NCBI GenBank assembly: GCA_903901425.1
Contig: CAIURC010000005.1
Span: forward strand, 1-64,000
Direction: 5' to 3'
Length of the DNA: 64,000 bases
DNA from: an uncultured Spartobacteria bacterium
GTDB lineage: Bacteria; Verrucomicrobiota; Verrucomicrobiia; Chthoniobacterales; Chthoniobacteraceae
The notes beneath the pieces are model-generated. The model worked only from the letters and a program-made list of their open reading frames with translations, made no database searches and was not told where the DNA came from. The translations under genes were made by a program, and so were the position numbers. Positions 1-64,000 of this stretch are shown piece by piece. The number at the start of each line of letters is the position of its first letter. The first letter of the stretch is position 1.

Positions 1-51
1 AGCTTTCAACCCAACCGCATGTTCGGTGTTGCCGTTAAAGCCGTTCCCTGA
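1..51 (+). CDS. possible 3' end of an upstream CDS (partial)
   Basis: Frame 1 is open from the first base and ends at a TGA at 49-51, giving the tail SFQPNRMFGVAVKAVP. It ends 58 bases before the DUF1552 gene on the same strand. Sixteen residues are too few to name a family, and an open frame of this length can arise by chance in GC-rich DNA. It could be the last gene of an upstream operon. Confidence 0.3.
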   Translation, partial: SFQPNRMFGVAVKAVP

Positions 52-109
52 AGCCGCGCAGGGTTGTACCGCTCAGCCGAAAATCTCGCCATAGCCACCG
101 AATCCCCCC

Positions 110-1408
110 ATGACCGCCAACACCCCGCTCAGCCGCCGTCGCTTCCTGCGCAGTAGCTCCGCCTGCATTGCGCTCCCAATCCTCGAATCGCTCGGGTTCC
201 GAAAATTTGTTTCTGCGGCTCCCGTGAACGTCCGGCCGAAACGCCTGATCTTCATGGGATTTGGTTGGGGGGTCACGCGCGAGACATGGTTTCCCGACCA
301 GAAGCAGACGGGCGCGGACTTTGTTCTTCCGGCCGGGCTGGCGCCGCTCGAGCGGCACCGGAAAGACATCACTGTGGTTCAGAACTGCACAAACAAGTTC
401 AGCAACGAAGCGCACTGGGGGAGCACGTTCTGGCTGACAGGCGCAAACCGGTACGCGGAACCCGGCCAAGGTTTTTCAAACAGCATTTCAGCGGACCAAG
501 TGGCAGCCGCACATCTGGGGAATGACACGCGGTTCACCTCGCTGCAGTTGGGCACGCCTGAAGCGCAGGAACAGGGACACGGCCCCGGTCTGTCGATGGC
601 GTGGGATGCCCGGGGCAAACCGATCGCAGGTGTGGATCATCCCGATGCCCTGTTTCATCGGCTGTTCTCTGCAGAAAAAGTTTCACTTAAGGAACGACAG
701 ATACATCTGGCCCAAAAGCGGAGTGTTCTGGACCTCCTAACAGGCGAACTCCGGAGTCTGAAGAGGCGCCTGTCCGCGGCGGACAGCCAGAAGGTGGAGG
801 AATACGCGCAGAGCATCCGTGACATCGAGACGAGGCTGGGGAAGGAGGAAAAATGGATGGGTGTGGTGAAGCCCGCAGCCCCCATGGGGCCACCTCGGGA
901 GGGACTCAAAGGCCGCGAAGAGATCGGGCTCATGTACGACCTGATGCTTGCCGCGATGCAGACCGACTCCTCCCGGGTCTTCACCTACAGGCAACCCGTC
1001 AACTCGCTGCTGAGTGACCTCGGCGTCCCGTACACCGGACATGATCTCACCCACTACGAACCCTCCCAGGGAGACCGAATGGAGTTTTCCCAAAAACGCG
1101 ATGCCGCCCAGAGTGCGCTTCTGGCGGGGTTCCTCGACAAACTCAAGTCCATTCAGGAACCCGACGGATCACGCCTGTTCGACCATGTGACGCTGGCTTA
1201 CGGGAGCAACATCAGCTCCATCCATTTCTTGAACAACTGCCCCACGATTCTCGCCGGAGGCGGAGCCGGGATCCGCTTGGGCCAGCACTTGGTGCTCCCG
1301 AAGGACACGCCCCTGTGCAATGTGTGGCTCACACTTCTTCAGGGAGTCGGGATTGCAACGGAACGCCACGGCGACAGCACCGGCCCCGTCAGTGCACTCC
1401 GCGCGTGA
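110..1408 (+). CDS. DUF1552 family exported protein (TAT signal)
   Basis: A 432-residue protein of the DUF1552 family. The N-terminus has a twin-arginine motif, SRRRFLR at residues 8-14, followed by a hydrophobic stretch, so export of a folded protein by the TAT system is expected. The body has the family look: PKRLIFMGFGWG after the signal, THYEPS and DQ-rich central segments, and a C-terminal LYGSN/ILAGGG-like region. The biochemical function of the family is unknown. These genes are typically paired with large cytochrome-like proteins in planctomycetes and verrucomicrobia, and that partner starts 17 bases downstream. The usual order in that pair is, from memory, cytochrome first, so the order here appears reversed. 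The ATG at 110 has no clear ribosome binding site. Confidence 0.88.
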   Translation: MTANTPLSRRRFLRSSSACIALPILESLGFRKFVSAAPVNVRPKRLIFMGFGWGVTRETWFPDQKQTGADFVLPAGLAPLERHRKDITVVQNCTNKFSNEAHWGSTFWLTGANRYAEPGQGFSNSISADQVAAAHLGNDTRFTSLQLGTPEAQEQGHGPGLSMAWDARGKPIAGVDHPDALFHRLFSAEKVSLKERQIHLAQKRSVLDLLTGELRSLKRRLSAADSQKVEEYAQSIRDIETRLGKEEKWMGVVKPAAPMGPPREGLKGREEIGLMYDLMLAAMQTDSSRVFTYRQPVNSLLSDLGVPYTGHDLTHYEPSQGDRMEFSQKRDAAQSALLAGFLDKLKSIQEPDGSRLFDHVTLAYGSNISSIHFLNNCPTILAGGGAGIRLGQHLVLPKDTPLCNVWLTLLQGVGIATERHGDSTGPVSALRA

Positions 1409-1425
1409 ACCCAATAACGCCCCCG

Positions 1426-4116
1426 ATGAACCCTCGCCATCTCTTCGCCAGTAAAAGCGCTGTCGCGTCCGTTTCGCTATGGGCGCGATTGTTCGCGATA
1501 TGTTGCCTCGCCACCCCATTGGAGTCGCCGGCGGCACAGGAAGGTGCCACTCCCCGGATCACCCTGGATGAGCGGCACCGCGATTTCCTCAAAGCCCACT
1601 GCGTGGAATGCCACGGAGAAAAGAAGCAGGAGGGAAAAGTGCGCCTGGACCAGATTTCTTTCCAACTCGACACCATCCAGGGAGCCGACCTGTGGCAGAA
1701 GGTCTTGAACAATCTCAATTCCGGGGACATGCCACCCGAGGACGCCCCTCAGCCGCCCCCACAGGCCAAAGCCAATTTTCTTGAAGCCCTTTCCCAGACG
1801 CTGGTCGCAGCACGCCGAACGTTGAGCGATTCCGGGGGACGTTCCTTGGTCCGTCGTCTAAACCGGCGTGAGTACCAGAACACGATTCGAGACCTACTCG
1901 GCGTGGAGGTGGACGTTAGAGACCTCCCCCCGGACACTGGAAACGGCACGTTCGACACCGTCGGTTCCTCCCTATTTCTGTCGAGCGACCAAATCGAACA
2001 GTACCTGGCCTTGGGGCGTCGGGCACTGGAGGACGCATTTAGCAGGCAATCCAGCGATCTAAAAAGAAAGGGGCCCCTGCGAATTCATGTAGAGACTGAG
2101 CAAGTGGCAAACCGTGAACTGAGGCAGGGCGCCGAATTCCACATTCGGGCGAGCGAACCAGTCCGGCAATGGTGGGCGACCGTAAATCAGGCCGCCGGGA
2201 ATCCTGAAAACGCCGGGGTGCTGCAGGAAATCCTCGCGCTTGCCGAGGTACGCGAGTCACCCGTTCGTTTCTACCGCCACTGGTCGAAGCTGAACGGTGC
2301 GCCACCTCCAACCGAGTTCGGGTTCAAAGATCCCGCCGAGGCAGAAATGAAGGAGGACGAGTTTGAGCGGGTCAAACGGTACGCGGATCGCTACGCGGAA
2401 CTGCCGCGTGTCGGAGATGGATCGTACCTGTTTGTGTTCCGGGTCAGGCCCGAGGAAAAAATCGCGCCTCCGGCATCTTGGCCACCGGGCCAGTACCTGT
2501 TGCGTTTCCGGGTGGCGGCGCTTCAAGGGGTACCGGAGTCTTGGCATTTCATTGAAGTGGGCCGACCCACCGTACCCGGGGCATACGATCTCATCAGTGC
2601 GCACCAAGTTGTGGGCACGCTCGAGGAACCGCAGGTGGTGGAGGTTCCCGTGACCCTGACCAGCACCGACCGACGGCCGTTTGCAATTCGGGAAAAGCGC
2701 AACAATTCGCGGGAACAGGAAGTGGCCCTCTGGGTTTTGCACGAGCGCAAACAAAAAGACTGGCGCCCCCCATCGGCATGGATTGACTGGATCGAGCTCG
2801 AAGGCCCAATCCCCACGGCTCCAACCTCCGACCTGTTCGCGGACAGACCGCCCCAGGAAATTCTGGCCCAGTTCACTGCAACGGCATTCCGCGGTCAAAC
2901 GCCGCGCCCCGAATTCATTGACGGCCTCGCCCGGATTTACGAAGCGCACCGTTCCGCCGGCGCTTCCCATGAAAAGGCGCTCATTGAAAGCCTCTCGGTG
3001 GTCTTGGCTTCACCCGGGTTTGTTTACCTTGCAGAACCGGGCCCCGATCCAGGCACAGAAACGGCGGTTACCCAGCACCGGGTGCCGCGTCACCTTTCGC
3101 CGGCGGAATTGGCCTCGCGGCTAAGTTACTTTCTTTGGAGTGCTCCGCCAGACACAGGCTTGCTTTCCACACCAGACTTGGCTTCTCCAAAACGGCTTGG
3201 CGAACAACTCGAACGCCTCATTCAGAGTCCGAAATCGGATGCGTTTGTCCGCGGTTTTGTCCACCAATGGCTCGGTCTGGATCGGCTGAATTTCTTCCAG
3301 TTCAATCCCCGGGAATTTCCCGGGTTCGACGACAGTTTCAAAAATGCGGCGCGGGAGGAGGTGTTCCGAACATTTGCACACGTTCTGCGCAACCGGGGTG
3401 CCCTGAGCGAGCTTCTTAAAAGCGAACGGGTCGTGGTAAACGGTCTTCTCGCCCAGTTTTACGGGCTGGAGGGAGTTACCGGTGACGCATGGCAGCCGGT
3501 TTCACTTGCGGCCGGCTCCCCCCGGGGAGGGCTTTTGGGGATGAGCGCCATCCTGGCCATGGGCAGCAACGGGGAGCGCACCAGCCCGGTTGAACGCGGC
3601 GCCTGGATCCTCCGGAAAATCCTTCATGATCCGCCGCCCCCTGCCCCGCCCAACGTCCCGCAGTTGAGCCGGCTCGCGGACCGGCCGCTCAGTCCAAGGG
3701 AACGGATCGCCGCCCACCAGGACCTGCCCCAGTGCACGCACTGCCACCGCAAGATCGATCCCCTCGGGTTCGGCCTGGAAAACTTTGATGCATCAGGGGC
3801 ATGGCGGGTCTCTGAAAAGTACCGGAAATCCCATTCGGGACAGGGCCCATGGCCGGTGGACCCGAGCGGCGTTTTTTTCAACGGACCCGCATTCAAGGAT
3901 TACTTCGAACTCAGGAACCTAATCTCCGAACGCGTGGACGATTTTGCACAAGGATTCACAGAGGCACTCATTGAGTACGCGCTGGGGCGGCCTTACGGGT
4001 TCAGCGACGCGCAACTCGCCGCCGACATCCTTGCGCACGCCAAGGCACGGAACTACGAACTGTTTGCATTCTTCGAAGGCTTGGTTGTCTCGGAGAGTTT
4101 CCTAGGCAAACGCTGA
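1426..4116 (+). CDS. Planctomycete-type cytochrome c protein (DUF1587/1592/1595/1588/1585)
   Basis: An 896-residue secreted protein with two c-type heme motifs. The order is: signal peptide (roughly residues 1-38); heme site CVECH at 59-63; DUF1587 with RRLNRREYQNTIRDLLGV; a long middle region; a DUF1595-like helix bundle; DUF1592 with LSPAELASRLSYFLWSAPPD; DUF1588 with RTSPVERGAWIL and a PPPPAPPNVP linker; then DUF1585 with a second heme site CTHCH and IDPLGFGLENFD. Both CxxCH sites suggest periplasmic electron transfer, but the reaction is unknown. The frame is open from 1315, inside the previous gene. I chose the ATG at 1426 because a signal peptide begins there and it follows the DUF1552 stop by 17 bases. 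The two genes are probably co-transcribed. Confidence 0.88.
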   Translation: MNPRHLFASKSAVASVSLWARLFAICCLATPLESPAAQEGATPRITLDERHRDFLKAHCVECHGEKKQEGKVRLDQISFQLDTIQGADLWQKVLNNLNSGDMPPEDAPQPPPQAKANFLEALSQTLVAARRTLSDSGGRSLVRRLNRREYQNTIRDLLGVEVDVRDLPPDTGNGTFDTVGSSLFLSSDQIEQYLALGRRALEDAFSRQSSDLKRKGPLRIHVETEQVANRELRQGAEFHIRASEPVRQWWATVNQAAGNPENAGVLQEILALAEVRESPVRFYRHWSKLNGAPPPTEFGFKDPAEAEMKEDEFERVKRYADRYAELPRVGDGSYLFVFRVRPEEKIAPPASWPPGQYLLRFRVAALQGVPESWHFIEVGRPTVPGAYDLISAHQVVGTLEEPQVVEVPVTLTSTDRRPFAIREKRNNSREQEVALWVLHERKQKDWRPPSAWIDWIELEGPIPTAPTSDLFADRPPQEILAQFTATAFRGQTPRPEFIDGLARIYEAHRSAGASHEKALIESLSVVLASPGFVYLAEPGPDPGTETAVTQHRVPRHLSPAELASRLSYFLWSAPPDTGLLSTPDLASPKRLGEQLERLIQSPKSDAFVRGFVHQWLGLDRLNFFQFNPREFPGFDDSFKNAAREEVFRTFAHVLRNRGALSELLKSERVVVNGLLAQFYGLEGVTGDAWQPVSLAAGSPRGGLLGMSAILAMGSNGERTSPVERGAWILRKILHDPPPPAPPNVPQLSRLADRPLSPRERIAAHQDLPQCTHCHRKIDPLGFGLENFDASGAWRVSEKYRKSHSGQGPWPVDPSGVFFNGPAFKDYFELRNLISERVDDFAQGFTEALIEYALGRPYGFSDAQLAADILAHAKARNYELFAFFEGLVVSESFLGKR

Positions 4117-4166
4117 ATCAGAGCGGATGCACCGCGTCTAGCCCGTTTAGCAACGGCTCGGGATGT

Positions 4167-5216
4167 TCACCGCCGGACTGCGACCAGTGCATTCGCCTTC
4201 CGTGTGTCCCACTGGTAACTGAGCTGGAAAGGAAGCGGCCCGCGGCTTTCGGCGGCATGGCGCGCGGCGAGATCGGGCTGGAAATACTTTGAAAACGCGC
4301 CCCCTGTGGTGCCGGAGTAATTCCCGTAGTGCTTGATGTTCCAGTCTGCGCTGCGGAACGCCCGCAACGGGAGCCCGCTGTCGTCCTGAATGAGCACCCG
4401 GCAGTGGGAGAGCAGGAACTGTCGGCAGTTTGAAAAACCGGGCTCGTGAAGCAGGTAGGAGGCAGCCTTGAGCAGGCCCATGCCGTCCCGCCCCATCCGG
4501 TCACAGAACGCCATCACGGCACGGCCGCTCCCACCGTTGGACAGATCGCCATTGAAGTAGTAGGCGGTTTGGCGCTGGAACCATCCGCTTCGAAAATCAA
4601 TCCGGACCCCGGAAACGCCCGGGGAGAATCGCTCCACCGACTCCACGGTGCAGCCCGTGCGCGCCAAGAACAAACAGATCAACGGCGTTGTCCCCCCCAG
4701 GTCGCCCCCCAGATCCGAGCGCATATCGGCCGTGATGAAGTAGGCAAAACGCATCAGGGTGGCCAGGGAGCGCCGGACCCCGCGCAGTGCCCGCTCGAGG
4801 CCGGCAGGACTCAACCGGCTCAGGTCGGGCAACCCGCCCACTGGTTCCGTGCCGCAGAGCACATAATCCGAAGCGTTCGGATACAGGGTCCGCGCGTAAA
4901 GGATGTCGGGTCCGCTGAACAGGTAGTAGCACGGGTCTGAACTCCGGTTCCCGGGCACGGCCCAGTACGCCCAGGAACCGGCACGGCCCAAGGAACGCTT
5001 TTTAGCCCCCTCCCACGCCCGGTCCATCTCCCGGGCATGTTCCCGCCAGGCAGGAGTGTCCATCTGATGGGCCAACGGGGAACTCCCGGAAACCCGCAGC
5101 CCTGCCAGAAACCGGGCAGTATCGTTCACGGAAGGTTTTTCAGCGGCGAGGATCGACGCCGGGAAAATGAAAACAAGAAGAAGGAGATGCCACACAGGAT
5201 GTTTAAATACTCCCAA
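4167..5216 (-). CDS. conserved hypothetical exported protein
   Basis: A 349-residue protein of no family I recognise. Residues 1-24 form a clean signal peptide (WHLLLLVFIFPASILA), so it is probably periplasmic or outer-membrane-facing. The mature part is rich in aromatic residues, with SWAYWAVPGNRSSDPCYYLF, PNASDYVLCGTEPVGG and NWNIKHYGNYSG-type segments, and looks globular. The first codon is TTG at 5216. An in-frame GTG at 5195, also before the hydrophobic core, is an equally good start. The gene is convergent with the cytochrome gene, 50 bases away, and is followed upstream by another minus-strand gene at 5250. Confidence 0.6.
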   Translation of the reverse strand: MGVFKHPVWHLLLLVFIFPASILAAEKPSVNDTARFLAGLRVSGSSPLAHQMDTPAWREHAREMDRAWEGAKKRSLGRAGSWAYWAVPGNRSSDPCYYLFSGPDILYARTLYPNASDYVLCGTEPVGGLPDLSRLSPAGLERALRGVRRSLATLMRFAYFITADMRSDLGGDLGGTTPLICLFLARTGCTVESVERFSPGVSGVRIDFRSGWFQRQTAYYFNGDLSNGGSGRAVMAFCDRMGRDGMGLLKAASYLLHEPGFSNCRQFLLSHCRVLIQDDSGLPLRAFRSADWNIKHYGNYSGTTGGAFSKYFQPDLAARHAAESRGPLPFQLSYQWDTRKANALVAVRR

Positions 5217-5249
5217 CCCCTGCCCATTTCCGGCGCGCGTTGCAAGCCT

Positions 5250-5666
5250 TCAGCCGCCGGTCCGCCCGTTGGTCTCCCGCCAGAACGGACCGCAGTAGTA
5301 GGCCATCAGGATGCAGAACCCGATACCGAAAGGAATCAGCGACAACTGCCGCAGGCCGAAGCCACCAAACAGGTCCTCGTCCCACCCAAAGAACTCGCCC
5401 ACCATCCAGGTGCAGTTGGCCAAGATCCAAAAATCAATGGCGAGATTGTGCATCAGTTCGGATCTCAGATGCCGGGTCTGCCATGTGATCAGCACCGCTA
5501 CGGTCAGCGTGGGTACGATCATGCCCAGCCCCCCCATCCGCCAGTTCATGGCCCAGCAGGCATCCTTCAACAACCAGAGCAGAATGTGCAGGTTTTCAAT
5601 TCGGCGGAACCGGAGCGGGATCCCATAGATGGATTCCCCGGGAGGCTCCGTTGGGCTCAGTTTCAT
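5250..5666 (-). CDS. small integral membrane protein, unknown function
   Basis: About 138 residues with three or four hydrophobic segments (around LHILLWLLKDACWAMNW, MIVPTLTVAVLI, LAIDFWILANCTWMVGEFF and LIPFGIGFCILMAYYC), so an inner-membrane protein. I do not recognise the family. The frame opens at a GTG at 5675, but the ATG at 5666 is preferred: AGGG lies eight bases before it. It lies on the same strand just upstream of the exported protein ending at 4167, with 33 bases between them, so the two may be co-transcribed. Confidence 0.55.
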   Translation of the reverse strand: MKLSPTEPPGESIYGIPLRFRRIENLHILLWLLKDACWAMNWRMGGLGMIVPTLTVAVLITWQTRHLRSELMHNLAIDFWILANCTWMVGEFFGWDEDLFGGFGLRQLSLIPFGIGFCILMAYYCGPFWRETNGRTGG

Positions 5667-5908
5667 CCGAAGCACCCTGCCAGAAAACCGGTCACAGATC
5701 CCGGGTAAAAGTTTTCCAGCGCACGTTTTTTAGGAAATGCCGGCGGAACTCGCCCGGAAGGACAACCCTCCCATCGGGTTGAGCGCGCAGTGCGTCGCCT
5801 AGGATTGGCGGATCCGCCTCCTTCCATGGTTTGCGACAGGCCGGTCTTGCCGGGTTTGGACCCGCAACAAGCTCCGGCCAGTGCCGGCCAGTGCCGGCCC
5901 GGCGGGCA
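5667..5908. other. intergenic region with a short GC-rich tandem repeat
   Basis: No credible gene here. An ORF running through it continues antisense in another frame of the lipoprotein gene and was discarded. The stretch contains a T-run near 5730 without a convincing hairpin, and the 10-base tandem repeat listed separately. Confidence 0.4.
5874..5899. repeat. 2.6-copy 10-bp tandem repeat CCGGCCAGTG
   Basis: Two full copies and a partial third copy of CCGGCCAGTG lie directly downstream of the lipoprotein stop codon. The repeated CCGGCC can also fold on itself. Such small direct repeats usually arise by replication slippage, and no function is evident. Confidence 0.7.
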
Positions 5909-6376
5909 TCACTCTGCGGAGGACCTGCCCGGCTCGTCGCTCTCGAGGAAATAGGCCAGCTTCCAGCGCTGCTCCTCGATGCGGAACCCGATGCGTGGCC
6001 CACGGTACGAGGAGCGCGTGACGAACTCTGGCGGTCCGACCAGGTAGTCGTCCTTTGCGACGAGGCGTCCCTCAAGGAGCCGGGCAAGTTCCCCCCAAAG
6101 TTGTTTCCGGTTCCAGTAGCCAAAAAAATCCTCCTGGTCCGGGTTGGGATCCCAGCGGAATCCGAAGTCGGCCGTCATTTCGGCGGCAAGAGCGGCTCCA
6201 TCCCGGTTAAAAACGGCAACCCTCAACCGTTCCTGCAGGGCTTGAATGGAGGTGTCCTTTGGGGGCGGAGGTTGAGGCAGGGTGAGCGGGGCGGGCTTGG
6301 GTTTGCGGCCTGGAGAGGCGCATCCCGCAGATGCGAGAAGGCCAAGGCTCAAAATTAGGGGGCACGCCCGGTTCAC
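5909..6376 (-). CDS. small lipoprotein, possible NTF2-like fold
   Basis: A 155-residue lipoprotein starting at GTG 6376. The N-terminus VNRACPLILSLGLLASAGC ends in a lipobox-like cysteine at residue 19 and is followed by a proline-rich linker (KPKPAPLTLPQPPPPK). The rest, from ALQERLRVAVFNRDGAALAAEM through RIEEQRWKLAYFLES, has the length and pattern of an NTF2/SnoaL-like domain, which is an inference only. The open frame extends 300 codons further upstream to 7282, but that part is antisense to the kinase-like gene and is not coding. The gene is divergent from the kinase-like gene, 99 bases away. Confidence 0.6.
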   Translation of the reverse strand: MNRACPLILSLGLLASAGCASPGRKPKPAPLTLPQPPPPKDTSIQALQERLRVAVFNRDGAALAAEMTADFGFRWDPNPDQEDFFGYWNRKQLWGELARLLEGRLVAKDDYLVGPPEFVTRSSYRGPRIGFRIEEQRWKLAYFLESDEPGRSSAE

Positions 6377-6475
6377 ACCCCGAATCCAAACACGGAAGCT
6401 GCGGGGGATCAACCCGGGGTTGATCTCCGAACTCGCCTTCGAGTCCGGAACCGGGTTGGATCCGGCCCTGAAGCC

Positions 6476-7522
6476 GTGCAAATCCCGTCCAAGAAGAAGA
6501 CCATCTATCCCGTGGAACCTCCGTTGCGGGCCTATCTGAGGTCGTACGCTCGGGAACTGCCTCTGCCCACGCAATACGAAACGCTCCGGCGTTTCACCGA
6601 ATGCACGACTCTGCTCGACAAGCACGGGCGGGATACCCTTTGGCAGACCGTGATTTATCGGGCAGACGAAATGCGCGAGATCCACACTGGGCTCCGCCAG
6701 ACCTACGGACTTCTGAAGGCGAGCGAGGAATCCTCTTTCATCGAGCATTTGCGGGTGGACCGCATTGATTTCTGCGAGTTCGGAAACTCCCAACCATTCC
6801 GGATCCGGATCGTAAACGCCTACAACGACAACCAGGATTATTTTTACATCAAAAAGGCGGACTCTTCGCGGATCTATGGACTCGAACTGGAGCACCTGCT
6901 TTCCCCGAACCGAATCCTGTATTTTGTGGATCGCAACACTCTGGTGGAGGAGCACATTGTGGGGATACCAGGCGACCAGTTCATTGAGCGCCACCTGACC
7001 GATCCCGGCTCCATGGAGCTTCGGATCGCAAAAGAGTTCGTGAAGTTCAATGAACGCTGTTTCATCCGGCTTTTGGGCGATATGCGTCCGTGCAATTACG
7101 TGGTGGATGTCACGCCGGACTTTGAACAGGTCCAGTACCGGATCCGGCCGATGGACTTTGACCAGCAGTGCTACGAGGGACGCAGATCCTTTTACCGGCC
7201 CCAGTATTTTAAAGGGAACAATCCGCTGGTGCATTTTGGGATGAAACACATGGACGTCCAGTCCATGCGCCAGTACCAGCACGAGGAGCGGTCCCTGATT
7301 TCGCTCCGGATGCGTTTTGAACGGAACCGTCTGGCATGGCTCATGGATGCGATGGTCCGCGAACCTCTGGCACCGGAAGCCAAAATTCTACAACTCCGCG
7401 AGGAACTGGCCGATTTCTACCATGACCCTCAGTTCCTCTCCTTGGGAACCATGGGACAACTGGTCAAGCACAGCCTCGACAGCCTCAATCACATGCACCA
7501 AGACGTGCCGTTCCCCTCCTGA
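6476..7522 (+). CDS. putative divergent kinase-fold (APH/protein-kinase-like) protein
   Basis: A 348-residue cytoplasmic protein of no family I can name. Motifs appear in the order of a protein-kinase/aminoglycoside-phosphotransferase fold: a lysine in DYFYIKK (126-127); acidic GLELEH 10-13 residues later (137-139), suited to the alpha-C salt bridge; a hinge-like LVEEHIVGIPG (156-166); a catalytic-loop-like GDMRPCNYVVD (201-211) with D202 and N207; and MDFD (226-229) in place of DFG. The spacing fits the fold. The substrate is unknown, and HGD is reduced to GD. The start is GTG 6476 with no clear ribosome site. It is flanked by a divergent lipoprotein and a convergent GT39 gene. Kinase activity is inferred, not established. 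Confidence 0.55.
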   Translation: MQIPSKKKTIYPVEPPLRAYLRSYARELPLPTQYETLRRFTECTTLLDKHGRDTLWQTVIYRADEMREIHTGLRQTYGLLKASEESSFIEHLRVDRIDFCEFGNSQPFRIRIVNAYNDNQDYFYIKKADSSRIYGLELEHLLSPNRILYFVDRNTLVEEHIVGIPGDQFIERHLTDPGSMELRIAKEFVKFNERCFIRLLGDMRPCNYVVDVTPDFEQVQYRIRPMDFDQQCYEGRRSFYRPQYFKGNNPLVHFGMKHMDVQSMRQYQHEERSLISLRMRFERNRLAWLMDAMVREPLAPEAKILQLREELADFYHDPQFLSLGTMGQLVKHSLDSLNHMHQDVPFPS

Positions 7523-7531
7523 ATCCGGTTT

Positions 7532-8707
7532 TCAGCGCCCCCCGGACAACTGCCAGAACCCGGCGAACTCGTCATGCAACCCGCTGACGAGATAGATCCC
7601 GCCTTGGGCTACCGCGAAAAGGAATGAAAGGACGGCGGCCAAGGCATAACCGCTTTGGTTTTTTAACCTGAGTGCAACCACCCCGTACCATGCGGGCAGC
7701 GCCGGCGCTAGGTAACGCATTTCGCACGTGGTTCCCAGTCCCACCAAGACGGTCATCGCAACCAACCAGAAAAGACCAAATGCCGCCAACCAGCGGCCCC
7801 CGTCAATCCCGCCGGCGCGCTCATCCTTTCTCGCCCCCGCAAAACACGCCCAGATCCCGCTGCAGAGCAGGACCGGATTGATCCCCAGCAACCGGGTCCA
7901 GTAGGCGGATGGCGAGGTTTGCAGGGCAGCGGCCATGAACCCACTTTTATCTCCCAGGGATGCACCTTCCAAAACCCAACCAGGACTCCAAACGCCATAT
8001 ACATGGTGGAACCAAATGAACCACGGCCCCACCAGCACTGCGGGCCCTGCAGCCAATTGTGCAAGAGCACGGATCCGTCCCGCGCCAGACGCGAAGCACA
8101 GGCCAACGCCAAAAAATCCCAGGGCGCAGAGCGCGTGAATCTTCAACAACCCGCTCAACCCCACCAGCACCCCACATCCCAAGATCCACCCGGCACGGCG
8201 GTGCGAAAGAAAACGCAGAAAGCAGACCACCGCAAGGGTGAGGAACCCGGCCAGCAGACTGTCCATCCAGAGCTTGCGTCCGACAAAGATCATGAGCGGA
8301 TCAAACACCAGAGCGCCCATGGCAAGGAGCCATGGCCAATCGGGAGCGGCCGACTCCACCTGCATGCGGTTTCTGCGCCACTCGAGAAAGACGCCGGTCA
8401 CCGCCAACAGATGTCCCGCCCAGGAGATCAGGACGCCGCCTTTTTCAAACCCAAGCGCCAGAAAAGCGGCGAGCAATGCGGGATACAGCGGCGGGTGATG
8501 AAACAAGGGCCGGTCATACACGACTGCCGGCAACGCAGTCAGGATCTCGGTGCCCTGCAGACTGTATTTTCCGGTTTGAAGCCAGTTACCGGCCAGTTGG
8601 AGGTAGACCAGTTCGTCCACGCCTTGGTGCGCAAAGAAAAGCGAGGGCAACTTCAACACGCAAACGGCCAGCAGAAGCCCCCCCAAAAGGCGGAATGACG
8701 GTTTCAT
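7532..8707 (-). CDS. GT39/ArnT-like membrane glycosyltransferase
   Basis: A 391-residue polytopic membrane protein with about nine or ten hydrophobic segments. The first periplasmic loop carries an acidic pair, D31-E32 in GVDELVYLQLA, and HHPPLYP at 70-76. These match the GT-C glycosyltransferases of the PMT/ArnT type (PF13231), which transfer a sugar from a polyprenyl-phosphate donor to lipid or protein acceptors on the periplasmic face. It is shorter than ArnT (about 550 residues), lacking the soluble C-terminal part, as is common for uncharacterised family members. It ends nine bases from the convergent kinase-like gene. Acceptor and sugar cannot be told from the sequence. Confidence 0.75.
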   Translation of the reverse strand: MKPSFRLLGGLLLAVCVLKLPSLFFAHQGVDELVYLQLAGNWLQTGKYSLQGTEILTALPAVVYDRPLFHHPPLYPALLAAFLALGFEKGGVLISWAGHLLAVTGVFLEWRRNRMQVESAAPDWPWLLAMGALVFDPLMIFVGRKLWMDSLLAGFLTLAVVCFLRFLSHRRAGWILGCGVLVGLSGLLKIHALCALGFFGVGLCFASGAGRIRALAQLAAGPAVLVGPWFIWFHHVYGVWSPGWVLEGASLGDKSGFMAAALQTSPSAYWTRLLGINPVLLCSGIWACFAGARKDERAGGIDGGRWLAAFGLFWLVAMTVLVGLGTTCEMRYLAPALPAWYGVVALRLKNQSGYALAAVLSFLFAVAQGGIYLVSGLHDEFAGFWQLSGGR

Positions 8708-8918
8708 CGGCGCCTAGCTTCCTGTTTCATAGACCGGCGTCCAGAACGGAAGCGTCTCCCCGCAGGCACCCAAAAGAACCCGGCGAGGCAAAAAAATCTT
8801 TTTCGTTTTGATTTTGTAAAGGAACTCCCATAAGAAATGCCGCGCCGGCGCGGTTCTCCCCAGGCTCCATTCGTTGTGTCCGTTTGCAGCGTTCAGTCAG
8901 CTCCAACCCTTCGATACC

Positions 8919-9251
8919 ATGCCCAAGGAATCCAAACCCAAAAAAGCAGAACCCACAGCAGCGAAAACCGCATCCGCGAAAACTGCAAAGCCCGCTCCCG
9001 TGAAAGCCGTGGTGGCCGAACCGGTAAAGAAGCCGGCAGCAACCCCGAAACCAGCGTCCGTCAAGGCGGCAAAATCGGTCAAGGTTCAAAAGTCTGTCGC
9101 TCAGTCGGTTCCATCTGGATTCAGCCGTGAGGACGTGGCGACCCGGGCTTATTTCATTTCTGAGCGCCGTCGTTTTTCTGGTCTCCCGGGCACTGAGGAG
9201 GACGACTGGCACCAGGCCGAGCGCGAGCTTGTGTCGGAATCAACCCTTTAA
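8919..9251 (+). CDS. DUF2934 protein with histone-H1-like basic N-terminus
   Basis: A 110-residue protein. Residues 1-70 are almost only Lys, Ala, Pro, Val, Thr and Ser in AKxA and PVK repeats, like eukaryotic H1 tails or bacterial Hc1/AlgP-type DNA-binding tails. Residues 74-108 (SREDVATRAYFISERRR ... DDWHQAERELV) are a DUF2934 domain. A nucleoid or DNA-binding role is an inference from composition. The frame is open from 8874, but ATG 8919 starts the basic tail directly. An 81-residue gene follows 12 bases later. The 211-base region upstream, shared with the divergent GT39 gene, has an AT-rich patch near 8790-8820 suited to promoters. Confidence 0.72.
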   Translation: MPKESKPKKAEPTAAKTASAKTAKPAPVKAVVAEPVKKPAATPKPASVKAAKSVKVQKSVAQSVPSGFSREDVATRAYFISERRRFSGLPGTEEDDWHQAERELVSESTL

Positions 9252-9263
9252 GATTGGCGTACG

Positions 9264-9509
9264 ATGCCAGACACGACCCTCCTGCTGGCATCTGCGCTCC
9301 GCGACCGGCTCAGAGTCATTTCTGACCGGGAATTTTATGCGCGCGACCCGGCGGCTCATCTGTCCGCTCTGAAAGAGGTGTCCGGGCGGATTGAGGAACT
9401 CCAGAGGCAACTTCCCGAGCCGGTGGACCCTCGGCTCCGGCATTTTCTGGAGCGCTGCAGCTACGACAAAGCCTTGGACCTCTTGGATTCAAGCGCGAAA
9501 GAGGGCTGA
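9264..9509 (+). CDS. small hypothetical protein
   Basis: 81 residues, mainly helical and charged (ALRDRLRVISDREFYARDPAAHLSALKEVSGRIEELQRQL), with no membrane segment or cysteine motif. I do not recognise a family. It is likely real because it sits 12 bases after the DUF2934 gene on the same strand, begins with ATG and has a normal soluble-protein composition. Co-expression with the DUF2934 protein is inferred from the spacing. Confidence 0.55.
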   Translation: MPDTTLLLASALRDRLRVISDREFYARDPAAHLSALKEVSGRIEELQRQLPEPVDPRLRHFLERCSYDKALDLLDSSAKEG

Positions 9510-9626
9510 AACCAGTCTGGAGCAGGAAAGTCTTGTCAGGCTCCGGCTCATTTTTCGTCTGAAAACTGATTCCGAATCCTAATTCCTGAGAGCGCTGCGG
9601 GTTGGCTTCAATAGCGCCTGCCGCTT

Positions 9627-10385
9627 ATGAAGGAAAGACCCGCGTGTCCTGTCCCAGAACTTGAAGCCGTTGCGCTTCAGGTGGCTTCTCTGTTTGATCC
9701 GCTGGAGGAGGTGCAGGCATGGGTCAAGGATCTTTACGGGCGGTACTGCTGGGTGAGCCGCGGTTTCCTTGCGAATTATTTTCTGAGCCGGAGAGAAGAA
9801 GTCGTGGGCCGGACTGACCATGATTTGTCTCCCAGCCATCTGGCCGACCAGTACGTCGAAGACGACAGGAAAGTGCTGGAGGGGGAGCCCGTGGAAAACC
9901 GGGTTGAACTGGTGGGCCGGTTTGATCATACGGCGGTCTGGTGCGAAACGACCAAGCGCTGTCTTCTGGACGCGCAGGGACGCGTTATCGGCACGCTGGG
10001 AATCACGAGGCCAGCCCGGGACTCAGCCTTGGACATGGGCCTGCCGGAATCGGCGCTGGCCCATGTGCTCGTCCACCTGCGGCAACATTTCTCGGAACAA
10101 CTCACCAACGCCGATCTGGCCGCAGTGGCCGGCCGCTCGGTGCGCGCTTTTGAAAGGCTCTTTTCGAAGTCGATGGGACTCGCTCCCCAGCAGTACCTCA
10201 GACGGCTCAGAATCCGGCTTTCGGCACAGGCGCTCCTGCAGTCCACGGATTCCATGCTGGCGATCGCACTGGCCCACGGGTTTTACGACCAGAGCCATTT
10301 TGTCAGGGAGTTCCGGCGCGAAACTGGGCTGACCCCCAGACGCTACCAGGTCATGTACGCCCGGTCTGCGCCGCCCGTATCCTAA
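9627..10385 (+). CDS. AraC-family transcriptional regulator with N-terminal PAS domain
   Basis: 252 residues. Residues 20-135 form a PAS-like sensor: WVSRGFLANYF, VVGRTDHDLSP, and a closing LLDAQGRVIGTLGITR strand. Residues 150-248 form the double helix-turn-helix of AraC/XylS proteins, with NADLAAVAGRSVRAFERLF and the signature ALAHGFYDQSHFVREFRRETGLTPRRYQ. It should bind DNA and respond to a small ligand held by the PAS domain. The TonB-dependent receptor gene starts 59 bases downstream on the same strand, so that receptor and the hydrolase after it are the likely regulated genes. The ligand is unknown. Confidence 0.88.
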   Translation: MKERPACPVPELEAVALQVASLFDPLEEVQAWVKDLYGRYCWVSRGFLANYFLSRREEVVGRTDHDLSPSHLADQYVEDDRKVLEGEPVENRVELVGRFDHTAVWCETTKRCLLDAQGRVIGTLGITRPARDSALDMGLPESALAHVLVHLRQHFSEQLTNADLAAVAGRSVRAFERLFSKSMGLAPQQYLRRLRIRLSAQALLQSTDSMLAIALAHGFYDQSHFVREFRRETGLTPRRYQVMYARSAPPVS

Positions 10386-10444
10386 ATTTTGACGCGCCTG
10401 ACCTAGCCGGTGGCTGGATTCTGCGTCTAGACTCCGGCCACCCC

Positions 10445-12550
10445 ATGGAACCCTCCCGCCGCCCCCGTAGCCGGCCCCCACTCGGTCTTCTGCTGGCTTT
10501 CCTGCCCTTCACCCCGGTTTTATGCGCGGAAACACCGGAACAACTTCCCGAAACTCTGGTGGCCGCGCCGCACCTTCCGCCATGGGCGGGTCGTGGCTCT
10601 TACGACGGCGCCACTCTCGACCGCGCTCAACTCCAGAATGCCCCCCAGCAGCGGCTGGATTCGGTTCTCCGGGACATTCAAGGGTTCCGGCTGTTCCGGC
10701 GTTCCGACAGCGTTGTGTCGCATCCCACCTCCCAAGGACTCAGCCTCCGCAACGTGGGGCCCAGCGGGGCGAGCCGAACCGACGTCCTGCTGGACGGAGT
10801 CCCGCTCAACGACCCGTTCGGCGGCTGGATTCCGTGGTCCAGGCTTTCGCCGCTTGCGATCTCCTCTGCCACAGCGCTCCGGGACGGCGGGGTCAGTCCG
10901 TGGGGAAACGCCAATCTGGGCGGCGTTCTCGCATTGGAATCCCGCTTTCTTCAGGACCAGCCCTTCACCGTTCTAGACGCCGCCGCGGGATCGGCGCTGG
11001 ATCATTCAGTCACGGTTCTGACCGCACAGGAGCGGAACGGCACACGGATTTTTGGCGGCTACCACCACAGCGACTTCAGCGGATACCCAGTGATCCGCGA
11101 CTCGCAACGCGGCCCGGTGGACACCGATGCCACCAACCGATCCCAGTGGTGGGAAACCGGTCTTCGCCAGAATCTGGGCCGGGACTTGTCGCTGACCTTG
11201 CGCGCCACGTTCTGGGAGGAATCGCGCGGCACCGGCTCGCCGCTGGCCCGGAACTCGACAGACGGGGCCGACTTCTCCGCAAAACTCGCATGGGACGCCG
11301 GACAATCCGAGCCAGGCGCCGAGTGGATCGCCTACAGACAACAGCGCAGGTTTCAGAGTACTTTCACCTCGATTGCGCCCGATCGTCGCTCTGAACTTCC
11401 CGTGCTGGACCAGTTTGAGGTTCCCTCCGTGGCAACAGGGCTGATTCATCGGAACCGGATTCCGCTTGGAGAACAACACCTCCTCTCCAGCGGCGTGGAC
11501 CTGCGGCAGGTGGACGGCCAAACTCAGGAGCGGTTCCGAAATCTGGGAGCCGGTTACACCCGGACCCGCGTGGCCGGCGGAGACCAGTTTGAAGCGGGTG
11601 CTTTTCTCCAAGACACTTGGACCCCGGACGATGCCCTCCAACTCCACGCCGCAGTCCGCGGCGCTTTTCACCGGAACAGCGACGGGATCCTCCGCGAATC
11701 CGATTTGGAATCGGGCACCCCCCTCGTGGACCAGCGCTATGCCGCGCGGGAACGCATGTCCCTCAGCGCCCGGACCGGCGCGCTTTTCACACCGGTTCCA
11801 TGGCTGGACGCCCGTCTTTCCGGCTACACCGGAAGCCGGCAACCGACTCTAAACGAACTCTACCGCCCATTCCGGCTCGGAGCCACCAACACCCTGGCCA
11901 ACCCTGAACTCGAACCCGAAAAGATCCACGGCACCGATCTGGGCCTCACCATCCGCCTGCCACACCATGCCTCCCTTCAATTCGGCGCATTTTACAACGT
12001 TCTCAAAGATCCCATCTTGTCCGTCACGGAGGTCCTGGGACCTGGTTTTTTTCCCGAATACGGTTTTCTCCCGGCCAACGGGGTGGGTGCCCGACGTCGG
12101 AACATCGAGGAGTGCGTGGTCAAAGGACTCGAAGCCGGGGTGCGCTGGCAAATCACGGAGGGGTTGAACCTGCACGGCAACTGGCTTTTGACGGAGGCGG
12201 AGGTGACCCGGTGTTTGGCGACCCCCGATCTGGAGGGCCGCACCCTGGCACAAGTCCCGTCCCAGCAGGTCGCCCTCGGTCTGGATGGAGCCGTTTGGAA
12301 ACGGCTCCGATGGACTGTGGATGGGCGGTGGGTCTCCGGACAGTTCGATGACGACCTTAACCAGCGCCGGTTGCGCGAGTTTTTCTGCGTGGACGCGCGA
12401 ATCGGGTTTCAACTCCATGAGAACGCGGAGATCTACGGGGCCGTCGAGAACCTCTTCGACGCTGAAATCCAAACCCGCGTCGATCCGAGCGGGATCGTGA
12501 GCGTCGCTTCCCCTAGAATCTGGACCGCCGGCCTCCGGCTCCAGTTCTAA
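10445..12550 (+). CDS. TonB-dependent outer-membrane receptor
   Basis: A 701-residue receptor for energised uptake across the outer membrane. It has a signal peptide to about residue 28, then a TonB-box-like PETLVAAP (35-42), a plug domain of about 55-165 (LRDIQGFRLF, GLSLRNVGPSGASRTDVLLDGVPLNDPFGG), and a beta barrel ending in a terminal phenylalanine (TAGLRLQF), the classic barrel-insertion signal. The length is usual for cobalamin/siderophore-type receptors. Substrate is not evident. It sits between the PAS-AraC regulator and an exported esterase-like hydrolase. No TonB was found in the window, but an ExbB/ExbD set is at 54-56 kb. Confidence 0.9.
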   Translation: MEPSRRPRSRPPLGLLLAFLPFTPVLCAETPEQLPETLVAAPHLPPWAGRGSYDGATLDRAQLQNAPQQRLDSVLRDIQGFRLFRRSDSVVSHPTSQGLSLRNVGPSGASRTDVLLDGVPLNDPFGGWIPWSRLSPLAISSATALRDGGVSPWGNANLGGVLALESRFLQDQPFTVLDAAAGSALDHSVTVLTAQERNGTRIFGGYHHSDFSGYPVIRDSQRGPVDTDATNRSQWWETGLRQNLGRDLSLTLRATFWEESRGTGSPLARNSTDGADFSAKLAWDAGQSEPGAEWIAYRQQRRFQSTFTSIAPDRRSELPVLDQFEVPSVATGLIHRNRIPLGEQHLLSSGVDLRQVDGQTQERFRNLGAGYTRTRVAGGDQFEAGAFLQDTWTPDDALQLHAAVRGAFHRNSDGILRESDLESGTPLVDQRYAARERMSLSARTGALFTPVPWLDARLSGYTGSRQPTLNELYRPFRLGATNTLANPELEPEKIHGTDLGLTIRLPHHASLQFGAFYNVLKDPILSVTEVLGPGFFPEYGFLPANGVGARRRNIEECVVKGLEAGVRWQITEGLNLHGNWLLTEAEVTRCLATPDLEGRTLAQVPSQQVALGLDGAVWKRLRWTVDGRWVSGQFDDDLNQRRLREFFCVDARIGFQLHENAEIYGAVENLFDAEIQTRVDPSGIVSVASPRIWTAGLRLQF

Positions 12551-12639
12551 GGACGACGGACCGATTAAGGATCGCCTCTCGCACAGCGCCGGTTTATCGT
12601 TCGAGAGTCGATCGTGCGACCGTCTCTCCCCCGCCTCCC

Positions 12640-14844
12640 ATGATGACCGCTCCCCGCACCACCGCCCGAATTTTAGCAACCGCCATTCTGATCGCTGGCA
12701 TGGCTCGGGCTCAGTCCCCCAATCCCAAGGAGGCCCTCCCGGCTGCAACTGCGGACAAGGATTCCAGACTGGATCCCCTCAAGGACCTGAACGGTTTTTT
12801 CCCTTTCCAACCGCCGGATTCCGCCGAGGCATGGCAGCACCGGGCCGACTGGGTGCGCCGCAGGGCGCAGGTGGCACTCGGACTCTGGCCGCTTCCGACA
12901 AAAACCCCGCTCCGCGCCGTGATCCACGGCCGGATCACCCAGCCCGGGTACACGATCGACAAGGTATTCTTTGAAAGCCTGCCCGGCTTGTTTGTGACCG
13001 GAAACCTCTACCAACCCGAACAGAAAAGCGCCAAAATGCCCGGCGTTCTTTTCGCGCACGGCCACTGGAAGGACGCCCGGCTTTCCGAGCAACCCCCGGA
13101 CAAGCTCCGCGAAGAAATCGCCTCCGGCGCAGAACGATTTGAAGATGGAGGCCGCAGCCGATTTCAGTCCCTCTGCGTGCAACTGGCCCGAATGGGATGC
13201 GTGGTCTGGCAGTGGGACATGCTCGGGGATTCGGATTCGCAGCAGTTTTCGCGGGAACTCATCCACGGCTTTTCCAAACAACGGCCCGAAATGAATTCTG
13301 CTGAGGCATGGGGCTTGTTCAGTCCCCAAGCCGAGGCACGGCTTCAATCCCCCATGGGCCTTCAGACTTGGAACGCGATCCGTTCCATGGATTTTCTGCT
13401 CAGCCTTCCAGACATCGATCCCCAACGGATTGCGGTGACGGGTTCCAGCGGTGGAGGCACCCAGGCCATGATGCTCGCCGCGCTCGATTCCAGGGTCCAA
13501 CTTTCCTTCCCGGTCGTTATGGTGAGTACCGCGATGCAGGGCGGGTGTACCTGTGAAAACGCCAGCCTGCTCCGCGTGGACACCGGGAATGTCGAGTTTG
13601 CCGCGCTGTTTGCCCCGAAACCACAGGGCATGAACACGGCTAACGACTGGACTCGGGACATGGCCAAAATTGGGTTCCCCGAACTCCAAAAACTCTATTC
13701 GACCGTGGGCGCTCCCAAAAACGTGCTGCTCCACCGCGGCGAACATTTTCCCCACAACTACAACGCAGTCACCCGGTCCGCCTTCTACTCCTTCCTCAAT
13801 CACCATTTCAAACTCGGCGCACCCCATCCCGTGATTGAAACCGACTACGCATTCCTTCCCGCGGAAAAACTGACGGTGTGGGATTCCGAACATCCGGCCC
13901 CCAAACCGGCGGACCCCGAGTTTGAACGGCGGCTCCTGGCATGGCTGGACAACGACTCCAAACTTCAGATGGAAGGCGCAGCGGCCACCCCCGATTCCCT
14001 GCGAAAATTTGCAGGGCCCGCCGTTGAGATCCTGATTGGCCGGACTCTCGAATCCGCGGGAAGCGTGCGCTGGCAAAACCTCGAAACCATTCACCGGGGC
14101 ACATACGCAGAGGAACGAGGTGTCGTGAACAACACCACGCACCGTGAATCCGTGCCGGCTCTATGGCTCAAGCCGCTCAAACCCTCGGGAAAATCTTTGC
14201 TGTGGATCGGTGACGCGGGAGAGGAGTCGGTTTTTCTGCTGGGAGGCGCACTGCGTCCGGAACTGGAAAAACCGCTGTCTCTCGGGGTGTCCATCCTTTG
14301 CCCCGACCTTTTTCGACGGGGGAATCCATCCGGGGAAACGGCGGGACCAGCATCCAACCGGATGGTGGAAAACCGCCGCGAATTTGCCGGCTACACCTAC
14401 GGATACAACCATTCCCTTTTCGCCCAGCGCACGCATGACATCCTCTCCGCGTTCCGACTCCTGAAATCCGGCAACACGGGCGCCCCGAGGATTTACGCTG
14501 CCGCATTGGGCTCCAGCGGCCCGCTGCTCGCAGCGGCACGGGCGATTGCACCCGGCGCACTCGCAGGAACAGCCATCCATTCGGGCGGGTTCCGCTTCTC
14601 TCACCTCACCGATTTCCGCGACTCCAGATTCCTGCCCGGCGCGGTCAAATACTGGGATCTGCCCGGTCTGCTTGCGCTCGGCGCGCCCAGTCCGCTGTGG
14701 CTCTCCGGCGAACCTGCGGTCCCCGAACCGTTGTCCCGCTTTGATGCGACCCAGCGCGGGAAGTTCACCCTGCACTCCGGCCCCGCTGAAGCGGAACGAG
14801 CGCTCGACTGGATCCTCGCTCAACCCGGCCCGGAACCGCAGTAA
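12640..14844 (+). CDS. exported alpha/beta-hydrolase, acetyl-xylan-esterase-like, two hydrolase domains
   Basis: 734 residues with a signal peptide (about 1-24). The first domain is an alpha/beta hydrolase of the acetylxylan esterase/prolyl oligopeptidase type: strand-turn PGVLFAHGHWKD, then the nucleophile elbow GSSGG with Ser270, in VTGSSGGGTQAMMLAA. A histidine in HRGEHFPHNYN (around residue 370) is a candidate catalytic residue. The second half (about 500-734) repeats the pattern in weaker form, with GYNHSLFAQRTHDILSAFRLL and an elbow-like GSSGP, so it may be a degenerate copy. It probably removes ester groups from polysaccharide or similar periplasmic substrates. The start may be the first or second of two adjacent ATGs. 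It overlaps the convergent hpt end by 25 bases. Confidence 0.78.
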   Translation: MMTAPRTTARILATAILIAGMARAQSPNPKEALPAATADKDSRLDPLKDLNGFFPFQPPDSAEAWQHRADWVRRRAQVALGLWPLPTKTPLRAVIHGRITQPGYTIDKVFFESLPGLFVTGNLYQPEQKSAKMPGVLFAHGHWKDARLSEQPPDKLREEIASGAERFEDGGRSRFQSLCVQLARMGCVVWQWDMLGDSDSQQFSRELIHGFSKQRPEMNSAEAWGLFSPQAEARLQSPMGLQTWNAIRSMDFLLSLPDIDPQRIAVTGSSGGGTQAMMLAALDSRVQLSFPVVMVSTAMQGGCTCENASLLRVDTGNVEFAALFAPKPQGMNTANDWTRDMAKIGFPELQKLYSTVGAPKNVLLHRGEHFPHNYNAVTRSAFYSFLNHHFKLGAPHPVIETDYAFLPAEKLTVWDSEHPAPKPADPEFERRLLAWLDNDSKLQMEGAAATPDSLRKFAGPAVEILIGRTLESAGSVRWQNLETIHRGTYAEERGVVNNTTHRESVPALWLKPLKPSGKSLLWIGDAGEESVFLLGGALRPELEKPLSLGVSILCPDLFRRGNPSGETAGPASNRMVENRREFAGYTYGYNHSLFAQRTHDILSAFRLLKSGNTGAPRIYAAALGSSGPLLAAARAIAPGALAGTAIHSGGFRFSHLTDFRDSRFLPGAVKYWDLPGLLALGAPSPLWLSGEPAVPEPLSRFDATQRGKFTLHSGPAEAERALDWILAQPGPEPQ

Positions 14845-15374
14845 ATTTGGGGCTTCAAGACCCCGATATACGGCAGGTTGCGATAGCGTTCCCGGTAGTC
14901 CAGACCGTAGCCCACAACAAATTCGTCCTCCATTTCGAACCCGACAAACCGGGGTTCGCAGTGGGCGGCGCGCGGTCGCCGTTTGCTGAGAAGCACGCAG
15001 GCCTCGGCACTCAAGGGGGCCCCAACCTCCGACAAACGCTCCAGCACCGCATGGAGGGTGCGTCCAGTGTCCAAGATGTCATCCAAGACCAACACATGCC
15101 GCCCACGGAGATCAGGAAGGGTTTGCTCTTCAAAAGTGACCACCCCGGAGCTCTCTGTGCCCCCGTGATAACTGGAGACCCGCAGGCAATCGATCCGGAG
15201 CGGCAGCGGCACCCGCCGCAGAAGGTCCGCGGCAAAAATCAGGGAGCCGTTCAGAAGGGCCAGCACAGTGAGCTCGCGGTTGCTGTAAAAGGCGGTGATT
15301 TCCGCCGCCAACGCATCCAAGCGCACGCGGATGGCATCCTCCTCGAAAAGCACCCGGTCCAAGTCTTCCTGCAT
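14820..15374 (-). CDS. hpt: hypoxanthine phosphoribosyltransferase
   Basis: About 184 residues. The enzyme converts hypoxanthine or guanine plus PRPP to IMP or GMP in purine salvage in the cytoplasm. The PRPP-binding loop VLVLDDILDTGRT is at 94-106, the flexible loop region is SSYHGGTESSG, and the C-terminal DEFVVGYGLDYRERYRNLPYIG matches the base-binding part. The frame opens at 15401, but ATG 15374 is preferred: AGGA lies seven bases upstream, and MQEDLDRVLF aligns with the usual HPRT N-terminus. The 3' end overlaps the convergent hydrolase gene by 25 bases. It is divergent from the TIM-barrel gene at 15482. Confidence 0.93.
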   Translation of the reverse strand: MQEDLDRVLFEEDAIRVRLDALAAEITAFYSNRELTVLALLNGSLIFAADLLRRVPLPLRIDCLRVSSYHGGTESSGVVTFEEQTLPDLRGRHVLVLDDILDTGRTLHAVLERLSEVGAPLSAEACVLLSKRRPRAAHCEPRFVGFEMEDEFVVGYGLDYRERYRNLPYIGVLKPQIYCGSGPG

Positions 15375-15481
15375 CCCGCAATCCTGAAGGGGGAGTCCCA
15401 TGGAGAAAACCCTTTTCCGCCAGAAACCGAAACGCTAGACACTCCCGGAGTTCCCCAACCCTCTTAACCCCTTCTCTTCCC

Positions 15482-16513
15482 ATGGCAACATCCTGCTACC
15501 ACCCCTCGATTGAAGGCGCTCAGCACGGCGCAAAATCCCTCGCCCAGTTCCTCGATTACGCGAAAGCCGCTGGCGCAACCGGTGCTCAACCCAGCAACTA
15601 CATGCTGCAAAACGGCGACTCTTTGAAATCCGCCAAGGAAATCCGGGAGACATTCGAAAAGGCCGGGATGACACTGGACGGCATCAGCGCCCACTGCCCG
15701 TTCTGGGTCCACACCACCGCCTGGACCCAGAGTCCAACGGTCAAACCCTTCCTTCCCAAAGAAGTCGCCAACCAGAGCGCATCCGAGATTGAGGCTTGGA
15801 GCGAGGCGTACCTGCTCAAACTCATGGATCTTGCCGTGGAACTCGGCGTGAAAGTCATCCCCATGTTCTGGGGCACCGCGTTCGGCTGGGAACTGGCCAC
15901 CGGTTACCCATGGGGCTTCTGGGCCGGCCCCGGCTACGACCTGCTCGCCGAAGGCAAGGAGCGGTTCGTCCAGAAAACCCAGAAACTCCGCGCCCATGCC
16001 CAGAAACTGGGCCTCAAACTCTGCCACGAAATTCACCCTGGGACCGCCGCATCCACGGCGGACGATTTCCTCCTCCTCGTGGACATCTGCGATGGAGATG
16101 AAACCCTGGGGGTCAACGCCGATCCGTCCCACTGCTGGGAAGGAGAGTCTTGGGAATCCCGTTTCCTCAAAGTCGGTTCCCGGATCTGGGCGGCCCATGT
16201 GAAGAACTTCGTGATCCGGCCTGGATTCCCGCTGCGCACCATGGAACCCCATTGGCCCAAACGCGCCATGCAGTTCACGGACCTCCCCAGCGGAGACCTG
16301 AACATGAGTCGCTACGTGGAACTGCTGTTGATGGTGGGATACCCAAGCCGGTACTGCCAGCTTCAGGGCACGAAGACGGCTCCTCTGGTTGTTGAGGCAG
16401 AGAGCGCCCACCGCGATCTCGACACCACCAGCGCCAACGGAATCGGGTTTGTTCGGGACAACCTCCTGATCACGCCCGCAGGAGGAAGCTTCGAAGACGG
16501 CATGGGAGCATAA
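15482..16513 (+). CDS. sugar phosphate isomerase/epimerase family (AP_endonuc_2 TIM barrel)
   Basis: A 343-residue soluble TIM-barrel protein of the xylose-isomerase-like/AP-endonuclease-2 family (PF01261). Metal-binding residues are visible in LCHEIHPGT, LGVNADPSHCWEGE, WAAHVKNF and VVEAESAH. Members isomerise or epimerise sugars and inositols, usually in carbohydrate catabolism. The specific substrate cannot be inferred. There is no signal peptide, so it is cytoplasmic. It appears to be a single-gene unit, with a divergent hpt upstream and a strong intrinsic terminator about 50 bases downstream. Confidence 0.85.
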   Translation: MATSCYHPSIEGAQHGAKSLAQFLDYAKAAGATGAQPSNYMLQNGDSLKSAKEIRETFEKAGMTLDGISAHCPFWVHTTAWTQSPTVKPFLPKEVANQSASEIEAWSEAYLLKLMDLAVELGVKVIPMFWGTAFGWELATGYPWGFWAGPGYDLLAEGKERFVQKTQKLRAHAQKLGLKLCHEIHPGTAASTADDFLLLVDICDGDETLGVNADPSHCWEGESWESRFLKVGSRIWAAHVKNFVIRPGFPLRTMEPHWPKRAMQFTDLPSGDLNMSRYVELLLMVGYPSRYCQLQGTKTAPLVVEAESAHRDLDTTSANGIGFVRDNLLITPAGGSFEDGMGA

Positions 16514-16562
16514 GGCCCTTCCTCGCCATCCACAGATTCCGCATTTTCTTCCGCAATTCACG

Positions 16563-16599
16563 CCGGCGCGACCCCTCAAGGTCGCGCCGGTTGTTTTTT
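16563..16599 (+). terminator. rho-independent terminator
   Basis: A perfect 11-bp GC-rich stem (CCGGCGCGACC, 16563-16573) with loop CCTCAA and complementary arm 16580-16590 is followed by TTGTTTTTT. It lies 49 bases after the TIM-barrel isomerase stop and ends that transcript before the tRNA gene. Confidence 0.93.
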
Positions 16600-16744
16600 A
16601 ACCGCGGGCTTCCCCCCCGGAAAGCAGGTACCTTTCCCATTTGCCCTGACCCGGTTTTTTCAGGAGCAGACTCGGCCACGAGAAAAATTTGAAAAAGGAG
16701 TTGCCCCCCCGATTCTGGCCCAGTAACGTCCTCGCCTCCTTCAA

Positions 16745-16821
16745 GGAGCCTTAGCTCAATCGGTTAGAGCGCCGCCCTGTCACGGCGGAGGTTGCGGGTT
16801 CGAGCCCCGTAGGCTCCGCCA
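16745..16821 (+). tRNA. tRNA-Asp (GTC)
   Basis: A complete 77-nt cloverleaf. The acceptor stem GGAGCCT pairs with AGGCTCC and is followed by G-CCA, so CCA is encoded. The anticodon stem CCGCC/GGCGG encloses loop CTGTCAC with anticodon GTC at 16779-16781. The T-arm is GCGGGTTCGAGCCCCGT-like. The G discriminator fits tRNA-Asp. A weak promoter-like pair, TTGCCC (16701) and TAACGT (16724), with a 17-base spacer, lies just upstream. No integrase or duplicated 3' end suggests use as an attachment site. Confidence 0.97.
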
Positions 16822-16838
16822 GTACTTTGTACTTTTTT
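16821..16838 (+). terminator. possible tRNA terminator
   Basis: A short AGTAC-TTT-GTACT hairpin begins at the last A of the encoded CCA and is followed by five T residues. The stem is weak and overlaps the mature 3' end by one base. Its position and T-run still suit termination of the tRNA-Asp transcript. Confidence 0.45.
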
Positions 16839-16949
16839 GGACTGGAATGGACGTGCCTAGACTTTCATGGACGGCATTACCGGGCGCAAAAGCAGGACGC
16901 CCACCTCCCCCAAAGAAGTCCCAGTAGCTATTGTGGCTCGCTATGTGGC

Positions 16950-17195
16950 TTAGTGGCAACCGCACCCCACCCCGCACGCACCCGAGCCGCCAACCATTCC
17001 GCCGGCACCGCCAATTCCACCGGCTGTTCCCGACGGGGTTTTAGCCAGATAACCCAGCCCCCCGGTGATCACCCTCCGGATCGGTTCCCCACTCTCCGGA
17101 TGCCGCGTCAACGCCGGTTCCTTCATTCCCTGCTGAATCTCAAACCGCTGTACCGGCTTGGCGGGATCCGTGGTCTCATAAATGTAGGTGGCCAT
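16950..17195 (-). CDS. FmdB-like small protein without the N-terminal zinc ribbon cysteines
   Basis: 81 residues starting MATYIYETTD, with FEIQQGMKEPALTRHPESGEPIRRVI, the FmdB/CxxC-type regulatory protein pattern (PF09723). The usual CxxC pairs of the ribbon are missing. Instead there is a glycine-rich tail ending in CGVGCGCH. Family members are annotated as putative regulators, with weak experimental support. The frame opens at 17219, but ATG 17195 matches the family N-terminus. It lies convergent to the tRNA-Asp gene and divergent from the PQQ-propeller gene. Confidence 0.65.
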   Translation of the reverse strand: MATYIYETTDPAKPVQRFEIQQGMKEPALTRHPESGEPIRRVITGGLGYLAKTPSGTAGGIGGAGGMVGGSGACGVGCGCH

Positions 17196-17289
17196 GGAGC
17201 CAGAATACCCCTGAGGCAAATACGGTGCAACCCCGGCTCCCTGTGTTTTGGGTTTGCAGCCCCACCCCGTTGAGACGAGGGTTTTGCCC

Positions 17290-18546
17290 GTGAAAACGGT
17301 CCCTCCCTCCTCCCGCTCCGGAAAGCTCCGCCCGTTCCCTAGCCTCCTTCGGCTCCTGACGGGAATCAGCCTCCTCGGGATCTCCCTCTGGGCTCATGCC
17401 AGCGACTGGCCGCATTACCGCGGTCCCGCCATGAACGGCACCACGCCAGACGCGTTCACACCCGCCGGGCAGGAACCCAGGGAACTCTGGCGCGTCTCGC
17501 TCGGCACCGGATCCTCCGGTGTCAGCGGAACTGGGAATCGTGCTTATTCGATGGGCAACCGGGATGGCGAAGACATCGTGTACTGCTTGGACGCCCGGTC
17601 CGGCAACAGCCTCTGGGAACACCGCTACCCGTTGCCTCTGGACCGCCGGATGTTCGAAGGCGGCCCCGCTGCCACCCCAACGCTCGACTCCAACCGGGTT
17701 TACACCCTCAGCCATCAGGGCGACCTTTTCTGCCTCGATGCGGTCTCAGGAAAAAAAATCTGGTACCGCCACCTCCAACAGGACTTTGGAGGGCGCCGTC
17801 CAGAGTGGGGGTTTTCAGGATCCCCCACCGTGGAAGGCAAACTGCTCCTGCTCGACGCAGGAGGAAAGGATGGCTCGACCGTGGCGCTGGACAAAGCCAC
17901 CGGCGAACTGGTTTGGAAAACCGGCGCTGATGAAGCCGGCTACGCGTCCCCTGTAGTCGCCACGCTTGAAGGAAAGCGCACCGTCCTTGTTTTCAAGGCC
18001 AAGGCCCTCGTCGCCCTGCAACCCGAGTCCGGAACCGAACTGTGGCGGGCTGCATGGAAAACCAGTTACGACGTGAACTCCGCAACCCCGCTGGTCTTTG
18101 GCAACCGAATCTTAGTCTCGAGCGGCTATGGCGCCGGATGTGCGCTGTTTGAAGTCCGCAACGGCGCACCCGTGGAACTCTGGCGGAATCGCCACCTGCG
18201 CTCCCACGTCAATACCCCGGTGCATTTTGGCGGCCATATTTTCGGGCTGGACGGCCAGGCTGAACCGAGGGCCCCCCTCGTCTGCCTCAACGCCGAAGAC
18301 GGCTCGGTGGTCTGGAGCGAAAAAGGGCTCGGCGGATCGCTGATCCTCGCCCGGGACCGGCTCCTGCTCTGCTCCGAACGCGGCGAATTGCTCTCCCTGC
18401 AGGCCAGTCCGGCCGGATTCAAGCCGGATCTCCGGCTTCAGGTGCTCCAAGGCCGCTCCTGGGTGCAGCCCTCCCTGTGCGGTACCCGGCTTTTTTTGAA
18501 AAACAACCAGGGCGAACTGGTGTGCCTTGAATCAGTCCAGCCCTAG
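17290..18546 (+). CDS. exported PQQ-like beta-propeller protein
   Basis: 418 residues. A signal peptide ends near ISLWAHAS, followed by DWPHYRGPAMNG, the usual start of verrucomicrobial and planctomycetal PQQ-like (quinoprotein-dehydrogenase-like or BamB-like) propellers. Repeats such as VYCLDARSGNSLWEHRY, LFCLDAVSGKKIWYRH, TVALDKATGELVWKTG and LVCLNAEDGSVVWSEKG mark the blades. Family members are periplasmic. Many lack the quinone site and serve as scaffolds, and no enzymatic residues are evident here. The frame is open from a TTG at 17248. GTG 17290 is chosen because GAGG lies upstream of it and it begins a cleaner signal peptide. The SurE gene follows 34 bases later. Confidence 0.82.
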   Translation: MKTVPPSSRSGKLRPFPSLLRLLTGISLLGISLWAHASDWPHYRGPAMNGTTPDAFTPAGQEPRELWRVSLGTGSSGVSGTGNRAYSMGNRDGEDIVYCLDARSGNSLWEHRYPLPLDRRMFEGGPAATPTLDSNRVYTLSHQGDLFCLDAVSGKKIWYRHLQQDFGGRRPEWGFSGSPTVEGKLLLLDAGGKDGSTVALDKATGELVWKTGADEAGYASPVVATLEGKRTVLVFKAKALVALQPESGTELWRAAWKTSYDVNSATPLVFGNRILVSSGYGAGCALFEVRNGAPVELWRNRHLRSHVNTPVHFGGHIFGLDGQAEPRAPLVCLNAEDGSVVWSEKGLGGSLILARDRLLLCSERGELLSLQASPAGFKPDLRLQVLQGRSWVQPSLCGTRLFLKNNQGELVCLESVQP

Positions 18547-18580
18547 ACAGGATCCGCACCGCTTTTTTGAACAGTTCCCC

Positions 18581-19267
18581 GTGAAACTCCTCGTGGTCAA
18601 CGACGACGGCATTGATGCCGAAGGGATCCAGACCCTTTTCCAAGCAGCTCGGTCTGCGGGTTCGCCCGTAATGGTGGCACCCGCCTCCGGGCAATCTGGA
18701 ATGAGCCACGCTGTGACTTTGGAGAAAGGGGTCCGCATTGATCCCCGCGGCGAAGCCCAGTACGCAGTCCACGGAACCCCGGCGGACTGCACCCGACTGG
18801 CACTGAGTTCCCTCGCACCCGACACGCGCTGGGTCCTCAGTGGAATTAACCACGGCGGCAACCTCGGTGCAGACGTCCACTACTCCGGCACCGTGGCAGC
18901 CGTCCGGGAGGGCGCACTCCACGGAATCCCGGGCATCGCATTCTCCCAGTACCGGCGCAGAAACCTTCCCCTCGACTGGGCCCGTGCGCTGCGCTGGATC
19001 CGACCCCTGCTCGGAGAGCTCCTGCTCAGGCCCGTCGAACCCGGCCTTTTTTATAACGTCAACCTGCCCCATCTCGACCCCACACAACCCGATCCGGAAG
19101 TGGTCGAGTGCAATCTGGATTCGTCTCCGCTCCCACTCCAGTTTCGCTCCGAGGAATCCCTCCATTTTTACTCCGGCGAATACCAAGGCCGCGCCAGAAA
19201 ACCCGGAACAGACGTTGACCTCTGCTTTTCCGGAAAAATCACCGTGTCCAAACTGCGCCTGTTCTGA
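18581..19267 (+). CDS. surE: 5'-nucleotidase SurE
   Basis: A 228-residue protein that dephosphorylates nucleoside 5'-monophosphates using a divalent metal. The N-terminal metal site NDDGIDAEGI (DD at 8-9), the APASGQSGMSHAVT segment and SGINHGGNLGADVHYSGTVAAVREG are all conserved SurE features. The frame opens at TTG 18527, but GTG 18581 gives the canonical short N-terminus (VKLLVVNDDG) and avoids overlapping the upstream gene. The protein is cytoplasmic and may be co-transcribed with the PQQ-propeller gene. Confidence 0.93.
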   Translation: MKLLVVNDDGIDAEGIQTLFQAARSAGSPVMVAPASGQSGMSHAVTLEKGVRIDPRGEAQYAVHGTPADCTRLALSSLAPDTRWVLSGINHGGNLGADVHYSGTVAAVREGALHGIPGIAFSQYRRRNLPLDWARALRWIRPLLGELLLRPVEPGLFYNVNLPHLDPTQPDPEVVECNLDSSPLPLQFRSEESLHFYSGEYQGRARKPGTDVDLCFSGKITVSKLRLF

Positions 19268-19339
19268 GCATCCACACCGGACGCTTGCTCGCAGACAACT
19301 GCCCGTTTCTTCCGCGGTTTTCATTCCTCGTCTCACTCC

Positions 19340-20857
19340 ATGCGACTCAGGCTCCTGAACACGCTCGGCGTTTTTGTTTTCCTTGCAGCGCCGATACGGA
19401 ACACACCGGCGCAGGCACCTGCCGCCCCAAGATCAAGCCTCCTTCTGCAAGCGGAAACGCTTCTGGCGGAGGGCGACACGGTGGGCACCCGCGAAGCCTG
19501 CGGCCGCGCCCTGTCCAGCCCCGGACTCTCTGAGTCGGAGCGCGCACACCTTCTTTTCCTGATCGCATCCGCACATGCCAAGGAACTCGACGAGGCACCA
19601 GCGTCCGAACGTGTTCGCGAACTGCTAGACGCCCCCGGGGCGACTCCAGACCTCAAAGCCCGGTCACACCTGCTCATTGCCCGGATGCTGGCGTTGTTCG
19701 GCGGACAGAACGCCTGGAACAGGTCCATGGAACGCCTCGATGCCGCATTGGAAATCCAAAACCTGCCCAAGACTGCCGTACTGGAGGTCCGATCCCTGCG
19801 GGCTGAGGTGGCACTCCAGCTCCGCAGGTTCGACTCTGCACACGCAGATTTTCTTTTCCTCGCCTCACACGGTCCGTCCGAGCGGCAGACCGAATCCCAC
19901 CTGAATGCGGCCCGCGCACTCGGGATGTCCGGGCGGCCCGAGGAAGCCCTCGGAATTCTGGACCGCCTTGCGCTCCCGCCCGACGACCATGCGCTGCTCG
20001 CCGATGTTCAGGTGCTGCGGGGGATCCTCCACTACGACCAAAAACATCTGGAAAAAGCGCGGACCTTGTTTCTTTCGGTGTGTGCGCTCCCCGGTCAGAA
20101 CCCGGGCACCGCCCCGTACCGCGAGGCCCGACTCCGGTTGCACCTTCGAAAACTCGTACCTGAAAGCGCTCCCTGCCTGAAGGTACTGTTCATCGGGTCC
20201 AGCCACACCCAGCGCGGAAGCGTCCCTCTCCTGGTCGAACAACTGGCTGCTTCAGCGCCTCCAAACATTCCACGGATCTTTGCGGGCGAAAAGACACGGA
20301 TGGGCACCGGCATGCGCGCTCACTGGAATGAGGGCGATGCGCCTGATACCGCGCGAGGAAAAATCGCTGCCGAGGCATGGGACGCCGTGGTTGTGGAAAC
20401 GTTTTTCCGGAATCCACGCGAAGACCTCGCCGAATGGACGGAACGCTACCTTGACCTGACCCGGTCCAAGGGAGCGCGTCTGGTGGTCTACGAAAGCCCG
20501 GCAGCGAAAGCACTGCCCTACCCCGGAGGATTCCGAGAGTTCCACGCGAACAACCTCTGGCTGGCCTCCCGATTTTCCGTGACCTTGGCCCCATGCATGG
20601 ACGCATGGCTGCGGATCCTCGGGCCCTCTCCCAACGACCACGACTTCCGCACCCTGTACGCCGACTGGATTCACGCCACTCCCGAAGGCGCGTATCTTTC
20701 GGCCTGCTGCATTTTTTCCGCGCTGACGGGACACAACCCGGAAGGCCTGTTTCGTCCATCAGGGATTTCCGAGGAAAAAGCGGTTTCCTACCAGCGGGCA
20801 GCATGGGCGGCCTACCAAGACGCGCGCGCCCAGAAACCCTCGGACCAAGCGCATTGA
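19340..20857 (+). CDS. exported TPR protein with C-terminal SGNH/DUF4886-like hydrolase domain
   Basis: 505 residues with a signal peptide (1-25). Residues 35-270 are helical TPR-like repeats (LLLQAETLLAEGDTVGTREACGRAL, ALGMSGRPEEALGILDRLALP, KHLEKARTLFLSVC). From about 280, the protein has a SGNH/GDSL pattern: block I VLFIGSSHTQRGS with the serine of GSSHT, a central AWDAVVVET block III-like part, and a C-terminal DWIHATPEGAYLSACCIFSALTG containing the D-x-x-H pair. That is the DUF4886-type layout. A carbohydrate esterase or lipase activity is plausible but not shown. It follows surE by 72 bases. Confidence 0.7.
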   Translation: MRLRLLNTLGVFVFLAAPIRNTPAQAPAAPRSSLLLQAETLLAEGDTVGTREACGRALSSPGLSESERAHLLFLIASAHAKELDEAPASERVRELLDAPGATPDLKARSHLLIARMLALFGGQNAWNRSMERLDAALEIQNLPKTAVLEVRSLRAEVALQLRRFDSAHADFLFLASHGPSERQTESHLNAARALGMSGRPEEALGILDRLALPPDDHALLADVQVLRGILHYDQKHLEKARTLFLSVCALPGQNPGTAPYREARLRLHLRKLVPESAPCLKVLFIGSSHTQRGSVPLLVEQLAASAPPNIPRIFAGEKTRMGTGMRAHWNEGDAPDTARGKIAAEAWDAVVVETFFRNPREDLAEWTERYLDLTRSKGARLVVYESPAAKALPYPGGFREFHANNLWLASRFSVTLAPCMDAWLRILGPSPNDHDFRTLYADWIHATPEGAYLSACCIFSALTGHNPEGLFRPSGISEEKAVSYQRAAWAAYQDARAQKPSDQAH

Positions 20858-20926
20858 ACGCTCCTGCATCGCCCCCCCCCACAATCGGCAGCTTGATCGA
20901 CTGCGGACAGGCCTTCCGGTAGGCAG

Positions 20927-22135
20927 TCAAATGGCCGCAGGCAATTGACGTTCGAAATCCTCGACGGACGCCGAACAGATGGCCGCCTCAAGGAGTTGGT
21001 CCAACGCAGGACCGGATTCGATAGCATGGATCCGGACCGCGATGTGTCCGGAAATTCTGTCCCGGATTGAGCGGGATGCCGAGCCATACCGGACCTCCAT
21101 TGCCCGCAGAATCGCCCGCCGCTTTTCCGCAAGGGCGCCTCGGTTTTCTCCCTCACGGATTCCCTCCTCCCGCCCTACCGCGTGACCTGCAGCATGACCT
21201 GCAGCGCGGCCCTCAGCCCAGCATTGTTCGGTGATGGTCATATACGCTTCCTCCAGTCTGGGTTCTCTGAGTTGTTCGATGTGGTGCCTCAGGGCCTCCC
21301 GGTCCCTGTTGCGTGACGCAATATAGCGCATCACCCGGTACAGTGCAGCCCCTGAAAGTTTCCGCCACTCCTCCACCCTCCATACCGGCTCGGACAACAA
21401 TTCACCCACGGCGTCCGCTTTCAAAACGCGCAGCGCCAGAATCCCTTCCGGCGTTCCCCGCAACTCCTCGTATCCGGTCCGGAATAACTCAATCACGCTG
21501 AATTCCAAACCCAATTGCCAGTGCTCATTCGGGTCGCCCGGCTCCAGTTCAATCAGGTCCCGCAGACGGGTCCCAGATTTCCACGGGGCGGCTCCTTGGT
21601 ACACCACCAGGGGAAACACCGGAGGCAATCGGCGAATCCCAGGGTGCTCCTGCCGGTGCCGGGCCCAGAGCCCGAGGATGTACCGCGCCAGCCGATAGGG
21701 CATGAACGGATCCTCCGTACTCTGGTGTTCTAGAAGGACGTACAGGTAGCATTCGGTGCCCCCACGCAGAAATTTGAATACCAAGTCGCTTTCAATCACC
21801 GCAAGGGCCGGGTCGATGAACGAACCGGGCACCCATTTCAGGCTTTCCCAGAGGATCATCCGCGTCACAGATTCCGGCAGGTGCCCCTCAAGGAATCCCC
21901 GGGCATTGGCCAGATCCGAAAACGTCCCCCGGAACAGCCGGTCGTGCGACTGGTGTAACGGATCCTCCGGACCGCTTCCTGCGTCGCTTTCTGAACCGGA
22001 TTTCGTTTGGCTTTCCGCTTCGCTTGCGGGCTCTCCTTTTGGTTTTTCCGGTCCTCCATTTGGGGCTGCGGGACCGTCCGGGGAAGGCGGGCTCCCGGGA
22101 AGATCCGGGCACTCTGGGTCAGGAAACTCTGGCAT
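20927..22135 (-). CDS. Rpn family PD-(D/E)XK nuclease / PF04754 transposase-like protein
   Basis: A 402-residue member of the Rpn (recombination-promoting nuclease) group. The nuclease core is HDRLFRGTFSDLANARGFLEGHLP followed by catalytic ESDLVFKF and YVLLEHQST, matching the D and E-x-Q positions of the PD-(D/E)XK fold. The N-terminal 65 residues are a Pro/Gly/Glu-rich low-complexity segment. The C-terminal helix has the usual degenerate repeat (GRAAGHAAGHAVGREEG). The frame opens at 22294, but ATG 22135 is preferred because GGGG lies nearby and the upstream stretch reads like non-coding sequence. Family members promote RecA-independent recombination, and many are variable islands. Confidence 0.85.
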   Translation of the reverse strand: MPEFPDPECPDLPGSPPSPDGPAAPNGGPEKPKGEPASEAESQTKSGSESDAGSGPEDPLHQSHDRLFRGTFSDLANARGFLEGHLPESVTRMILWESLKWVPGSFIDPALAVIESDLVFKFLRGGTECYLYVLLEHQSTEDPFMPYRLARYILGLWARHRQEHPGIRRLPPVFPLVVYQGAAPWKSGTRLRDLIELEPGDPNEHWQLGLEFSVIELFRTGYEELRGTPEGILALRVLKADAVGELLSEPVWRVEEWRKLSGAALYRVMRYIASRNRDREALRHHIEQLREPRLEEAYMTITEQCWAEGRAAGHAAGHAVGREEGIREGENRGALAEKRRAILRAMEVRYGSASRSIRDRISGHIAVRIHAIESGPALDQLLEAAICSASVEDFERQLPAAI

Positions 22136-22385
22136 GGCGTGATACCCCTGAAATCGGTCGGGCTGACCGGTCCGGATCCCTGGAAAGGCCATGGATGCGG
22201 TATCAGGCGGCGGCGAGCAACGGCGGCGAGCAATCGTCCCGGCAGCCATCTCAGGCGCGCTCAGGACGCAAGACCCGACACGCGGTCCCCACATCAGAGC
22301 ACCACCCTGCCCTGGCTGAGCAGCACTCTTCCTCCCGGCCCACCAGTCAAAGAGCCAGTCCGCAAGGTTTCCTCACCCCAGCAGG
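22136..22385. other. intergenic region upstream of the Rpn gene
   Basis: A 250-base region between the mnmA stop and the Rpn start, both minus-strand genes. It contains a 13-bp tandem repeat (22208-22233) and no convincing ORF. It should hold the Rpn promoter, but no clear -35/-10 pair was identified. Confidence 0.4.
22208..22233. repeat. perfect 13-bp tandem duplication CGGCGGCGAGCAA
   Basis: Two adjacent exact copies of CGGCGGCGAGCAA upstream of the Rpn-nuclease gene. It could be a slippage product or a site for a dimeric regulator; nothing decides between them. Confidence 0.8.
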
Positions 22386-23546
22386 CTACTCACTCACCGC
22401 CAGAGACGGCTGGACTTGGGTGTGCCGGTCGATCCAGCCTCCCCCAAGCACCTCGTCTCCCCGGTAACAGACCGCAGCCTGTCCCGGCGTCACCGCACGC
22501 TGCGGCGTTTGAAGCCGCACCCTTGCCGTGCCGTCTTTGCGCGGATGAATGATCGCCTCTGCCCCAGGATGGGCGTACCGGATTTTCACCGTAGCTTCAA
22601 AGGGCTCGGGGGTTCCGTCCGCAGCGGCTTTGAGCGCGGGTTCGGGACTCCAATGGGCATGGGAGATCTCGAATTCCTCAACCACAAGGTCCTCGGCATC
22701 CCCGACAATGACCCGGTGGGAGATAGGATCGATGTCGACCACGTATCTGGGCTTGGCGCTTCCCCCTGGAAGCCCCTTGCGCTGGCCGATCGTGAACCAT
22801 TCGATCCCCTCGTGTTCGCCGAGTCGGTTGCCGGCCTTGTCGTAAATGCCGCCGGGATGAAACTCGCCCTCCCCCAAATGCCCTCTCAGGAAAGCCTTGT
22901 AGTCGTTTCCAGGCACAAAACAAATCTCCTGGCTGTCCACCTTGTCGGCGACTTTCAGCCCGAGTTGCCGCGCAATCTTCCGGATCTCGCCCTTTTCCAT
23001 CTGCCCGAGCGGGAAGAGGGCGCGCTGGAGTTGGGGCTGCCGGAGACTGAAAAGAAAATAGGACTGGTCCTTGCGCGGATCGCGCCCCTTCCGGAGCACG
23101 GCGCGTCCCGGGTGATGCTCCACCACCGCATAATGGCCCGTGGCGATGTAGGCGGCCCCAACCGCCTCGGCCTTCGCCCAGAGATTACCGAACTTCACCT
23201 TTTCGTTGCACATCACGCACGGGTTGGGCGTCCGGCCTGCCTGGTATTCAGCGGCGAAATAATCGATGACCTGGCGCTGGAACTGGTCGGCTTCGTCCAC
23301 GACATAATGGGGTATACCGAGGCTGTGGGCCACGGCCCGTGCATCCGCAATCGCCTGCGGGCCGCAGCACTTGTCTTCCGAGCGCGTGATGCAGTCCTGG
23401 GGCCAGACCTTCATCGTCACCCCCACCACATCATACCCCTGTTGTTTGAGGAGAAAGCCAGCCACGCTGGAATCCACACCCCCACTCATCCCAAGCACCA
23501 CCCGGGGACGCGCACCTGCACCAATTTCAGCACTGTCAGTGTTCAC
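22386..23546 (-). CDS. mnmA: tRNA-specific 2-thiouridylase MnmA
   Basis: 386 residues. The enzyme installs the 2-thio group on wobble uridine 34 of tRNA-Lys, -Glu and -Gln, using ATP and a sulfur relay. Visible are the PP-loop SGGVDSS (21-27), catalytic Cys110 in NPCVMCNEKVKFG, the second active-site Cys209 in DSQEICF, and the C-terminal beta-barrel (WFTIGQRKGL, QTPQRAVTPGQAAVCY). The frame is open from 23657, but GTG 23546 with a preceding GGGG/GGG run gives the normal length. It is divergent from the oligopeptide-binding lipoprotein gene, with 125 bases between them. Confidence 0.94.
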   Translation of the reverse strand: MNTDSAEIGAGARPRVVLGMSGGVDSSVAGFLLKQQGYDVVGVTMKVWPQDCITRSEDKCCGPQAIADARAVAHSLGIPHYVVDEADQFQRQVIDYFAAEYQAGRTPNPCVMCNEKVKFGNLWAKAEAVGAAYIATGHYAVVEHHPGRAVLRKGRDPRKDQSYFLFSLRQPQLQRALFPLGQMEKGEIRKIARQLGLKVADKVDSQEICFVPGNDYKAFLRGHLGEGEFHPGGIYDKAGNRLGEHEGIEWFTIGQRKGLPGGSAKPRYVVDIDPISHRVIVGDAEDLVVEEFEISHAHWSPEPALKAAADGTPEPFEATVKIRYAHPGAEAIIHPRKDGTARVRLQTPQRAVTPGQAAVCYRGDEVLGGGWIDRHTQVQPSLAVSE

Positions 23547-23671
23547 CCCCCTACCCTCGCCCACAGCCGTTCCCCCGCTCAACCCTAATCTCGCTCTCGG
23601 CCGTTTCCCCCTCCTCCCCCCCGCAGAACCCTTGGACGCGTCCCCAGTTTCATGCAATCTGCCCGGACACC

Positions 23672-25285
23672 GTGCACCGATTCCGATCCATTTTTTCGAT
23701 TCTAGCTACCCTCTGCTTCGGTCTCGGGGGATGCAACCGGGCCATGGACCGTGCCGATTTGGTGCTGCTCAACGGTTCGGAACCGGAAACGCTCGACCCG
23801 GCCCTGATCACTGGCCAACCCGAGGGCCGGGTCGCCTACGCCCTGTTTGAAGGACTTGCAGCCTACGACCATACCGGCACCCCACAACCCGGGGTCGCCG
23901 CGCGCTGGGAAACCTCCCCCGACGGACGCATCTACACCTTTCATCTCCGCCCGGAAGCGCGCTGGAGCAACGGCGACCCCGTTACATCCGCCGATTTTGT
24001 CCGCTCCTGGGAACGCACCCTGCGGCCCGTCACAGCTTCCGAATACGCCTACCAACTCCACTACGTCCGCAACGCCAAAGACTACAGCGAGGGGCGGCTC
24101 AAGGATTTTTCCCAAGTCGGCATCCAGGCTCCGGATCCGGCCACGCTCGTGGTCACGCTCGAAAACCCCACCCCCTTCTGGATTGATCTCTGCTGCTTCT
24201 CCACCCTCCTCCCGGTCCATGTGCCGTCCGTGGAAGCCTTGGAAAAAGAGGGGCGGGTTTTCACCAAACCCGGGCTGCTGGTCAGCAACGGAGCCTATGT
24301 GCTCAAGGAATGGCGGCTGTTCGACCGGATCCGCCTCGAAAAGAACCCGCATTATTGGAACCAGGGAAAGGTCGGGATGCGCACCGTGGATATCCTACCC
24401 GCCGCCAAGCCCATGACGGCCTTCAACTTCTATTCGACGGGCGTTGCTGACCTGCTCATGGACAAGGGTCTGGCTCCCTCCATGCTGATGGAACAACTGC
24501 GGAAACGCCTGGATTTCCATGCAGCACCGTTTCTGGGCAACTACTTTGTCCGATTCAACTGTTCCCGGAAGCCGTTCCAGGACCCGCGGGTGCGCCTGGC
24601 GTTCTCCCTCGTCATCGACAAACGGTACCTAACCGAACATATCAGCCGTGCGGGCGAGACCCCGGCGCACAGCCTGGTGCCCCCGGGCACTGCCGGGTAC
24701 GAACCGCCCCCCGGCTTGGAGCGGGACCCGGACCGTGCCCGAAAACTGCTCGCCGAGGCCGGCTATCCCGGCGGGAAAGGGTTTCCTTTGATTTCCTACT
24801 TGTTCAAGGGAGACAGCGACTTGGACCAGGGGATCGGGATCGAACTCCAGGCCATGTTCAAACGGGAACTGGGTGTTCACATGGAACTCGTCCAGCAGGA
24901 GTGGAAAGTGTACCTCAACTCCCTGAGTTCGCTGGACTACGACCTGTGCCGGTCCTCGTGGGTCGGAGATTACAAGGACCCAAACACGTTCATGGACATG
25001 TTCGTCACCGGCGGTGGCAACAATCGCACCGGCTGGAGCCATCCCAAGTACGATGCCCTCATCGCCCAAGCCGCCCGCGAACTCGACCCGAAGACCAGGT
25101 TCGCCCTGTTCCAAGAGGCCGAATCCATCCTGATCCGGTCCGAGGCACCCATCTGCCCCCTTTTCTACTATGTCGGAATCCAGTTCTATGACGGCTCAAA
25201 ACTCGGCGGTATCGCCGCAAACCTGATCGACGAGCACCCCATCAAAAACATGTTCTGGAAAGAACGCCCCACAGGCTCCCGCTGA
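23672..25285 (+). CDS. oligopeptide ABC transporter substrate-binding lipoprotein (SBP_bac_5)
   Basis: A 537-residue periplasmic binding protein of the OppA/DppA family. The signal peptide ends in lipobox LGGC (Cys21), so it is anchored to a membrane. Conserved features include NGSEPETLDPALITG, the LAAYDHTGTPQPGVAARWETSPDGRIYTFHLRP segment, WSNGDPVTSADFVRSWERTL, and the FNCSRKPFQDPRVRLAFSLVIDK domain. It should bind peptides for an Opp-type transporter, but no permease or ATPase genes lie nearby, so it is an orphan here. It starts at GTG 23672 and the fusion gene starts seven bases downstream. Confidence 0.88.
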   Translation: MHRFRSIFSILATLCFGLGGCNRAMDRADLVLLNGSEPETLDPALITGQPEGRVAYALFEGLAAYDHTGTPQPGVAARWETSPDGRIYTFHLRPEARWSNGDPVTSADFVRSWERTLRPVTASEYAYQLHYVRNAKDYSEGRLKDFSQVGIQAPDPATLVVTLENPTPFWIDLCCFSTLLPVHVPSVEALEKEGRVFTKPGLLVSNGAYVLKEWRLFDRIRLEKNPHYWNQGKVGMRTVDILPAAKPMTAFNFYSTGVADLLMDKGLAPSMLMEQLRKRLDFHAAPFLGNYFVRFNCSRKPFQDPRVRLAFSLVIDKRYLTEHISRAGETPAHSLVPPGTAGYEPPPGLERDPDRARKLLAEAGYPGGKGFPLISYLFKGDSDLDQGIGIELQAMFKRELGVHMELVQQEWKVYLNSLSSLDYDLCRSSWVGDYKDPNTFMDMFVTGGGNNRTGWSHPKYDALIAQAARELDPKTRFALFQEAESILIRSEAPICPLFYYVGIQFYDGSKLGGIAANLIDEHPIKNMFWKERPTGSR

Positions 25286-25292
25286 CCCGCGC

Positions 25293-27209
25293 ATGGACCG
25301 CCTTGTTTACCTCCTCTACTCCGCGATCCTTGCCGTGTTCCGGATCCTGCCGGCCACTGTCTGCGCCCGGATCGGACAGTGCATCGGAGTCCTCGCCTAC
25401 GTCGGCCTCCCCAAATACCGCCGGATCGCTGCTCGCAACCTCCGGATTGCATTTCCGGACATGCCAAAGGCCGAGCGCCGCTCCCTGTTGCGGCGCCATT
25501 TTCTGACCCTGGCGGAGAACCTCGCAGGCAGCCTGAAAGTGGCGACGCTTCCCCACGAAAAGCTGATGGCCTGCACTACGATCGAGGGGATGGAGCATGC
25601 TCAGGAGCAGGTGGCCCAAGGCCGGGGCTGCATCTGGGTCATTTGCCATCTGGGCAACTGGGAACTCCTCTCCCAGCTCTGGCCCCCTCTTTTTAAAACC
25701 AGCCAGAGCACCATCTACCAACGACTCAGCAATCCCCACATTGACGCCGCCGTCCGCGAAAGCCGGGCACGGCTCGGACTCACCCTCTTTGAACGCAAAG
25801 AAGGGTTTCAGGGCGCCATCCAACTCCTCCGCCAGGGCGGCGGTGTCGGCGTTCTGGTGGATCAACACGCCGGCGATGCCGGTGTCTGGTGCCCTTTCTT
25901 CCGGCGCCTCGCCTCCACCACTTCTCTCCCCGCAATGATGGCCCTGCGTTCCGGGGCCGCCCTCCTCCCCATCGGCGTCTTTTCCAACGGCCCCGGCAAA
26001 TGGCGCATCGTGGTCCGCAAAGCCATTGTGCCCGAAAGCCGTGACCCGGCCCAACTCACCGCCCAGATCAATCTCAACGTTCAAGCCCTGATCGAGTCCC
26101 AGCCTGCAGACTGGTTCTGGGTGCATAACCGCTGGAAAACCCCGCGCCCCAAGTTCCTTCTGTCCGACTACAAACGGGGGGTCGTTTCGGCTCCGGACCT
26201 GCAGCCCTTCCCGATCCTGATCCGGTCCAGCAACTGGCTCGGAGACGCCGTGATGAGCCTGCCGGCCCTCCAGGCAGTCCGCAGGGGAAGGCCAGACGCG
26301 CGGATCAGCGTCCTGACCCCGGCCAAACTCGCAGACTTCTGGCGGACGGTTCCCGAGGTCGACCAAGTCATTCCCATTCAAGGCGGCCTCTGGAGCACCG
26401 TGCGATCCATCCGCGACCAGTTTGAGGTCGCACTGGTCTTCCCCAATTCCTTCCGAACCGGCCTCGAGGTTTTTCTGGCCAGGATTCCGCGGCGGGTGGG
26501 TTACCCAGGCCATTCCAGAAGAGCACTACTCAACCAAGTTTTTGAGCCAAAAACAAAAAAGACCGCCGCGCCCCGGCACCAAGTCCATCACTATCTGGCA
26601 CTGGCCGAGTTTGTTGGGGCCGACACCAAAGGCGCCTTGGAGTCCATCGCCCGCGAACGCCCGGCTCCGACGGGCTCAAACCGCCCGCCGGTTCTTGGGC
26701 TCTGTCCAGGGGCGGAGTACGGCCCTGCCAAGCGCTGGCTGCCGGAACGGTACGCGGACGTCATGCACATTTTGCACGGGAAAACCGGGGCCCAATGGAA
26801 GGTGTTTGGGGTGGCAAAGGATCTCCCGATTGCAGAGCAGATTCTGGCGATTGCGGGCACCGGGACCAATCTGGTGGGCAAGACAAACCTGCGCGAACTG
26901 ATCGTTGAACTGCAATCCTGTGACGTCCTGCTCACCAACGACACTGGCACCATGCACCTTGCAGCGGCACTCGGCGTGCCTTTGGTGGCGGTTTTTGGAT
27001 CGACCGAACCCGCACTCACCGGGCCGCTGGGAACCCGTCACCGGATTGTCCGGCAGCATGTGGACTGCAGCCCCTGTTTTCTGAGGGAATGCCCGATTGA
27101 TTTTCGGTGCATGACCTCCATCACCATTCAGGAAGTGGTGACCGCCGTTGAATCCCTGCTCCCCGGGTCCACTGCGGGAGTTGAACAAAATCCCGCCCAA
27201 ACAGTCTGA
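25293..27209 (+). CDS. fusion: lipid A acyltransferase (LpxL/HtrB-type) + heptosyltransferase (WaaF, GT9)
   Basis: 638 residues with two complete enzyme domains. Residues 1-295 are an LpxL/HtrB-type lysophospholipid acyltransferase: N-terminal membrane anchor, then the H-x4-E motif HLGNWE (119-124), DQHAGDAGVWCPFF, and ADWFWVHNRWK. It transfers a fatty acyl chain to lipid A precursors at the inner membrane. Residues 307-638 are a GT9 heptosyltransferase II: ILIRSSNWLGDAVMSLPAL, PGAEYGPAKRWLPERYA, LLTNDTGTMHLAAALGVP and FGSTEPALTGPLG, with the CSPC/RECPIDFRC cysteines near the end. It adds heptose to the LPS inner core. Both domains carry their key motifs and there is no frameshift. The Bat operon starts 14 bases downstream. 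Confidence 0.9.
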   Translation: MDRLVYLLYSAILAVFRILPATVCARIGQCIGVLAYVGLPKYRRIAARNLRIAFPDMPKAERRSLLRRHFLTLAENLAGSLKVATLPHEKLMACTTIEGMEHAQEQVAQGRGCIWVICHLGNWELLSQLWPPLFKTSQSTIYQRLSNPHIDAAVRESRARLGLTLFERKEGFQGAIQLLRQGGGVGVLVDQHAGDAGVWCPFFRRLASTTSLPAMMALRSGAALLPIGVFSNGPGKWRIVVRKAIVPESRDPAQLTAQINLNVQALIESQPADWFWVHNRWKTPRPKFLLSDYKRGVVSAPDLQPFPILIRSSNWLGDAVMSLPALQAVRRGRPDARISVLTPAKLADFWRTVPEVDQVIPIQGGLWSTVRSIRDQFEVALVFPNSFRTGLEVFLARIPRRVGYPGHSRRALLNQVFEPKTKKTAAPRHQVHHYLALAEFVGADTKGALESIARERPAPTGSNRPPVLGLCPGAEYGPAKRWLPERYADVMHILHGKTGAQWKVFGVAKDLPIAEQILAIAGTGTNLVGKTNLRELIVELQSCDVLLTNDTGTMHLAAALGVPLVAVFGSTEPALTGPLGTRHRIVRQHVDCSPCFLRECPIDFRCMTSITIQEVVTAVESLLPGSTAGVEQNPAQTV

Positions 27210-27223
27210 GTCCTCGTAATCCC

Positions 27224-28210
27224 ATGTCCAGCACCCAAGATCTCACCCAACAAATCAAGGAATCCAGCCTCTGGGTTGCCTCGCTCCAGAACGAAGTGGC
27301 CCGGGTCGTGATTGGCCAGAAATATCTGGTCGACGGGCTGCTGGTGGGGCTGCTCACCAACGGCCACGTGCTCCTAGAGGGCGTGCCGGGCTTGGCCAAG
27401 ACCCTCACCGTGAAAACGCTGGCCGGCGCGATCCAGACCGGGTTCCAGCGGATCCAGTTCACCCCGGACCTTCTTCCGGCAGATCTGGTTGGGACCCTGA
27501 TCTACAACCCGCGCACCGGCGAGTTTACCACCAAACGCGGCCCCCTGTTTTCCAACCTGATTCTGGCTGACGAAATCAACCGGGCACCGGCCAAGGTCCA
27601 GAGTGCGCTGCTCGAGGCGATGCAGGAACGTCAGGTGACCTTGGGCGACCAGACCTACAAACTCCAGGACCCGTTTCTGGTGCTGGCCACCCAGAACCCG
27701 CTGGAACAGGAGGGCACCTACCAGTTGCCCGAGGCGCAGCTCGACCGGTTTCTGCTCAAACTCAAGGTCGGGTACCCCTCCAAAGCCGAGGAACGCCAAA
27801 TCCTCGATCTCATGGGCACCAGTGCCCCAAAACTGGAGGTCCAGCCCGTGATTGGTCCGGACGAAATCCTCCGGGCACGCGCTCTGGTCAACTCCGTTTA
27901 CGTGGATGACCGGGTCAAGGACTACATCGTGGACGTGGTGTTCGCGACGCGCGAACCGGCCACCTACAAACTCCAACTCGAGGGCCTCATCCGGTACGGC
28001 GCATCGCCCCGGGCCACCATCGCTCTCACCCTCGCGGCCAAAGCCCGCGCCTATCTGGCGGGACGCGGCTACGTCACCCCACAGGATGTCAAATCCGCCG
28101 GCCCCGATGTCCTCCGTCACCGCATCATGATCAGTTTCGAGGCCGAGGCCGAGGAAATCACGAGCGAAACCCTCATCCAACGCATCTTCGCCGGGTTGCC
28201 TGTCCCCTGA
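27224..28210 (+). CDS. moxR: MoxR-family AAA+ ATPase
   Basis: A 328-residue AAA+ chaperone-like ATPase. Walker A is GVPGLAKT (53-60), Walker B LILADEIN (112-119), with sensor 1 in LVLATQNPLEQEG, and the family signature LPEAQLDRFLLKLKVGYP. MoxR proteins act with vWA-domain proteins to mature or activate envelope or enzyme complexes. Here it is the first gene of the DUF58-DUF4381-BatA-BatBC-BatD-BatE series. It begins at ATG 27224, and the DUF58 gene follows only three bases after its stop, so it is clearly part of one transcription unit. Confidence 0.94.
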   Translation: MSSTQDLTQQIKESSLWVASLQNEVARVVIGQKYLVDGLLVGLLTNGHVLLEGVPGLAKTLTVKTLAGAIQTGFQRIQFTPDLLPADLVGTLIYNPRTGEFTTKRGPLFSNLILADEINRAPAKVQSALLEAMQERQVTLGDQTYKLQDPFLVLATQNPLEQEGTYQLPEAQLDRFLLKLKVGYPSKAEERQILDLMGTSAPKLEVQPVIGPDEILRARALVNSVYVDDRVKDYIVDVVFATREPATYKLQLEGLIRYGASPRATIALTLAAKARAYLAGRGYVTPQDVKSAGPDVLRHRIMISFEAEAEEITSETLIQRIFAGLPVP

Positions 28211-28213
28211 CCC

Positions 28214-29101
28214 ATGGAGTCCGTCCGCGAAATCCTGAGGAAAATCCGGCGCCTGGAAATCAAAACCCGGGGCATCGTGGACGCCGCATTCGCCGGCCAG
28301 TACCGCTCCGTGTTCAAGGGACGCGGGATGAATTTTGAGGAAGTGCGCGAGTACCAACCCGGGGACGAAGTCCGCACCATCGATTGGAATGTGACAGCCC
28401 GGTACGACGAACCCTACGTCAAAAAGTTCACCGAAGAACGCGAACTGAGCGTGATGCTGGTCGTGGACGTGTCCGCTTCCGGCAACTTCGGAAGCGTCCA
28501 CCTGAGCAAACGCGAGTTGGCCGCCGAGATTGCCTGTCTGCTCGCATTCAGCGCCATCCGAAACCAAGACAAGGTCGGTCTCCTCCTTTTCTCAGACCAC
28601 GTGGAGTGCGTCATTCCGCCCAGAAAAGGCCGAGGCCATGCACTCCGACTCATCCGCGAAATCCTCTTCTTCCAACCCAAAGGGCGCGGAACTGAACCCG
28701 GTGCCGCCCTCCATTACCTCAACCAGATCCTGCACCGACGCTCCATCGTGTTTCTCCTCTCCGATTTTCAGGCCCCAGACTTTTCCCGGGAACTGGCAAT
28801 CACGAGTCGCCGGCACGACCTGATCGCCCTCCCAATGCTGGATCCACGCGAGGAAATTCTGCCCGACATTGGCCGGGTGACTCTTGAAGACCCGGAAACC
28901 GGCGAGCAACTGGAGGTGAACACCTCCAACCCGGGCGTCCGCAAAGCCCACCAGCGCGCGTTTCTCCGGGCCCATCAGGAGCGACTGGCCCTGTTCCGCA
29001 AACTGCGAATCGACACCATCTCCCTCCACACCCACGCCGATTATCTCCCCGCTCTCCGCGGATTTTTCCGTACCCGGGAACGCCGGCTCCTCATCCGATG
29101 A
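28214..29101 (+). CDS. DUF58 vWA-like protein of the Bat operon
   Basis: A 295-residue soluble DUF58 protein. The YRSVFKGRGMNFEEVREYQPGDEVRTIDWNVTAR segment is diagnostic. It also has a metal-ion-dependent adhesion site DVSAS (85-89), so a von Willebrand factor A fold with Mg-dependent binding is likely. In MoxR operons, this protein is usually the direct partner of the ATPase. Its start is three bases after moxR, and its stop (TGA at 29099-29101) overlaps the ATG of the next gene, so translational coupling is likely. Confidence 0.9.
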   Translation: MESVREILRKIRRLEIKTRGIVDAAFAGQYRSVFKGRGMNFEEVREYQPGDEVRTIDWNVTARYDEPYVKKFTEERELSVMLVVDVSASGNFGSVHLSKRELAAEIACLLAFSAIRNQDKVGLLLFSDHVECVIPPRKGRGHALRLIREILFFQPKGRGTEPGAALHYLNQILHRRSIVFLLSDFQAPDFSRELAITSRRHDLIALPMLDPREEILPDIGRVTLEDPETGEQLEVNTSNPGVRKAHQRAFLRAHQERLALFRKLRIDTISLHTHADYLPALRGFFRTRERRLLIR

Positions 29102-29757
29102 CACCCCCGAGTTCACCGGAAGACCCCATCTTGCGCGCCTCCGCACACACCTTCCGCGGCGGAGTTGCCGGGCTGCCCGTTTGGATTGCCGCATCCCTGT
29201 GCCCGGTTCCGCTTCTTGCTGCCATCAAGTCCGCTCCTGCCCAGGGACAGACCGCCATTCCAGGAGCATCCCCGGCGGAACCGGTGCCCTCCATCGAAGA
29301 CATCGCACCACCGGTGGACGTTTTCCCCTACCCTCCCTGGATAGTGGGGTGTGCCGGTCTTCTCCTTCTGGTGGTTCTTTTTCTTTTCCTCCGCTGGTGG
29401 CGGAACCAGCGCCCCGCTCCGGCGCCGACGATCTCCCCGCGGACCGTCGCACTGGAAGCGCTCGCCCGACTCGGCGGCCAAGTCGAAACGGCAACCCCAT
29501 ACGCTTTCAGCATCGCAGTCAGCGACGTGGTCCGACAATTCGTGGAAGCCTCGACCGGGGTACATGCGGTGCGCCAAACTTCCGTGGAGTTCCTGGAATC
29601 CATTTCTCACCGGCTGTCTGGACCGGAACGGGATCTGCTCTCCGGATTTTTGGAGCGGTGCGACCTGATCAAGTTTGCGCAAGCCACGGCCTCCGCCTCC
29701 GACAGCCGCACCCTGCTCTCCAGCGCTCAATCCTTCGTCCAGGGACGCGTCCCGTAA
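29098..29757 (+). CDS. DUF4381-like membrane protein of the Bat operon
   Basis: 219 residues. A signal-like hydrophobic stretch (VAGLPVWIAASLCPVPLLAA) is followed by a proline-rich segment (PSIEDIAPPVDVFPYPPW) and one strong transmembrane helix (IVGCAGLLLLVVLFLFLRWW). The C-terminal part is a helical cytoplasmic domain (TVALEALARLGGQVET ... CDLIKFAQATAS), which resembles the DUF4381 proteins that occur between DUF58 and BatA in Bat operons. It starts in the ATGA overlap with the DUF58 gene. It may connect the ATPase partners to the membrane vWA proteins, but that is inference. Confidence 0.75.
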   Translation: MTPPSSPEDPILRASAHTFRGGVAGLPVWIAASLCPVPLLAAIKSAPAQGQTAIPGASPAEPVPSIEDIAPPVDVFPYPPWIVGCAGLLLLVVLFLFLRWWRNQRPAPAPTISPRTVALEALARLGGQVETATPYAFSIAVSDVVRQFVEASTGVHAVRQTSVEFLESISHRLSGPERDLLSGFLERCDLIKFAQATASASDSRTLLSSAQSFVQGRVP

Positions 29758-29767
29758 ACCCACCCCC

Positions 29768-30781
29768 GTGAATCCCAAGGAGACATTCGAATTCGCGCAT
29801 CCCTGGCTACTCCTGCTTCTGGGAATCCCGCTCGTTCTTCTCTGGCTACGCGGAAAACCCGGAGGCGCCCCCTCGCTGATCTTCTCCTCCCTGGCGCCCC
29901 TGCGTGCCTTGGCCTCGCCGCGCAGATCCCGCTCAGGAGCGCTTCTGGCAGGGCTTCTGGGGGGAGCGATGGTTTTTTTCATCGTTGCACTGGCCCGGCC
30001 CCGGATGGGCAGTTCGCATCAACGGATCCAGTCCAGCGGGATCGACATCCTCCTCGCTCTGGACGTTTCCCGCTCGATGCTCGCTGAGGATTTCACCATC
30101 GGCTCCGAACGCGCCAACCGCCTTCAGGCAGTCCAGAAAATCACCCGGGAATTCATCGAAAAACGGCCCGCGGACCGGATCGGCATCGTGGCTTTTGCCG
30201 GAAAACCGTACCTGGTCAGCCCACTGACCCTCGACCACGACTGGCTCCTTCAAAACCTCGACCGGCTCCGGATCGGCCTGGTGGAGGACGGCACCGCCAT
30301 CGGCTCCGCCATCGCTTCCGCCACCAACCGCCTCAAGGAACGCGAATCCAAAAGCCGGATCCTGGTTCTCCTCACCGACGGCGACAACAACGCCGGGAAA
30401 ATCACGCCCGCAACCGCTGCAGAAGCCGCCAAAACGCTGGGGGTCAAAATCTACACCATCTGCGCCGGATCCCGCGGCTATGCGCCCATCCCGGTGCCGG
30501 ACATGTTCGGCCGGATCGTCTACCGGAACATCAAGGTGGAGGTCGATGAGGCCACCCTCAAGCAAGTTGCCTCCATCGGAAACGGACAGTTTTTCCGGGC
30601 CGTGGACTCCGATTCGCTCGACTCGATTTTCCGACAGATTGATCAGCTTGAAAAAACCACGGTGGAGATGGACCGGTACTCGGTGTACCGGGAACTGTTT
30701 GCGTGGCCGGCCGGTGCCGGCCTTCTGCTTCTGTGCCTGCATCTGGTGCTTGGCCAAACCTTTCTCCGCCGACTCCCATGA
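29768..30781 (+). CDS. batA: BatA-type vWA membrane protein
   Basis: A 337-residue membrane protein. N-terminal FAHPWLLLLLGIPLVLLWL and LLAGLLGGAMVFFIVALARP are transmembrane segments, followed by a vWA domain with MIDAS DVSRS (99-103) and LLTDGDNNAGKITP, then a C-terminal transmembrane helix (FAWPAGAGLLLLCLHLVLG). This is the BatA layout of the aerotolerance operon. The frame opens at 29675, but GTG 29768, ten bases after the previous stop, gives the family N-terminus. Its stop overlaps the ATG of batBC (ATGA). The role of Bat proteins in stress tolerance is known only phenotypically in Bacteroides and Leptospira. Confidence 0.9.
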   Translation: MNPKETFEFAHPWLLLLLGIPLVLLWLRGKPGGAPSLIFSSLAPLRALASPRRSRSGALLAGLLGGAMVFFIVALARPRMGSSHQRIQSSGIDILLALDVSRSMLAEDFTIGSERANRLQAVQKITREFIEKRPADRIGIVAFAGKPYLVSPLTLDHDWLLQNLDRLRIGLVEDGTAIGSAIASATNRLKERESKSRILVLLTDGDNNAGKITPATAAEAAKTLGVKIYTICAGSRGYAPIPVPDMFGRIVYRNIKVEVDEATLKQVASIGNGQFFRAVDSDSLDSIFRQIDQLEKTTVEMDRYSVYRELFAWPAGAGLLLLCLHLVLGQTFLRRLP

Positions 30782-32736
30782 ACGCGCCTCTTCTCTTTGC
30801 AGAGCCTTTGTGGCTGTGGGCCGCCCTCCTGCTCCCGGCCGCGCTGCTCCTCCTCTTCATCCGGAACCAGCGAAAGATCCGTCCCCTGCTCCTCCAGGTC
30901 GTGGCCTCCAGACTTCAGAAACGGCTCCTCCACTCTCCCAGTCCGGCAAGACGCTGGGCCCACTTCCTTCTGCTCCTCGCGGGAACCGCGTGTGCGGCCC
31001 TCGCACTGGCCCGTCCCCAGCTGGGCGATGACTGGCTCGAGGTTTCCAGAAGCGGACGCGACATCCTCATTGCCGTGGATACCTCCAAAAGCATGCTGGC
31101 CACAGACCTCGCCCCGGATCGACTCACCCGCGCCAAAATGGCCGCACGGGATCTGATCACCCGCCTCCCCGGAGACCGGGTCGGGCTCGTTGCGTTTTCT
31201 GGCACCGCTTTTCTTCAAGCCCCACTCACCATTGACCACGATGCAGTCCTTCATTCCGTAGACGAACTCGACACGGAAATCGTCCCGCAAGGTGGAACCA
31301 ACCTTGCAGCGGCAATCCGCCTGGCCAAAGAGGCTTTCGGAAAAGGCGAGGGCGAAAGCCGGGCCCTGATTTTCCTGACCGATGGCGAGGATCTGGAAGC
31401 CGATGGGCTCGCCAGCGCCGAACAGGCCAAAGGGTTGTTCCGGATCTTTACCGTCGGCCTCGGATCCCCAGATGGATCGCTCATCCCTCTGAAGGGGGGG
31501 CGCGGCAGCGAATTCCTCAAAGATCCCAATGGCCAGATCGTCAAGTCCCGGCTTGATGAAGACGGTCTTTCCAAAATTGCAGCCGCTACTGGGGGATTCT
31601 ACACTCGGCTTGACCGCGGTCCCGCCGTGGCCGAACACCTTGTCAAAGACGGCTTGGCTCAAATGAACGCCCAACAGTTCGACGCAAAAACCTCCCGGCG
31701 CCCCATCGAACGCTTCCAGTGGCCTCTCGCCGCTGCTCTGGCCGCCGTTGCCGCCTCCTTTCTGACCGGCGAAAACCGCAAGGTGCCCCCCCAAAAAAAC
31801 CGTCCGCACGGGAAGGCCCGGCTGCCTGAATCCCAGGTTGCCGCCGCAGCAGCCGTTGCGCTCCTTCTCCTCGGGGCTTCTCAGACACTTTCCGCGAAAA
31901 ACTCGGCTCTCCAAGCCTACGAACGCGGCGATTACAAGGAGGCGGCGGACTCGTTCAAGCGCCAACTCCAACTCCAACCCGGCTCACTTCCACTCCGGTT
32001 CGGCTTGGGCACTGCCGCCTACCAGTCCGGTGACTACGATGCTGCCCTTGAGGAGTTCAGCCAAGCCTCCACCTCCGAGGACCCGAAGCTCAGACAACTG
32101 GCCGAGTACAATCTGGGCAATACCCTCTACCAGCGCGGCGCCACACGGCAGAATCCCGAGGACAAAATCGCGGAATGGAAAAACGCCGTCCAACACTACG
32201 AACAATCCCTTGAAATCAACCCGTCGGATGCGCGGTCCCAAAAAAATCTGGATACCGTCCGCAAGCTGATTGAGGAAGCCGAAAAGAAACAGAAGGATCA
32301 ACAGCAGAAACAGCAGGGGGGCGAGGACAACAAAGACGACTCCAAGGAAAAAAAAGATCAGGATTCCTCCTCTGAATCCAAAGAGTCGCCGGAGGACAAA
32401 TCCGGCGAGGAAAAGGAGGACGGCAAGGATGACAAGCCGGGCAAAAAATCCGGCGACGCCAAGGACGCCTCCTCTAAACCCGATCCCAAAGACGGCGAGG
32501 CCCAGAAGACGCAGTCCAAACCCGAGGGCAACCTTCAGAACCAGCCGCAGTTTGGCGAGGACCAGAAGGCGAAAGACGCCCGTGAGGAGGCAGACAACGC
32601 GCAGGCGGCAGCCGAGGGCAAAATGACCCCCCAACAGGCAAAAGCCCTTTTGGAATCCCTCCGCAACGAGGATCAGCCGGTGCAACTCATTGAAAAAAAC
32701 CGGGCTCAGAAAGGAAAATCCCTCCGCGACTGGTAG
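30778..32736 (+). CDS. BatB-BatC fusion: vWA membrane domain plus TPR and charged tail
   Basis: 652 residues. Residues 1-350 are BatB: hydrophobic N-terminus (PLWLWAALLLPAALLLLFIRN), vWA with DTSKS (101-105) and IFLTDGEDLEADGL, then a transmembrane helix (WPLAAALAAVAASFLTG). Next come a second hydrophobic segment (VAAAAAVALLLLGASQTLSA), three TPR-like units (ALQAYERGDYKEAADSFKRQ, GLGTAAYQSGDYDAALEEFS), and a long Lys/Glu/Asp/Ser-rich stretch of low complexity. The C-terminus QQAKALLESLRNEDQ... LRDW matches the BatC end. So batB and batC, separate in Bacteroides and Leptospira, are one gene here. It overlaps batA by four bases. BatD starts 17 bases downstream. Confidence 0.85.
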   Translation: MNAPLLFAEPLWLWAALLLPAALLLLFIRNQRKIRPLLLQVVASRLQKRLLHSPSPARRWAHFLLLLAGTACAALALARPQLGDDWLEVSRSGRDILIAVDTSKSMLATDLAPDRLTRAKMAARDLITRLPGDRVGLVAFSGTAFLQAPLTIDHDAVLHSVDELDTEIVPQGGTNLAAAIRLAKEAFGKGEGESRALIFLTDGEDLEADGLASAEQAKGLFRIFTVGLGSPDGSLIPLKGGRGSEFLKDPNGQIVKSRLDEDGLSKIAAATGGFYTRLDRGPAVAEHLVKDGLAQMNAQQFDAKTSRRPIERFQWPLAAALAAVAASFLTGENRKVPPQKNRPHGKARLPESQVAAAAAVALLLLGASQTLSAKNSALQAYERGDYKEAADSFKRQLQLQPGSLPLRFGLGTAAYQSGDYDAALEEFSQASTSEDPKLRQLAEYNLGNTLYQRGATRQNPEDKIAEWKNAVQHYEQSLEINPSDARSQKNLDTVRKLIEEAEKKQKDQQQKQQGGEDNKDDSKEKKDQDSSSESKESPEDKSGEEKEDGKDDKPGKKSGDAKDASSKPDPKDGEAQKTQSKPEGNLQNQPQFGEDQKAKDAREEADNAQAAAEGKMTPQQAKALLESLRNEDQPVQLIEKNRAQKGKSLRDW

Positions 32737-32753
32737 CCTCGCCCCGTGTCCGA

Positions 32754-34547
32754 ATGATTTTTTACAAAGTCAGTCCCAGCTCCCTGAGTCCCGCACTCCT
32801 TCTGCGCATCCTCGCCCTGCTTCTGCTGACGCTCGGCCAAAACGTCTGTCTGGCTGCGGGCAACACCAAGGTCACTGCCAGTCTTTCGGACCCTTCGGTT
32901 GCTCCCGGGGAATCCACCACTCTCATCCTGAGCATCGAGAACGGCGGCGGACTCACTGAAATTCCAAACCTGAAAGCCACCGGACTCCGGATCGAGTTCC
33001 GCGGCCAGTCGTTTCAAACCCGGATTGAAAACTTCACGGCCACCCAGTCTCTGGACCTGACCTATGAGGTCTCCGGGGATGCTGCGGGAACCTACACCAT
33101 CCCCGCCACCCCCGTGCCCACGGAAAACGGTATTTTTCACACCCCGCCGCTCCAGCTGGTGGTTCAATCTGGCACTCAGTCGCGCTCAAATGCAGCGACG
33201 TCCCTCGCTGAAATCTCGGTCCCGAAGACCTCCGCATACCTCGGCGAATCTATTCCTGCAGAAATTCGGCTCCTGGTGGACTCCCGGATCCGCTGGGAAC
33301 CTGAATCCCGGCCGAATCTGGAGGGCGAAGGCTTCACCCGCTTCAAGATGCCCAGCCCCACCGTTGAAAAAACCTTGAGGGACGGCATTTCCTACGATGT
33401 CCTGATCTTCCGGACCGTGCTCACCCCAAGCAAAGCCGGGAAACTCTCGATTGGACCCTGTGAGATCCGGTTCCGCGCAGAGTCCCAACAAAACCGATCC
33501 CGCTCCCCAGTGGACAGCCTGCTCGGCCAGTTTTTCGCAGGAACACAGGTCCGGTCGTATTCCGCCAAGGCACCTGCGGTGGAACTGGATGTAAAACCCT
33601 TGCCCGTGGAGGGACGCCCCGAGGATTTTTCGGGAGCCGTGGGTATTTTCCAAATGCAGGCGGTTGCGTCTCCGTCCAAAGTGAAACTGGGTGACCCGAT
33701 CACTTTGCAGACGACCATCTCAGGTCGGGGGAACTTCGACCGGGTCAATGCCCCCGAACTGGAGCGCGCGCAAGGCTGGAACGTTTACCCTGCAAAATCG
33801 GATTTTCAGCCCGAGGAAGAACTGGGAATGAACGGCCGCAAAATCTTCGAGCAGGCACTGATTGCGGAATCTCCCCAAACCCGGCTTCCCGAACTCAGGT
33901 TCAGTTTTTTCAACCCGGAAACACAGGCCTACGAAACCCTCAAGAGCGGTCTGACCCCGATCTCAATCGAGGGGATTGTGCCTCCTCCTCAGCCCGTGTT
34001 GGCACAGTCGCCCGATGGACCGGGTAGCTCAAAAGAGCCAACCCCATCCCAGCCCGTTTTGCTGCACGGCCCAAAATCTGACTTCGGAATCCCATACGCC
34101 ACCCTGGCTCCTCCTGCTTGGCCCCGCCACCTCCTCTGGCTCCAGATCCCCCCGGCCCTCGCTCTTGCCCTCCTCTGGTACAGAAAATCCGTACGGCCAT
34201 CCCCCGCCAGACTGGCTCGAAAAAAACTTCTCCAAGAACTTGCACAGATCGAGTCCCGTCTTCAGGAGGAAACCAGCCGCGCAGGGTTCTACTCAACTGC
34301 CGTTCGTGCAATCCAGATCCATGCCGCGCTCAAGGCCCAACTGCCAGACAACGCAATCGACCTCCAGACCCTGCAGGCCAAGTTCCCAGCCCGGTCGTTT
34401 GAAGCCGTCCTTCCCATCTTTGACACCCGAAACGAACTTCTTTATGCGGGGAACCAACGACCGACCTCCCGGGATTCCCTGCAGGAAAAGGAGCGCGAAT
34501 CCGTGCTCGAAAAAATCCAGACATTCAAATCAGCCTTGGCCCAATGA
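32754..34547 (+). CDS. batD: BatD-like exported protein
   Basis: A 597-residue protein. A signal peptide (ALLLRILALLLLTLGQNVCLA) is followed by immunoglobulin-like beta domains (KVTASLSDPSVAPGESTTLILSIENG, VVASPSKVKLGDPITLQTTISGRGNFDRVNAPEL) typical of the BatD/DUF4381-containing oxygen-tolerance protein (PF13584). A transmembrane helix (LLWLQIPPALALALLWYRK) and a helical cytoplasmic tail follow. BatD is thought to sit mostly in the periplasm and join the BatA/BatB vWA proteins. The gene starts 17 bases after batBC, and its stop overlaps the batE ATG by four bases. Confidence 0.88.
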   Translation: MIFYKVSPSSLSPALLLRILALLLLTLGQNVCLAAGNTKVTASLSDPSVAPGESTTLILSIENGGGLTEIPNLKATGLRIEFRGQSFQTRIENFTATQSLDLTYEVSGDAAGTYTIPATPVPTENGIFHTPPLQLVVQSGTQSRSNAATSLAEISVPKTSAYLGESIPAEIRLLVDSRIRWEPESRPNLEGEGFTRFKMPSPTVEKTLRDGISYDVLIFRTVLTPSKAGKLSIGPCEIRFRAESQQNRSRSPVDSLLGQFFAGTQVRSYSAKAPAVELDVKPLPVEGRPEDFSGAVGIFQMQAVASPSKVKLGDPITLQTTISGRGNFDRVNAPELERAQGWNVYPAKSDFQPEEELGMNGRKIFEQALIAESPQTRLPELRFSFFNPETQAYETLKSGLTPISIEGIVPPPQPVLAQSPDGPGSSKEPTPSQPVLLHGPKSDFGIPYATLAPPAWPRHLLWLQIPPALALALLWYRKSVRPSPARLARKKLLQELAQIESRLQEETSRAGFYSTAVRAIQIHAALKAQLPDNAIDLQTLQAKFPARSFEAVLPIFDTRNELLYAGNQRPTSRDSLQEKERESVLEKIQTFKSALAQ

Positions 34548-35374
34548 TTGGTCTCGCCGGTGCTTCTCCCTCTAACCCGCCTGCGGAAACGCAGGCATCG
34601 AACCGGATCCAACCACTCCTCCGATTCCTGACGCTGGTCTGCCTGCTGGGCGGACTCCTGGGAGTTTCTGCTTCAGCCGCGGATCCGGAATCAGCTCTGG
34701 CACGGTTCAAACTCGGCAACGAACACTCCGCTCGGGGCGACTTCAAGGCCGCCATGGGTGCGTATGAGGATTTGGCCCGGAGCGGACCGGTGAGCGCAAA
34801 TCTGTTTTTCAACATCGGCAACACGCACTTTCAAACCGGAAACCTCGGATTGGCTGCGGTTTTTTTCGAGCGAGCTCTCCTGCTTGAACCCGGACATCCG
34901 GAAGCTGAGCACAACCTGCAAGCCACGCTCGAGAAGGCGGGATCCAGTCCGCAGAAAACCCCGCGGGTGATGACCTTCGCACGCCATGCTGCACAGGTGC
35001 AGCCTCAAGGCCTTTGGCCGGTTCTCGGTTCCCTCTCTTTCTGGATCCTTGCCGCGGGCGTTTCAGGCCTCTGGCTTTTCCATTCCAAATCGGCCACGGG
35101 GTTTGCGATCGGCATCGGTCTTTTAGGGGTTTTGACATCTGCGGCCATCGTGCTTGTGCAGTCCACTGAATCGCGCCGGGCGCTGATTATTGCGCCCCAA
35201 ACCGTTGCCCTCTCGGCCCCGGCAGACCGGGCACAGACCGTGATGACGCTGACAGCGGGAGTTCCAGTGCATATACTCTCCGAGCGCGGTCCATGGACCT
35301 ACTGCGAACTTCCAGGCCAATCCAAGGGCTGGATTTCCGCCCCCCAACTCGAACGCGTTTTTCCAGCGCCATGA
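34544..35374 (+). CDS. batE: BatE-like TPR/SH3 membrane protein
   Basis: 276 residues. A signal or anchor (LLRFLTLVCLLGGLLGVSASAADPE), then TPR-like repeats (ALARFKLGNEHSARGDFKAAMGAYEDLARSG, LFFNIGNTHFQTGNLGLAAVFFERAL), then two transmembrane helices (LWPVLGSLSFWILAAGVSGLWLF, FAIGIGLLGVLTSAAIVL). A C-terminal SH3-like domain (TVALSAPADRAQTVMTLTAGVPVHILSE ... WTYCELPGQSKGWI) may bind peptidoglycan or protein. This matches BatE. The start overlaps the batD stop, and the stop overlaps the ATG of the DUF3108-like gene. Confidence 0.85.
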   Translation: MIGLAGASPSNPPAETQASNRIQPLLRFLTLVCLLGGLLGVSASAADPESALARFKLGNEHSARGDFKAAMGAYEDLARSGPVSANLFFNIGNTHFQTGNLGLAAVFFERALLLEPGHPEAEHNLQATLEKAGSSPQKTPRVMTFARHAAQVQPQGLWPVLGSLSFWILAAGVSGLWLFHSKSATGFAIGIGLLGVLTSAAIVLVQSTESRRALIIAPQTVALSAPADRAQTVMTLTAGVPVHILSERGPWTYCELPGQSKGWISAPQLERVFPAP

Positions 35375-36234
35375 GCATTTTGAGAGGGGCCACTCGCAAC
35401 CGGGCAACCCCTCGACTCTGCGGGCTCCAAATTTTGGCTCTTCTAGTTTCCACAACGGCGTCCTTTGGATCCCCTCCAAAAAATACCCCGTCTTGGGTCC
35501 ACAACCTGTCGTCCCCGGAACCGGGTCCGTTCAAGCCCGCCTCACACCCGCCCCTCTCTGCATTCGATTTTGGCTGGGCCTTTCTCCATGCCGGCACCGG
35601 CACGGCCAAAATCAGCGTGTCCTCAGGCAACCAGATCCAAATGGAAGCAACAGCGCATACCGAAGGCGCTGTTCGCTCCCTGTTCCGAATTGACGCCCAT
35701 TTCCACTGTCTTGCCTCCGCACGCTCGCTCCGCCCCGTGGAAGCCCGGCAGACCGAAGCCTACGCTGACGAATCGCTCGAAACCGTCCTCCACTTTGACC
35801 CGGACGGCGTCGTGCGCCGTAGAAGTTCCGTCCCAGTCCCGAAAAAAGGGACCGGGAAACCCAAACGTTTTGCATTCACGCCGCTCTTTGAACCCTTCAC
35901 CGCCTACCTCTGGCTCCGGTCCCAGCCGAACCGCCCCGGAGACACCCATCAACTGGTGATTTACGCCGGCGCAGACCCCTTTCTGCTCCGCGCGAGCGTC
36001 CAACCCAGGGAACACGTCCTCGTCGGATCCGCCCTAACCCCGGCCATCCGGATCAACCTGGAGTTCTCCGCCCTCGACCGCTCACTCCAGACTGCCCCCT
36101 ACCGCAAGTGCAAGAGTGCCAGCCTCTGGATCTCGGACTCCGCCGCCCGCAGACTCCTCAGGGCTGAGGCCGACATTTTCATTGGAAAAATCTGGCTCCA
36201 ACTCCAACCGCCCCCCGTCAAGGGACCTCCTTAA
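35371..36234 (+). CDS. DUF3108-like exported protein at the end of the Bat operon
   Basis: 287 residues with a signal peptide (LCGLQILALLVSTTASFG). The mature part is a beta-rich domain like DUF3108: AFDFGWAFLHAGTGTAKISVS, LFRIDAHFHCLASARSLRPVEARQTEAYADES, then an HQLVIYAGADPFLLRASV part and AEADIFIGKIWLQLQP at the end. Function is unknown. The start is in an ATGA overlap with batE, so it is translationally linked to that operon. The frame is open from 35293, but ATG 35371 gives the signal peptide. It is convergent with the peptidoglycan-binding gene and overlaps it by 17 bases. Confidence 0.7.
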   Translation: MSILRGATRNRATPRLCGLQILALLVSTTASFGSPPKNTPSWVHNLSSPEPGPFKPASHPPLSAFDFGWAFLHAGTGTAKISVSSGNQIQMEATAHTEGAVRSLFRIDAHFHCLASARSLRPVEARQTEAYADESLETVLHFDPDGVVRRRSSVPVPKKGTGKPKRFAFTPLFEPFTAYLWLRSQPNRPGDTHQLVIYAGADPFLLRASVQPREHVLVGSALTPAIRINLEFSALDRSLQTAPYRKCKSASLWISDSAARRLLRAEADIFIGKIWLQLQPPPVKGPP

Positions 36235-37012
36235 AAACAGCCCTCGATTCTGTACGCCGGGCCACAGGCGCCGCACGCATCCCCGGAAGCATCTCCATGC
36301 GCTGCAATGTCCTTAAATCCAGACACCCGCTCAATCCTAGACCGCGGCTCCTCTGATACCCCAATACCGCCTCCCCAAACTCGGGTGTCACCGCCCCATG
36401 AAGTTTTCCCCGGTAAAACCCGCGCTGGCTGAGGATATCTTGCGCCCGGTGAACCACCAAAGCCTGCACCTCCAGGGGCGCCCGCTCATACGGTGTCCCC
36501 GCCAGGGTTCGGCCGTATTCCTCCCTGGGATCCGATGCCGGGTAACTCCGCCGCAACGCACCCCCGGCCGATCCAACACCCGCTTCCGGCATGGGAACAC
36601 GCTCCGCCTTTACCACCGGTCGGTCCGCCTCCGGAGGAACCGGGACCGAATCTGGAACGGGCTCGCGGAGGGGCTTGCGAACGGACTCAGGCAGGGGCTC
36701 CCGGCCGGGTTGCCCAGGACCGCCCTCGCCCGGGATACCCTCCAACCCCAAGGACTCCGTGGTTTCCTGCGAAAGTTTGCCTGTCACCTCCAATCCCTGA
36801 CGGATCTGGTACCTCCGGATCGCCCCGGACAGAGCCGGCGTTTCCTTTCCATCCACAGGACCAGAATAAAAACCCATTTCCTTCAACCGCTCAGCCGCCT
36901 GCTGGACCTTCAGGCTGCCCTCCTCCCCAAAAACACCCTGAGCCACGCTCAAGAAACCCGATAAGACCAACCCCCAGATCGCCCACCAGCGCCGGAATTT
37001 TTGTTCTTTCAT
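36218..37012 (-). CDS. exported protein with two peptidoglycan-binding domains
   Basis: 264 residues with a signal peptide (WWAIWGLVLSGFLSVAQGVFG). Two PG_binding_1-type repeats frame a Pro/Arg/Glu-rich linker. The first is VQQAAERLKEMGFYSGPVDGKETPALSGAIRRYQIRQGLEVTGKL. The second is AQDILSQRGFYRGKLHGAVTPEFGEAVLGYQRSRGLGLSG. The layout suggests attachment to cell-wall peptidoglycan in the periplasm. No catalytic domain is evident, so a structural or adaptor role is likely. It is convergent with the DUF3108 gene and divergent from the LysM gene. Confidence 0.82.
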   Translation of the reverse strand: MKEQKFRRWWAIWGLVLSGFLSVAQGVFGEEGSLKVQQAAERLKEMGFYSGPVDGKETPALSGAIRRYQIRQGLEVTGKLSQETTESLGLEGIPGEGGPGQPGREPLPESVRKPLREPVPDSVPVPPEADRPVVKAERVPMPEAGVGSAGGALRRSYPASDPREEYGRTLAGTPYERAPLEVQALVVHRAQDILSQRGFYRGKLHGAVTPEFGEAVLGYQRSRGLGLSGCLDLRTLQRMEMLPGMRAAPVARRTESRAVFKEVP

Positions 37013-37241
37013 AAATGTTCACGCCAAAGGCCTTGAGGAGATCAGACGCACCCCACCACAGCACACACCTGCCCCGCTGCGGATGGATTCAAAATATCAC
37101 ACGATCCATCTCCCAGCACGGACGGATTTCACCCGTTTTCATTCAATCGATGGACCGGGATTTCATTTGGACCTCCCGCCACCACACGACCGCCGCCGGA
37201 AGCCTTGCCTTTCCCCTCTAAAAATAAGAATCTCCGCAGGC

Positions 37242-37826
37242 ATGCGCCTCCTCGCGTTCTGCTGCTGGCTAATGATCGCCGCTCCACCCGCCGTGGAATC
37301 TCAGGAAACCGCCGCAGAGACTCCAGAGCTCAGTTCCCTCCGGGCACTGCTCGAACAGCAGACGCGTCAACTCAACAGCCTGCAAGACCGGGTACTCCGT
37401 CTTCAGGAAATGGTTGCACTGCTGCTCGCACGCCCCACCACATCGGCAGCCTCCCCTCTGGCCAATCCGGCAGCTCCAACAGCCCCGACGGCCCCAACAG
37501 CCAGTGCATCCTCCGTGGACCCCGGCTCCGGGCACTCTTCTACGGCTCCAACCCTCCCTCCAGCCCTGTCCACCTCCAGTCCGGCACTGGCTCCCGGAAC
37601 GACTTCGCCTCAGCCCCCCAGTCCCCTGTCACCGCCTGAAGCCAGCCAGCCAGCCGCCCATGTCCCCCAGCATCTCGTGGAAAAAGGACAAACCCTCATC
37701 TCCATCGCCAGACAGCACGGTGTCTCGGTTTCGGACCTCCAGAAACTCAACAAAATCGAAGACGTGAAGAAACTGCAGGTCGGACAACGTCTCCTACTCC
37801 CCTACCCCACCCAGAAAACGCCCTGA
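37242..37826 (+). CDS. LysM-domain exported protein
   Basis: 194 residues. The signal peptide (MRLLAFCCWLMIAAPP) is followed by a coiled-coil segment (LSSLRALLEQQTRQLNSLQDRVLRLQEMV), a Pro/Ala/Thr/Ser-rich linker of about 70 residues, and a C-terminal LysM domain (HLVEKGQTLISIARQHGVSVSDLQKLNKI ... LQVGQRLLLP) for peptidoglycan binding. The frame opens at 37083, but ATG 37242 begins the signal peptide. The coiled coil suggests that it oligomerises. It is adjacent to, and divergent from, another peptidoglycan-binding gene. Confidence 0.82.
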   Translation: MRLLAFCCWLMIAAPPAVESQETAAETPELSSLRALLEQQTRQLNSLQDRVLRLQEMVALLLARPTTSAASPLANPAAPTAPTAPTASASSVDPGSGHSSTAPTLPPALSTSSPALAPGTTSPQPPSPLSPPEASQPAAHVPQHLVEKGQTLISIARQHGVSVSDLQKLNKIEDVKKLQVGQRLLLPYPTQKTP

Positions 37827-37996
37827 TTCCTTTGCCTTCCCCTCGCCGGCCCTCTCGGGAACCCGCCGCCCCATGGGATGCTCTCCAAGATTTCCCCCTC
37901 GGTGCTACCCCTGGGTCGACCAGGCGGGAATCCCCGGTTTCCAAAGCGCGGGGTTGACTCCAGCCCCGTTCTGCCCCCTGAATTCAATCCCCTCCT

Positions 37997-38506
37997 ATGG
38001 ACGAATCCCACCAATGGTACCTGCACAAAGCCGCCGACGGTCAGGTTTTTGGCCCAGTCTCGCTTGAACAACTCCAGTTCTGGGCGGATCAGGCTCAGAT
38101 CTCCCCCCTCGACAAGGTTTCCAACAACGGCACCAGTTGGTTGCGCGCCCCCATGCTGGAGGACCTCCACATGGACTACCTCGTAGAGGTCGCCCCGGAC
38201 CAACTCTATGGCCCAACCACGCGGGGCACCATCCGCGAGTTCATCGCCGCCGGCGAAATCACCGGCGATGCTCTGGTCACCAACTGTTGTTCGGGCAAAG
38301 AATCCGCTGCCGACGATCTGGTTGGCCCCCTGCCCAACTCCGAAATGTCGCCCCCGGCCAGAAACAGCATCCGGGTCAACCTCCAGCAGCGCATCCGGGA
38401 ACTCGAGGAACTCCTCGTCACCGAACGGCGGAACCGCGAAATGGCCGAACATCTGGTTGAAAAGCTCGAGACGCAGCTTTCCGAACTCCGGGAAGCGCGA
38501 CGCTGA
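37997..38506 (+). CDS. GYF_2-domain protein with coiled-coil C-terminus
   Basis: 169 residues, no signal peptide. Residues 5-55 (WYLHKAADGQVFGPVSLEQLQFWADQAQISPLDKV) and 60-105 (DYLVEVAPDQLYGPTTRGTIREFIAAGEIT) are two GYF_2 (DUF4339) repeats with the WYL/DQLYGP pattern, which usually bind proline-rich peptides. The tail (RIRELEELLVTERRNREMAEHLVEKLETQLSELREARR) is a coiled coil. It may act as an adaptor. It is convergent with the host-attachment-like gene, with eight bases between them. Confidence 0.78.
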   Translation: MDESHQWYLHKAADGQVFGPVSLEQLQFWADQAQISPLDKVSNNGTSWLRAPMLEDLHMDYLVEVAPDQLYGPTTRGTIREFIAAGEITGDALVTNCCSGKESAADDLVGPLPNSEMSPPARNSIRVNLQQRIRELEELLVTERRNREMAEHLVEKLETQLSELREARR

Positions 38507-38514
38507 CCCCCCTT

Positions 38515-39111
38515 TCAACCGGCGCCCCGCCCTCCCCGGGACATCCACAGGGCCAGCCTCGGGAAATGGCCCGGCAACTCGGCCTGAAGCACCCGCACCA
38601 AGTTGCGCGGGACCACCTCCAAAAGCCGGCCCCGCACCTCCGGGTCCAACTCCCTGAGGACACCCGCTTCCAGCTCGCCCGGCAATGCCAGACACCAGCG
38701 GGCAGGCCTCAGCTGCCCCATCCAGACGTTGAGCCGCCTCCCCAGTGCCCGGGCCGCTCGCCGGCCTGCCTCCAGATCCAGGTGCCGGTCGGGCATGGAT
38801 CCCTGCCTCCGGTGGAACCCGGCCGCACCCGGGGGCGCAAAGGCCCCAGGCTCCGCGCTGTAAACCGCAGAATCCGGCAGCCGCGCATCGGGGAACACCT
38901 GGGCAGCCATCAGGGCCACCCGGGGCCAGCGTCCAGCCCGTTCCACCCGGTAGATCCTCAGGTTGCCACGGTCCAGCACGGCCACCGCCCATGCCCGCCC
39001 CTTCCCCATCGCCCGCCCACCCAGTTCAGAAGCCTGCACACCGCCCCCCGCTTCCCCCGGCACCAACTCCAAATCCGTGCCCACCCCAGGCCCACTCGAT
39101 TTTGTCCTCAT
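38515..39111 (-). CDS. host-attachment-protein-like (PF10116-type) protein
   Basis: 198 residues, no signal peptide or membrane segment. The central part (WAVAVLDRGNLRIYRVE) and the C-terminus (LNVWMGQLRPARWCLALPGELEAGVLRELDPEVRGRLLEVVPRNLVRVL) follow the pattern of the protein-required-for-attachment family: a strand with a variable nucleotide or adhesin pocket, then a helix pair. The family name comes from plant-host adhesion, and the molecular function is not settled. The ATG at 39111 is favoured by GGAGG eight bases upstream (39120-39124); the frame is open to 39204. Confidence 0.55.
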   Translation of the reverse strand: MRTKSSGPGVGTDLELVPGEAGGGVQASELGGRAMGKGRAWAVAVLDRGNLRIYRVERAGRWPRVALMAAQVFPDARLPDSAVYSAEPGAFAPPGAAGFHRRQGSMPDRHLDLEAGRRAARALGRRLNVWMGQLRPARWCLALPGELEAGVLRELDPEVRGRLLEVVPRNLVRVLQAELPGHFPRLALWMSRGGRGAG

Positions 39112-39505
39112 TTGAGCATCCTCCATTTTTCCCCCTGTTCCATTCCCGAACCCGGTTCGTCCTCCCCGCCATGTTCGTCCCCGTTGATCACCGCTCATGC
39201 CCATCCTCCCCGGCTTCTTTCTGGTTTACTTCCTCCAGACTGACTTCCTCCGGCCCAAGCTTCCCCGGACCGTTTCTGACCGGGAAGGTTTGGTCCAGCC
39301 CACTAAGTTTACTGAATTCACAAGCTAGAGTTCACGATCTAGGCGGACATGCGCCCCCCCCTTCCCTGAAGACCTACGAAAACAGCCCCCGAGACGGACG
39401 CGTGCCCGGCCCAGTTTTTTTCGAGGACCAGACCCTCCGCCCAAGCGCCACCCAAAAAATCCTGCCCGCTTGACCTCAGGCCGCCCCCCTCGTTTCATCC
39501 CAGCC
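39112..39505. other. intergenic region, no gene found
   Basis: 394 bases between the divergent host-attachment-like and TIM-barrel genes. It holds a bulged hairpin (39260-39287, CTTCCCCGG ... CCGGGAAG) that lacks a T-run and an AT-rich patch with two TTCAC repeats at 39316-39335. I see no ORF with coding character. Promoters for both flanking genes should lie here, but no strong sigma-70 boxes are visible. Confidence 0.4.
39120..39124 (-). promoter_or_regulatory. strong Shine-Dalgarno (GGAGG) of the host-attachment-like gene
   Basis: A perfect GGAGG, eight bases upstream of the ATG at 39111. It is unusual here because most genes in this window lack such a site, and it decides between the several possible starts of this gene. 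Confidence 0.7.
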
Positions 39506-40615
39506 ATGCCCACCCCCAGCGTTGCACGTCCTCCCATGCACCGGCGCGGTTTCATTCAAACCCTCGCCGGATCCGCCACCGCCTGTATTCTGCCCCGTGC
39601 CGCAACCGCCGCAACTGGCGCTCCCACGGAACGGCTCCTTCTCGGCATGGACAATTTCGCAGTCCGCGCCATGGGCTGGAAAGCCGGCGAACTCCTCGAG
39701 TACGCCGCCGGCCTGAAACTTGACACCCTCCTCATCTCGGACCTCGAGGCCTATTCCTCTCTGGATGAAGGCTACCTGCGCGAACTGCGAGCACAAGCCG
39801 GCCAGCTTCAGGTCCAGATTTATGCGGGGTCTTGGAGCATCTGCCCCTCATCTGTCCGCTTCAAAAACCAGTGGGGAACAGCTGAGGAACACCTTCGCAT
39901 CGGCATCCGGGTTGCCCGCGCTTTGGGCTCCCCGGTTTTCCGCGTGATCCTCGGCGGGGCCGACGACCGGAAGACGCCCGGCGGCATCCGGGCCCGGATC
40001 GCTGACACCGTCCAGGTTCTGAAGGCCTGCGAGACCCAGGCACGCGACGCCGGTGTCCGGATCGCTGTGGAAAACCACGCCGGCGACATGCACTCGTGGG
40101 AATTGCTTGAACTCATTGAAAAAGCGGGACCGGCATTTGTCGGGGCGAACATTGACTCGGGCAACAGCACATGGACCCTTGAGGATCCGATGGATGTGCT
40201 CGAGAGGCTGGGACCGCATGTGGTGTGCTCCAGTCTCAGGGACAACATGATCTGGGACACGGAGGATGGCGCCAGCATTGCTTGGACAGCAGCTGGGGAG
40301 GGTCTCATGGATTGGAAATCCTACACCACCCGGTGGCGGCAGCTTTGCCCCCAAGTCCCCATCCAGATCGAAACCATCTCGGGTTTTTCCCGGAATTTCC
40401 CCTACAAAAAAGCCGAGTTCTGGCAGCACTACGAAAAGCGTCCAGAAGCGATGGCCGGGTTTGAAGCGATGGCCCGACGCGGCCGCCCGATTCCTGGGTT
40501 TAAAGCCCCCGAAGGCCCCGGAAAAAAACAGGCCGAACAGGAATTTCAGAAGGGCGAACTGGAGCGCTCCATCCGTTATCTCCGGGAAACCATCGGCCTC
40601 GGCCGCAAAGCCTGA
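39506..40615 (+). CDS. TAT-exported sugar phosphate isomerase/epimerase-like TIM barrel
   Basis: About 369 residues. The N-terminus MHRRGFIQTLAGSATACILPRAATAA is a twin-arginine-like signal. The body is a TIM barrel of the AP_endonuc_2 family, with metal-ligand segments IAVENHAGDMHS, VGANIDSGNSTW, VCSSLRDNMIW and IQIETISG. The protein is probably a periplasmic sugar isomerase or epimerase, common in verrucomicrobia. The frame opens at a TTG at 39470. ATG 39506 is used here, and ATG 39536 (MHRRGF) is equally possible. It is followed after seven bases by the farnesyl diphosphate synthase gene. Confidence 0.75.
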   Translation: MPTPSVARPPMHRRGFIQTLAGSATACILPRAATAATGAPTERLLLGMDNFAVRAMGWKAGELLEYAAGLKLDTLLISDLEAYSSLDEGYLRELRAQAGQLQVQIYAGSWSICPSSVRFKNQWGTAEEHLRIGIRVARALGSPVFRVILGGADDRKTPGGIRARIADTVQVLKACETQARDAGVRIAVENHAGDMHSWELLELIEKAGPAFVGANIDSGNSTWTLEDPMDVLERLGPHVVCSSLRDNMIWDTEDGASIAWTAAGEGLMDWKSYTTRWRQLCPQVPIQIETISGFSRNFPYKKAEFWQHYEKRPEAMAGFEAMARRGRPIPGFKAPEGPGKKQAEQEFQKGELERSIRYLRETIGLGRKA

Positions 40616-40622
40616 ACGTTCC

Positions 40623-41525
40623 ATGCCTGAAGCCAGCCAGACCGTTTCACTCCCCGCGTACCTGAAAAAAACCGGCGCATTGGTCGACCGGGCACTCCAG
40701 CGGTTTTTGCCGCGTGCCACGGTCAGATCCGGAACGCTGCATGAGGCGATGCGCTACAGCATTTTTGCGGGCGGCAAACGATTGCGGCCAATCCTGAGCG
40801 TGGCCGCCGCCGAATCCTGCGGCGGACCCCCCGGGAACGCGTTGCCCGCCGCGTGTGCGGTGGAATGCATCCACACCTACTCGCTGATCCATGATGATCT
40901 CCCCTGCATGGATGACGATGACCTCCGCAGAGGACGCCCCACCAACCACAAAGTCTACGGGGAAGGCATCGCGGTTCTGGCTGGTGACGCCCTGCTCACC
41001 ATCGCATTTGAAATCCTGGCCCAGTCCCCAGGCACGTCCCGCTACCCGGTCGCAGCCCAGATCCGCGAACTGGCTGTCGCAGCAGGGAGCCGCTGGCTGA
41101 TTGCCGGTCAGGTGCTGGACTTGGAGGGCGAAGGCCAACCCGTGACGACAGACGCGCTCCGCTTTATCCACCAGTCCAAAACCGCGGCGCTCCTCACCGC
41201 GTCCCTCCGTTTGGGTGCGATGTCCGCCAATGCCACGCCTCTGCAACTCAGGCAACTCACCCAGTTTGGTCAGGCACTCGGACTCGCCTTCCAAGTGATA
41301 GACGACATTCTTGACGTGACACAGACCACGGAAAAACTGGGCAAGACCGCTGGGAAAGACGTGGCGGCGACCAAAGCCACCTACCCCGCTCTGATCGGCC
41401 TCGAAGCTTCCCGAAAGGAAGCGCATCGGCTCACCAAAAAGGCGCTTCTGGCGCTCAAACCTCTGGGGAACAGAGCCAGCCGGCTCCGGGAAATCGCGCA
41501 TTACCTCCTGGACCGCGAATACTGA
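40623..41525 (+). CDS. ispA: farnesyl/geranyl diphosphate synthase (polyprenyl synthetase)
   Basis: A 300-residue prenyltransferase. It condenses IPP with DMAPP/GPP, making farnesyl or geranylgeranyl diphosphate for quinone, carotenoid or undecaprenol synthesis. The first aspartate-rich motif DDLPCMDDDD begins at D91 and the second, DDILD, at D227, with GGKRLRP, GKDVAATKATYP and LAGDALL also conserved. The GKD.A.TK.TYP pattern is typical of IspA. The frame is open upstream to 40266, inside the TIM-barrel gene, but ATG 40623 starts a normal protein seven bases after that gene's stop. The two may be co-transcribed. Confidence 0.92.
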   Translation: MPEASQTVSLPAYLKKTGALVDRALQRFLPRATVRSGTLHEAMRYSIFAGGKRLRPILSVAAAESCGGPPGNALPAACAVECIHTYSLIHDDLPCMDDDDLRRGRPTNHKVYGEGIAVLAGDALLTIAFEILAQSPGTSRYPVAAQIRELAVAAGSRWLIAGQVLDLEGEGQPVTTDALRFIHQSKTAALLTASLRLGAMSANATPLQLRQLTQFGQALGLAFQVIDDILDVTQTTEKLGKTAGKDVAATKATYPALIGLEASRKEAHRLTKKALLALKPLGNRASRLREIAHYLLDREY

Positions 41526-41869
41526 TTGCTTAGCCATCCGACTCGGCCCCAAAAACTGCCCCCAACTTCCCCCCCCTGTCCTCCACCCGCATTCTGCCTG
41601 AAAAAAGGGGTGTTTTTGAAATTCGACGCCTCCAGCGGTTGACGAAAAGTGTTTTTTTGTCAGGGTGGAGAGGGTTTCTGAGCAGAAACTGAAGCAGACT
41701 GGCCCGCGGGGCCTCGGGTCCCGGGCAGGTCTCGGAAGTTTTTGGAAAGGAACCTCGCGGGTTTTTCCTCGGGGGAACCGTTTCTTCTGGCTTCAAGCCG
41801 GAGAACCGATTTTCTGATGAAATTCCCCGTCCGCCTGAAACGTCCAAAGCACCGAAACCCTGATTCCCT
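41526..41869. other. sdh upstream region
   Basis: A 344-base region before sdhC. It contains a TTGACG hexamer (41639-41644) without a good -10 partner, an inverted repeat (41674-41689), a smaller hairpin GGCTT-C-AAGCC near 41790, and a short leader ORF (41817-41873) that overlaps the sdhC start. No other coding sequence is seen. Confidence 0.5.
41674..41689. repeat. inverted repeat GTTTCTG-AG-CAGAAAC
   Basis: Two 7-base arms with a two-base centre, a form typical of a dimeric regulator site. It lies 180 bases upstream of sdhC, which makes it a candidate operator, but nothing shows binding. Confidence 0.5.
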
Positions 41870-41873
41870 GTGA
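41817..41873 (+). CDS. possible 18-residue leader peptide overlapping sdhC
   Basis: ATG 41817 opens the short frame [18 protein letters not shown], very basic (three Lys and four Arg in 18 residues), and its stop TGA (41871-41873) overlaps the GTG start of sdhC (41870-41872). A GGAG about 7-11 bases before would be expected; GGAGA is about 13 bases away, so translation is uncertain. Such GTGA overlaps suggest translational coupling. It may also be a chance open frame. Confidence 0.3.
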   Translation: MKFPVRLKRPKHRNPDSL

Positions 41874-42553
41874 AATTCCTCGCATCCTTCTACGGTTCCT
41901 CCATCGGAAAAAAATGGGTGGTGGCCCTGACCGGCCTGATGCTGGTGGGCTATGTGGTCGGCCACTTGGTCGGCAACCTCCAGATTTTTGCCGGCCCAGA
42001 ACAGATCAACCAGTATGCCGCGATGCTCCACAGCATGCCCAAGGCGCTCTGGGTGATCCGGGCCGTGTTGATTGCAGGCCTCTTTCTGCACGTATTCACG
42101 ACGCTTAAGCTTGCTGCGGAAAACAAGGCAGCCAAGGCCCGGCAGAACGAGCGCCGGGCATCCACTGCGCCCAAGCCTGCAAAAAAGACGATGGTGCTCA
42201 GCGGCTTGGTCCTTCTCTCCTTTATCGTCTACCACCTCCTCCATTTCACGGTGCGTTCCACCGATCCCCGCTTCCACAGCCTGCCCCGTGGTGAGCACGA
42301 TGTTCACACCATGGTGATCCTTGGCTTTCAGAACCCGCTGGTGTCTGGTTTCTACCTCCTCTCGGTGTTTCTGCTCTGCATGCACCTCAGCCACGGACTT
42401 CAGAGCGTCCTCCAGACGCTCGGGATCAACAGCAAGTCCCTGCGCGACACCCTGAACAAAGGCGGTCAGACCGTCTCTTGGATCCTGTTTGCGGGCTACG
42501 CATCCATCCCCGTGGCTGTCCTGCTCAATAAACTCACCGTGGTTGCTCCTTAA
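41870..42553 (+). CDS. sdhC: succinate dehydrogenase cytochrome b558 subunit (Bacteroidetes-type)
   Basis: A 227-residue integral membrane heme b subunit of the TIGR02046 b558-type family. Five helices are visible: [82 protein letters not shown] and [18 protein letters not shown]. Histidines in [21 protein letters not shown] and CMHLSHG are likely heme and quinone ligands. It anchors SdhA/SdhB to the inner membrane and passes electrons to quinone. There is one membrane subunit, as in Bacteroidetes and other PVC members. It begins at GTG 41870. SdhA follows 73 bases later. Confidence 0.93.
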
Positions 42554-42626
42554 CCCCCCACGGATACCGCATCCACTCCTTCCGCTGATTGCCAACCAAC
42601 GCCTTCCCGAACCCCTTGACGTAACC

Positions 42627-44539
<1,913 letters not shown>

Positions 44540-44543
<4 letters not shown>

Positions 44544-45298
44544 AACACCTCAATCTGAAGGTCAAAGTCTGGCGGCAGAAGAACGCGAGTGCAGAAGGCG
44601 GCCTCGTGGAATACGAAGCCCGCAACATCCCAGAGGACGCCTCTTTCCTCGAGATGCTCGACATCCTCAACGAACAACTCCAGGAGAAAGGCGAACCGGC
44701 CATCGCATTCGACCACGACTGCCGCGAGGGCATCTGCGGTATGTGCTCGCTCTCCATCAACGGCATACCCCATGGGCCGAGCGCCACGACCACCTGCCAG
44801 CTTTACATGCGGCATTTCAAGGACGGCGAAACCATCTTCATCGAGCCCTTCCGTGCACGCGCTTTCCCAGTCCTCCGTGACCTCATGGTGGACCGCTCTG
44901 CATTCGACCGGATCCAGCAGGCGGGGGGGTATATCACCGCGCGCACCGGTTCCGCCCAGGACGCCAACGCAATCCTGATTCCAAAACCCGCCGCGGACAA
45001 AGCCATGGAGGCCGCCGCCTGCATCGGGTGCGGCGCCTGCGTGGCCGCCTGCCCCAACGGCTCTGCCATGCTTTTTGTGGGTGCAAAAGCCACCCACCTC
45101 AACACCCTTCCGCAAGGCCAACCCGAACGCAACCAGCGCACGCTTGCCATGGTCCGCAAAATGGACGCCGAGGGCTTTGGAAACTGCTCCAACCACTACG
45201 AGTGCGAAGCCGTCTGCCCCGCCAACATCCCGTTGACCGTGATTTCACAACTCAACCGCGACTTCGTGAAGGCTGCCGTCTCCGAATCTGTCCAGTAA
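44540..45298 (+). CDS. sdhB: succinate dehydrogenase iron-sulfur subunit
   Basis: A 252-residue iron-sulfur protein that passes electrons from SdhA flavin to SdhC. Three clusters are recognisable: [2Fe-2S] with CREGICGMC and a following C; [4Fe-4S] with [14 protein letters not shown]; and [3Fe-4S]/4Fe with [17 protein letters not shown]. The N-terminal ferredoxin fold is [14 protein letters not shown]. It overlaps sdhA by four bases and ends the operon. A small hairpin (CGAGC-GTAGT-GCTCG, from about 45304) follows without a T-run. Confidence 0.95.
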
Positions 45299-45539
45299 CC
45301 CCCGAGCGTAGTGCTCGCGGTTAGACTGGCCCCAGGGTCTTCCAGTTCTGGAAGGGCGCATGTCCTCATGAATTCAGGCCGGGGGTCCCCCGGTTCCGTC
45401 GCGCTTCGAGGGAGTTTCGTTTGCTGGGTCGGCAGGCGGGATTCGCAGCGGCTTCTTGGATTTCGCCGCTGCGGTCTCCGGGTGTCCAAACGAAGGAAAA
45501 CCATTCCCCAAGCCCTCGGGCATCGAGTACATAGACCGC

Positions 45540-46802
45540 ATGGCCACCGAAACCGCCCCAGCCCCCCACCGGCGGGCGGCTCTGGCTCTGCTTTTCGGAA
45601 TCAACCTGTTCAATTACCTCGACCGCCAGATCCTGGCGGCTGTGCTTCCGGAGATCCGGACCGATCTGCTGGGTTCCTTCGGCCCAAGCGCACAGACACG
45701 TGCCGGTTTCCTTGCCACTGCCTTCCTGGTGACCTACATGCTCGCAGCCCCGGTCCTCGGACGGCTGGCAGACCGGTTTTCCCGCTGGCTCCTCATCTCC
45801 ATCAGCGTAACCCTCTGGAGCCTGGCCTCCGGCTGGAGCGGACTGGCTGGCGGATTCACCGCACTGCTTCTGAGCCGCATGGCCGTGGGCATCGGCGAGG
45901 CCGGGTACGGTCCCGCCGCCCCCGCCCTCATCTCCGACCTCTTTCCGATTGAATCTCGGGGACGCGCCCTCGCCCTTTTCTCCCTCGCCATGCCCGTCGG
46001 AGGTGCTCTGGGGTATCTCTTTGGGGGATACGCCGCCGTCCACTGGGGCTGGAGATCCGCTTTCCTGCTGGTGGTCCCTCCCGGCCTCCTCCTGGCGCTG
46101 CTCTGCCTTCGGTTCCGCGAACCGCATCGGCTCCGCTCTTCAGACACGCCAAAACACCCTCCGCTGGCCGTGCTGCGCACCCTGTTTTCGATCCCTTCCT
46201 ACCGGCTCAACTGCGCCGCAATGACCGCCATGACGTTCACCCTCGGCGGCATCGCCTTCTGGATGCCAGACTACATCGTCCGCTCCCGAGGCAGCGAGTT
46301 TCCCAGCACCCCCCATCTGCTCGCCCATGTGAACATGGTGTTCGGCGGAATCACCGTTGTTGCCGGACTGCTCGGCACCCTGTCTGGAAGCGTCCTCGCG
46401 GAAAAAATCCGGCGCCGCTTTCCCGGTTCCTACTTTCTGATCTCAGGCGCAGGCATTTTTCTGTCCTTCCCCGCTCTTGCTGCGATGCTCTGGACACCTT
46501 TTCCGGGGGCATGGGGCTGGCTGTTTCTTTCGGTTTTCTTCCTTTTCCTCAACACAGGCCCGTCGAATACGGCACTGGCAAACGTGACGCCGGCCCCGAT
46601 CCGGTCGACGGCATTTGCAGTAAACATTCTGGTGATCCATGCCCTGGGAGACACCATCTCGCCGCCTCTGATTGGTTGGATTGGCGGACGTTGGGGAATG
46701 AACACCGCTTTCCTGCTCGTGGGCGCAGTGATGGTCCTGGCAGCCGGTTTCTGGCTGCGCGCCTGCCGACACCTCGGCCCAGACACGGCAAAAGCGTCCT
46801 GA
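45540..46802 (+). CDS. MFS transporter, spinster (Spns)-like
   Basis: 420 residues with 12 hydrophobic segments. The first, ALLFGINLFNYLDRQILAAVLPEI, carries the FNYLDRQ motif of spinster-like sphingolipid/lipid transporters. GRLADRFSRWLLI is the MFS loop motif, and GIGEAGYGPAAPALISDLFP and a PSNTALANVTPAPIRSTAFAVN segment are also typical. It is an inner-membrane secondary transporter of unknown substrate. The frame opens at 45456, but ATG 45540 gives the usual short N-terminus. It lies between sdhB and mutS on the same strand. Confidence 0.87.
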   Translation: MATETAPAPHRRAALALLFGINLFNYLDRQILAAVLPEIRTDLLGSFGPSAQTRAGFLATAFLVTYMLAAPVLGRLADRFSRWLLISISVTLWSLASGWSGLAGGFTALLLSRMAVGIGEAGYGPAAPALISDLFPIESRGRALALFSLAMPVGGALGYLFGGYAAVHWGWRSAFLLVVPPGLLLALLCLRFREPHRLRSSDTPKHPPLAVLRTLFSIPSYRLNCAAMTAMTFTLGGIAFWMPDYIVRSRGSEFPSTPHLLAHVNMVFGGITVVAGLLGTLSGSVLAEKIRRRFPGSYFLISGAGIFLSFPALAAMLWTPFPGAWGWLFLSVFFLFLNTGPSNTALANVTPAPIRSTAFAVNILVIHALGDTISPPLIGWIGGRWGMNTAFLLVGAVMVLAAGFWLRACRHLGPDTAKAS

Positions 46803-46837
46803 CCGGGGCTTGAACCGCTGCCCCGGGCCAGAGTAAC

Positions 46838-49408
46838 GTGTGGTCAGTGAGCGAGACCCTGACCCCGATGATGCAGCAGTACCAGGGTATCCGCAGGAAA
46901 CTGCCCCCGGATACCTTGCTCCTCTTCCGTCTGGGGGACTTTTACGAAATGTTTTTTGAGGACGCCAAGACAGCGGCGTCTCTGCTCAATGTAGCACTCA
47001 CCAAGCGCAACCAGGTTCCGATGTGCGGCATCCCGTTTCATGCCGCCGAATCCTACGTCCGCAAACTGCTCAAAGCGGGGCGCCGCGTGGCCATCTGCGA
47101 CCAAGTTGGCGAACCCCAGAAAGGCCAGATCGTTCAGCGCGAGGTCACCCAGATCATCAGTCCAGGAACCGTGGGCGACCTCCAGATGCTGGATGCAAAA
47201 TGCCACAATTTTCTCGCCGCCATTTTCGCAGGAAAATCCGGCGGCTTTGGTCTGGCCTACCTCGACCTGACCACGGGCGATTTCCGGATGACTGAGGCCG
47301 CTTCTCAGCGAGAACTCGAGGACGAACTGGCCCGGGTCCAACCCGCCGAAACACTCGTAACCGAGGATCAGGCCACGCTCTTCCGGGACCTCCGCAATCC
47401 AGTGGCTAGAGACGGCTACACCTTCCTCTACGAACAGGCCTACTTCACTCTGCGGGACCATTTTCAGGTCCAGTCGCTCGACGGGTTCGGGGCCGGAGAC
47501 ATGCCTCTGGCCATCTGCGCTGCTGGCGCAATTCTGCACTACCTCAAACACGAACTGCGCCGGTCGCTGACCCACATCCGCACCCTTTCCTGCTACCGGA
47601 ACTCGCAATTCATGGTGCTGGATGCCGCCACTCAGGCCAATTTGGAACTGGTGGCTTCCCACGGCGCCGGAAGGGCCGGCGTCACTGGGACGCGCGACAC
47701 CTCGCTTCTGGGGTGTCTGGACAGAACTGTCACTCCCATGGGCGCACGCAGGCTCCGGGACTGGATTCTGCATCCGCTCTGCGAGCTGGACCCCATTCAG
47801 GAACGTCAGGATTTCGTCGGCGAACTTCTGGCTCAGCCGTTTATTTTGGGGAAAATCCGCGAAACCCTGAGATCCATCCGGGACGTGGAAAGGACGGTCG
47901 GGAGGCTTACCCAAGCCGGAGGCAACGCCCGCGACCTCTTGGTTCTCCGTTCAAGCCTCGAACAGCTTCCCGAACTCAAGGCCGACCTACAGGCACTGCT
48001 GCGGGGCGAAGTTTTCGGTGCCCCGCGGGAACCCAGCGGCATTGGCCTGCGGCTCCTGTCCCAACTCCACGAACTCCCTGGCCTGTTCTCCCTCCTTTCC
48101 ACTGCAATTGTTGACGACCCGCCCGCCTTGATCCGCGAAGGTGGCATGTTCCGGGACGGCTATTACGGGCCGCTCGATGAACTCCGCAAGGCCGCACGGG
48201 ACGGTAAAGACTGGATCGCGCAACTCCAGCAACGCGAAATCGAGACCACAGGCATCAAATCCCTCAAGGTCCGGTTCACTTCCGTGTTCGGGTATTTCAT
48301 CGAGGTCACAAAATCCAACCTGCACTTGGTCCCGGACACCTGGCAGCGAAAACAGACGGTCGCCACCGGGGAACGGTTCATCACCCCGGAACTCAAGGAG
48401 GTCGAGGGCAGGATTCTGGGGGCTGACGAACGCGCAAAGGCTTTAGAGATCGAGCTGTTCAACCAAATCCGGGAGGAGGTTCTGAAGGAACTGGTTTTCC
48501 TTCAGCAATCCGCCTCCGCCATCGCCTCTTTAGACTGCCTCTGTGCCCTCTCCGAAACCGCCAGACTCTTCGGATACTGTCGCCCCGAACTCAGCACTGA
48601 ACTCAAACTGAAGATCGTCGACGGCAGACACCCCGTGCTCGACCAGAGCCTCGTCGAGGAAAAGTTTGTGCCCAACGACGTTGAGCTCGATGGCGACCGC
48701 CAGCGGCTGGTGATCCTGACCGGCCCAAATATGGCCGGGAAAAGCACCTACATCCGGCAGGTTGCACTTTTAGTTCTCATGGCCCAGATGGGTTCTTGGC
48801 TCCCCGCAAAATCTGCCGAAGTCGGCATTGCAGACCGGATTTTCACCCGGGTCGGCGCCAGTGACGACCTTTCCCGGGGCCAATCCACGTTCATGGTGGA
48901 AATGAACGAAACGGCCAATATCACCAACAATGCCACCGAACGATCCTTGGTGATTCTGGATGAAATCGGACGCGGCACATCCACCTTCGACGGGCTCTCG
49001 ATCGCATGGAGCGTCGCAGAATACCTCCATGACGAAGTTCGTGCCCGGACCCTCTTTGCCACCCATTACCACGAACTCACTGAACTGGAGATGACCCGTC
49101 AGGGCGTCCGGAACTACAACGTTGCCGTGCGCGAATGGAACGATCAGATCATTTTTCTCCGCAAAATCGTCAAGGGCGGCGCTGACAAAAGCTACGGGAT
49201 TCAGGTTGCCCGCCTTGCCGGGCTTCCCCAGAAGATCCTCGCACGGGCCAAGGAAATCCTCTCCAACCTCGAACAGTCGGAACTCAACGCTGACGGCAAA
49301 CCTACCATCTCCGAAGCGCCGCCCCCTCAGAAATTTGGACGCCCTCGCAATCCGAAAAAGGCCGAAGAAGCCCGGGCGGCGATGAAGCCGCAGATGACCC
49401 TATTCTGA
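46838..49408 (+). CDS. mutS: DNA mismatch repair protein MutS
   Basis: 856 residues, normal for MutS. Domains in order: mismatch-binding I with the stacking motif GDFYEMF (F35, E37); connector II; lever/clamp III and IV; ATPase V with Walker A GPNMAGKST (about 629-637), Walker B VILDEIGRGTSTFDG and the TLFATHYHELTEL segment. The TPMMQQY near the start matches E. coli MutS, so the true start is GTG 46838 or GTG 46847, both upstream of it. The C-terminus ends in QMTLF, a beta-clamp/dimer-type tail. No mutL is nearby. Confidence 0.95.
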   Translation: MWSVSETLTPMMQQYQGIRRKLPPDTLLLFRLGDFYEMFFEDAKTAASLLNVALTKRNQVPMCGIPFHAAESYVRKLLKAGRRVAICDQVGEPQKGQIVQREVTQIISPGTVGDLQMLDAKCHNFLAAIFAGKSGGFGLAYLDLTTGDFRMTEAASQRELEDELARVQPAETLVTEDQATLFRDLRNPVARDGYTFLYEQAYFTLRDHFQVQSLDGFGAGDMPLAICAAGAILHYLKHELRRSLTHIRTLSCYRNSQFMVLDAATQANLELVASHGAGRAGVTGTRDTSLLGCLDRTVTPMGARRLRDWILHPLCELDPIQERQDFVGELLAQPFILGKIRETLRSIRDVERTVGRLTQAGGNARDLLVLRSSLEQLPELKADLQALLRGEVFGAPREPSGIGLRLLSQLHELPGLFSLLSTAIVDDPPALIREGGMFRDGYYGPLDELRKAARDGKDWIAQLQQREIETTGIKSLKVRFTSVFGYFIEVTKSNLHLVPDTWQRKQTVATGERFITPELKEVEGRILGADERAKALEIELFNQIREEVLKELVFLQQSASAIASLDCLCALSETARLFGYCRPELSTELKLKIVDGRHPVLDQSLVEEKFVPNDVELDGDRQRLVILTGPNMAGKSTYIRQVALLVLMAQMGSWLPAKSAEVGIADRIFTRVGASDDLSRGQSTFMVEMNETANITNNATERSLVILDEIGRGTSTFDGLSIAWSVAEYLHDEVRARTLFATHYHELTELEMTRQGVRNYNVAVREWNDQIIFLRKIVKGGADKSYGIQVARLAGLPQKILARAKEILSNLEQSELNADGKPTISEAPPPQKFGRPRNPKKAEEARAAMKPQMTLF

Positions 49409-49950
49409 GGAGCTTCACGGCCCTCACCTACACAAACCGCGGAATCAAAAGTGGGTATCCGACGTATCAGCGTGCTCCTTCCACAGGGATCCACTCCCAT
49501 CCTCTTAAAATCCGATCCACAGAGTGGGGCGGGACGGGTTTCCCTGTGGTTGGGTCTCGCCGGAGGCAGTCTCCCCCATTTTCTGGAGCCCGCTGGCACC
49601 GCTCCCCAACGACTCCCAACACTTCAAGATTGGCGAACTGCCCCGGCGAATCCTGTTTGTCCCGAGAGCAACAGCGTAGCGGGAACACAGTTTTGACTTG
49701 AAAATTCCGAAAATTTGTGAGGGCGGAATTGGAGGTCTGTCCCCGGAATTGGAGCTGGATGGAGGTTCGATTTCGCCAAAGGAAGGGAAACCCGGATGGA
49801 TGAATCACCACCGAATCGACGAATCACGGACGCCTCGAGGTAAAAGGCCGGGCGTTACTGCCCTCCATCATCTCCCCGTGTTTTGGAAAGGATTGATGAG
49901 CGCGCAAACGAAACCGAGCAGGCTCACTTTTCGGAGTCGACGGTTGCAGC
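49409..49950. other. 542-base intergenic region, no gene found
   Basis: This stretch between the convergent mutS and lipoprotein genes has no convincing ORF. Frames on the plus strand continue antisense into the lipoprotein gene. Visible features are a TTGACT near 49694 with a GAAAATTCC-GAAAATTT direct repeat, and a GGAATTGGA pair at about 49722 and 49747. No RNA gene could be recognised. Confidence 0.4.
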
Positions 49951-50754
49951 TTAGCGCAACTGTACGTCCAGTCCTAGCAACCGCCAACCGGAGGACTCGG
50001 ACACAAACTTCATCCCGAAAAACAACCGTGCAGGCCGGCTCGGGTAATACCCCTCCACAACCAAAATCCCGCGTGGATCAATATACGGCACCGGATCGTA
50101 TGCGGGTCGCAGCCGCTTTAATCCGGCAAAGTTGTATCCGCTCCCGGACATCTGCCCAAAAATTTGCTGAAGCGCCCGGGGTGTCACCTGCTGCTGCCAC
50201 GTCTCGGAAACGCCCCGGTGAAACTCCTCAAAGGTCCCACTTCTGAGAGCGTAACCCAGTCTGCCTAACTCCCCCTCCACCAGCTCCCGGAGTTCCGCCT
50301 CGCCCGGGACCGGCCTTCCCACAAAAGGATTTAAACCGCGTCCTTGGCCAATGCTGGAAAAGAGATCCTCCCCTCCCTGATCCAGCCCCCCCTTCCTGAT
50401 GGCGGCCACCCGCCAGCGCCCAGCCTCTCTCAAAAGCTCCACACGCAGCCGGGTCCGAACCCCGGCTGCATTCTCGTGCACGCCCTCCATCTCCGCCCGG
50501 TCTCCCTCAAAAACAGCCGGCTGCCATTTACCCTCCGAAAACCCCTCGAGTCCCAGATCGCGTACAGAACGGCCAAACTGCTCTGCAGACTGCAAAACCC
50601 GAAACCGAAGGGCCGTCTGCGCATGCGCCTCCCCGTACCGGCCCGCAGCGAGGTCCTGAAAAAAAATGCGCACCGCCGTTTCTGGCGTTGACCGGCTGCA
50701 ACCAGAAAACATGCATACCAACAGCAAAAGAAAGAGGATCGACTTCAGAGTCAG
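49951..50754 (-). CDS. hypothetical lipoprotein, probable CTG start
   Basis: 267 residues with the signal LTLKSILFLLLLVCMFSGC, ending in a lipobox-like FSGC (Cys 19). The mature part is a soluble, possibly NTF2-like domain (AVRIFFQDLAAGRYGEAHAQTAL, WRVAAIRKGG) followed by a second domain (FHRGVSETWQQQVTPRALQQIFG ... YYPSRPARLFFGMKFVSESSGWRLLGLDV). The only ATG in frame is at 50898, inside nadA and 48 codons before the signal. The codon directly before the signal is CTG, preceded five bases earlier by GGAG (50760-50763). I therefore infer a CTG start. GTG 50862 is the alternative. It lies downstream of nadA on the same strand. Confidence 0.6.
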   Translation of the reverse strand: MTLKSILFLLLLVCMFSGCSRSTPETAVRIFFQDLAAGRYGEAHAQTALRFRVLQSAEQFGRSVRDLGLEGFSEGKWQPAVFEGDRAEMEGVHENAAGVRTRLRVELLREAGRWRVAAIRKGGLDQGGEDLFSSIGQGRGLNPFVGRPVPGEAELRELVEGELGRLGYALRSGTFEEFHRGVSETWQQQVTPRALQQIFGQMSGSGYNFAGLKRLRPAYDPVPYIDPRGILVVEGYYPSRPARLFFGMKFVSESSGWRLLGLDVQLR

Positions 50755-50759
50755 GCGGG

Positions 50760-50763
50760 CTCC
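50760..50763 (-). promoter_or_regulatory. Shine-Dalgarno GGAG for the inferred CTG start
   Basis: GGAG, with five bases between it and the CTG at 50752-50754. It is the sequence evidence for assigning that codon as the lipoprotein start. Confidence 0.5.
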
Positions 50764-50885
50764 AAGGACACGGTCTAGGTGGAGCCAAGGCGGCAGGGAA
50801 TCTGAAAATCCGCAGCACAGGAAAACCGGCCTGAGTCGGTAGATCCAACATCTGGACGTCACCCCGTCCCCGCAATCAGCCCGAA

Positions 50886-51824
50886 TCAGGCGCTCCACTC
50901 CAACATCCTCCGGATCGGCACTTCCGCCCGCCGCCGGGTCTCCTCGGGAATAACGATTTCAGGCTCCAGATGAAGCAACGCCGCATGAAGTTTCTCAAGT
51001 GTGTTGAGCTTCATAAAGCGGCAGTCTGCGCATGCGCATCGGTCCGTTGGGCCCGCGATGAACTCTCTGTCTGGAATCTCCCTCCGCAACCGGTGTAACA
51101 TTCCGGACTCTGTCACGATGATGAATTTGCGCGCGGGTGAGGCCTTGCAATACGTGATCATTTTCTCGGTGGAACACACCTCATCGGCCAGAATCCTGAC
51201 CGCGTGAGTGCATTCCGGATGAGCAACCACGGGTGCCCCCGGATGCTCAGTCCGGACCTTGGCAATCGAGTCGCGCGTGAACTCCACGTGCACATAACAC
51301 GACCCCTTCCACAACTCCATCGGACGCCCCGTCTGCTCCATCACCCACGCCCCTAGGTTCTGGTCCGGCACAAAAAGCAGGTTCCGGTCCTTCGGAGCCG
51401 ACTCCACGATACGCACTGCATTTCCGCTTGTGCAGATCACGTCGCTCAGGGCTTTCACCCCAGCCGAGCAGTTGATGTAGGCAATCACGTAATAGTTCCG
51501 GTCGGCGTGCTCTTTCAAATACGCCTCAAGACGGCCTGCTGGACACGAATCAGAAAGCGAACAGCCCGCGTCCATGTCTGGCAAAACCACCCGCTTGCCA
51601 GGATTCACGATCTTGGCCGTTTCGGCCATGAAATGGACCCCGCAGAAAGCGATGACCTCAGCGTCTGTTTTTGCGGCTTGATAACTTAGGCCTAGGCTGT
51701 CCCCAACAAAGTCCGCGACCTCCTGGATCTCGCGCACCTGGTAGTTGTGCGCAAGGATGACCGCGTTCCGCTCCTTCTTCAGCGCCTGTATTTCCCCGAC
51801 CAAATCCGTTCCCGCGTATTTCAT
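50886..51824 (-). CDS. nadA: quinolinate synthase NadA
   Basis: 312 residues. It condenses iminoaspartate and dihydroxyacetone phosphate to quinolinate, the NAD precursor. The three [4Fe-4S] cysteines are visible: in AFCGVHFMAETAK, in SDVICTSGNAV and in CACADC near the C-terminus. VILAHNYQVREIQEVADFVGDS and MDAGCSLSD are also family features. The frame is open from 51884, but ATG 51824 (MKYAGTDLV) is the usual start, eight bases after the mqnC stop. No nadB or nadC is in the window, so the NAD route continues elsewhere. Confidence 0.95.
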   Translation of the reverse strand: MKYAGTDLVGEIQALKKERNAVILAHNYQVREIQEVADFVGDSLGLSYQAAKTDAEVIAFCGVHFMAETAKIVNPGKRVVLPDMDAGCSLSDSCPAGRLEAYLKEHADRNYYVIAYINCSAGVKALSDVICTSGNAVRIVESAPKDRNLLFVPDQNLGAWVMEQTGRPMELWKGSCYVHVEFTRDSIAKVRTEHPGAPVVAHPECTHAVRILADEVCSTEKMITYCKASPARKFIIVTESGMLHRLRREIPDREFIAGPTDRCACADCRFMKLNTLEKLHAALLHLEPEIVIPEETRRRAEVPIRRMLEWSA

Positions 51825-51832
51825 AATCAGCC

Positions 51833-52960
51833 CTAGTTCAACAGCTCGTACCAGTTGTTCCTCTGCCGCGGCTCGTAACCGCACTCCGAAATCAGAGTTT
51901 CGATCTCCTCCCTAGCGAGTCGGAAACTTGTCCCTGCACTGCTTACCACGTTTTCCTCCATCATCACGCTTCCAAAATCATTCGCCCCATAGCCCAAGGC
52001 CATTTGCCCGATCCTTGGCCCTTGGGTCACCCAGGAACTCTGAAGGTTGGGAATGTTGTCGAGATAGATTCGGCTTAGAGCCTGCATCCTGAGGTACTCG
52101 ACGCTGCCGACCGGCTCGGCCTTGAGTCGGGTGTTGCCCGGTTGGAACGTCCAGCAGATAAACGCCGTAAACCCGCCGGTGGCATCCTGCTGGACGCGCA
52201 GCCTGCGCAAATGTTCCACGCGCTCCTCCACCGTTTCCACATGCCCGAACATCATGGTTGCGCTCGATTTCAGACCCAGTTCATGGGCGATTTCCATCAC
52301 CTTCAACCAACCGTCGCTGTCGCATTTCAGCGGCGCGATCCTGTCCCGGACCCGGTCCACCAGAATCTCGCCGCCCCCCCCGGGGATGGACCCAAGGCCG
52401 GCTTCCTGAAAACGCTGGATCACCTCCCTGAGCGGCATCCGGAACACCTCGGCAAAATGGTTGAATTCCGGGGGGCTGAACCCATGCACGTTGATGTGCG
52501 GGTATTTCTCCCGGATGTGCGAAAGCATCCCAAGATAAAAGTCGATCCCGAGCTTCGGATGGTGCCCTCCCTGCAACAGCACTTGCACCCCGCCAATTGC
52601 CGTCAATTCGTCCAGTTTCTGGTCCAGTTCCGCCTCGCTGAGCACGTAGTGGTCGGCATCCCGCTCTGTGCGGTAAAACGCGCAGAACTTGCAGTAAACG
52701 TTGCAGACGTTGGTGTAGTTGATGTTCCGATCCACGATGTAAGTGACCACCGAGTTGCCTCGGCCACCGTGTCGCTCCGCGTGAATTTGCCGGCGCCGCG
52801 CATCAGCCAGAGCGGCCAGCAAATTGAGCGGCAACTCGTAGAGCGCCAGCGCCTCCGTCTCTCCAATCCGCCCCCCGTCCAAAACCTTCTCCACCACACG
52901 GGCCACGCCGGAATCGCCGGCAACGCCCGCCGTTTCTACTTGGGATTCGAGTGCAACCAT
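51833..52960 (-). CDS. mqnC: cyclic dehypoxanthinyl futalosine synthase MqnC
   Basis: A 375-residue radical SAM enzyme of the futalosine (MK) pathway. It converts dehypoxanthine futalosine to its cyclic form. The SAM-binding cluster is C86NVYC90KFC93 in a VTYIVDRNINYTNVCNVYCKFC region, which is diagnostic of MqnC. Other marks are LLQGGHHPKLGIDFY and MFGHVETVEERVEHLRRLR. No other mqn genes are in the window. It is followed by nadA after eight bases. Its product leads to menaquinone, which could serve as acceptor for the SDH encoded at 41-45 kb. Confidence 0.95.
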   Translation of the reverse strand: MVALESQVETAGVAGDSGVARVVEKVLDGGRIGETEALALYELPLNLLAALADARRRQIHAERHGGRGNSVVTYIVDRNINYTNVCNVYCKFCAFYRTERDADHYVLSEAELDQKLDELTAIGGVQVLLQGGHHPKLGIDFYLGMLSHIREKYPHINVHGFSPPEFNHFAEVFRMPLREVIQRFQEAGLGSIPGGGGEILVDRVRDRIAPLKCDSDGWLKVMEIAHELGLKSSATMMFGHVETVEERVEHLRRLRVQQDATGGFTAFICWTFQPGNTRLKAEPVGSVEYLRMQALSRIYLDNIPNLQSSWVTQGPRIGQMALGYGANDFGSVMMEENVVSSAGTSFRLAREEIETLISECGYEPRQRNNWYELLN

Positions 52961-53085
52961 GTGCCTCAGTAAAAATCGAATCCTGCGGGACGTAAAGAAC
53001 GCTCACACCCAAGCACCTCTCGGCCGGGACCGCAAGTTTGTCCCCCCAACCTCAACGGCCCAAACCTTGGCCCGAACCACCAAAC

Positions 53086-53736
53086 CTACTTTCCTTTGGC
53101 CCCTTCTTTCTCGGGCTTCTCAAACAGGCGCAGCCAAGCTCCATACCCAAGCTCGGCCATCTTTTCCTTCGGAACAAAACGCAGGGACGCCGAGTTGATG
53201 CAGTACCGTTTCCCTCCCAGTTCCAACGGACCATCGTCGAAAACGTGCCCCAAATGCGCGTCCCCAGTGGCAGAACGCACCTCGACCCGGACCATTCCAT
53301 GGGTCGTGTCCCTGAGTTGCTTGATCTCGGCCTCCTCGATTGGCTTGGCAAACCCGGGCCAGCCACATTCCGTGTCAAACTTGTCGCGGGAGGAGAAAAG
53401 CGGCTTCCCGGTGACAATATCCACGTAAATGCCTTCCTCGCGGTGGCGCCAGTAAATGTTGGAGAAGGGGCGTTCCGTGGCGTTCTCGCGCACCACCGCA
53501 TACTGCTGGGGAGTTAGCATCCGCCTGAGTTCATCGTCACTCGGAACTGAAAATTGCTTTTCCATGGGTTGGGTTGCGTTTTTAGCTCCGGCGACCGCAG
53601 CAGCGTTTTTCTCCCCCTTCTCTCCGGCAAAAGCGCCTCCCGATGGAACCAACAGGATGAGACAGGCAACAACGAGGCTGGCTCCCGAAACAAGGGATTT
53701 GAGAACGGGCCCTGAGGAGATAGGTGTGCGTTTCAT
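53086..53736 (-). CDS. msrB: exported peptide-methionine (R)-S-oxide reductase MsrB, zinc-less
   Basis: 216 residues. A signal peptide ([23 protein letters not shown]) precedes an MsrB domain with [17 protein letters not shown] and catalytic Cys in [11 protein letters not shown]. It reduces methionine-R-sulfoxide in oxidised proteins. The two CxxC pairs that bind zinc in E. coli MsrB are replaced ([10 protein letters not shown] and [10 protein letters not shown]), so it is a zinc-less type. Export to the periplasm suits repair of envelope proteins. ATG 53736 is chosen; the frame opens at 53769. It lies 112 bases after the ExbD gene on the same strand. Confidence 0.9.
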
Positions 53737-53848
53737 GGGTTTCAAATGACCACCTTCCGATACTCGCACCGGACGGCTTAGGAAATCAAAACAAACGCTT
53801 CCCCCCGTCCGTGCGGGTGAACCCCACCCGGATCCGGCCCGGCCAGGG

Positions 53849-54262
53849 TCAGTTGAAGGTCAGGTTTTTGACCCCGGAAGCCGCGGCGGCGTTGAGCACG
53901 TCCACAATCCGCTCGTGCTTGGACTCGGGATTCGGACGGATGATCACCGGATCCTTTTCACCAAAGCTTTCGATCGCATTTTTGAGCCAGTCCCGAAGCG
54001 GGGTCAGCGTACGGTCGTTGGCAGTCCCGTACGTCTGGTTATTCATGGAAACGACCCCATCCGGACTGATATCAATGATGATCGGGGTCACCTGACTGGT
54101 GCCCGACCCTTTCCCGGCCGGAAGATTCATGTTGAGTTCTTTCTCAACCACCTTCGACCCGGCACTCGCCATGAAGAAAATCATCAGAACGAACACCACG
54201 TCCACCATCGGCGCGATCTGAAATCCGGCGTCGCCGTCTTCTGAACCTACGGATCCACCCAT
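53849..54262 (-). CDS. exbD: ExbD/TolR biopolymer transport protein
   Basis: 137 residues. One N-terminal transmembrane helix ([19 protein letters not shown]) contains the conserved aspartate of ExbD/TolR at MVDVVF. A periplasmic domain follows, ending in [17 protein letters not shown]. ExbD works with ExbB in proton-driven transport. It is the last of the TPR-ExbB-ExbD-ExbD set, 65 bases after the preceding exbD. Confidence 0.9.
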
Positions 54263-54327
54263 ATTCTTGTTTTAGTTGTGAAAGGTTTTGAAACGTTCCA
54301 ACCCGCGGTCCTCGCGCGGGGGTCCGC

Positions 54328-54810
54328 TCATTTCTGTTGTTCCTTGTCCACCACCGAAAAGGTCACGTTGCTCACCCCGGAGCCACCAGCGGCAGCGAGT
54401 ACGGTCCTCAAAAACTCGTACTTCACATCCTTGTCGGCCCGGACCACCACACGGAACTCGGGGGTGGCTGCGAGCTTGGCCTGAAAAATCGGGCCCAGTT
54501 CTGCCGCGGTCCCGTAGGTCTTTCCATCGATGTCGATCACACCGGAGTTGCCGATGTTGTTCCAAAGGATGTTGACCGTGAGTTGCCCCTCGCCGGACTT
54601 TTTGTTCTTGTCCTTGGCATCCTTTGCCACGGGGAGACGAACTTTCTCGTTCGTCTGCAGCACATCCGTGGAGCTGATCGACATGAAAAACACCAGGAGC
54701 ACCAGCAGAATGTCGATCATCGGAGCGATCTGAAACTCCGGATCTTCCTCGGGGGGAAGCCGCGTTTCAGCCTTCTTACTCTTGTTCTTGCTTCCAGTCG
54801 GTGCAGACAT
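54328..54810 (-). CDS. exbD: ExbD/TolR biopolymer transport protein (longer paralogue)
   Basis: 160 residues. An N-terminal charged tail of about 25 residues (KNKSKKAETRLPPEEDPE) precedes the transmembrane helix QIAPMIDILLVLLVFFMSI with the conserved aspartate. A periplasmic domain ends in FLRTVLAAAGGSGVSNVTF. It is 39 bases after exbB. The two ExbD copies differ most in length and linker, which suggests they form a mixed dimer or serve two receptors; neither is proved. Confidence 0.9.
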   Translation of the reverse strand: MSAPTGSKNKSKKAETRLPPEEDPEFQIAPMIDILLVLLVFFMSISSTDVLQTNEKVRLPVAKDAKDKNKKSGEGQLTVNILWNNIGNSGVIDIDGKTYGTAAELGPIFQAKLAATPEFRVVVRADKDVKYEFLRTVLAAAGGSGVSNVTFSVVDKEQQK

Positions 54811-54849
54811 GGTGCTGGGGGATTGGGGCGGGGATCAGAAACCGAAAAC

Positions 54850-55752
54850 TCAGTTCCAGTCCAAGGGAGAACCGCAGTGCGGGCAGGGGCTCACTCCGAC
54901 TGTGACCGCTCCGCTGCACATCGGGCAGTTGGTCGACAGCGAAGATGAAATTTTCCGGGCGCCAGCTGCAGCCACCACTCCTGCATTGAAGTTTTCACCA
55001 ATCTGAACCCCGTGCAGTTCCTCGTACGGCAGGTCTACGATCAGGGTGTTCACGATGTCGTCCGCGTACACAATGCACATCTGAGAGACGTTCCGGAAAA
55101 CGTAGTACGCAACGAAGGCCGGAATCGCGATCCCGATCCCGAATGCGGTTGCCATCAAGACTTCCCCAATCTTCCCGGAGAGCGCCCGGGGATCGCTGAT
55201 GCCGCTGCTCGCCAACACGGCGAACGCACCCATCATCCCGATAACCGTTCCCAGCAGCCCGATCATCGGGGAAACCACCCCGATCACCGACAGGTAACTG
55301 TTCCGGGTCCGGAGCACGGTGGCCTCGCGAAGCGCATGCTCGGCCAGTCCTTGCTCCACTGCTTCCTTGCCACGCCCGATCCTAGCCAAGCCTGCCTTGA
55401 TCACGTTCGCGAGATAGTTCCGATTCGCGTTGCAGGTTTCCCAAGCCTCCTGGTAGTTGCCCGCCGAGATCAACTGCTTCAACGCGTTGATCAGCGGCGG
55501 CGGCGCCAGACGGTCTTTCCTCAATTGGAGGGTGTTTTGGATCACCAGCGTGACCATCGTGATCGAGGTCGCCAGAATGGCGCACCACACCGCCATGATC
55601 AGAGGACCACCCTCGATGATCGTGTGCAGGATACTCTGCTCCTTCGGCGCAGCCGCGGCCTCTTCCTCGGCAAATCCAAGGGTAGGCAGGACAGTCACGG
55701 CGAGAACTGCTGCGGCGTAGGGAAGGATTCGGCGGAACGTACTTCTGGTCAT
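54850..55752 (-). CDS. exbB: ExbB/TolQ/MotA-type proton channel with C-terminal zinc ribbon
   Basis: 300 residues. A signal-like N-terminus (YAAAVLAVTVLPTLGFAEE) precedes helix TM1 (GGPLIMAVWCAILATSITMVTLV), then the conserved cytoplasmic loop and the TM2-TM3 block (LSVIGVVSPMIGLLGTVIGMMGAF, GEVLMATAFGIGIAIPAFVAYYVF) of ExbB. The C-terminus has CPMC-x10-CPHC (Cys276, 279, 290, 293), a zinc-ribbon pattern not found in the usual ExbB. The frame opens at 55809, but ATG 55752 starts the signal. It should form the motor with the ExbD genes downstream. Confidence 0.85.
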   Translation of the reverse strand: MTRSTFRRILPYAAAVLAVTVLPTLGFAEEEAAAAPKEQSILHTIIEGGPLIMAVWCAILATSITMVTLVIQNTLQLRKDRLAPPPLINALKQLISAGNYQEAWETCNANRNYLANVIKAGLARIGRGKEAVEQGLAEHALREATVLRTRNSYLSVIGVVSPMIGLLGTVIGMMGAFAVLASSGISDPRALSGKIGEVLMATAFGIGIAIPAFVAYYVFRNVSQMCIVYADDIVNTLIVDLPYEELHGVQIGENFNAGVVAAAGARKISSSLSTNCPMCSGAVTVGVSPCPHCGSPLDWN

Positions 55753-56110
55753 GGTCTGGGGTGTGTGGTTAAGAAAATTCCGGGAAATGAAAAAATTTGA
55801 TGCCCTCACTCGAGGCAGCCGAAAAGTTTTCTCTAAGAAGTTCTGGGGAACTGCGTTTACTTTTTCCTGCTCCGCTCACTTTAAACCCGCCCAACCCGGG
55901 TGTCGGCAAGCGGAAAAACGTTTTTTTGCTCCCTGCCGGCCCCGTCCTAGCAGTTCGGGCCTGAGCCCGGGTTTTTTGGACCGCAGGAGACACAGGCCGG
56001 GAATTTTTCAACTCCGAACCGGACGTCAAAGGGGGGCGGGCTGGAATGAAATAGAGGGAAGGAAAAACAGAGGGGGAGAAGGAGGGAAGATGAAGGCGGT
56101 CCAGCAGGGG
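55753..56110. other. intergenic region before exbB, with terminator-like hairpin on the plus strand
   Basis: 358 bases between the TPR gene end and the exbB start, both minus strand. No gene was found. The part around 56030-56100 is purine-rich on the plus strand. A terminator-shaped hairpin pointing to the plus strand lies at 55956-55977 and is listed separately. Confidence 0.45.
55956..55977 (+). terminator. terminator-like hairpin with no upstream plus-strand gene
   Basis: CGGGC-CTGA-GCCCG is followed by GG and six T residues. The T-run is on the plus strand, opposite to the flanking genes. If functional it would end a plus-strand transcript starting between 55753 and 55955. A chance structure is possible, as the stem is only five base pairs. 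Confidence 0.35.
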
Positions 56111-56875
56111 TCAGGGCGTGACCACGTTCTGCTCGATCAATTTATCTGCCAACTCTTGGGCGGAGGCTACGGCGCCGGAATCTTCTGCAAACAACGCCAC
56201 CGTTCTGAGGTAGCTCTCCAGGGCCCCCGACTTGTCGCCTTCCTTCTCCTTGATCTGCCCCAGCGCCAGAAAGACATGCGAGTAGGCTGCCGCATTCAGC
56301 GAAGAAGGCGCCTTGTCCACCAAAGCCGAGGCCGCGATCGGTTCGAGCTTCTTCTTCGCCTCGTCCACGTTGTTCTTGGAAAGCGCGATTCTTGCCATTC
56401 CCACCTCCGATTGCAACGAACCTGCCCCTGGGTAGAACTTCTGGTAATCCTTGTAAGCCGCCTCCGCCTTCTCGAGATCTCCGGTGTTCAGGAGCGCTTC
56501 CGCATGCATCGCCGAAGCCCGCTGCGCCCACTCCGTCGGCAACCCCTTGAATTTCTCCGCCAGCACCCGAACCGGCCCCAGCAGCTTCGCGTAATCCCGG
56601 GCAGAGGCCAGTTTCTGGACGGCAGCGAATTCGGGAGGCGGCGGCATGTCCACCTTCACCACGGTGGCCAAGGGAACCCCCATCTGGCCGGCTGCAATCA
56701 CGACCTGAAGGGTTGTCCCTGTGCATCCAAGGATCTTGGCCTCGTGTGGCTGGCCGTCCCGAGTGTAGTAGACATCGGCGGAAGCCTGCCGCCCGGCCAG
56801 CCCGCAAAGGCCGGCGGCACAGAACAGGAAGCCAAAAAGAAGTTGTCGGTGGGGGAAAACGGCACGTAGTTTCAT
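56111..56875 (-). CDS. exported TPR protein upstream of ExbB
   Basis: 254 residues with a signal peptide (PHRQLLFGFLFCAAGLCGLAGRQASA). A short beta region (DVYYTRDGQPHEAKILGCTGTTLQVVI) is followed by TPR-like helices (AMHAEALLNTGDLEKAEAAYKDYQKFYPGAGSLQ, SSLNAAAYSHVFLALGQIKEKEGDKSGALESYLRTVAL). This resembles the periplasmic TPR protein that pairs with ExbB/ExbD in PVC bacteria. The frame is open from 56980, but ATG 56875 starts the signal peptide. It is divergent from the PpiD-like gene, 103 bases away. Confidence 0.75.
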   Translation of the reverse strand: MKLRAVFPHRQLLFGFLFCAAGLCGLAGRQASADVYYTRDGQPHEAKILGCTGTTLQVVIAAGQMGVPLATVVKVDMPPPPEFAAVQKLASARDYAKLLGPVRVLAEKFKGLPTEWAQRASAMHAEALLNTGDLEKAEAAYKDYQKFYPGAGSLQSEVGMARIALSKNNVDEAKKKLEPIAASALVDKAPSSLNAAAYSHVFLALGQIKEKEGDKSGALESYLRTVALFAEDSGAVASAQELADKLIEQNVVTP

Positions 56876-56978
56876 GCGGGATCGGGGGAGCGCTCTCTCC
56901 ACTAAAAGATCCCCACGCAGAAAATCAACTCCCAATCCCTCAATTCCAGACGCATCCTCCGGGTCGCTCCACTCCGCC

Positions 56979-58475
56979 ATGGTTCATCTCATCCGCAAAT
57001 ACCAGCAGTCGTTGATGCTTCTGGTCACCACATTCGTCATCATCTCCTTTGTCTGGTTCTACAACGGCCAGCGCTCCACCCGCGCCGGAATCGACAGCGT
57101 CGCTGTCATCTACGGCCAGAACGTCACCATGGCCCAGTACCAGCGCGAGGCCCGCAAGTTCTCCCTCTGCCAGCCCCTCGGCATCTTTGAATTCTGGATG
57201 ACTCTCATTGGCAACGAGGCCAGAAGCGAAACTCAGGCCGTGGACAGCTTTGTCTGGAACACCATCGTGCTCCGGCACGAGGCCGAGCAACTCGGCATCC
57301 AGCCCACCGAGGACGAAATCGTTGAGGCCATCAAGGCCCTTCCCCCGTTCCAGAACAACGGCTCCTACGATTCCAAAAAGTACTCCGATTTCCTCGAACG
57401 CCTCCTCGCCAATGGCCTCACCGACGGCCATGTCACCGAACTCATCCGGGACGAACTTTGCCTCCGCAAAATCCGCGCCCTGCTCGGCTCCACCGTCAGC
57501 GCCTCCCCCAGCGAAATCCGGAGCGCTTTTGAACGGGAATCCCGCAAGTGCGAGGCCTCCTTTGTCCGCTTCCAGAACGAGGACTTCGCCAAGTCCGTTG
57601 AGATCTCGGATGCAGACATCCAGAAGCTCTTCGAGGAACGCAAAGACAGCCTGAAGACCGACGAACTCCGCGCCGTGCGCCTCGTCGCATTTGTGCTTGG
57701 CGAGACCGAAAAATCCCTGACCGGCAAGGACAAGGCGGCCGCCCTCTCCAAGCTCGGAGAACGGGCGCTCGAGTTCACTGTCGCCATGACGGAGAAAGAC
57801 GCCAAACTCGAAGCTGTTGCCGAAAAATTTGGGGTCAAGGTTCAGGAAACCGAAGCGTTCTCCCCGGGCAAGCTCCCTGAGCCCCTGCTCCAGTGTCCCC
57901 AAGGCGCACAGGCCGCCTTCCAGCTCACCATGGAACAGCCCCACGGTGACGTTGTCACCGGCGACAACGGGTATTACATCCTCCAGCTCAAGGAAATCAC
58001 CGCTCCGAAACCGCTCACCCTGGAGGAGGCCAAGCCCAAGCTCGCTGAACAACTCAAGGACGAACGCACCCGCGAGACACTCAGCCTCAAAGTGGCGGAA
58101 ACCCGCACCAAACTGACTGAGGCACTCAAAGCCGGCAAGCCGTTCGCCGCCTCCGCCACGGAACTCGGCCTGAAACCGGAATCCATCCCGGCCTTCTCCA
58201 TGGCCGAACCGCCAAAATCCGATCAGCCCGAAATCCGCTCCATCGCAAACCGCGCATTTGACCTTTCCGAAGGCCAACTCAGCGACCCGATCCAACTCCC
58301 CAACGGCACCGCGCTCCTCTACGTCGACAAACGGCTCCCCGTCGATGAGGAAAAGTTTGAACAGGGCAAGGCGCTCCTCTCCGAAAACCTCGCCCGCTCC
58401 AAACAGTCCGCCGCCCTTGAGCTCTGGCTCAAGGAACGCCGCGCCGTGGCCCAGGTCAACCCGGGCCGGAGCTGA
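56979..58475 (+). CDS. PpiD/SurA-like periplasmic folding factor
   Basis: 498 residues. One N-terminal transmembrane anchor (SLMLLVTTFVIISFVWFY) is followed by a SurA_N-like chaperone domain (VDSFVWNTIVLRHEAEQLGIQPTEDEIVEAIKALP). A central and a C-terminal segment (GDVVTGDNGYYILQLKEI, IANRAFDLSEGQLSDPIQLPNGTALLYV) have the parvulin-like pattern, though the catalytic His and Asp/Cys residues of active parvulins are not clear, so PPIase activity is uncertain. It likely assists folding of envelope proteins. The frame opens at 56874, but ATG 56979 begins the anchor. Confidence 0.78.
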   Translation: MVHLIRKYQQSLMLLVTTFVIISFVWFYNGQRSTRAGIDSVAVIYGQNVTMAQYQREARKFSLCQPLGIFEFWMTLIGNEARSETQAVDSFVWNTIVLRHEAEQLGIQPTEDEIVEAIKALPPFQNNGSYDSKKYSDFLERLLANGLTDGHVTELIRDELCLRKIRALLGSTVSASPSEIRSAFERESRKCEASFVRFQNEDFAKSVEISDADIQKLFEERKDSLKTDELRAVRLVAFVLGETEKSLTGKDKAAALSKLGERALEFTVAMTEKDAKLEAVAEKFGVKVQETEAFSPGKLPEPLLQCPQGAQAAFQLTMEQPHGDVVTGDNGYYILQLKEITAPKPLTLEEAKPKLAEQLKDERTRETLSLKVAETRTKLTEALKAGKPFAASATELGLKPESIPAFSMAEPPKSDQPEIRSIANRAFDLSEGQLSDPIQLPNGTALLYVDKRLPVDEEKFEQGKALLSENLARSKQSAALELWLKERRAVAQVNPGRS

Positions 58476-58481
58476 TTCCCC

Positions 58482-58841
58482 ATGGCGGACCACGAAGACC
58501 ACCACGACGAACTCGAGGCCCTCTTTGACGACGCGAACGGCGACCTCGCCCTGGGCGATCTCGAGGCTGCCTCAGAAAAATACCGCCGCTGCACGGAGCT
58601 TGACCCGGCTTTCTTTGACGGCTGGCACGCCCTCGCCATGGCCCTGATGAAACTCGGCCGCCACGAGGAAGCAATTGCCGCCGGACTCAAAACCGTCGAA
58701 CTCCGTCCCAATGACCAGCTCGCCTGGTCCAGCCTCTCCCTCTTCTACGTCCGCAACCACCAGATCCGCGAGGCCGAGGCCGCCGGCGCAAAGGCCAAGA
58801 TCCTCGGCTGGGGCGGCAAACTCAAAACACCGGCCCCCTAG
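58482..58841 (+). CDS. small TPR protein
   Basis: 119 residues: about three TPR units, LEALFDDANGDLALGDLEAASEKYRRCTELDP, AFFDGWHALAMALMKLGRHEEAIAAGLKTVELRP and LAWSSLSLFYVRNHQIREAEAAGAKAKIL. It is cytoplasmic, with no signal. TPR proteins mediate protein interactions; the partner is unknown. It starts six bases after the PpiD-like gene and ends 75 bases before metG, so one transcript is likely. Confidence 0.8.
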   Translation: MADHEDHHDELEALFDDANGDLALGDLEAASEKYRRCTELDPAFFDGWHALAMALMKLGRHEEAIAAGLKTVELRPNDQLAWSSLSLFYVRNHQIREAEAAGAKAKILGWGGKLKTPAP

Positions 58842-58916
58842 AGAACCCGGCCCCTTCCAACACCCCGGGATCCCAGCAGGATCCCGTGACCATCGGCACC
58901 CCGATCCGCTTTATCC

Positions 58917-60485
58917 ATGTCCGACACCTTCTTCATCACCACTGCGATCGATTACACCAACGGCAAACCCCACATCGGGCATGCCTACGAAAAAGTCTTG
59001 GCCGATGTCCTCGCGCGGTTCCAACGCCTCGCAGGACGCCCAGTCTTTTTCCTCACCGGCGTCGACCAGCACGGACAGAAGGTCCAGCAGAGCGCCGAAA
59101 AACAGGGGGTCAATCCTCAGGAGTTCGTCGACACTCTCACCGCCAGCTTTGTAGCGCTCTGGGACAAACTCGATGTCCGCTACGACCGCTGGGCCGCCAC
59201 CACCGCCCCTTCTCACAAGGATTGCGTCCGGAAAATCCTGCAGCGTCTCCATGACGAGGGCCAGCTCTACAAGGCCACGCGTCAGGGCTATTACAGCGTC
59301 CGCCAAGAACAGTTCCTCACCGACAAGGAACGCGGCGAGGACGGCCAGTTCGGCCCGGAATGGGGCGAGGTCGTCTTTCTCGAAGAGGAAAACTACCTGT
59401 TCCGACTCGCTGAACACCGCGACTGGCTCCTCCATCTCCTCGACCAGAATCCGCACCTGGTTCAGCCCGACTTCCGCCGGGCCGAACTTCGGAACGCCGT
59501 TGAAAAACTCTCCGGTGACCTCACTGTCTCCCGCCCCAAGGCCCGCCTCTCGTGGGGCATCGAGTTCCCGTTTGATCCCGACTTCGTCACCTACGTCTGG
59601 TTCGACGCGCTCGTCAATTACATCAGCTTCGCGCCCGGCTACGATCCCGCCCCCAACGCCGATCTCTCCGAGTTCCGCCGCCACTGGCCAGCACTCCACC
59701 TCATCGGCAAGGACATCCTTATCCCCGCACACGGCGTCTACTGGCCCATCATGCTGAAGGCGCTGGGATTCAAGGACTCCGAAATCCCCACCCTGCTCGT
59801 CCACGGATGGTGGAACATCGCCGGCTCAAAAATGAGCAAGAGCCTCGGCAACATCGTCGACCCTGACGTTCTCGCCGACCGTTACGGACCCGAGGCCCTC
59901 CGGTACTACCTCATGAGCGACATCGCCACCGGCCGCGATGCCGACTTCAGCGAGGAACGCCTTGTCCAGCGGTTCAATGCCGACCTCGCCAACAGCCTCG
60001 GCAACCTCCTCAATCGGACCCTCAACATGGCTCAGAAATACCGGCAGGGCGTCCTCACCGCCCCGAGCCAACCGGAGCACCTCGACCTCGTCCGGGAAGC
60101 GCTCCCTGTTGAAGCCGCCGCCGCTGATTACCGCGCCGCGTTTGAACAGCATGCCGTCCACCAGGCCCTCGAGGCTGCCTTCCGGCTCGTGGCCGCCTGC
60201 AATCAGTTCATCGACAGCCAAAAACCCTGGGCCGTGGCCAAGAACCCCGACCAAGCCGGCCTCCTTGACGCCATTCTTTACGCACTCGCCGACTCCCTCC
60301 GGGTCACGGCGATCCTGATCTCGCCCGTGCTCCCAAAGGCCGCCCGCGCCATTTTTGGCCAGCTTAACCTCGACGCGCCGTTCCAGATCGAGGACGCCCG
60401 CCGCGGCCTCCTGCCCACCGGCCACCAACTCGGCACGCCCACCCCGGTCTTTCCCCGCATCGAGCCCTCCGCGCCAGCGGCCTAA
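58917..60485 (+). CDS. metG: methionyl-tRNA synthetase
   Basis: 522 residues. It charges tRNA-Met. The HIGH box is PHIGHAY (18-24) and the KMSKS box at residues 305-309 is SKMSKS. The connective domain has YYSVRQEQFLTDKE in place of a zinc knuckle, so this is a zinc-less type of MetRS. The C-terminus is a helical anticodon-binding domain (LANSLGNLLNRTLNMAQKY). It lacks the C-terminal tRNA-binding domain of the longest bacterial forms. It is the third gene of a same-strand group after the PpiD-like gene. Confidence 0.94.
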   Translation: MSDTFFITTAIDYTNGKPHIGHAYEKVLADVLARFQRLAGRPVFFLTGVDQHGQKVQQSAEKQGVNPQEFVDTLTASFVALWDKLDVRYDRWAATTAPSHKDCVRKILQRLHDEGQLYKATRQGYYSVRQEQFLTDKERGEDGQFGPEWGEVVFLEEENYLFRLAEHRDWLLHLLDQNPHLVQPDFRRAELRNAVEKLSGDLTVSRPKARLSWGIEFPFDPDFVTYVWFDALVNYISFAPGYDPAPNADLSEFRRHWPALHLIGKDILIPAHGVYWPIMLKALGFKDSEIPTLLVHGWWNIAGSKMSKSLGNIVDPDVLADRYGPEALRYYLMSDIATGRDADFSEERLVQRFNADLANSLGNLLNRTLNMAQKYRQGVLTAPSQPEHLDLVREALPVEAAAADYRAAFEQHAVHQALEAAFRLVAACNQFIDSQKPWAVAKNPDQAGLLDAILYALADSLRVTAILISPVLPKAARAIFGQLNLDAPFQIEDARRGLLPTGHQLGTPTPVFPRIEPSAPAA

Positions 60486-60508
60486 AAAGGTCGGGGACGC
60501 GCAGGATT

Positions 60509-60529
60509 CAGGGAACCCCGGGTTTCCTG
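60509..60529. terminator. convergent hairpin between metG and the DUF5069 gene
   Basis: CAGGGAA-CCCC-GGGTTTCCTG can fold into a stem of up to ten pairs, including one G-T, with a tiny loop. It lies between two converging genes, so it could stop transcripts from both sides, but it lacks a T-run on either strand. Confidence 0.4.
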
Positions 60530-60546
60530 GGCCCGGTCCTTCGGTA

Positions 60547-60972
60547 TCAGCTCCTCCGGCCCTCGTCGAAGTCGTACAAATCGAACAAGGTCTGGATCTC
60601 CTCCCGGCTGCCCAAGCCCAGCGCGTCCTTCTCCCGTTGGACGTAGTCGCTGTCGTCGTCGCGCCAGCCGCGTTTTTCCATGAAAAGGTTCCAGATGAAC
60701 ACCTCCTCATCATTGGGGCGCCGGCCGTTCTGGTAGCACCAATCGAGAATCTCCGCGTCTGACCTGCCTTCCACCACCAACCGCTGCACATCGCCGTATT
60801 CCACCCGGAGAAACCGGCAGCAGCGACCGTCAAAACCGGTGCCGATGTAGGCGTGGTACGGTTCCGGAAGGACGCCGCGCAGCATGAGCCGCGCCTTGCT
60901 GCACATCCGAGCAAAGTAGACGAGACGCTCTGTCTTCTGGTAGCCGCCGACGGGCAGGTTGGGGTTCATCAT
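60547..60972 (-). CDS. DUF5069 family protein
   Basis: 141 residues, a soluble DUF5069 protein. The family pattern is clear: ARMCSKARLMLRGVLPEPYHAYIGTGFDGRCCRFLRVEYGDVQRLV and the C-terminal DAEILDWCYQNGRRPNDEEVFIWNLFMEKRGWRDD. The function is unknown. The frame is open from 61005, and two adjacent ATGs at 60972 and 60969 are the likely starts. It is convergent with metG. Confidence 0.85.
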   Translation of the reverse strand: MMNPNLPVGGYQKTERLVYFARMCSKARLMLRGVLPEPYHAYIGTGFDGRCCRFLRVEYGDVQRLVVEGRSDAEILDWCYQNGRRPNDEEVFIWNLFMEKRGWRDDDSDYVQREKDALGLGSREEIQTLFDLYDFDEGRRS

Positions 60973-61263
60973 AATTCGTTGCGGCTCGTCAACCCGGACC
61001 CACACAGGACTCCATGCCCACTCTCTGGAGGTTGAGGCAGCACCTCAGTCCTTTACTCGGACGAACCCGGATTTTCACGCGATTTTCGGGGCTCCCATTT
61101 TGCACCTTTTTGGACTGCATCAGGGAAGGGCGGCCACATCGGCTCCGACACACGCACCGGCGGATCTGATCCCGGCCCCGACAGCGGACTGGAAAGTCCG
61201 CTCTCCGGTTCTCTGCGCCTGTCATGCACACGGTCTGGACACGGTTGCGTTCCGCGGACTTGC
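60973..61263. other. intergenic region between the RND-pump gene and the DUF5069 gene
   Basis: 291 bases between two minus-strand genes. No ORF with coding character and no tRNA-like structure were seen. A promoter for the DUF5069 gene should lie here. Confidence 0.35.
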
Positions 61264-64000
61264 TCATTCGGGGTTGACGTTCCTGCGGAGGTCCCGTGCG
61301 CGTAGCCACAGGAAAATGGCCGGTGTCAGCACGAGGATATGGACCAGGCTGCTCAGCATTCCGCCCAGAACCGGGGCGGCCAAGGGCCGCATCACCTCGC
61401 TCCCGGGCCTGTCACTCCAGAAGAGCGGTAGAAGACTCGCCACAATCGTCGCCACGGTCATGATTTTTGGACGCAGCCGGAGCCGGGCTCCATCCTTCAC
61501 GGCCTCGACGAGTTCCTCGTAGGTGAGCGGCGCGCCCTTTTCACGGAGCCGCGCTGCCACGGCTTCCTCAAGGTAAACCACCATCACAACACCTGTCTGG
61601 ATGGCGGTACCAAACAGCGCGATGTAACCCACCCACACCGCCACACTGAAAGGGTACCCGAGCAGCGCCTGAAGAAAAACGCCCCCCGACAACGCAAACG
61701 GAACCGCCAGCAGCACATGCAACGCCTCCCGGACATCGCCGTACACTTGGTAGAGGAGCAGGAAAATGATCAGCAACACCACCGGCACAATCTGTTGCAG
61801 GCGCCGTTCGGCACGCAGCGCGTTCTCAAACTCCCCGCTGTACTCGAGTGTCACGCCTTCGGGCAACCTGGGAACCACTTCCCGCTCCAGACGCGCCTTC
61901 ACCTCCTCCACAAAGCCCCCCAAATCGCGGCCCTCCACGTTTGCCTGCACCGCCACCCGAAGCCGGCCATTCTCACTCTGGATCTCGCTTGGGCCGTCCA
62001 CCCGCCGGATCTCCGACACCTGCCCCAGCGGAACTGTGCCCCCCCCGGGCAGGCTCACCAAGAGGTCCCGGAACCGGGTGAGATCCTCGCGTTCACCGCG
62101 CTCAAACCGGACCTGGATCGGATACCGTTCCCTGCCCGACACAACAGTGCCCACGGGCCGTCCCCCCAACCCCACCTCGACGGTTTCCAGAACGTCGGCC
62201 GCACGCAACCCGTACCGACCCAGTGCCTCGCGATCCACGCGGATTTCCAAAAACGGTTTACTCAGTGTCCGGCCCGCCACCACCCCCACGGCACCGGGCA
62301 CCTGTTTGAGCACCCGTTCCACCTCCAACGCTTGAGCCTGCAACACCCCCAAATCCGGCCCCAGAAGTTTCACCCCGAGCTGCGCCCGGATTCCCGTCGA
62401 CGTCATCAGGATCCGGTTCTCAATCGGCTGCAGAAATCCCGGCACTGATCCGGGCACCTGCCGCATTTTTTCCGTCAACTCAGCCACCAGCTTTTCCCGG
62501 GTCATCCCGGGCCGCCATTCCCTGCGCGGTCTCAATTCGAGGGTGGTTTCGATCATTTCCGTTGGGGCGGGATCCGTGGCGGTGTCGGCGCGGCCCAACT
62601 TTCCGGCGACCGTTTTCACCTCGGGCACCTGGCTCAACACAGCGTCCTGCCACGCCATGACCCGCTTGACTTCGCTCAAAGCCGCCGCTGGCACAAACGT
62701 CGGCATAAAGAGCAGGCTCCCCTCGTCCAGCGCCGGCATGAACTCCGATCCCAACCCCTCAAAAACCCCTGCCCGGCCCCCGGGCAAAATCTGTCTGAGA
62801 CCCGCCGGCAGCCCAAACCCGACCAGCAGCGCGCCCACCAGCAGCACCGCGGCCCCGGCCATGAGGAATCTGCTCCGCCGCAATGCAAAATCCAAGACCG
62901 GTTCATAGAGGCTCTGGAGACGGCGCATCACCCAGTTGCCCGACTCTGCCCGGTACGGGCCACGCACCAGCACCGTGCACAAGACCGGCACCAGGGTCAG
63001 GGCCAGCACGCCCGACACCGCCATTGCCAGCGTCTTGGTGAACGCCAGGGGATGAAACAATTTCCCCTCCCGGCCTTCCAAGGCGAACACCGGCAGAAAC
63101 GCCAACAGAATGATTGCAATCGAGAAAAACACGGGGCGCCCGACCTGCACCGAGGCCGCCCGGACCCGCTCCAGATGGGAACCCGGACCTGCCCCCTCCT
63201 CCATGCGCCTGAGCACGTTCTCCGTGATCACAATCCCGGCATCCACCAGAACCCCGATGGCAATTGCGATCCCCGAAAGGGACATCAGGTTGCTGCCCAC
63301 GCCCAGCGGCCGCATCAGGAGAAACGCCCCAAGGATCGACAATGGCAGTGGAAGCGTCACCACCAAGATGCTCCGGAAATGCGCCAGAAACACCACGTGC
63401 GCCACCGTCACCAGCAGGATCTCTTCCACCAACGCCCAGCGCAGCGTCCCGATGGTCCGTTCAATCAACTCGCTCCGGTCATAAAACGGCCGGATTTCAA
63501 CCCCGCGCGGAAGGCTGGTCCGGATCACCTCCAGCTTCGCTTTGACCCGGCGGATGACTTCCCGCGCGTTCTCCCCGGTGCGCATCACCACGATGCCGCC
63601 CACCACTTCGCGCCCTCCGACATCCAGAACCCCGCGCCGGTATTCCCCCCCCTGCTCCACCCGGGCCACGTCTCTGAGGCAAATCGGGACACCGCCCCGT
63701 TCCTCCACCACCACCGCCTCCAAATCCGCCCGACTGCGCACCAATCCAACGCCGCGCACCACAAACTCCATCCCGTTCTCCTCCACGGTCTTGCCACCCA
63801 CGTTCAGGTTGCTGCGCCGCACCGCTTCCAGCACCCGCTCCAGACTCAAGCCCAGCGTCTGCAGCTTTTGAGGGGAAACCTCCACCTGATACTGCCGCAC
63901 AAAGCCCCCGATACTCGCCACCTCCGCGACGCCGGGCACCGCACTGAGTTGGTAACGGATTGTCCAGTCCTGAAGCGCCCGCAACGCCCCCAAATCCGAC
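61264..64000 (-). CDS. CusA/CzcA-type heavy-metal efflux RND pump (5' end beyond the window)
   Basis: At least 911 residues, with the N-terminus beyond the window end (about 130 residues missing). It is an inner-membrane RND pump of the HME group. The TM4 region IGVLVDAGIVITENVLRR carries the conserved acidic residues of proton relay, ETTLELRPRREWRPGM and YSGEFENALRAERRLQQIVPVV are other CusA/CzcA hallmarks, and SIAIILLAFLPVFALEGREGKLFHPLAFTKTLAMA is the TM6-8 block. It exports Cu/Ag or Zn/Co/Cd across the envelope with a CusB/CusC type partner, not seen here. A frame-check from 64000 shows no break. The metal cannot be assigned. Confidence 0.92.
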   Translation of the reverse strand, partial: SDLGALRALQDWTIRYQLSAVPGVAEVASIGGFVRQYQVEVSPQKLQTLGLSLERVLEAVRRSNLNVGGKTVEENGMEFVVRGVGLVRSRADLEAVVVEERGGVPICLRDVARVEQGGEYRRGVLDVGGREVVGGIVVMRTGENAREVIRRVKAKLEVIRTSLPRGVEIRPFYDRSELIERTIGTLRWALVEEILLVTVAHVVFLAHFRSILVVTLPLPLSILGAFLLMRPLGVGSNLMSLSGIAIAIGVLVDAGIVITENVLRRMEEGAGPGSHLERVRAASVQVGRPVFFSIAIILLAFLPVFALEGREGKLFHPLAFTKTLAMAVSGVLALTLVPVLCTVLVRGPYRAESGNWVMRRLQSLYEPVLDFALRRSRFLMAGAAVLLVGALLVGFGLPAGLRQILPGGRAGVFEGLGSEFMPALDEGSLLFMPTFVPAAALSEVKRVMAWQDAVLSQVPEVKTVAGKLGRADTATDPAPTEMIETTLELRPRREWRPGMTREKLVAELTEKMRQVPGSVPGFLQPIENRILMTSTGIRAQLGVKLLGPDLGVLQAQALEVERVLKQVPGAVGVVAGRTLSKPFLEIRVDREALGRYGLRAADVLETVEVGLGGRPVGTVVSGRERYPIQVRFERGEREDLTRFRDLLVSLPGGGTVPLGQVSEIRRVDGPSEIQSENGRLRVAVQANVEGRDLGGFVEEVKARLEREVVPRLPEGVTLEYSGEFENALRAERRLQQIVPVVLLIIFLLLYQVYGDVREALHVLLAVPFALSGGVFLQALLGYPFSVAVWVGYIALFGTAIQTGVVMVVYLEEAVAARLREKGAPLTYEELVEAVKDGARLRLRPKIMTVATIVASLLPLFWSDRPGSEVMRPLAAPVLGGMLSSLVHILVLTPAIFLWLRARDLRRNVNPE

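Follow-up and report, generated by a model that had tools for sequence, protein, structure and literature searches.

A lipid A acyltransferase fused to a WaaF-type heptosyltransferase across the class Verrucomicrobiae, with a degenerate form in Akkermansiaceae

Textbooks assign the acylation of lipopolysaccharide (LPS) and the glycosylation of its core to separate enzymes. The secondary acyltransferases of lipid A, LpxL and LpxM (PF03279; A. baumannii LpxM, PDB 5kn7), are known as stand-alone proteins of about 300 residues. Heptosyltransferase II (WaaF/RfaF, TIGR02195; E. coli structure 1psw) is known as a separate soluble protein; in E. coli, the first heptose is added by WaaC and the second by WaaF (PMC6286764). 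In the gene described here, a GT9 glycosyltransferase domain follows the acyltransferase domain, so that a WaaF-type protein is tethered to an acyltransferase. No description of this fusion was found in the literature searched on the fusion itself, verrucomicrobial LPS and the Akkermansia acyltransferase; subscription papers and domain-architecture databases lay outside that search. Judged by sequence, these are known enzymes in an arrangement that we have not found described, with a degenerate form in Akkermansia.

The fused gene occupies positions 25293..27209 (+) of the window, the whole 64,000-nucleotide stretch that was analysed. Its frame encodes 638 residues and is unbroken, with no internal stop. 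The original prediction of an LpxL and a heptosyltransferase on a single polypeptide at these coordinates was confirmed, as one frame holds both domains and the arrangement is conserved class-wide. Both domains are complete, as had been proposed, with the catalytic residues H119/E124, D318 and D550/T551/H555 all intact. The junction, previously placed near codon 300, comprises residues 284–305.

The N-terminal half starts with a hydrophobic segment (residues 2–18, 25296..25346, +) that is helical in the AlphaFold2 model and is probably a membrane-attachment helix, by analogy with LpxL and LpxM. The lipid A secondary acyltransferase domain (PF03279, E 1.1e-52) covers residues 7–283 (25311..26141, +). 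It scores 179.5 bits against a gathering score of 22.3 and is nearly full length (profile positions 17–295 of 295). The catalytic dyad H119-x4-E124 (HLGNWE, 25647..25664, +) is kept in all 123 non-identical fusions, including those of Akkermansiaceae. The half shares with LpxL and LpxM the fold, the dyad and the full-length domain, and in the model it superimposes on LpxM 5kn7 with a Z score of 28.8 and an rmsd of 2.1 over 250 residues. By fold, mycobacterial PatA is about as good a match. The nearest solved structures to the whole protein by sequence are WaaF 1psw, PatA and LpxM, the latter found with an E value of 4.2e-10. None of the curated NCBI cut-offs for LpxL or LpxM is passed (best NF006270, 139.5 bits against 248; TIGR02207, 121.3 bits against 297.8). 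The half is therefore filed under PF03279 only, with neither chain nor position specificity assignable.

The C-terminal half, a GT9 domain of the heptosyltransferase II (WaaF) type, covers residues 306–623 (26208..27161, +). It is recognized by TIGR02195 over residues 308–623 (profile positions 2–338 of 339) with 211 bits, where the cut-off is 134.6, and by PF01075 over residues 368–602 (E 2.9e-41). WaaF 1psw is the closest solved structure, with 35% identity over 305 residues and a sequence-search E value of 3.5e-38; the model matches it with a Z score of 23.7 and an rmsd of 2.9 over 305 residues. The GT-B fold is present with D318, the putative catalytic aspartate of GT9 (NWLGD, 26244..26246, +), K480, and the sugar-nucleotide motif D550-T551-G552...H555 (DTGTMH within NDTGTMHLAA, 26940..26957, +, located in the alignment of fusions). 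The fold, these motifs and a C-terminal CSPC...CP...CM motif are common to WaaF. D318 is kept in every intact fusion outside Akkermansiaceae. D318, K480, D550, T551 and H555 are retained in the Chthoniobacterales, the Verrucomicrobiaceae-like group and two further groups (f17 and f22). The set is complete in 93 of 94 Chthoniobacterales-and-other rows of the alignment, the single miss being a gap in an incomplete row, and in 11 of 11 Verrucomicrobiaceae-like rows.

The two halves are joined by a linker of 22 residues (284–305, 26142..26207, +), delimited from the alignment of fusions. P284, P286, F288, L289, R295 and G296 are invariant across 44 fusions (that of the window and 43 from named contigs), and in the same set the linker has a mean conservation of 0.67, the two domains 0.63 and 0.66. 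Separate translation of the glycosyltransferase half from an internal start was considered and is not favoured: the window's linker contains no in-frame ATG, GTG or TTG, and in the 67 of 137 relatives that do have ATG or GTG codons in this region, these occupy no fixed place among the rows listed. The AlphaFold2 model of the full-length protein has a pLDDT of 91.8 and a pTM of 0.90. As the linker itself is modelled with a pLDDT near 87–88, the two halves are predicted to be held in a defined arrangement.

The window genome was searched for the partners of both reactions. It encodes three proteins with PF03279: the fusion, a separate LpxL-like protein on contig C151, and an LpxL-like domain on contig C12. 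The last belongs to a second fusion (G000:C12:47037-47858, in a frame of 1081 residues), in which an LpxL-family acyltransferase follows an RND/MMPL (HAE3/HpnN-like) transporter. Of the separate lpxL and waaF genes that might have been expected elsewhere, LpxL-family members thus exist, but no other GT9 protein passes the TIGR02195 cut-off among the four scanned against NCBIfam; the remaining two places are weak. The fused half is hence the only strong candidate for heptosyltransferase II. WaaA is present, as it is in one copy in each of 93 of 93 class genomes searched. The gmhA and hldE genes of core-heptose synthesis, also raised in the original prediction, are represented by a GmhA-like candidate (176 bits) and an HldE-domain-II-like candidate matching rfaE domain II (170 bits), both of which fall below their NCBI cut-offs of 209.45 and 181.5. 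A WaaC-like GT9 protein on contig C171 likewise scores 130 bits, below 185.3.

The gene lies between an SBP_bac_5 solute-binding protein gene (23672..25285, +), which ends 7 bp before its start, and a MoxR AAA ATPase gene (27224..28210, +), which begins 14 bp after its stop. The latter is the first gene of a MoxR–DUF58–BatA-type–BatD series that spans 27224-34547 (+), directly 3' of the fusion. The SBP_bac_5 neighbour recurs in relatives (for instance loci L042–L047, L049–L051, L054, L108 and L121), and MoxR and DUF58 adjoin the fusion in several Chthoniobacteraceae. The MoxR–DUF58–Bat series has no obvious role in LPS. A YhgA-like protein of the Rpn family (PF04754) is encoded nearby at 20927-22294 (-).

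With no other GT9 protein above the WaaF cut-off, and with WaaA and the GmhA-like, HldE-domain-II-like and WaaC-like candidates at hand, the fusion is likely a bifunctional LPS enzyme, performing secondary acyl transfer and heptose transfer and probably derived from an lpxL-waaF pair; we put the probability of this reading at about 0.75. That one protein may serve both steps, as first suggested, is the best reading because the families are the right ones, all catalytic residues are in place, and conservation of the fusion extends to a linker specific to it. The LpxL-type half would reside on the inner membrane and use H119 and E124 to acylate Kdo-lipid A with a secondary chain. The WaaF-type half would draw on ADP-heptose to add L,D-heptose to the inner core, and the short conserved linker would keep it at the same membrane surface. 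As the acylation and WaaF steps are not consecutive in E. coli, WaaC acting in between, a simple hand-over of substrate is not expected, and any benefit of the tether more likely lies in membrane recruitment or coordination than in direct channelling.

The Akkermansiaceae depart from this picture. In their fusions, D318 is replaced by E or A, K480/R481 by S, N or E and by E, T551 by G, and H555 by S or A, and other members retain only a remnant of the glycosyltransferase half. A homologue from the Akkermansia group yields no match to TIGR02195 up to an E value of 1e-5; it thus has neither an equivalog-level score nor the catalytic residues of heptosyltransferase II. Among ten Akkermansia-group genomes, dN/dS is about 0.08–0.22 for the degenerate half and about 0.07–0.16 for the acyltransferase half, as computed by the Nei-Gojobori method on pairs that are not independent. 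These values indicate that the degenerate half is still constrained by purifying selection. The fusion can therefore persist with a glycosyltransferase half that is not catalytic. In one locus of the Akkermansia group (L164, G079:C1), the two halves are found in two overlapping frames, which represents a secondary split or a frameshift. Two Akkermansiaceae genomes with a truncated fused half (L191, G228:C3:331039-331425; L192, G302:C1:3003663-3004052) carry a separate GT9 protein of about 316–319 residues; that of L191 looks WaaF-like, with altered motifs.

These observations would suit a protein that is mainly an acyltransferase everywhere, its GT9 half being, as is apparently the case in Akkermansiaceae, a structural or substrate-binding module, even where the catalytic residues are intact. 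For the window lineage this is unlikely, as all catalytic residues are kept there across deep divergence and the half scores above the equivalog cut-off for WaaF, as no other scanned GT9 protein of the genome does. A combination of both roles is conceivable: the fused WaaF half would perform catalysis and also support the acyltransferase, and Akkermansiaceae would have kept only the support, as a pseudo-glycosyltransferase on a lipid A acyltransferase. This proposal is tentative, and we would give it slightly less than even odds.

One of the genomes was identified as A. muciniphila, as its M60 protein matches chain 7sci in 253 of 253 residues; we take this chain to be AM0627 of that species. 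The Akkermansia-group genomes searched hold one other clear GT9 protein, and the one read has intact motifs. In two published reports, the core of A. muciniphila contains one heptose (PMC13135019, PMC12527988), which fits one active heptosyltransferase. The second report also describes an acyltransferase, JFJHEM_01585, that is 23.7% identical to LpxL and possibly new, and the lack of LpxM (PMC12527988). JFJHEM_01585 is probably the acyltransferase half of the same fusion; no GT9 domain is mentioned on it in the passages considered here, whereas the fusion described here carries one. Three metagenome bins titled Akkermansia muciniphila (L101, L102 and L109) contain a fusion about 46–48% identical to that of the window. 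The L101 motifs are intact in the glycosyltransferase half, unlike those of the genome identified as A. muciniphila, and the three bin names are probably wrong.

Alternatively, both halves may be enzymes, with the GT9 half adding another sugar, or a heptose elsewhere. GT9 is a mixed family, and the heptose-pathway matches of the window genome fall short of their cut-offs. This is quite improbable, given the WaaF equivalog score of 211 bits, the position of WaaF as the closest solved structure, and the presence of WaaA with candidates for the heptose pathway.

The fusion is not peculiar to the window genome but is a class-wide trait, old and widespread in Verrucomicrobiae. A single frame was found at 43–62% identity in most relatives of the same order and in 80 named Verrucomicrobiota contigs, the best named relatives being Chthoniobacteraceae. 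With a class-wide profile, the full fusion was counted by hand in one frame in about 80 of 189 genomes of the class, among the rows listed. Carriers include the isolate Chthoniobacter flavus Ellin428, whose fused domains are identical to those of a genome from the same family as the window genome (G018), and Verrucomicrobium. The identity with G018 puts the window genome in the family of C. flavus. The exceptions among near relatives (G330, G366 and G402) are due to a frame break or contig ends. The search of genomes for the same fusion that the original prediction proposed thus gave a phylogenetic span: among the matches listed from 288 genomes of the phylum, all full-length ones are in the same class, and those outside it cover the glycosyltransferase half only, mostly in frames of about 340–500 residues. 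Horizontal spread or plasmid copies were considered and rejected: plasmid records contain only separate halves, and none of them spans 80% of the fusion query.

In eight genomes of the class outside the main fused orders, lpxL and waaF are neighbours on one strand, in that order. Relative to the lpxL stop, the best waaF start is found at -4, -4, +1, +1, +2, +3, +5 and +24 bp; at two loci (L240 and L241) both genes are in the same frame with one TAA between them. In Methylacidiphilaceae-like genomes and the loci examined from other classes, the glycosyltransferase gene has no lpxL neighbour. The tight neighbours suggest that the source was an operon pair, and the fusion most likely arose from such a closely spaced lpxL-waaF pair; the spacing and shared frames would fit two translationally coupled genes of which the first lost its stop codon. 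Trees built from either half recover the same main groups. With Akkermansiaceae left out, a tree that keeps the fused glycosyltransferase domains in one group, as a single origin would require, is not rejected by the AU test (p 0.18). The best tree requires at least four changes between the fused and separate states, and one fused sequence (G341) is placed inside the neighbour-gene clade. Loss, fission or repeated fusion may each account for these changes. That an assembly artefact or chance read-through joined two genes in the window has a negligible probability: one lost stop could join the genes of L240 or L241, but the same single frame is conserved across relatives, isolate included, and the linker is itself conserved, which rules out a missed stop.

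The LPS enzymology of Verrucomicrobiota is poorly known, and the class-wide fusion offers a handle on a possible coupling of lipid A acylation with core assembly in this phylum. From the sequence of the glycosyltransferase half, it can be predicted which lineages add a second heptose to the core. Akkermansia is an important gut commensal, and its LPS, which is hypo-acylated and has one heptose, is being actively studied; a conserved degenerate glycosyltransferase domain is flagged here on its presumed LpxL. If this domain is indeed a pseudo-glycosyltransferase, the presence of a single heptose in the core of A. muciniphila would be explained.
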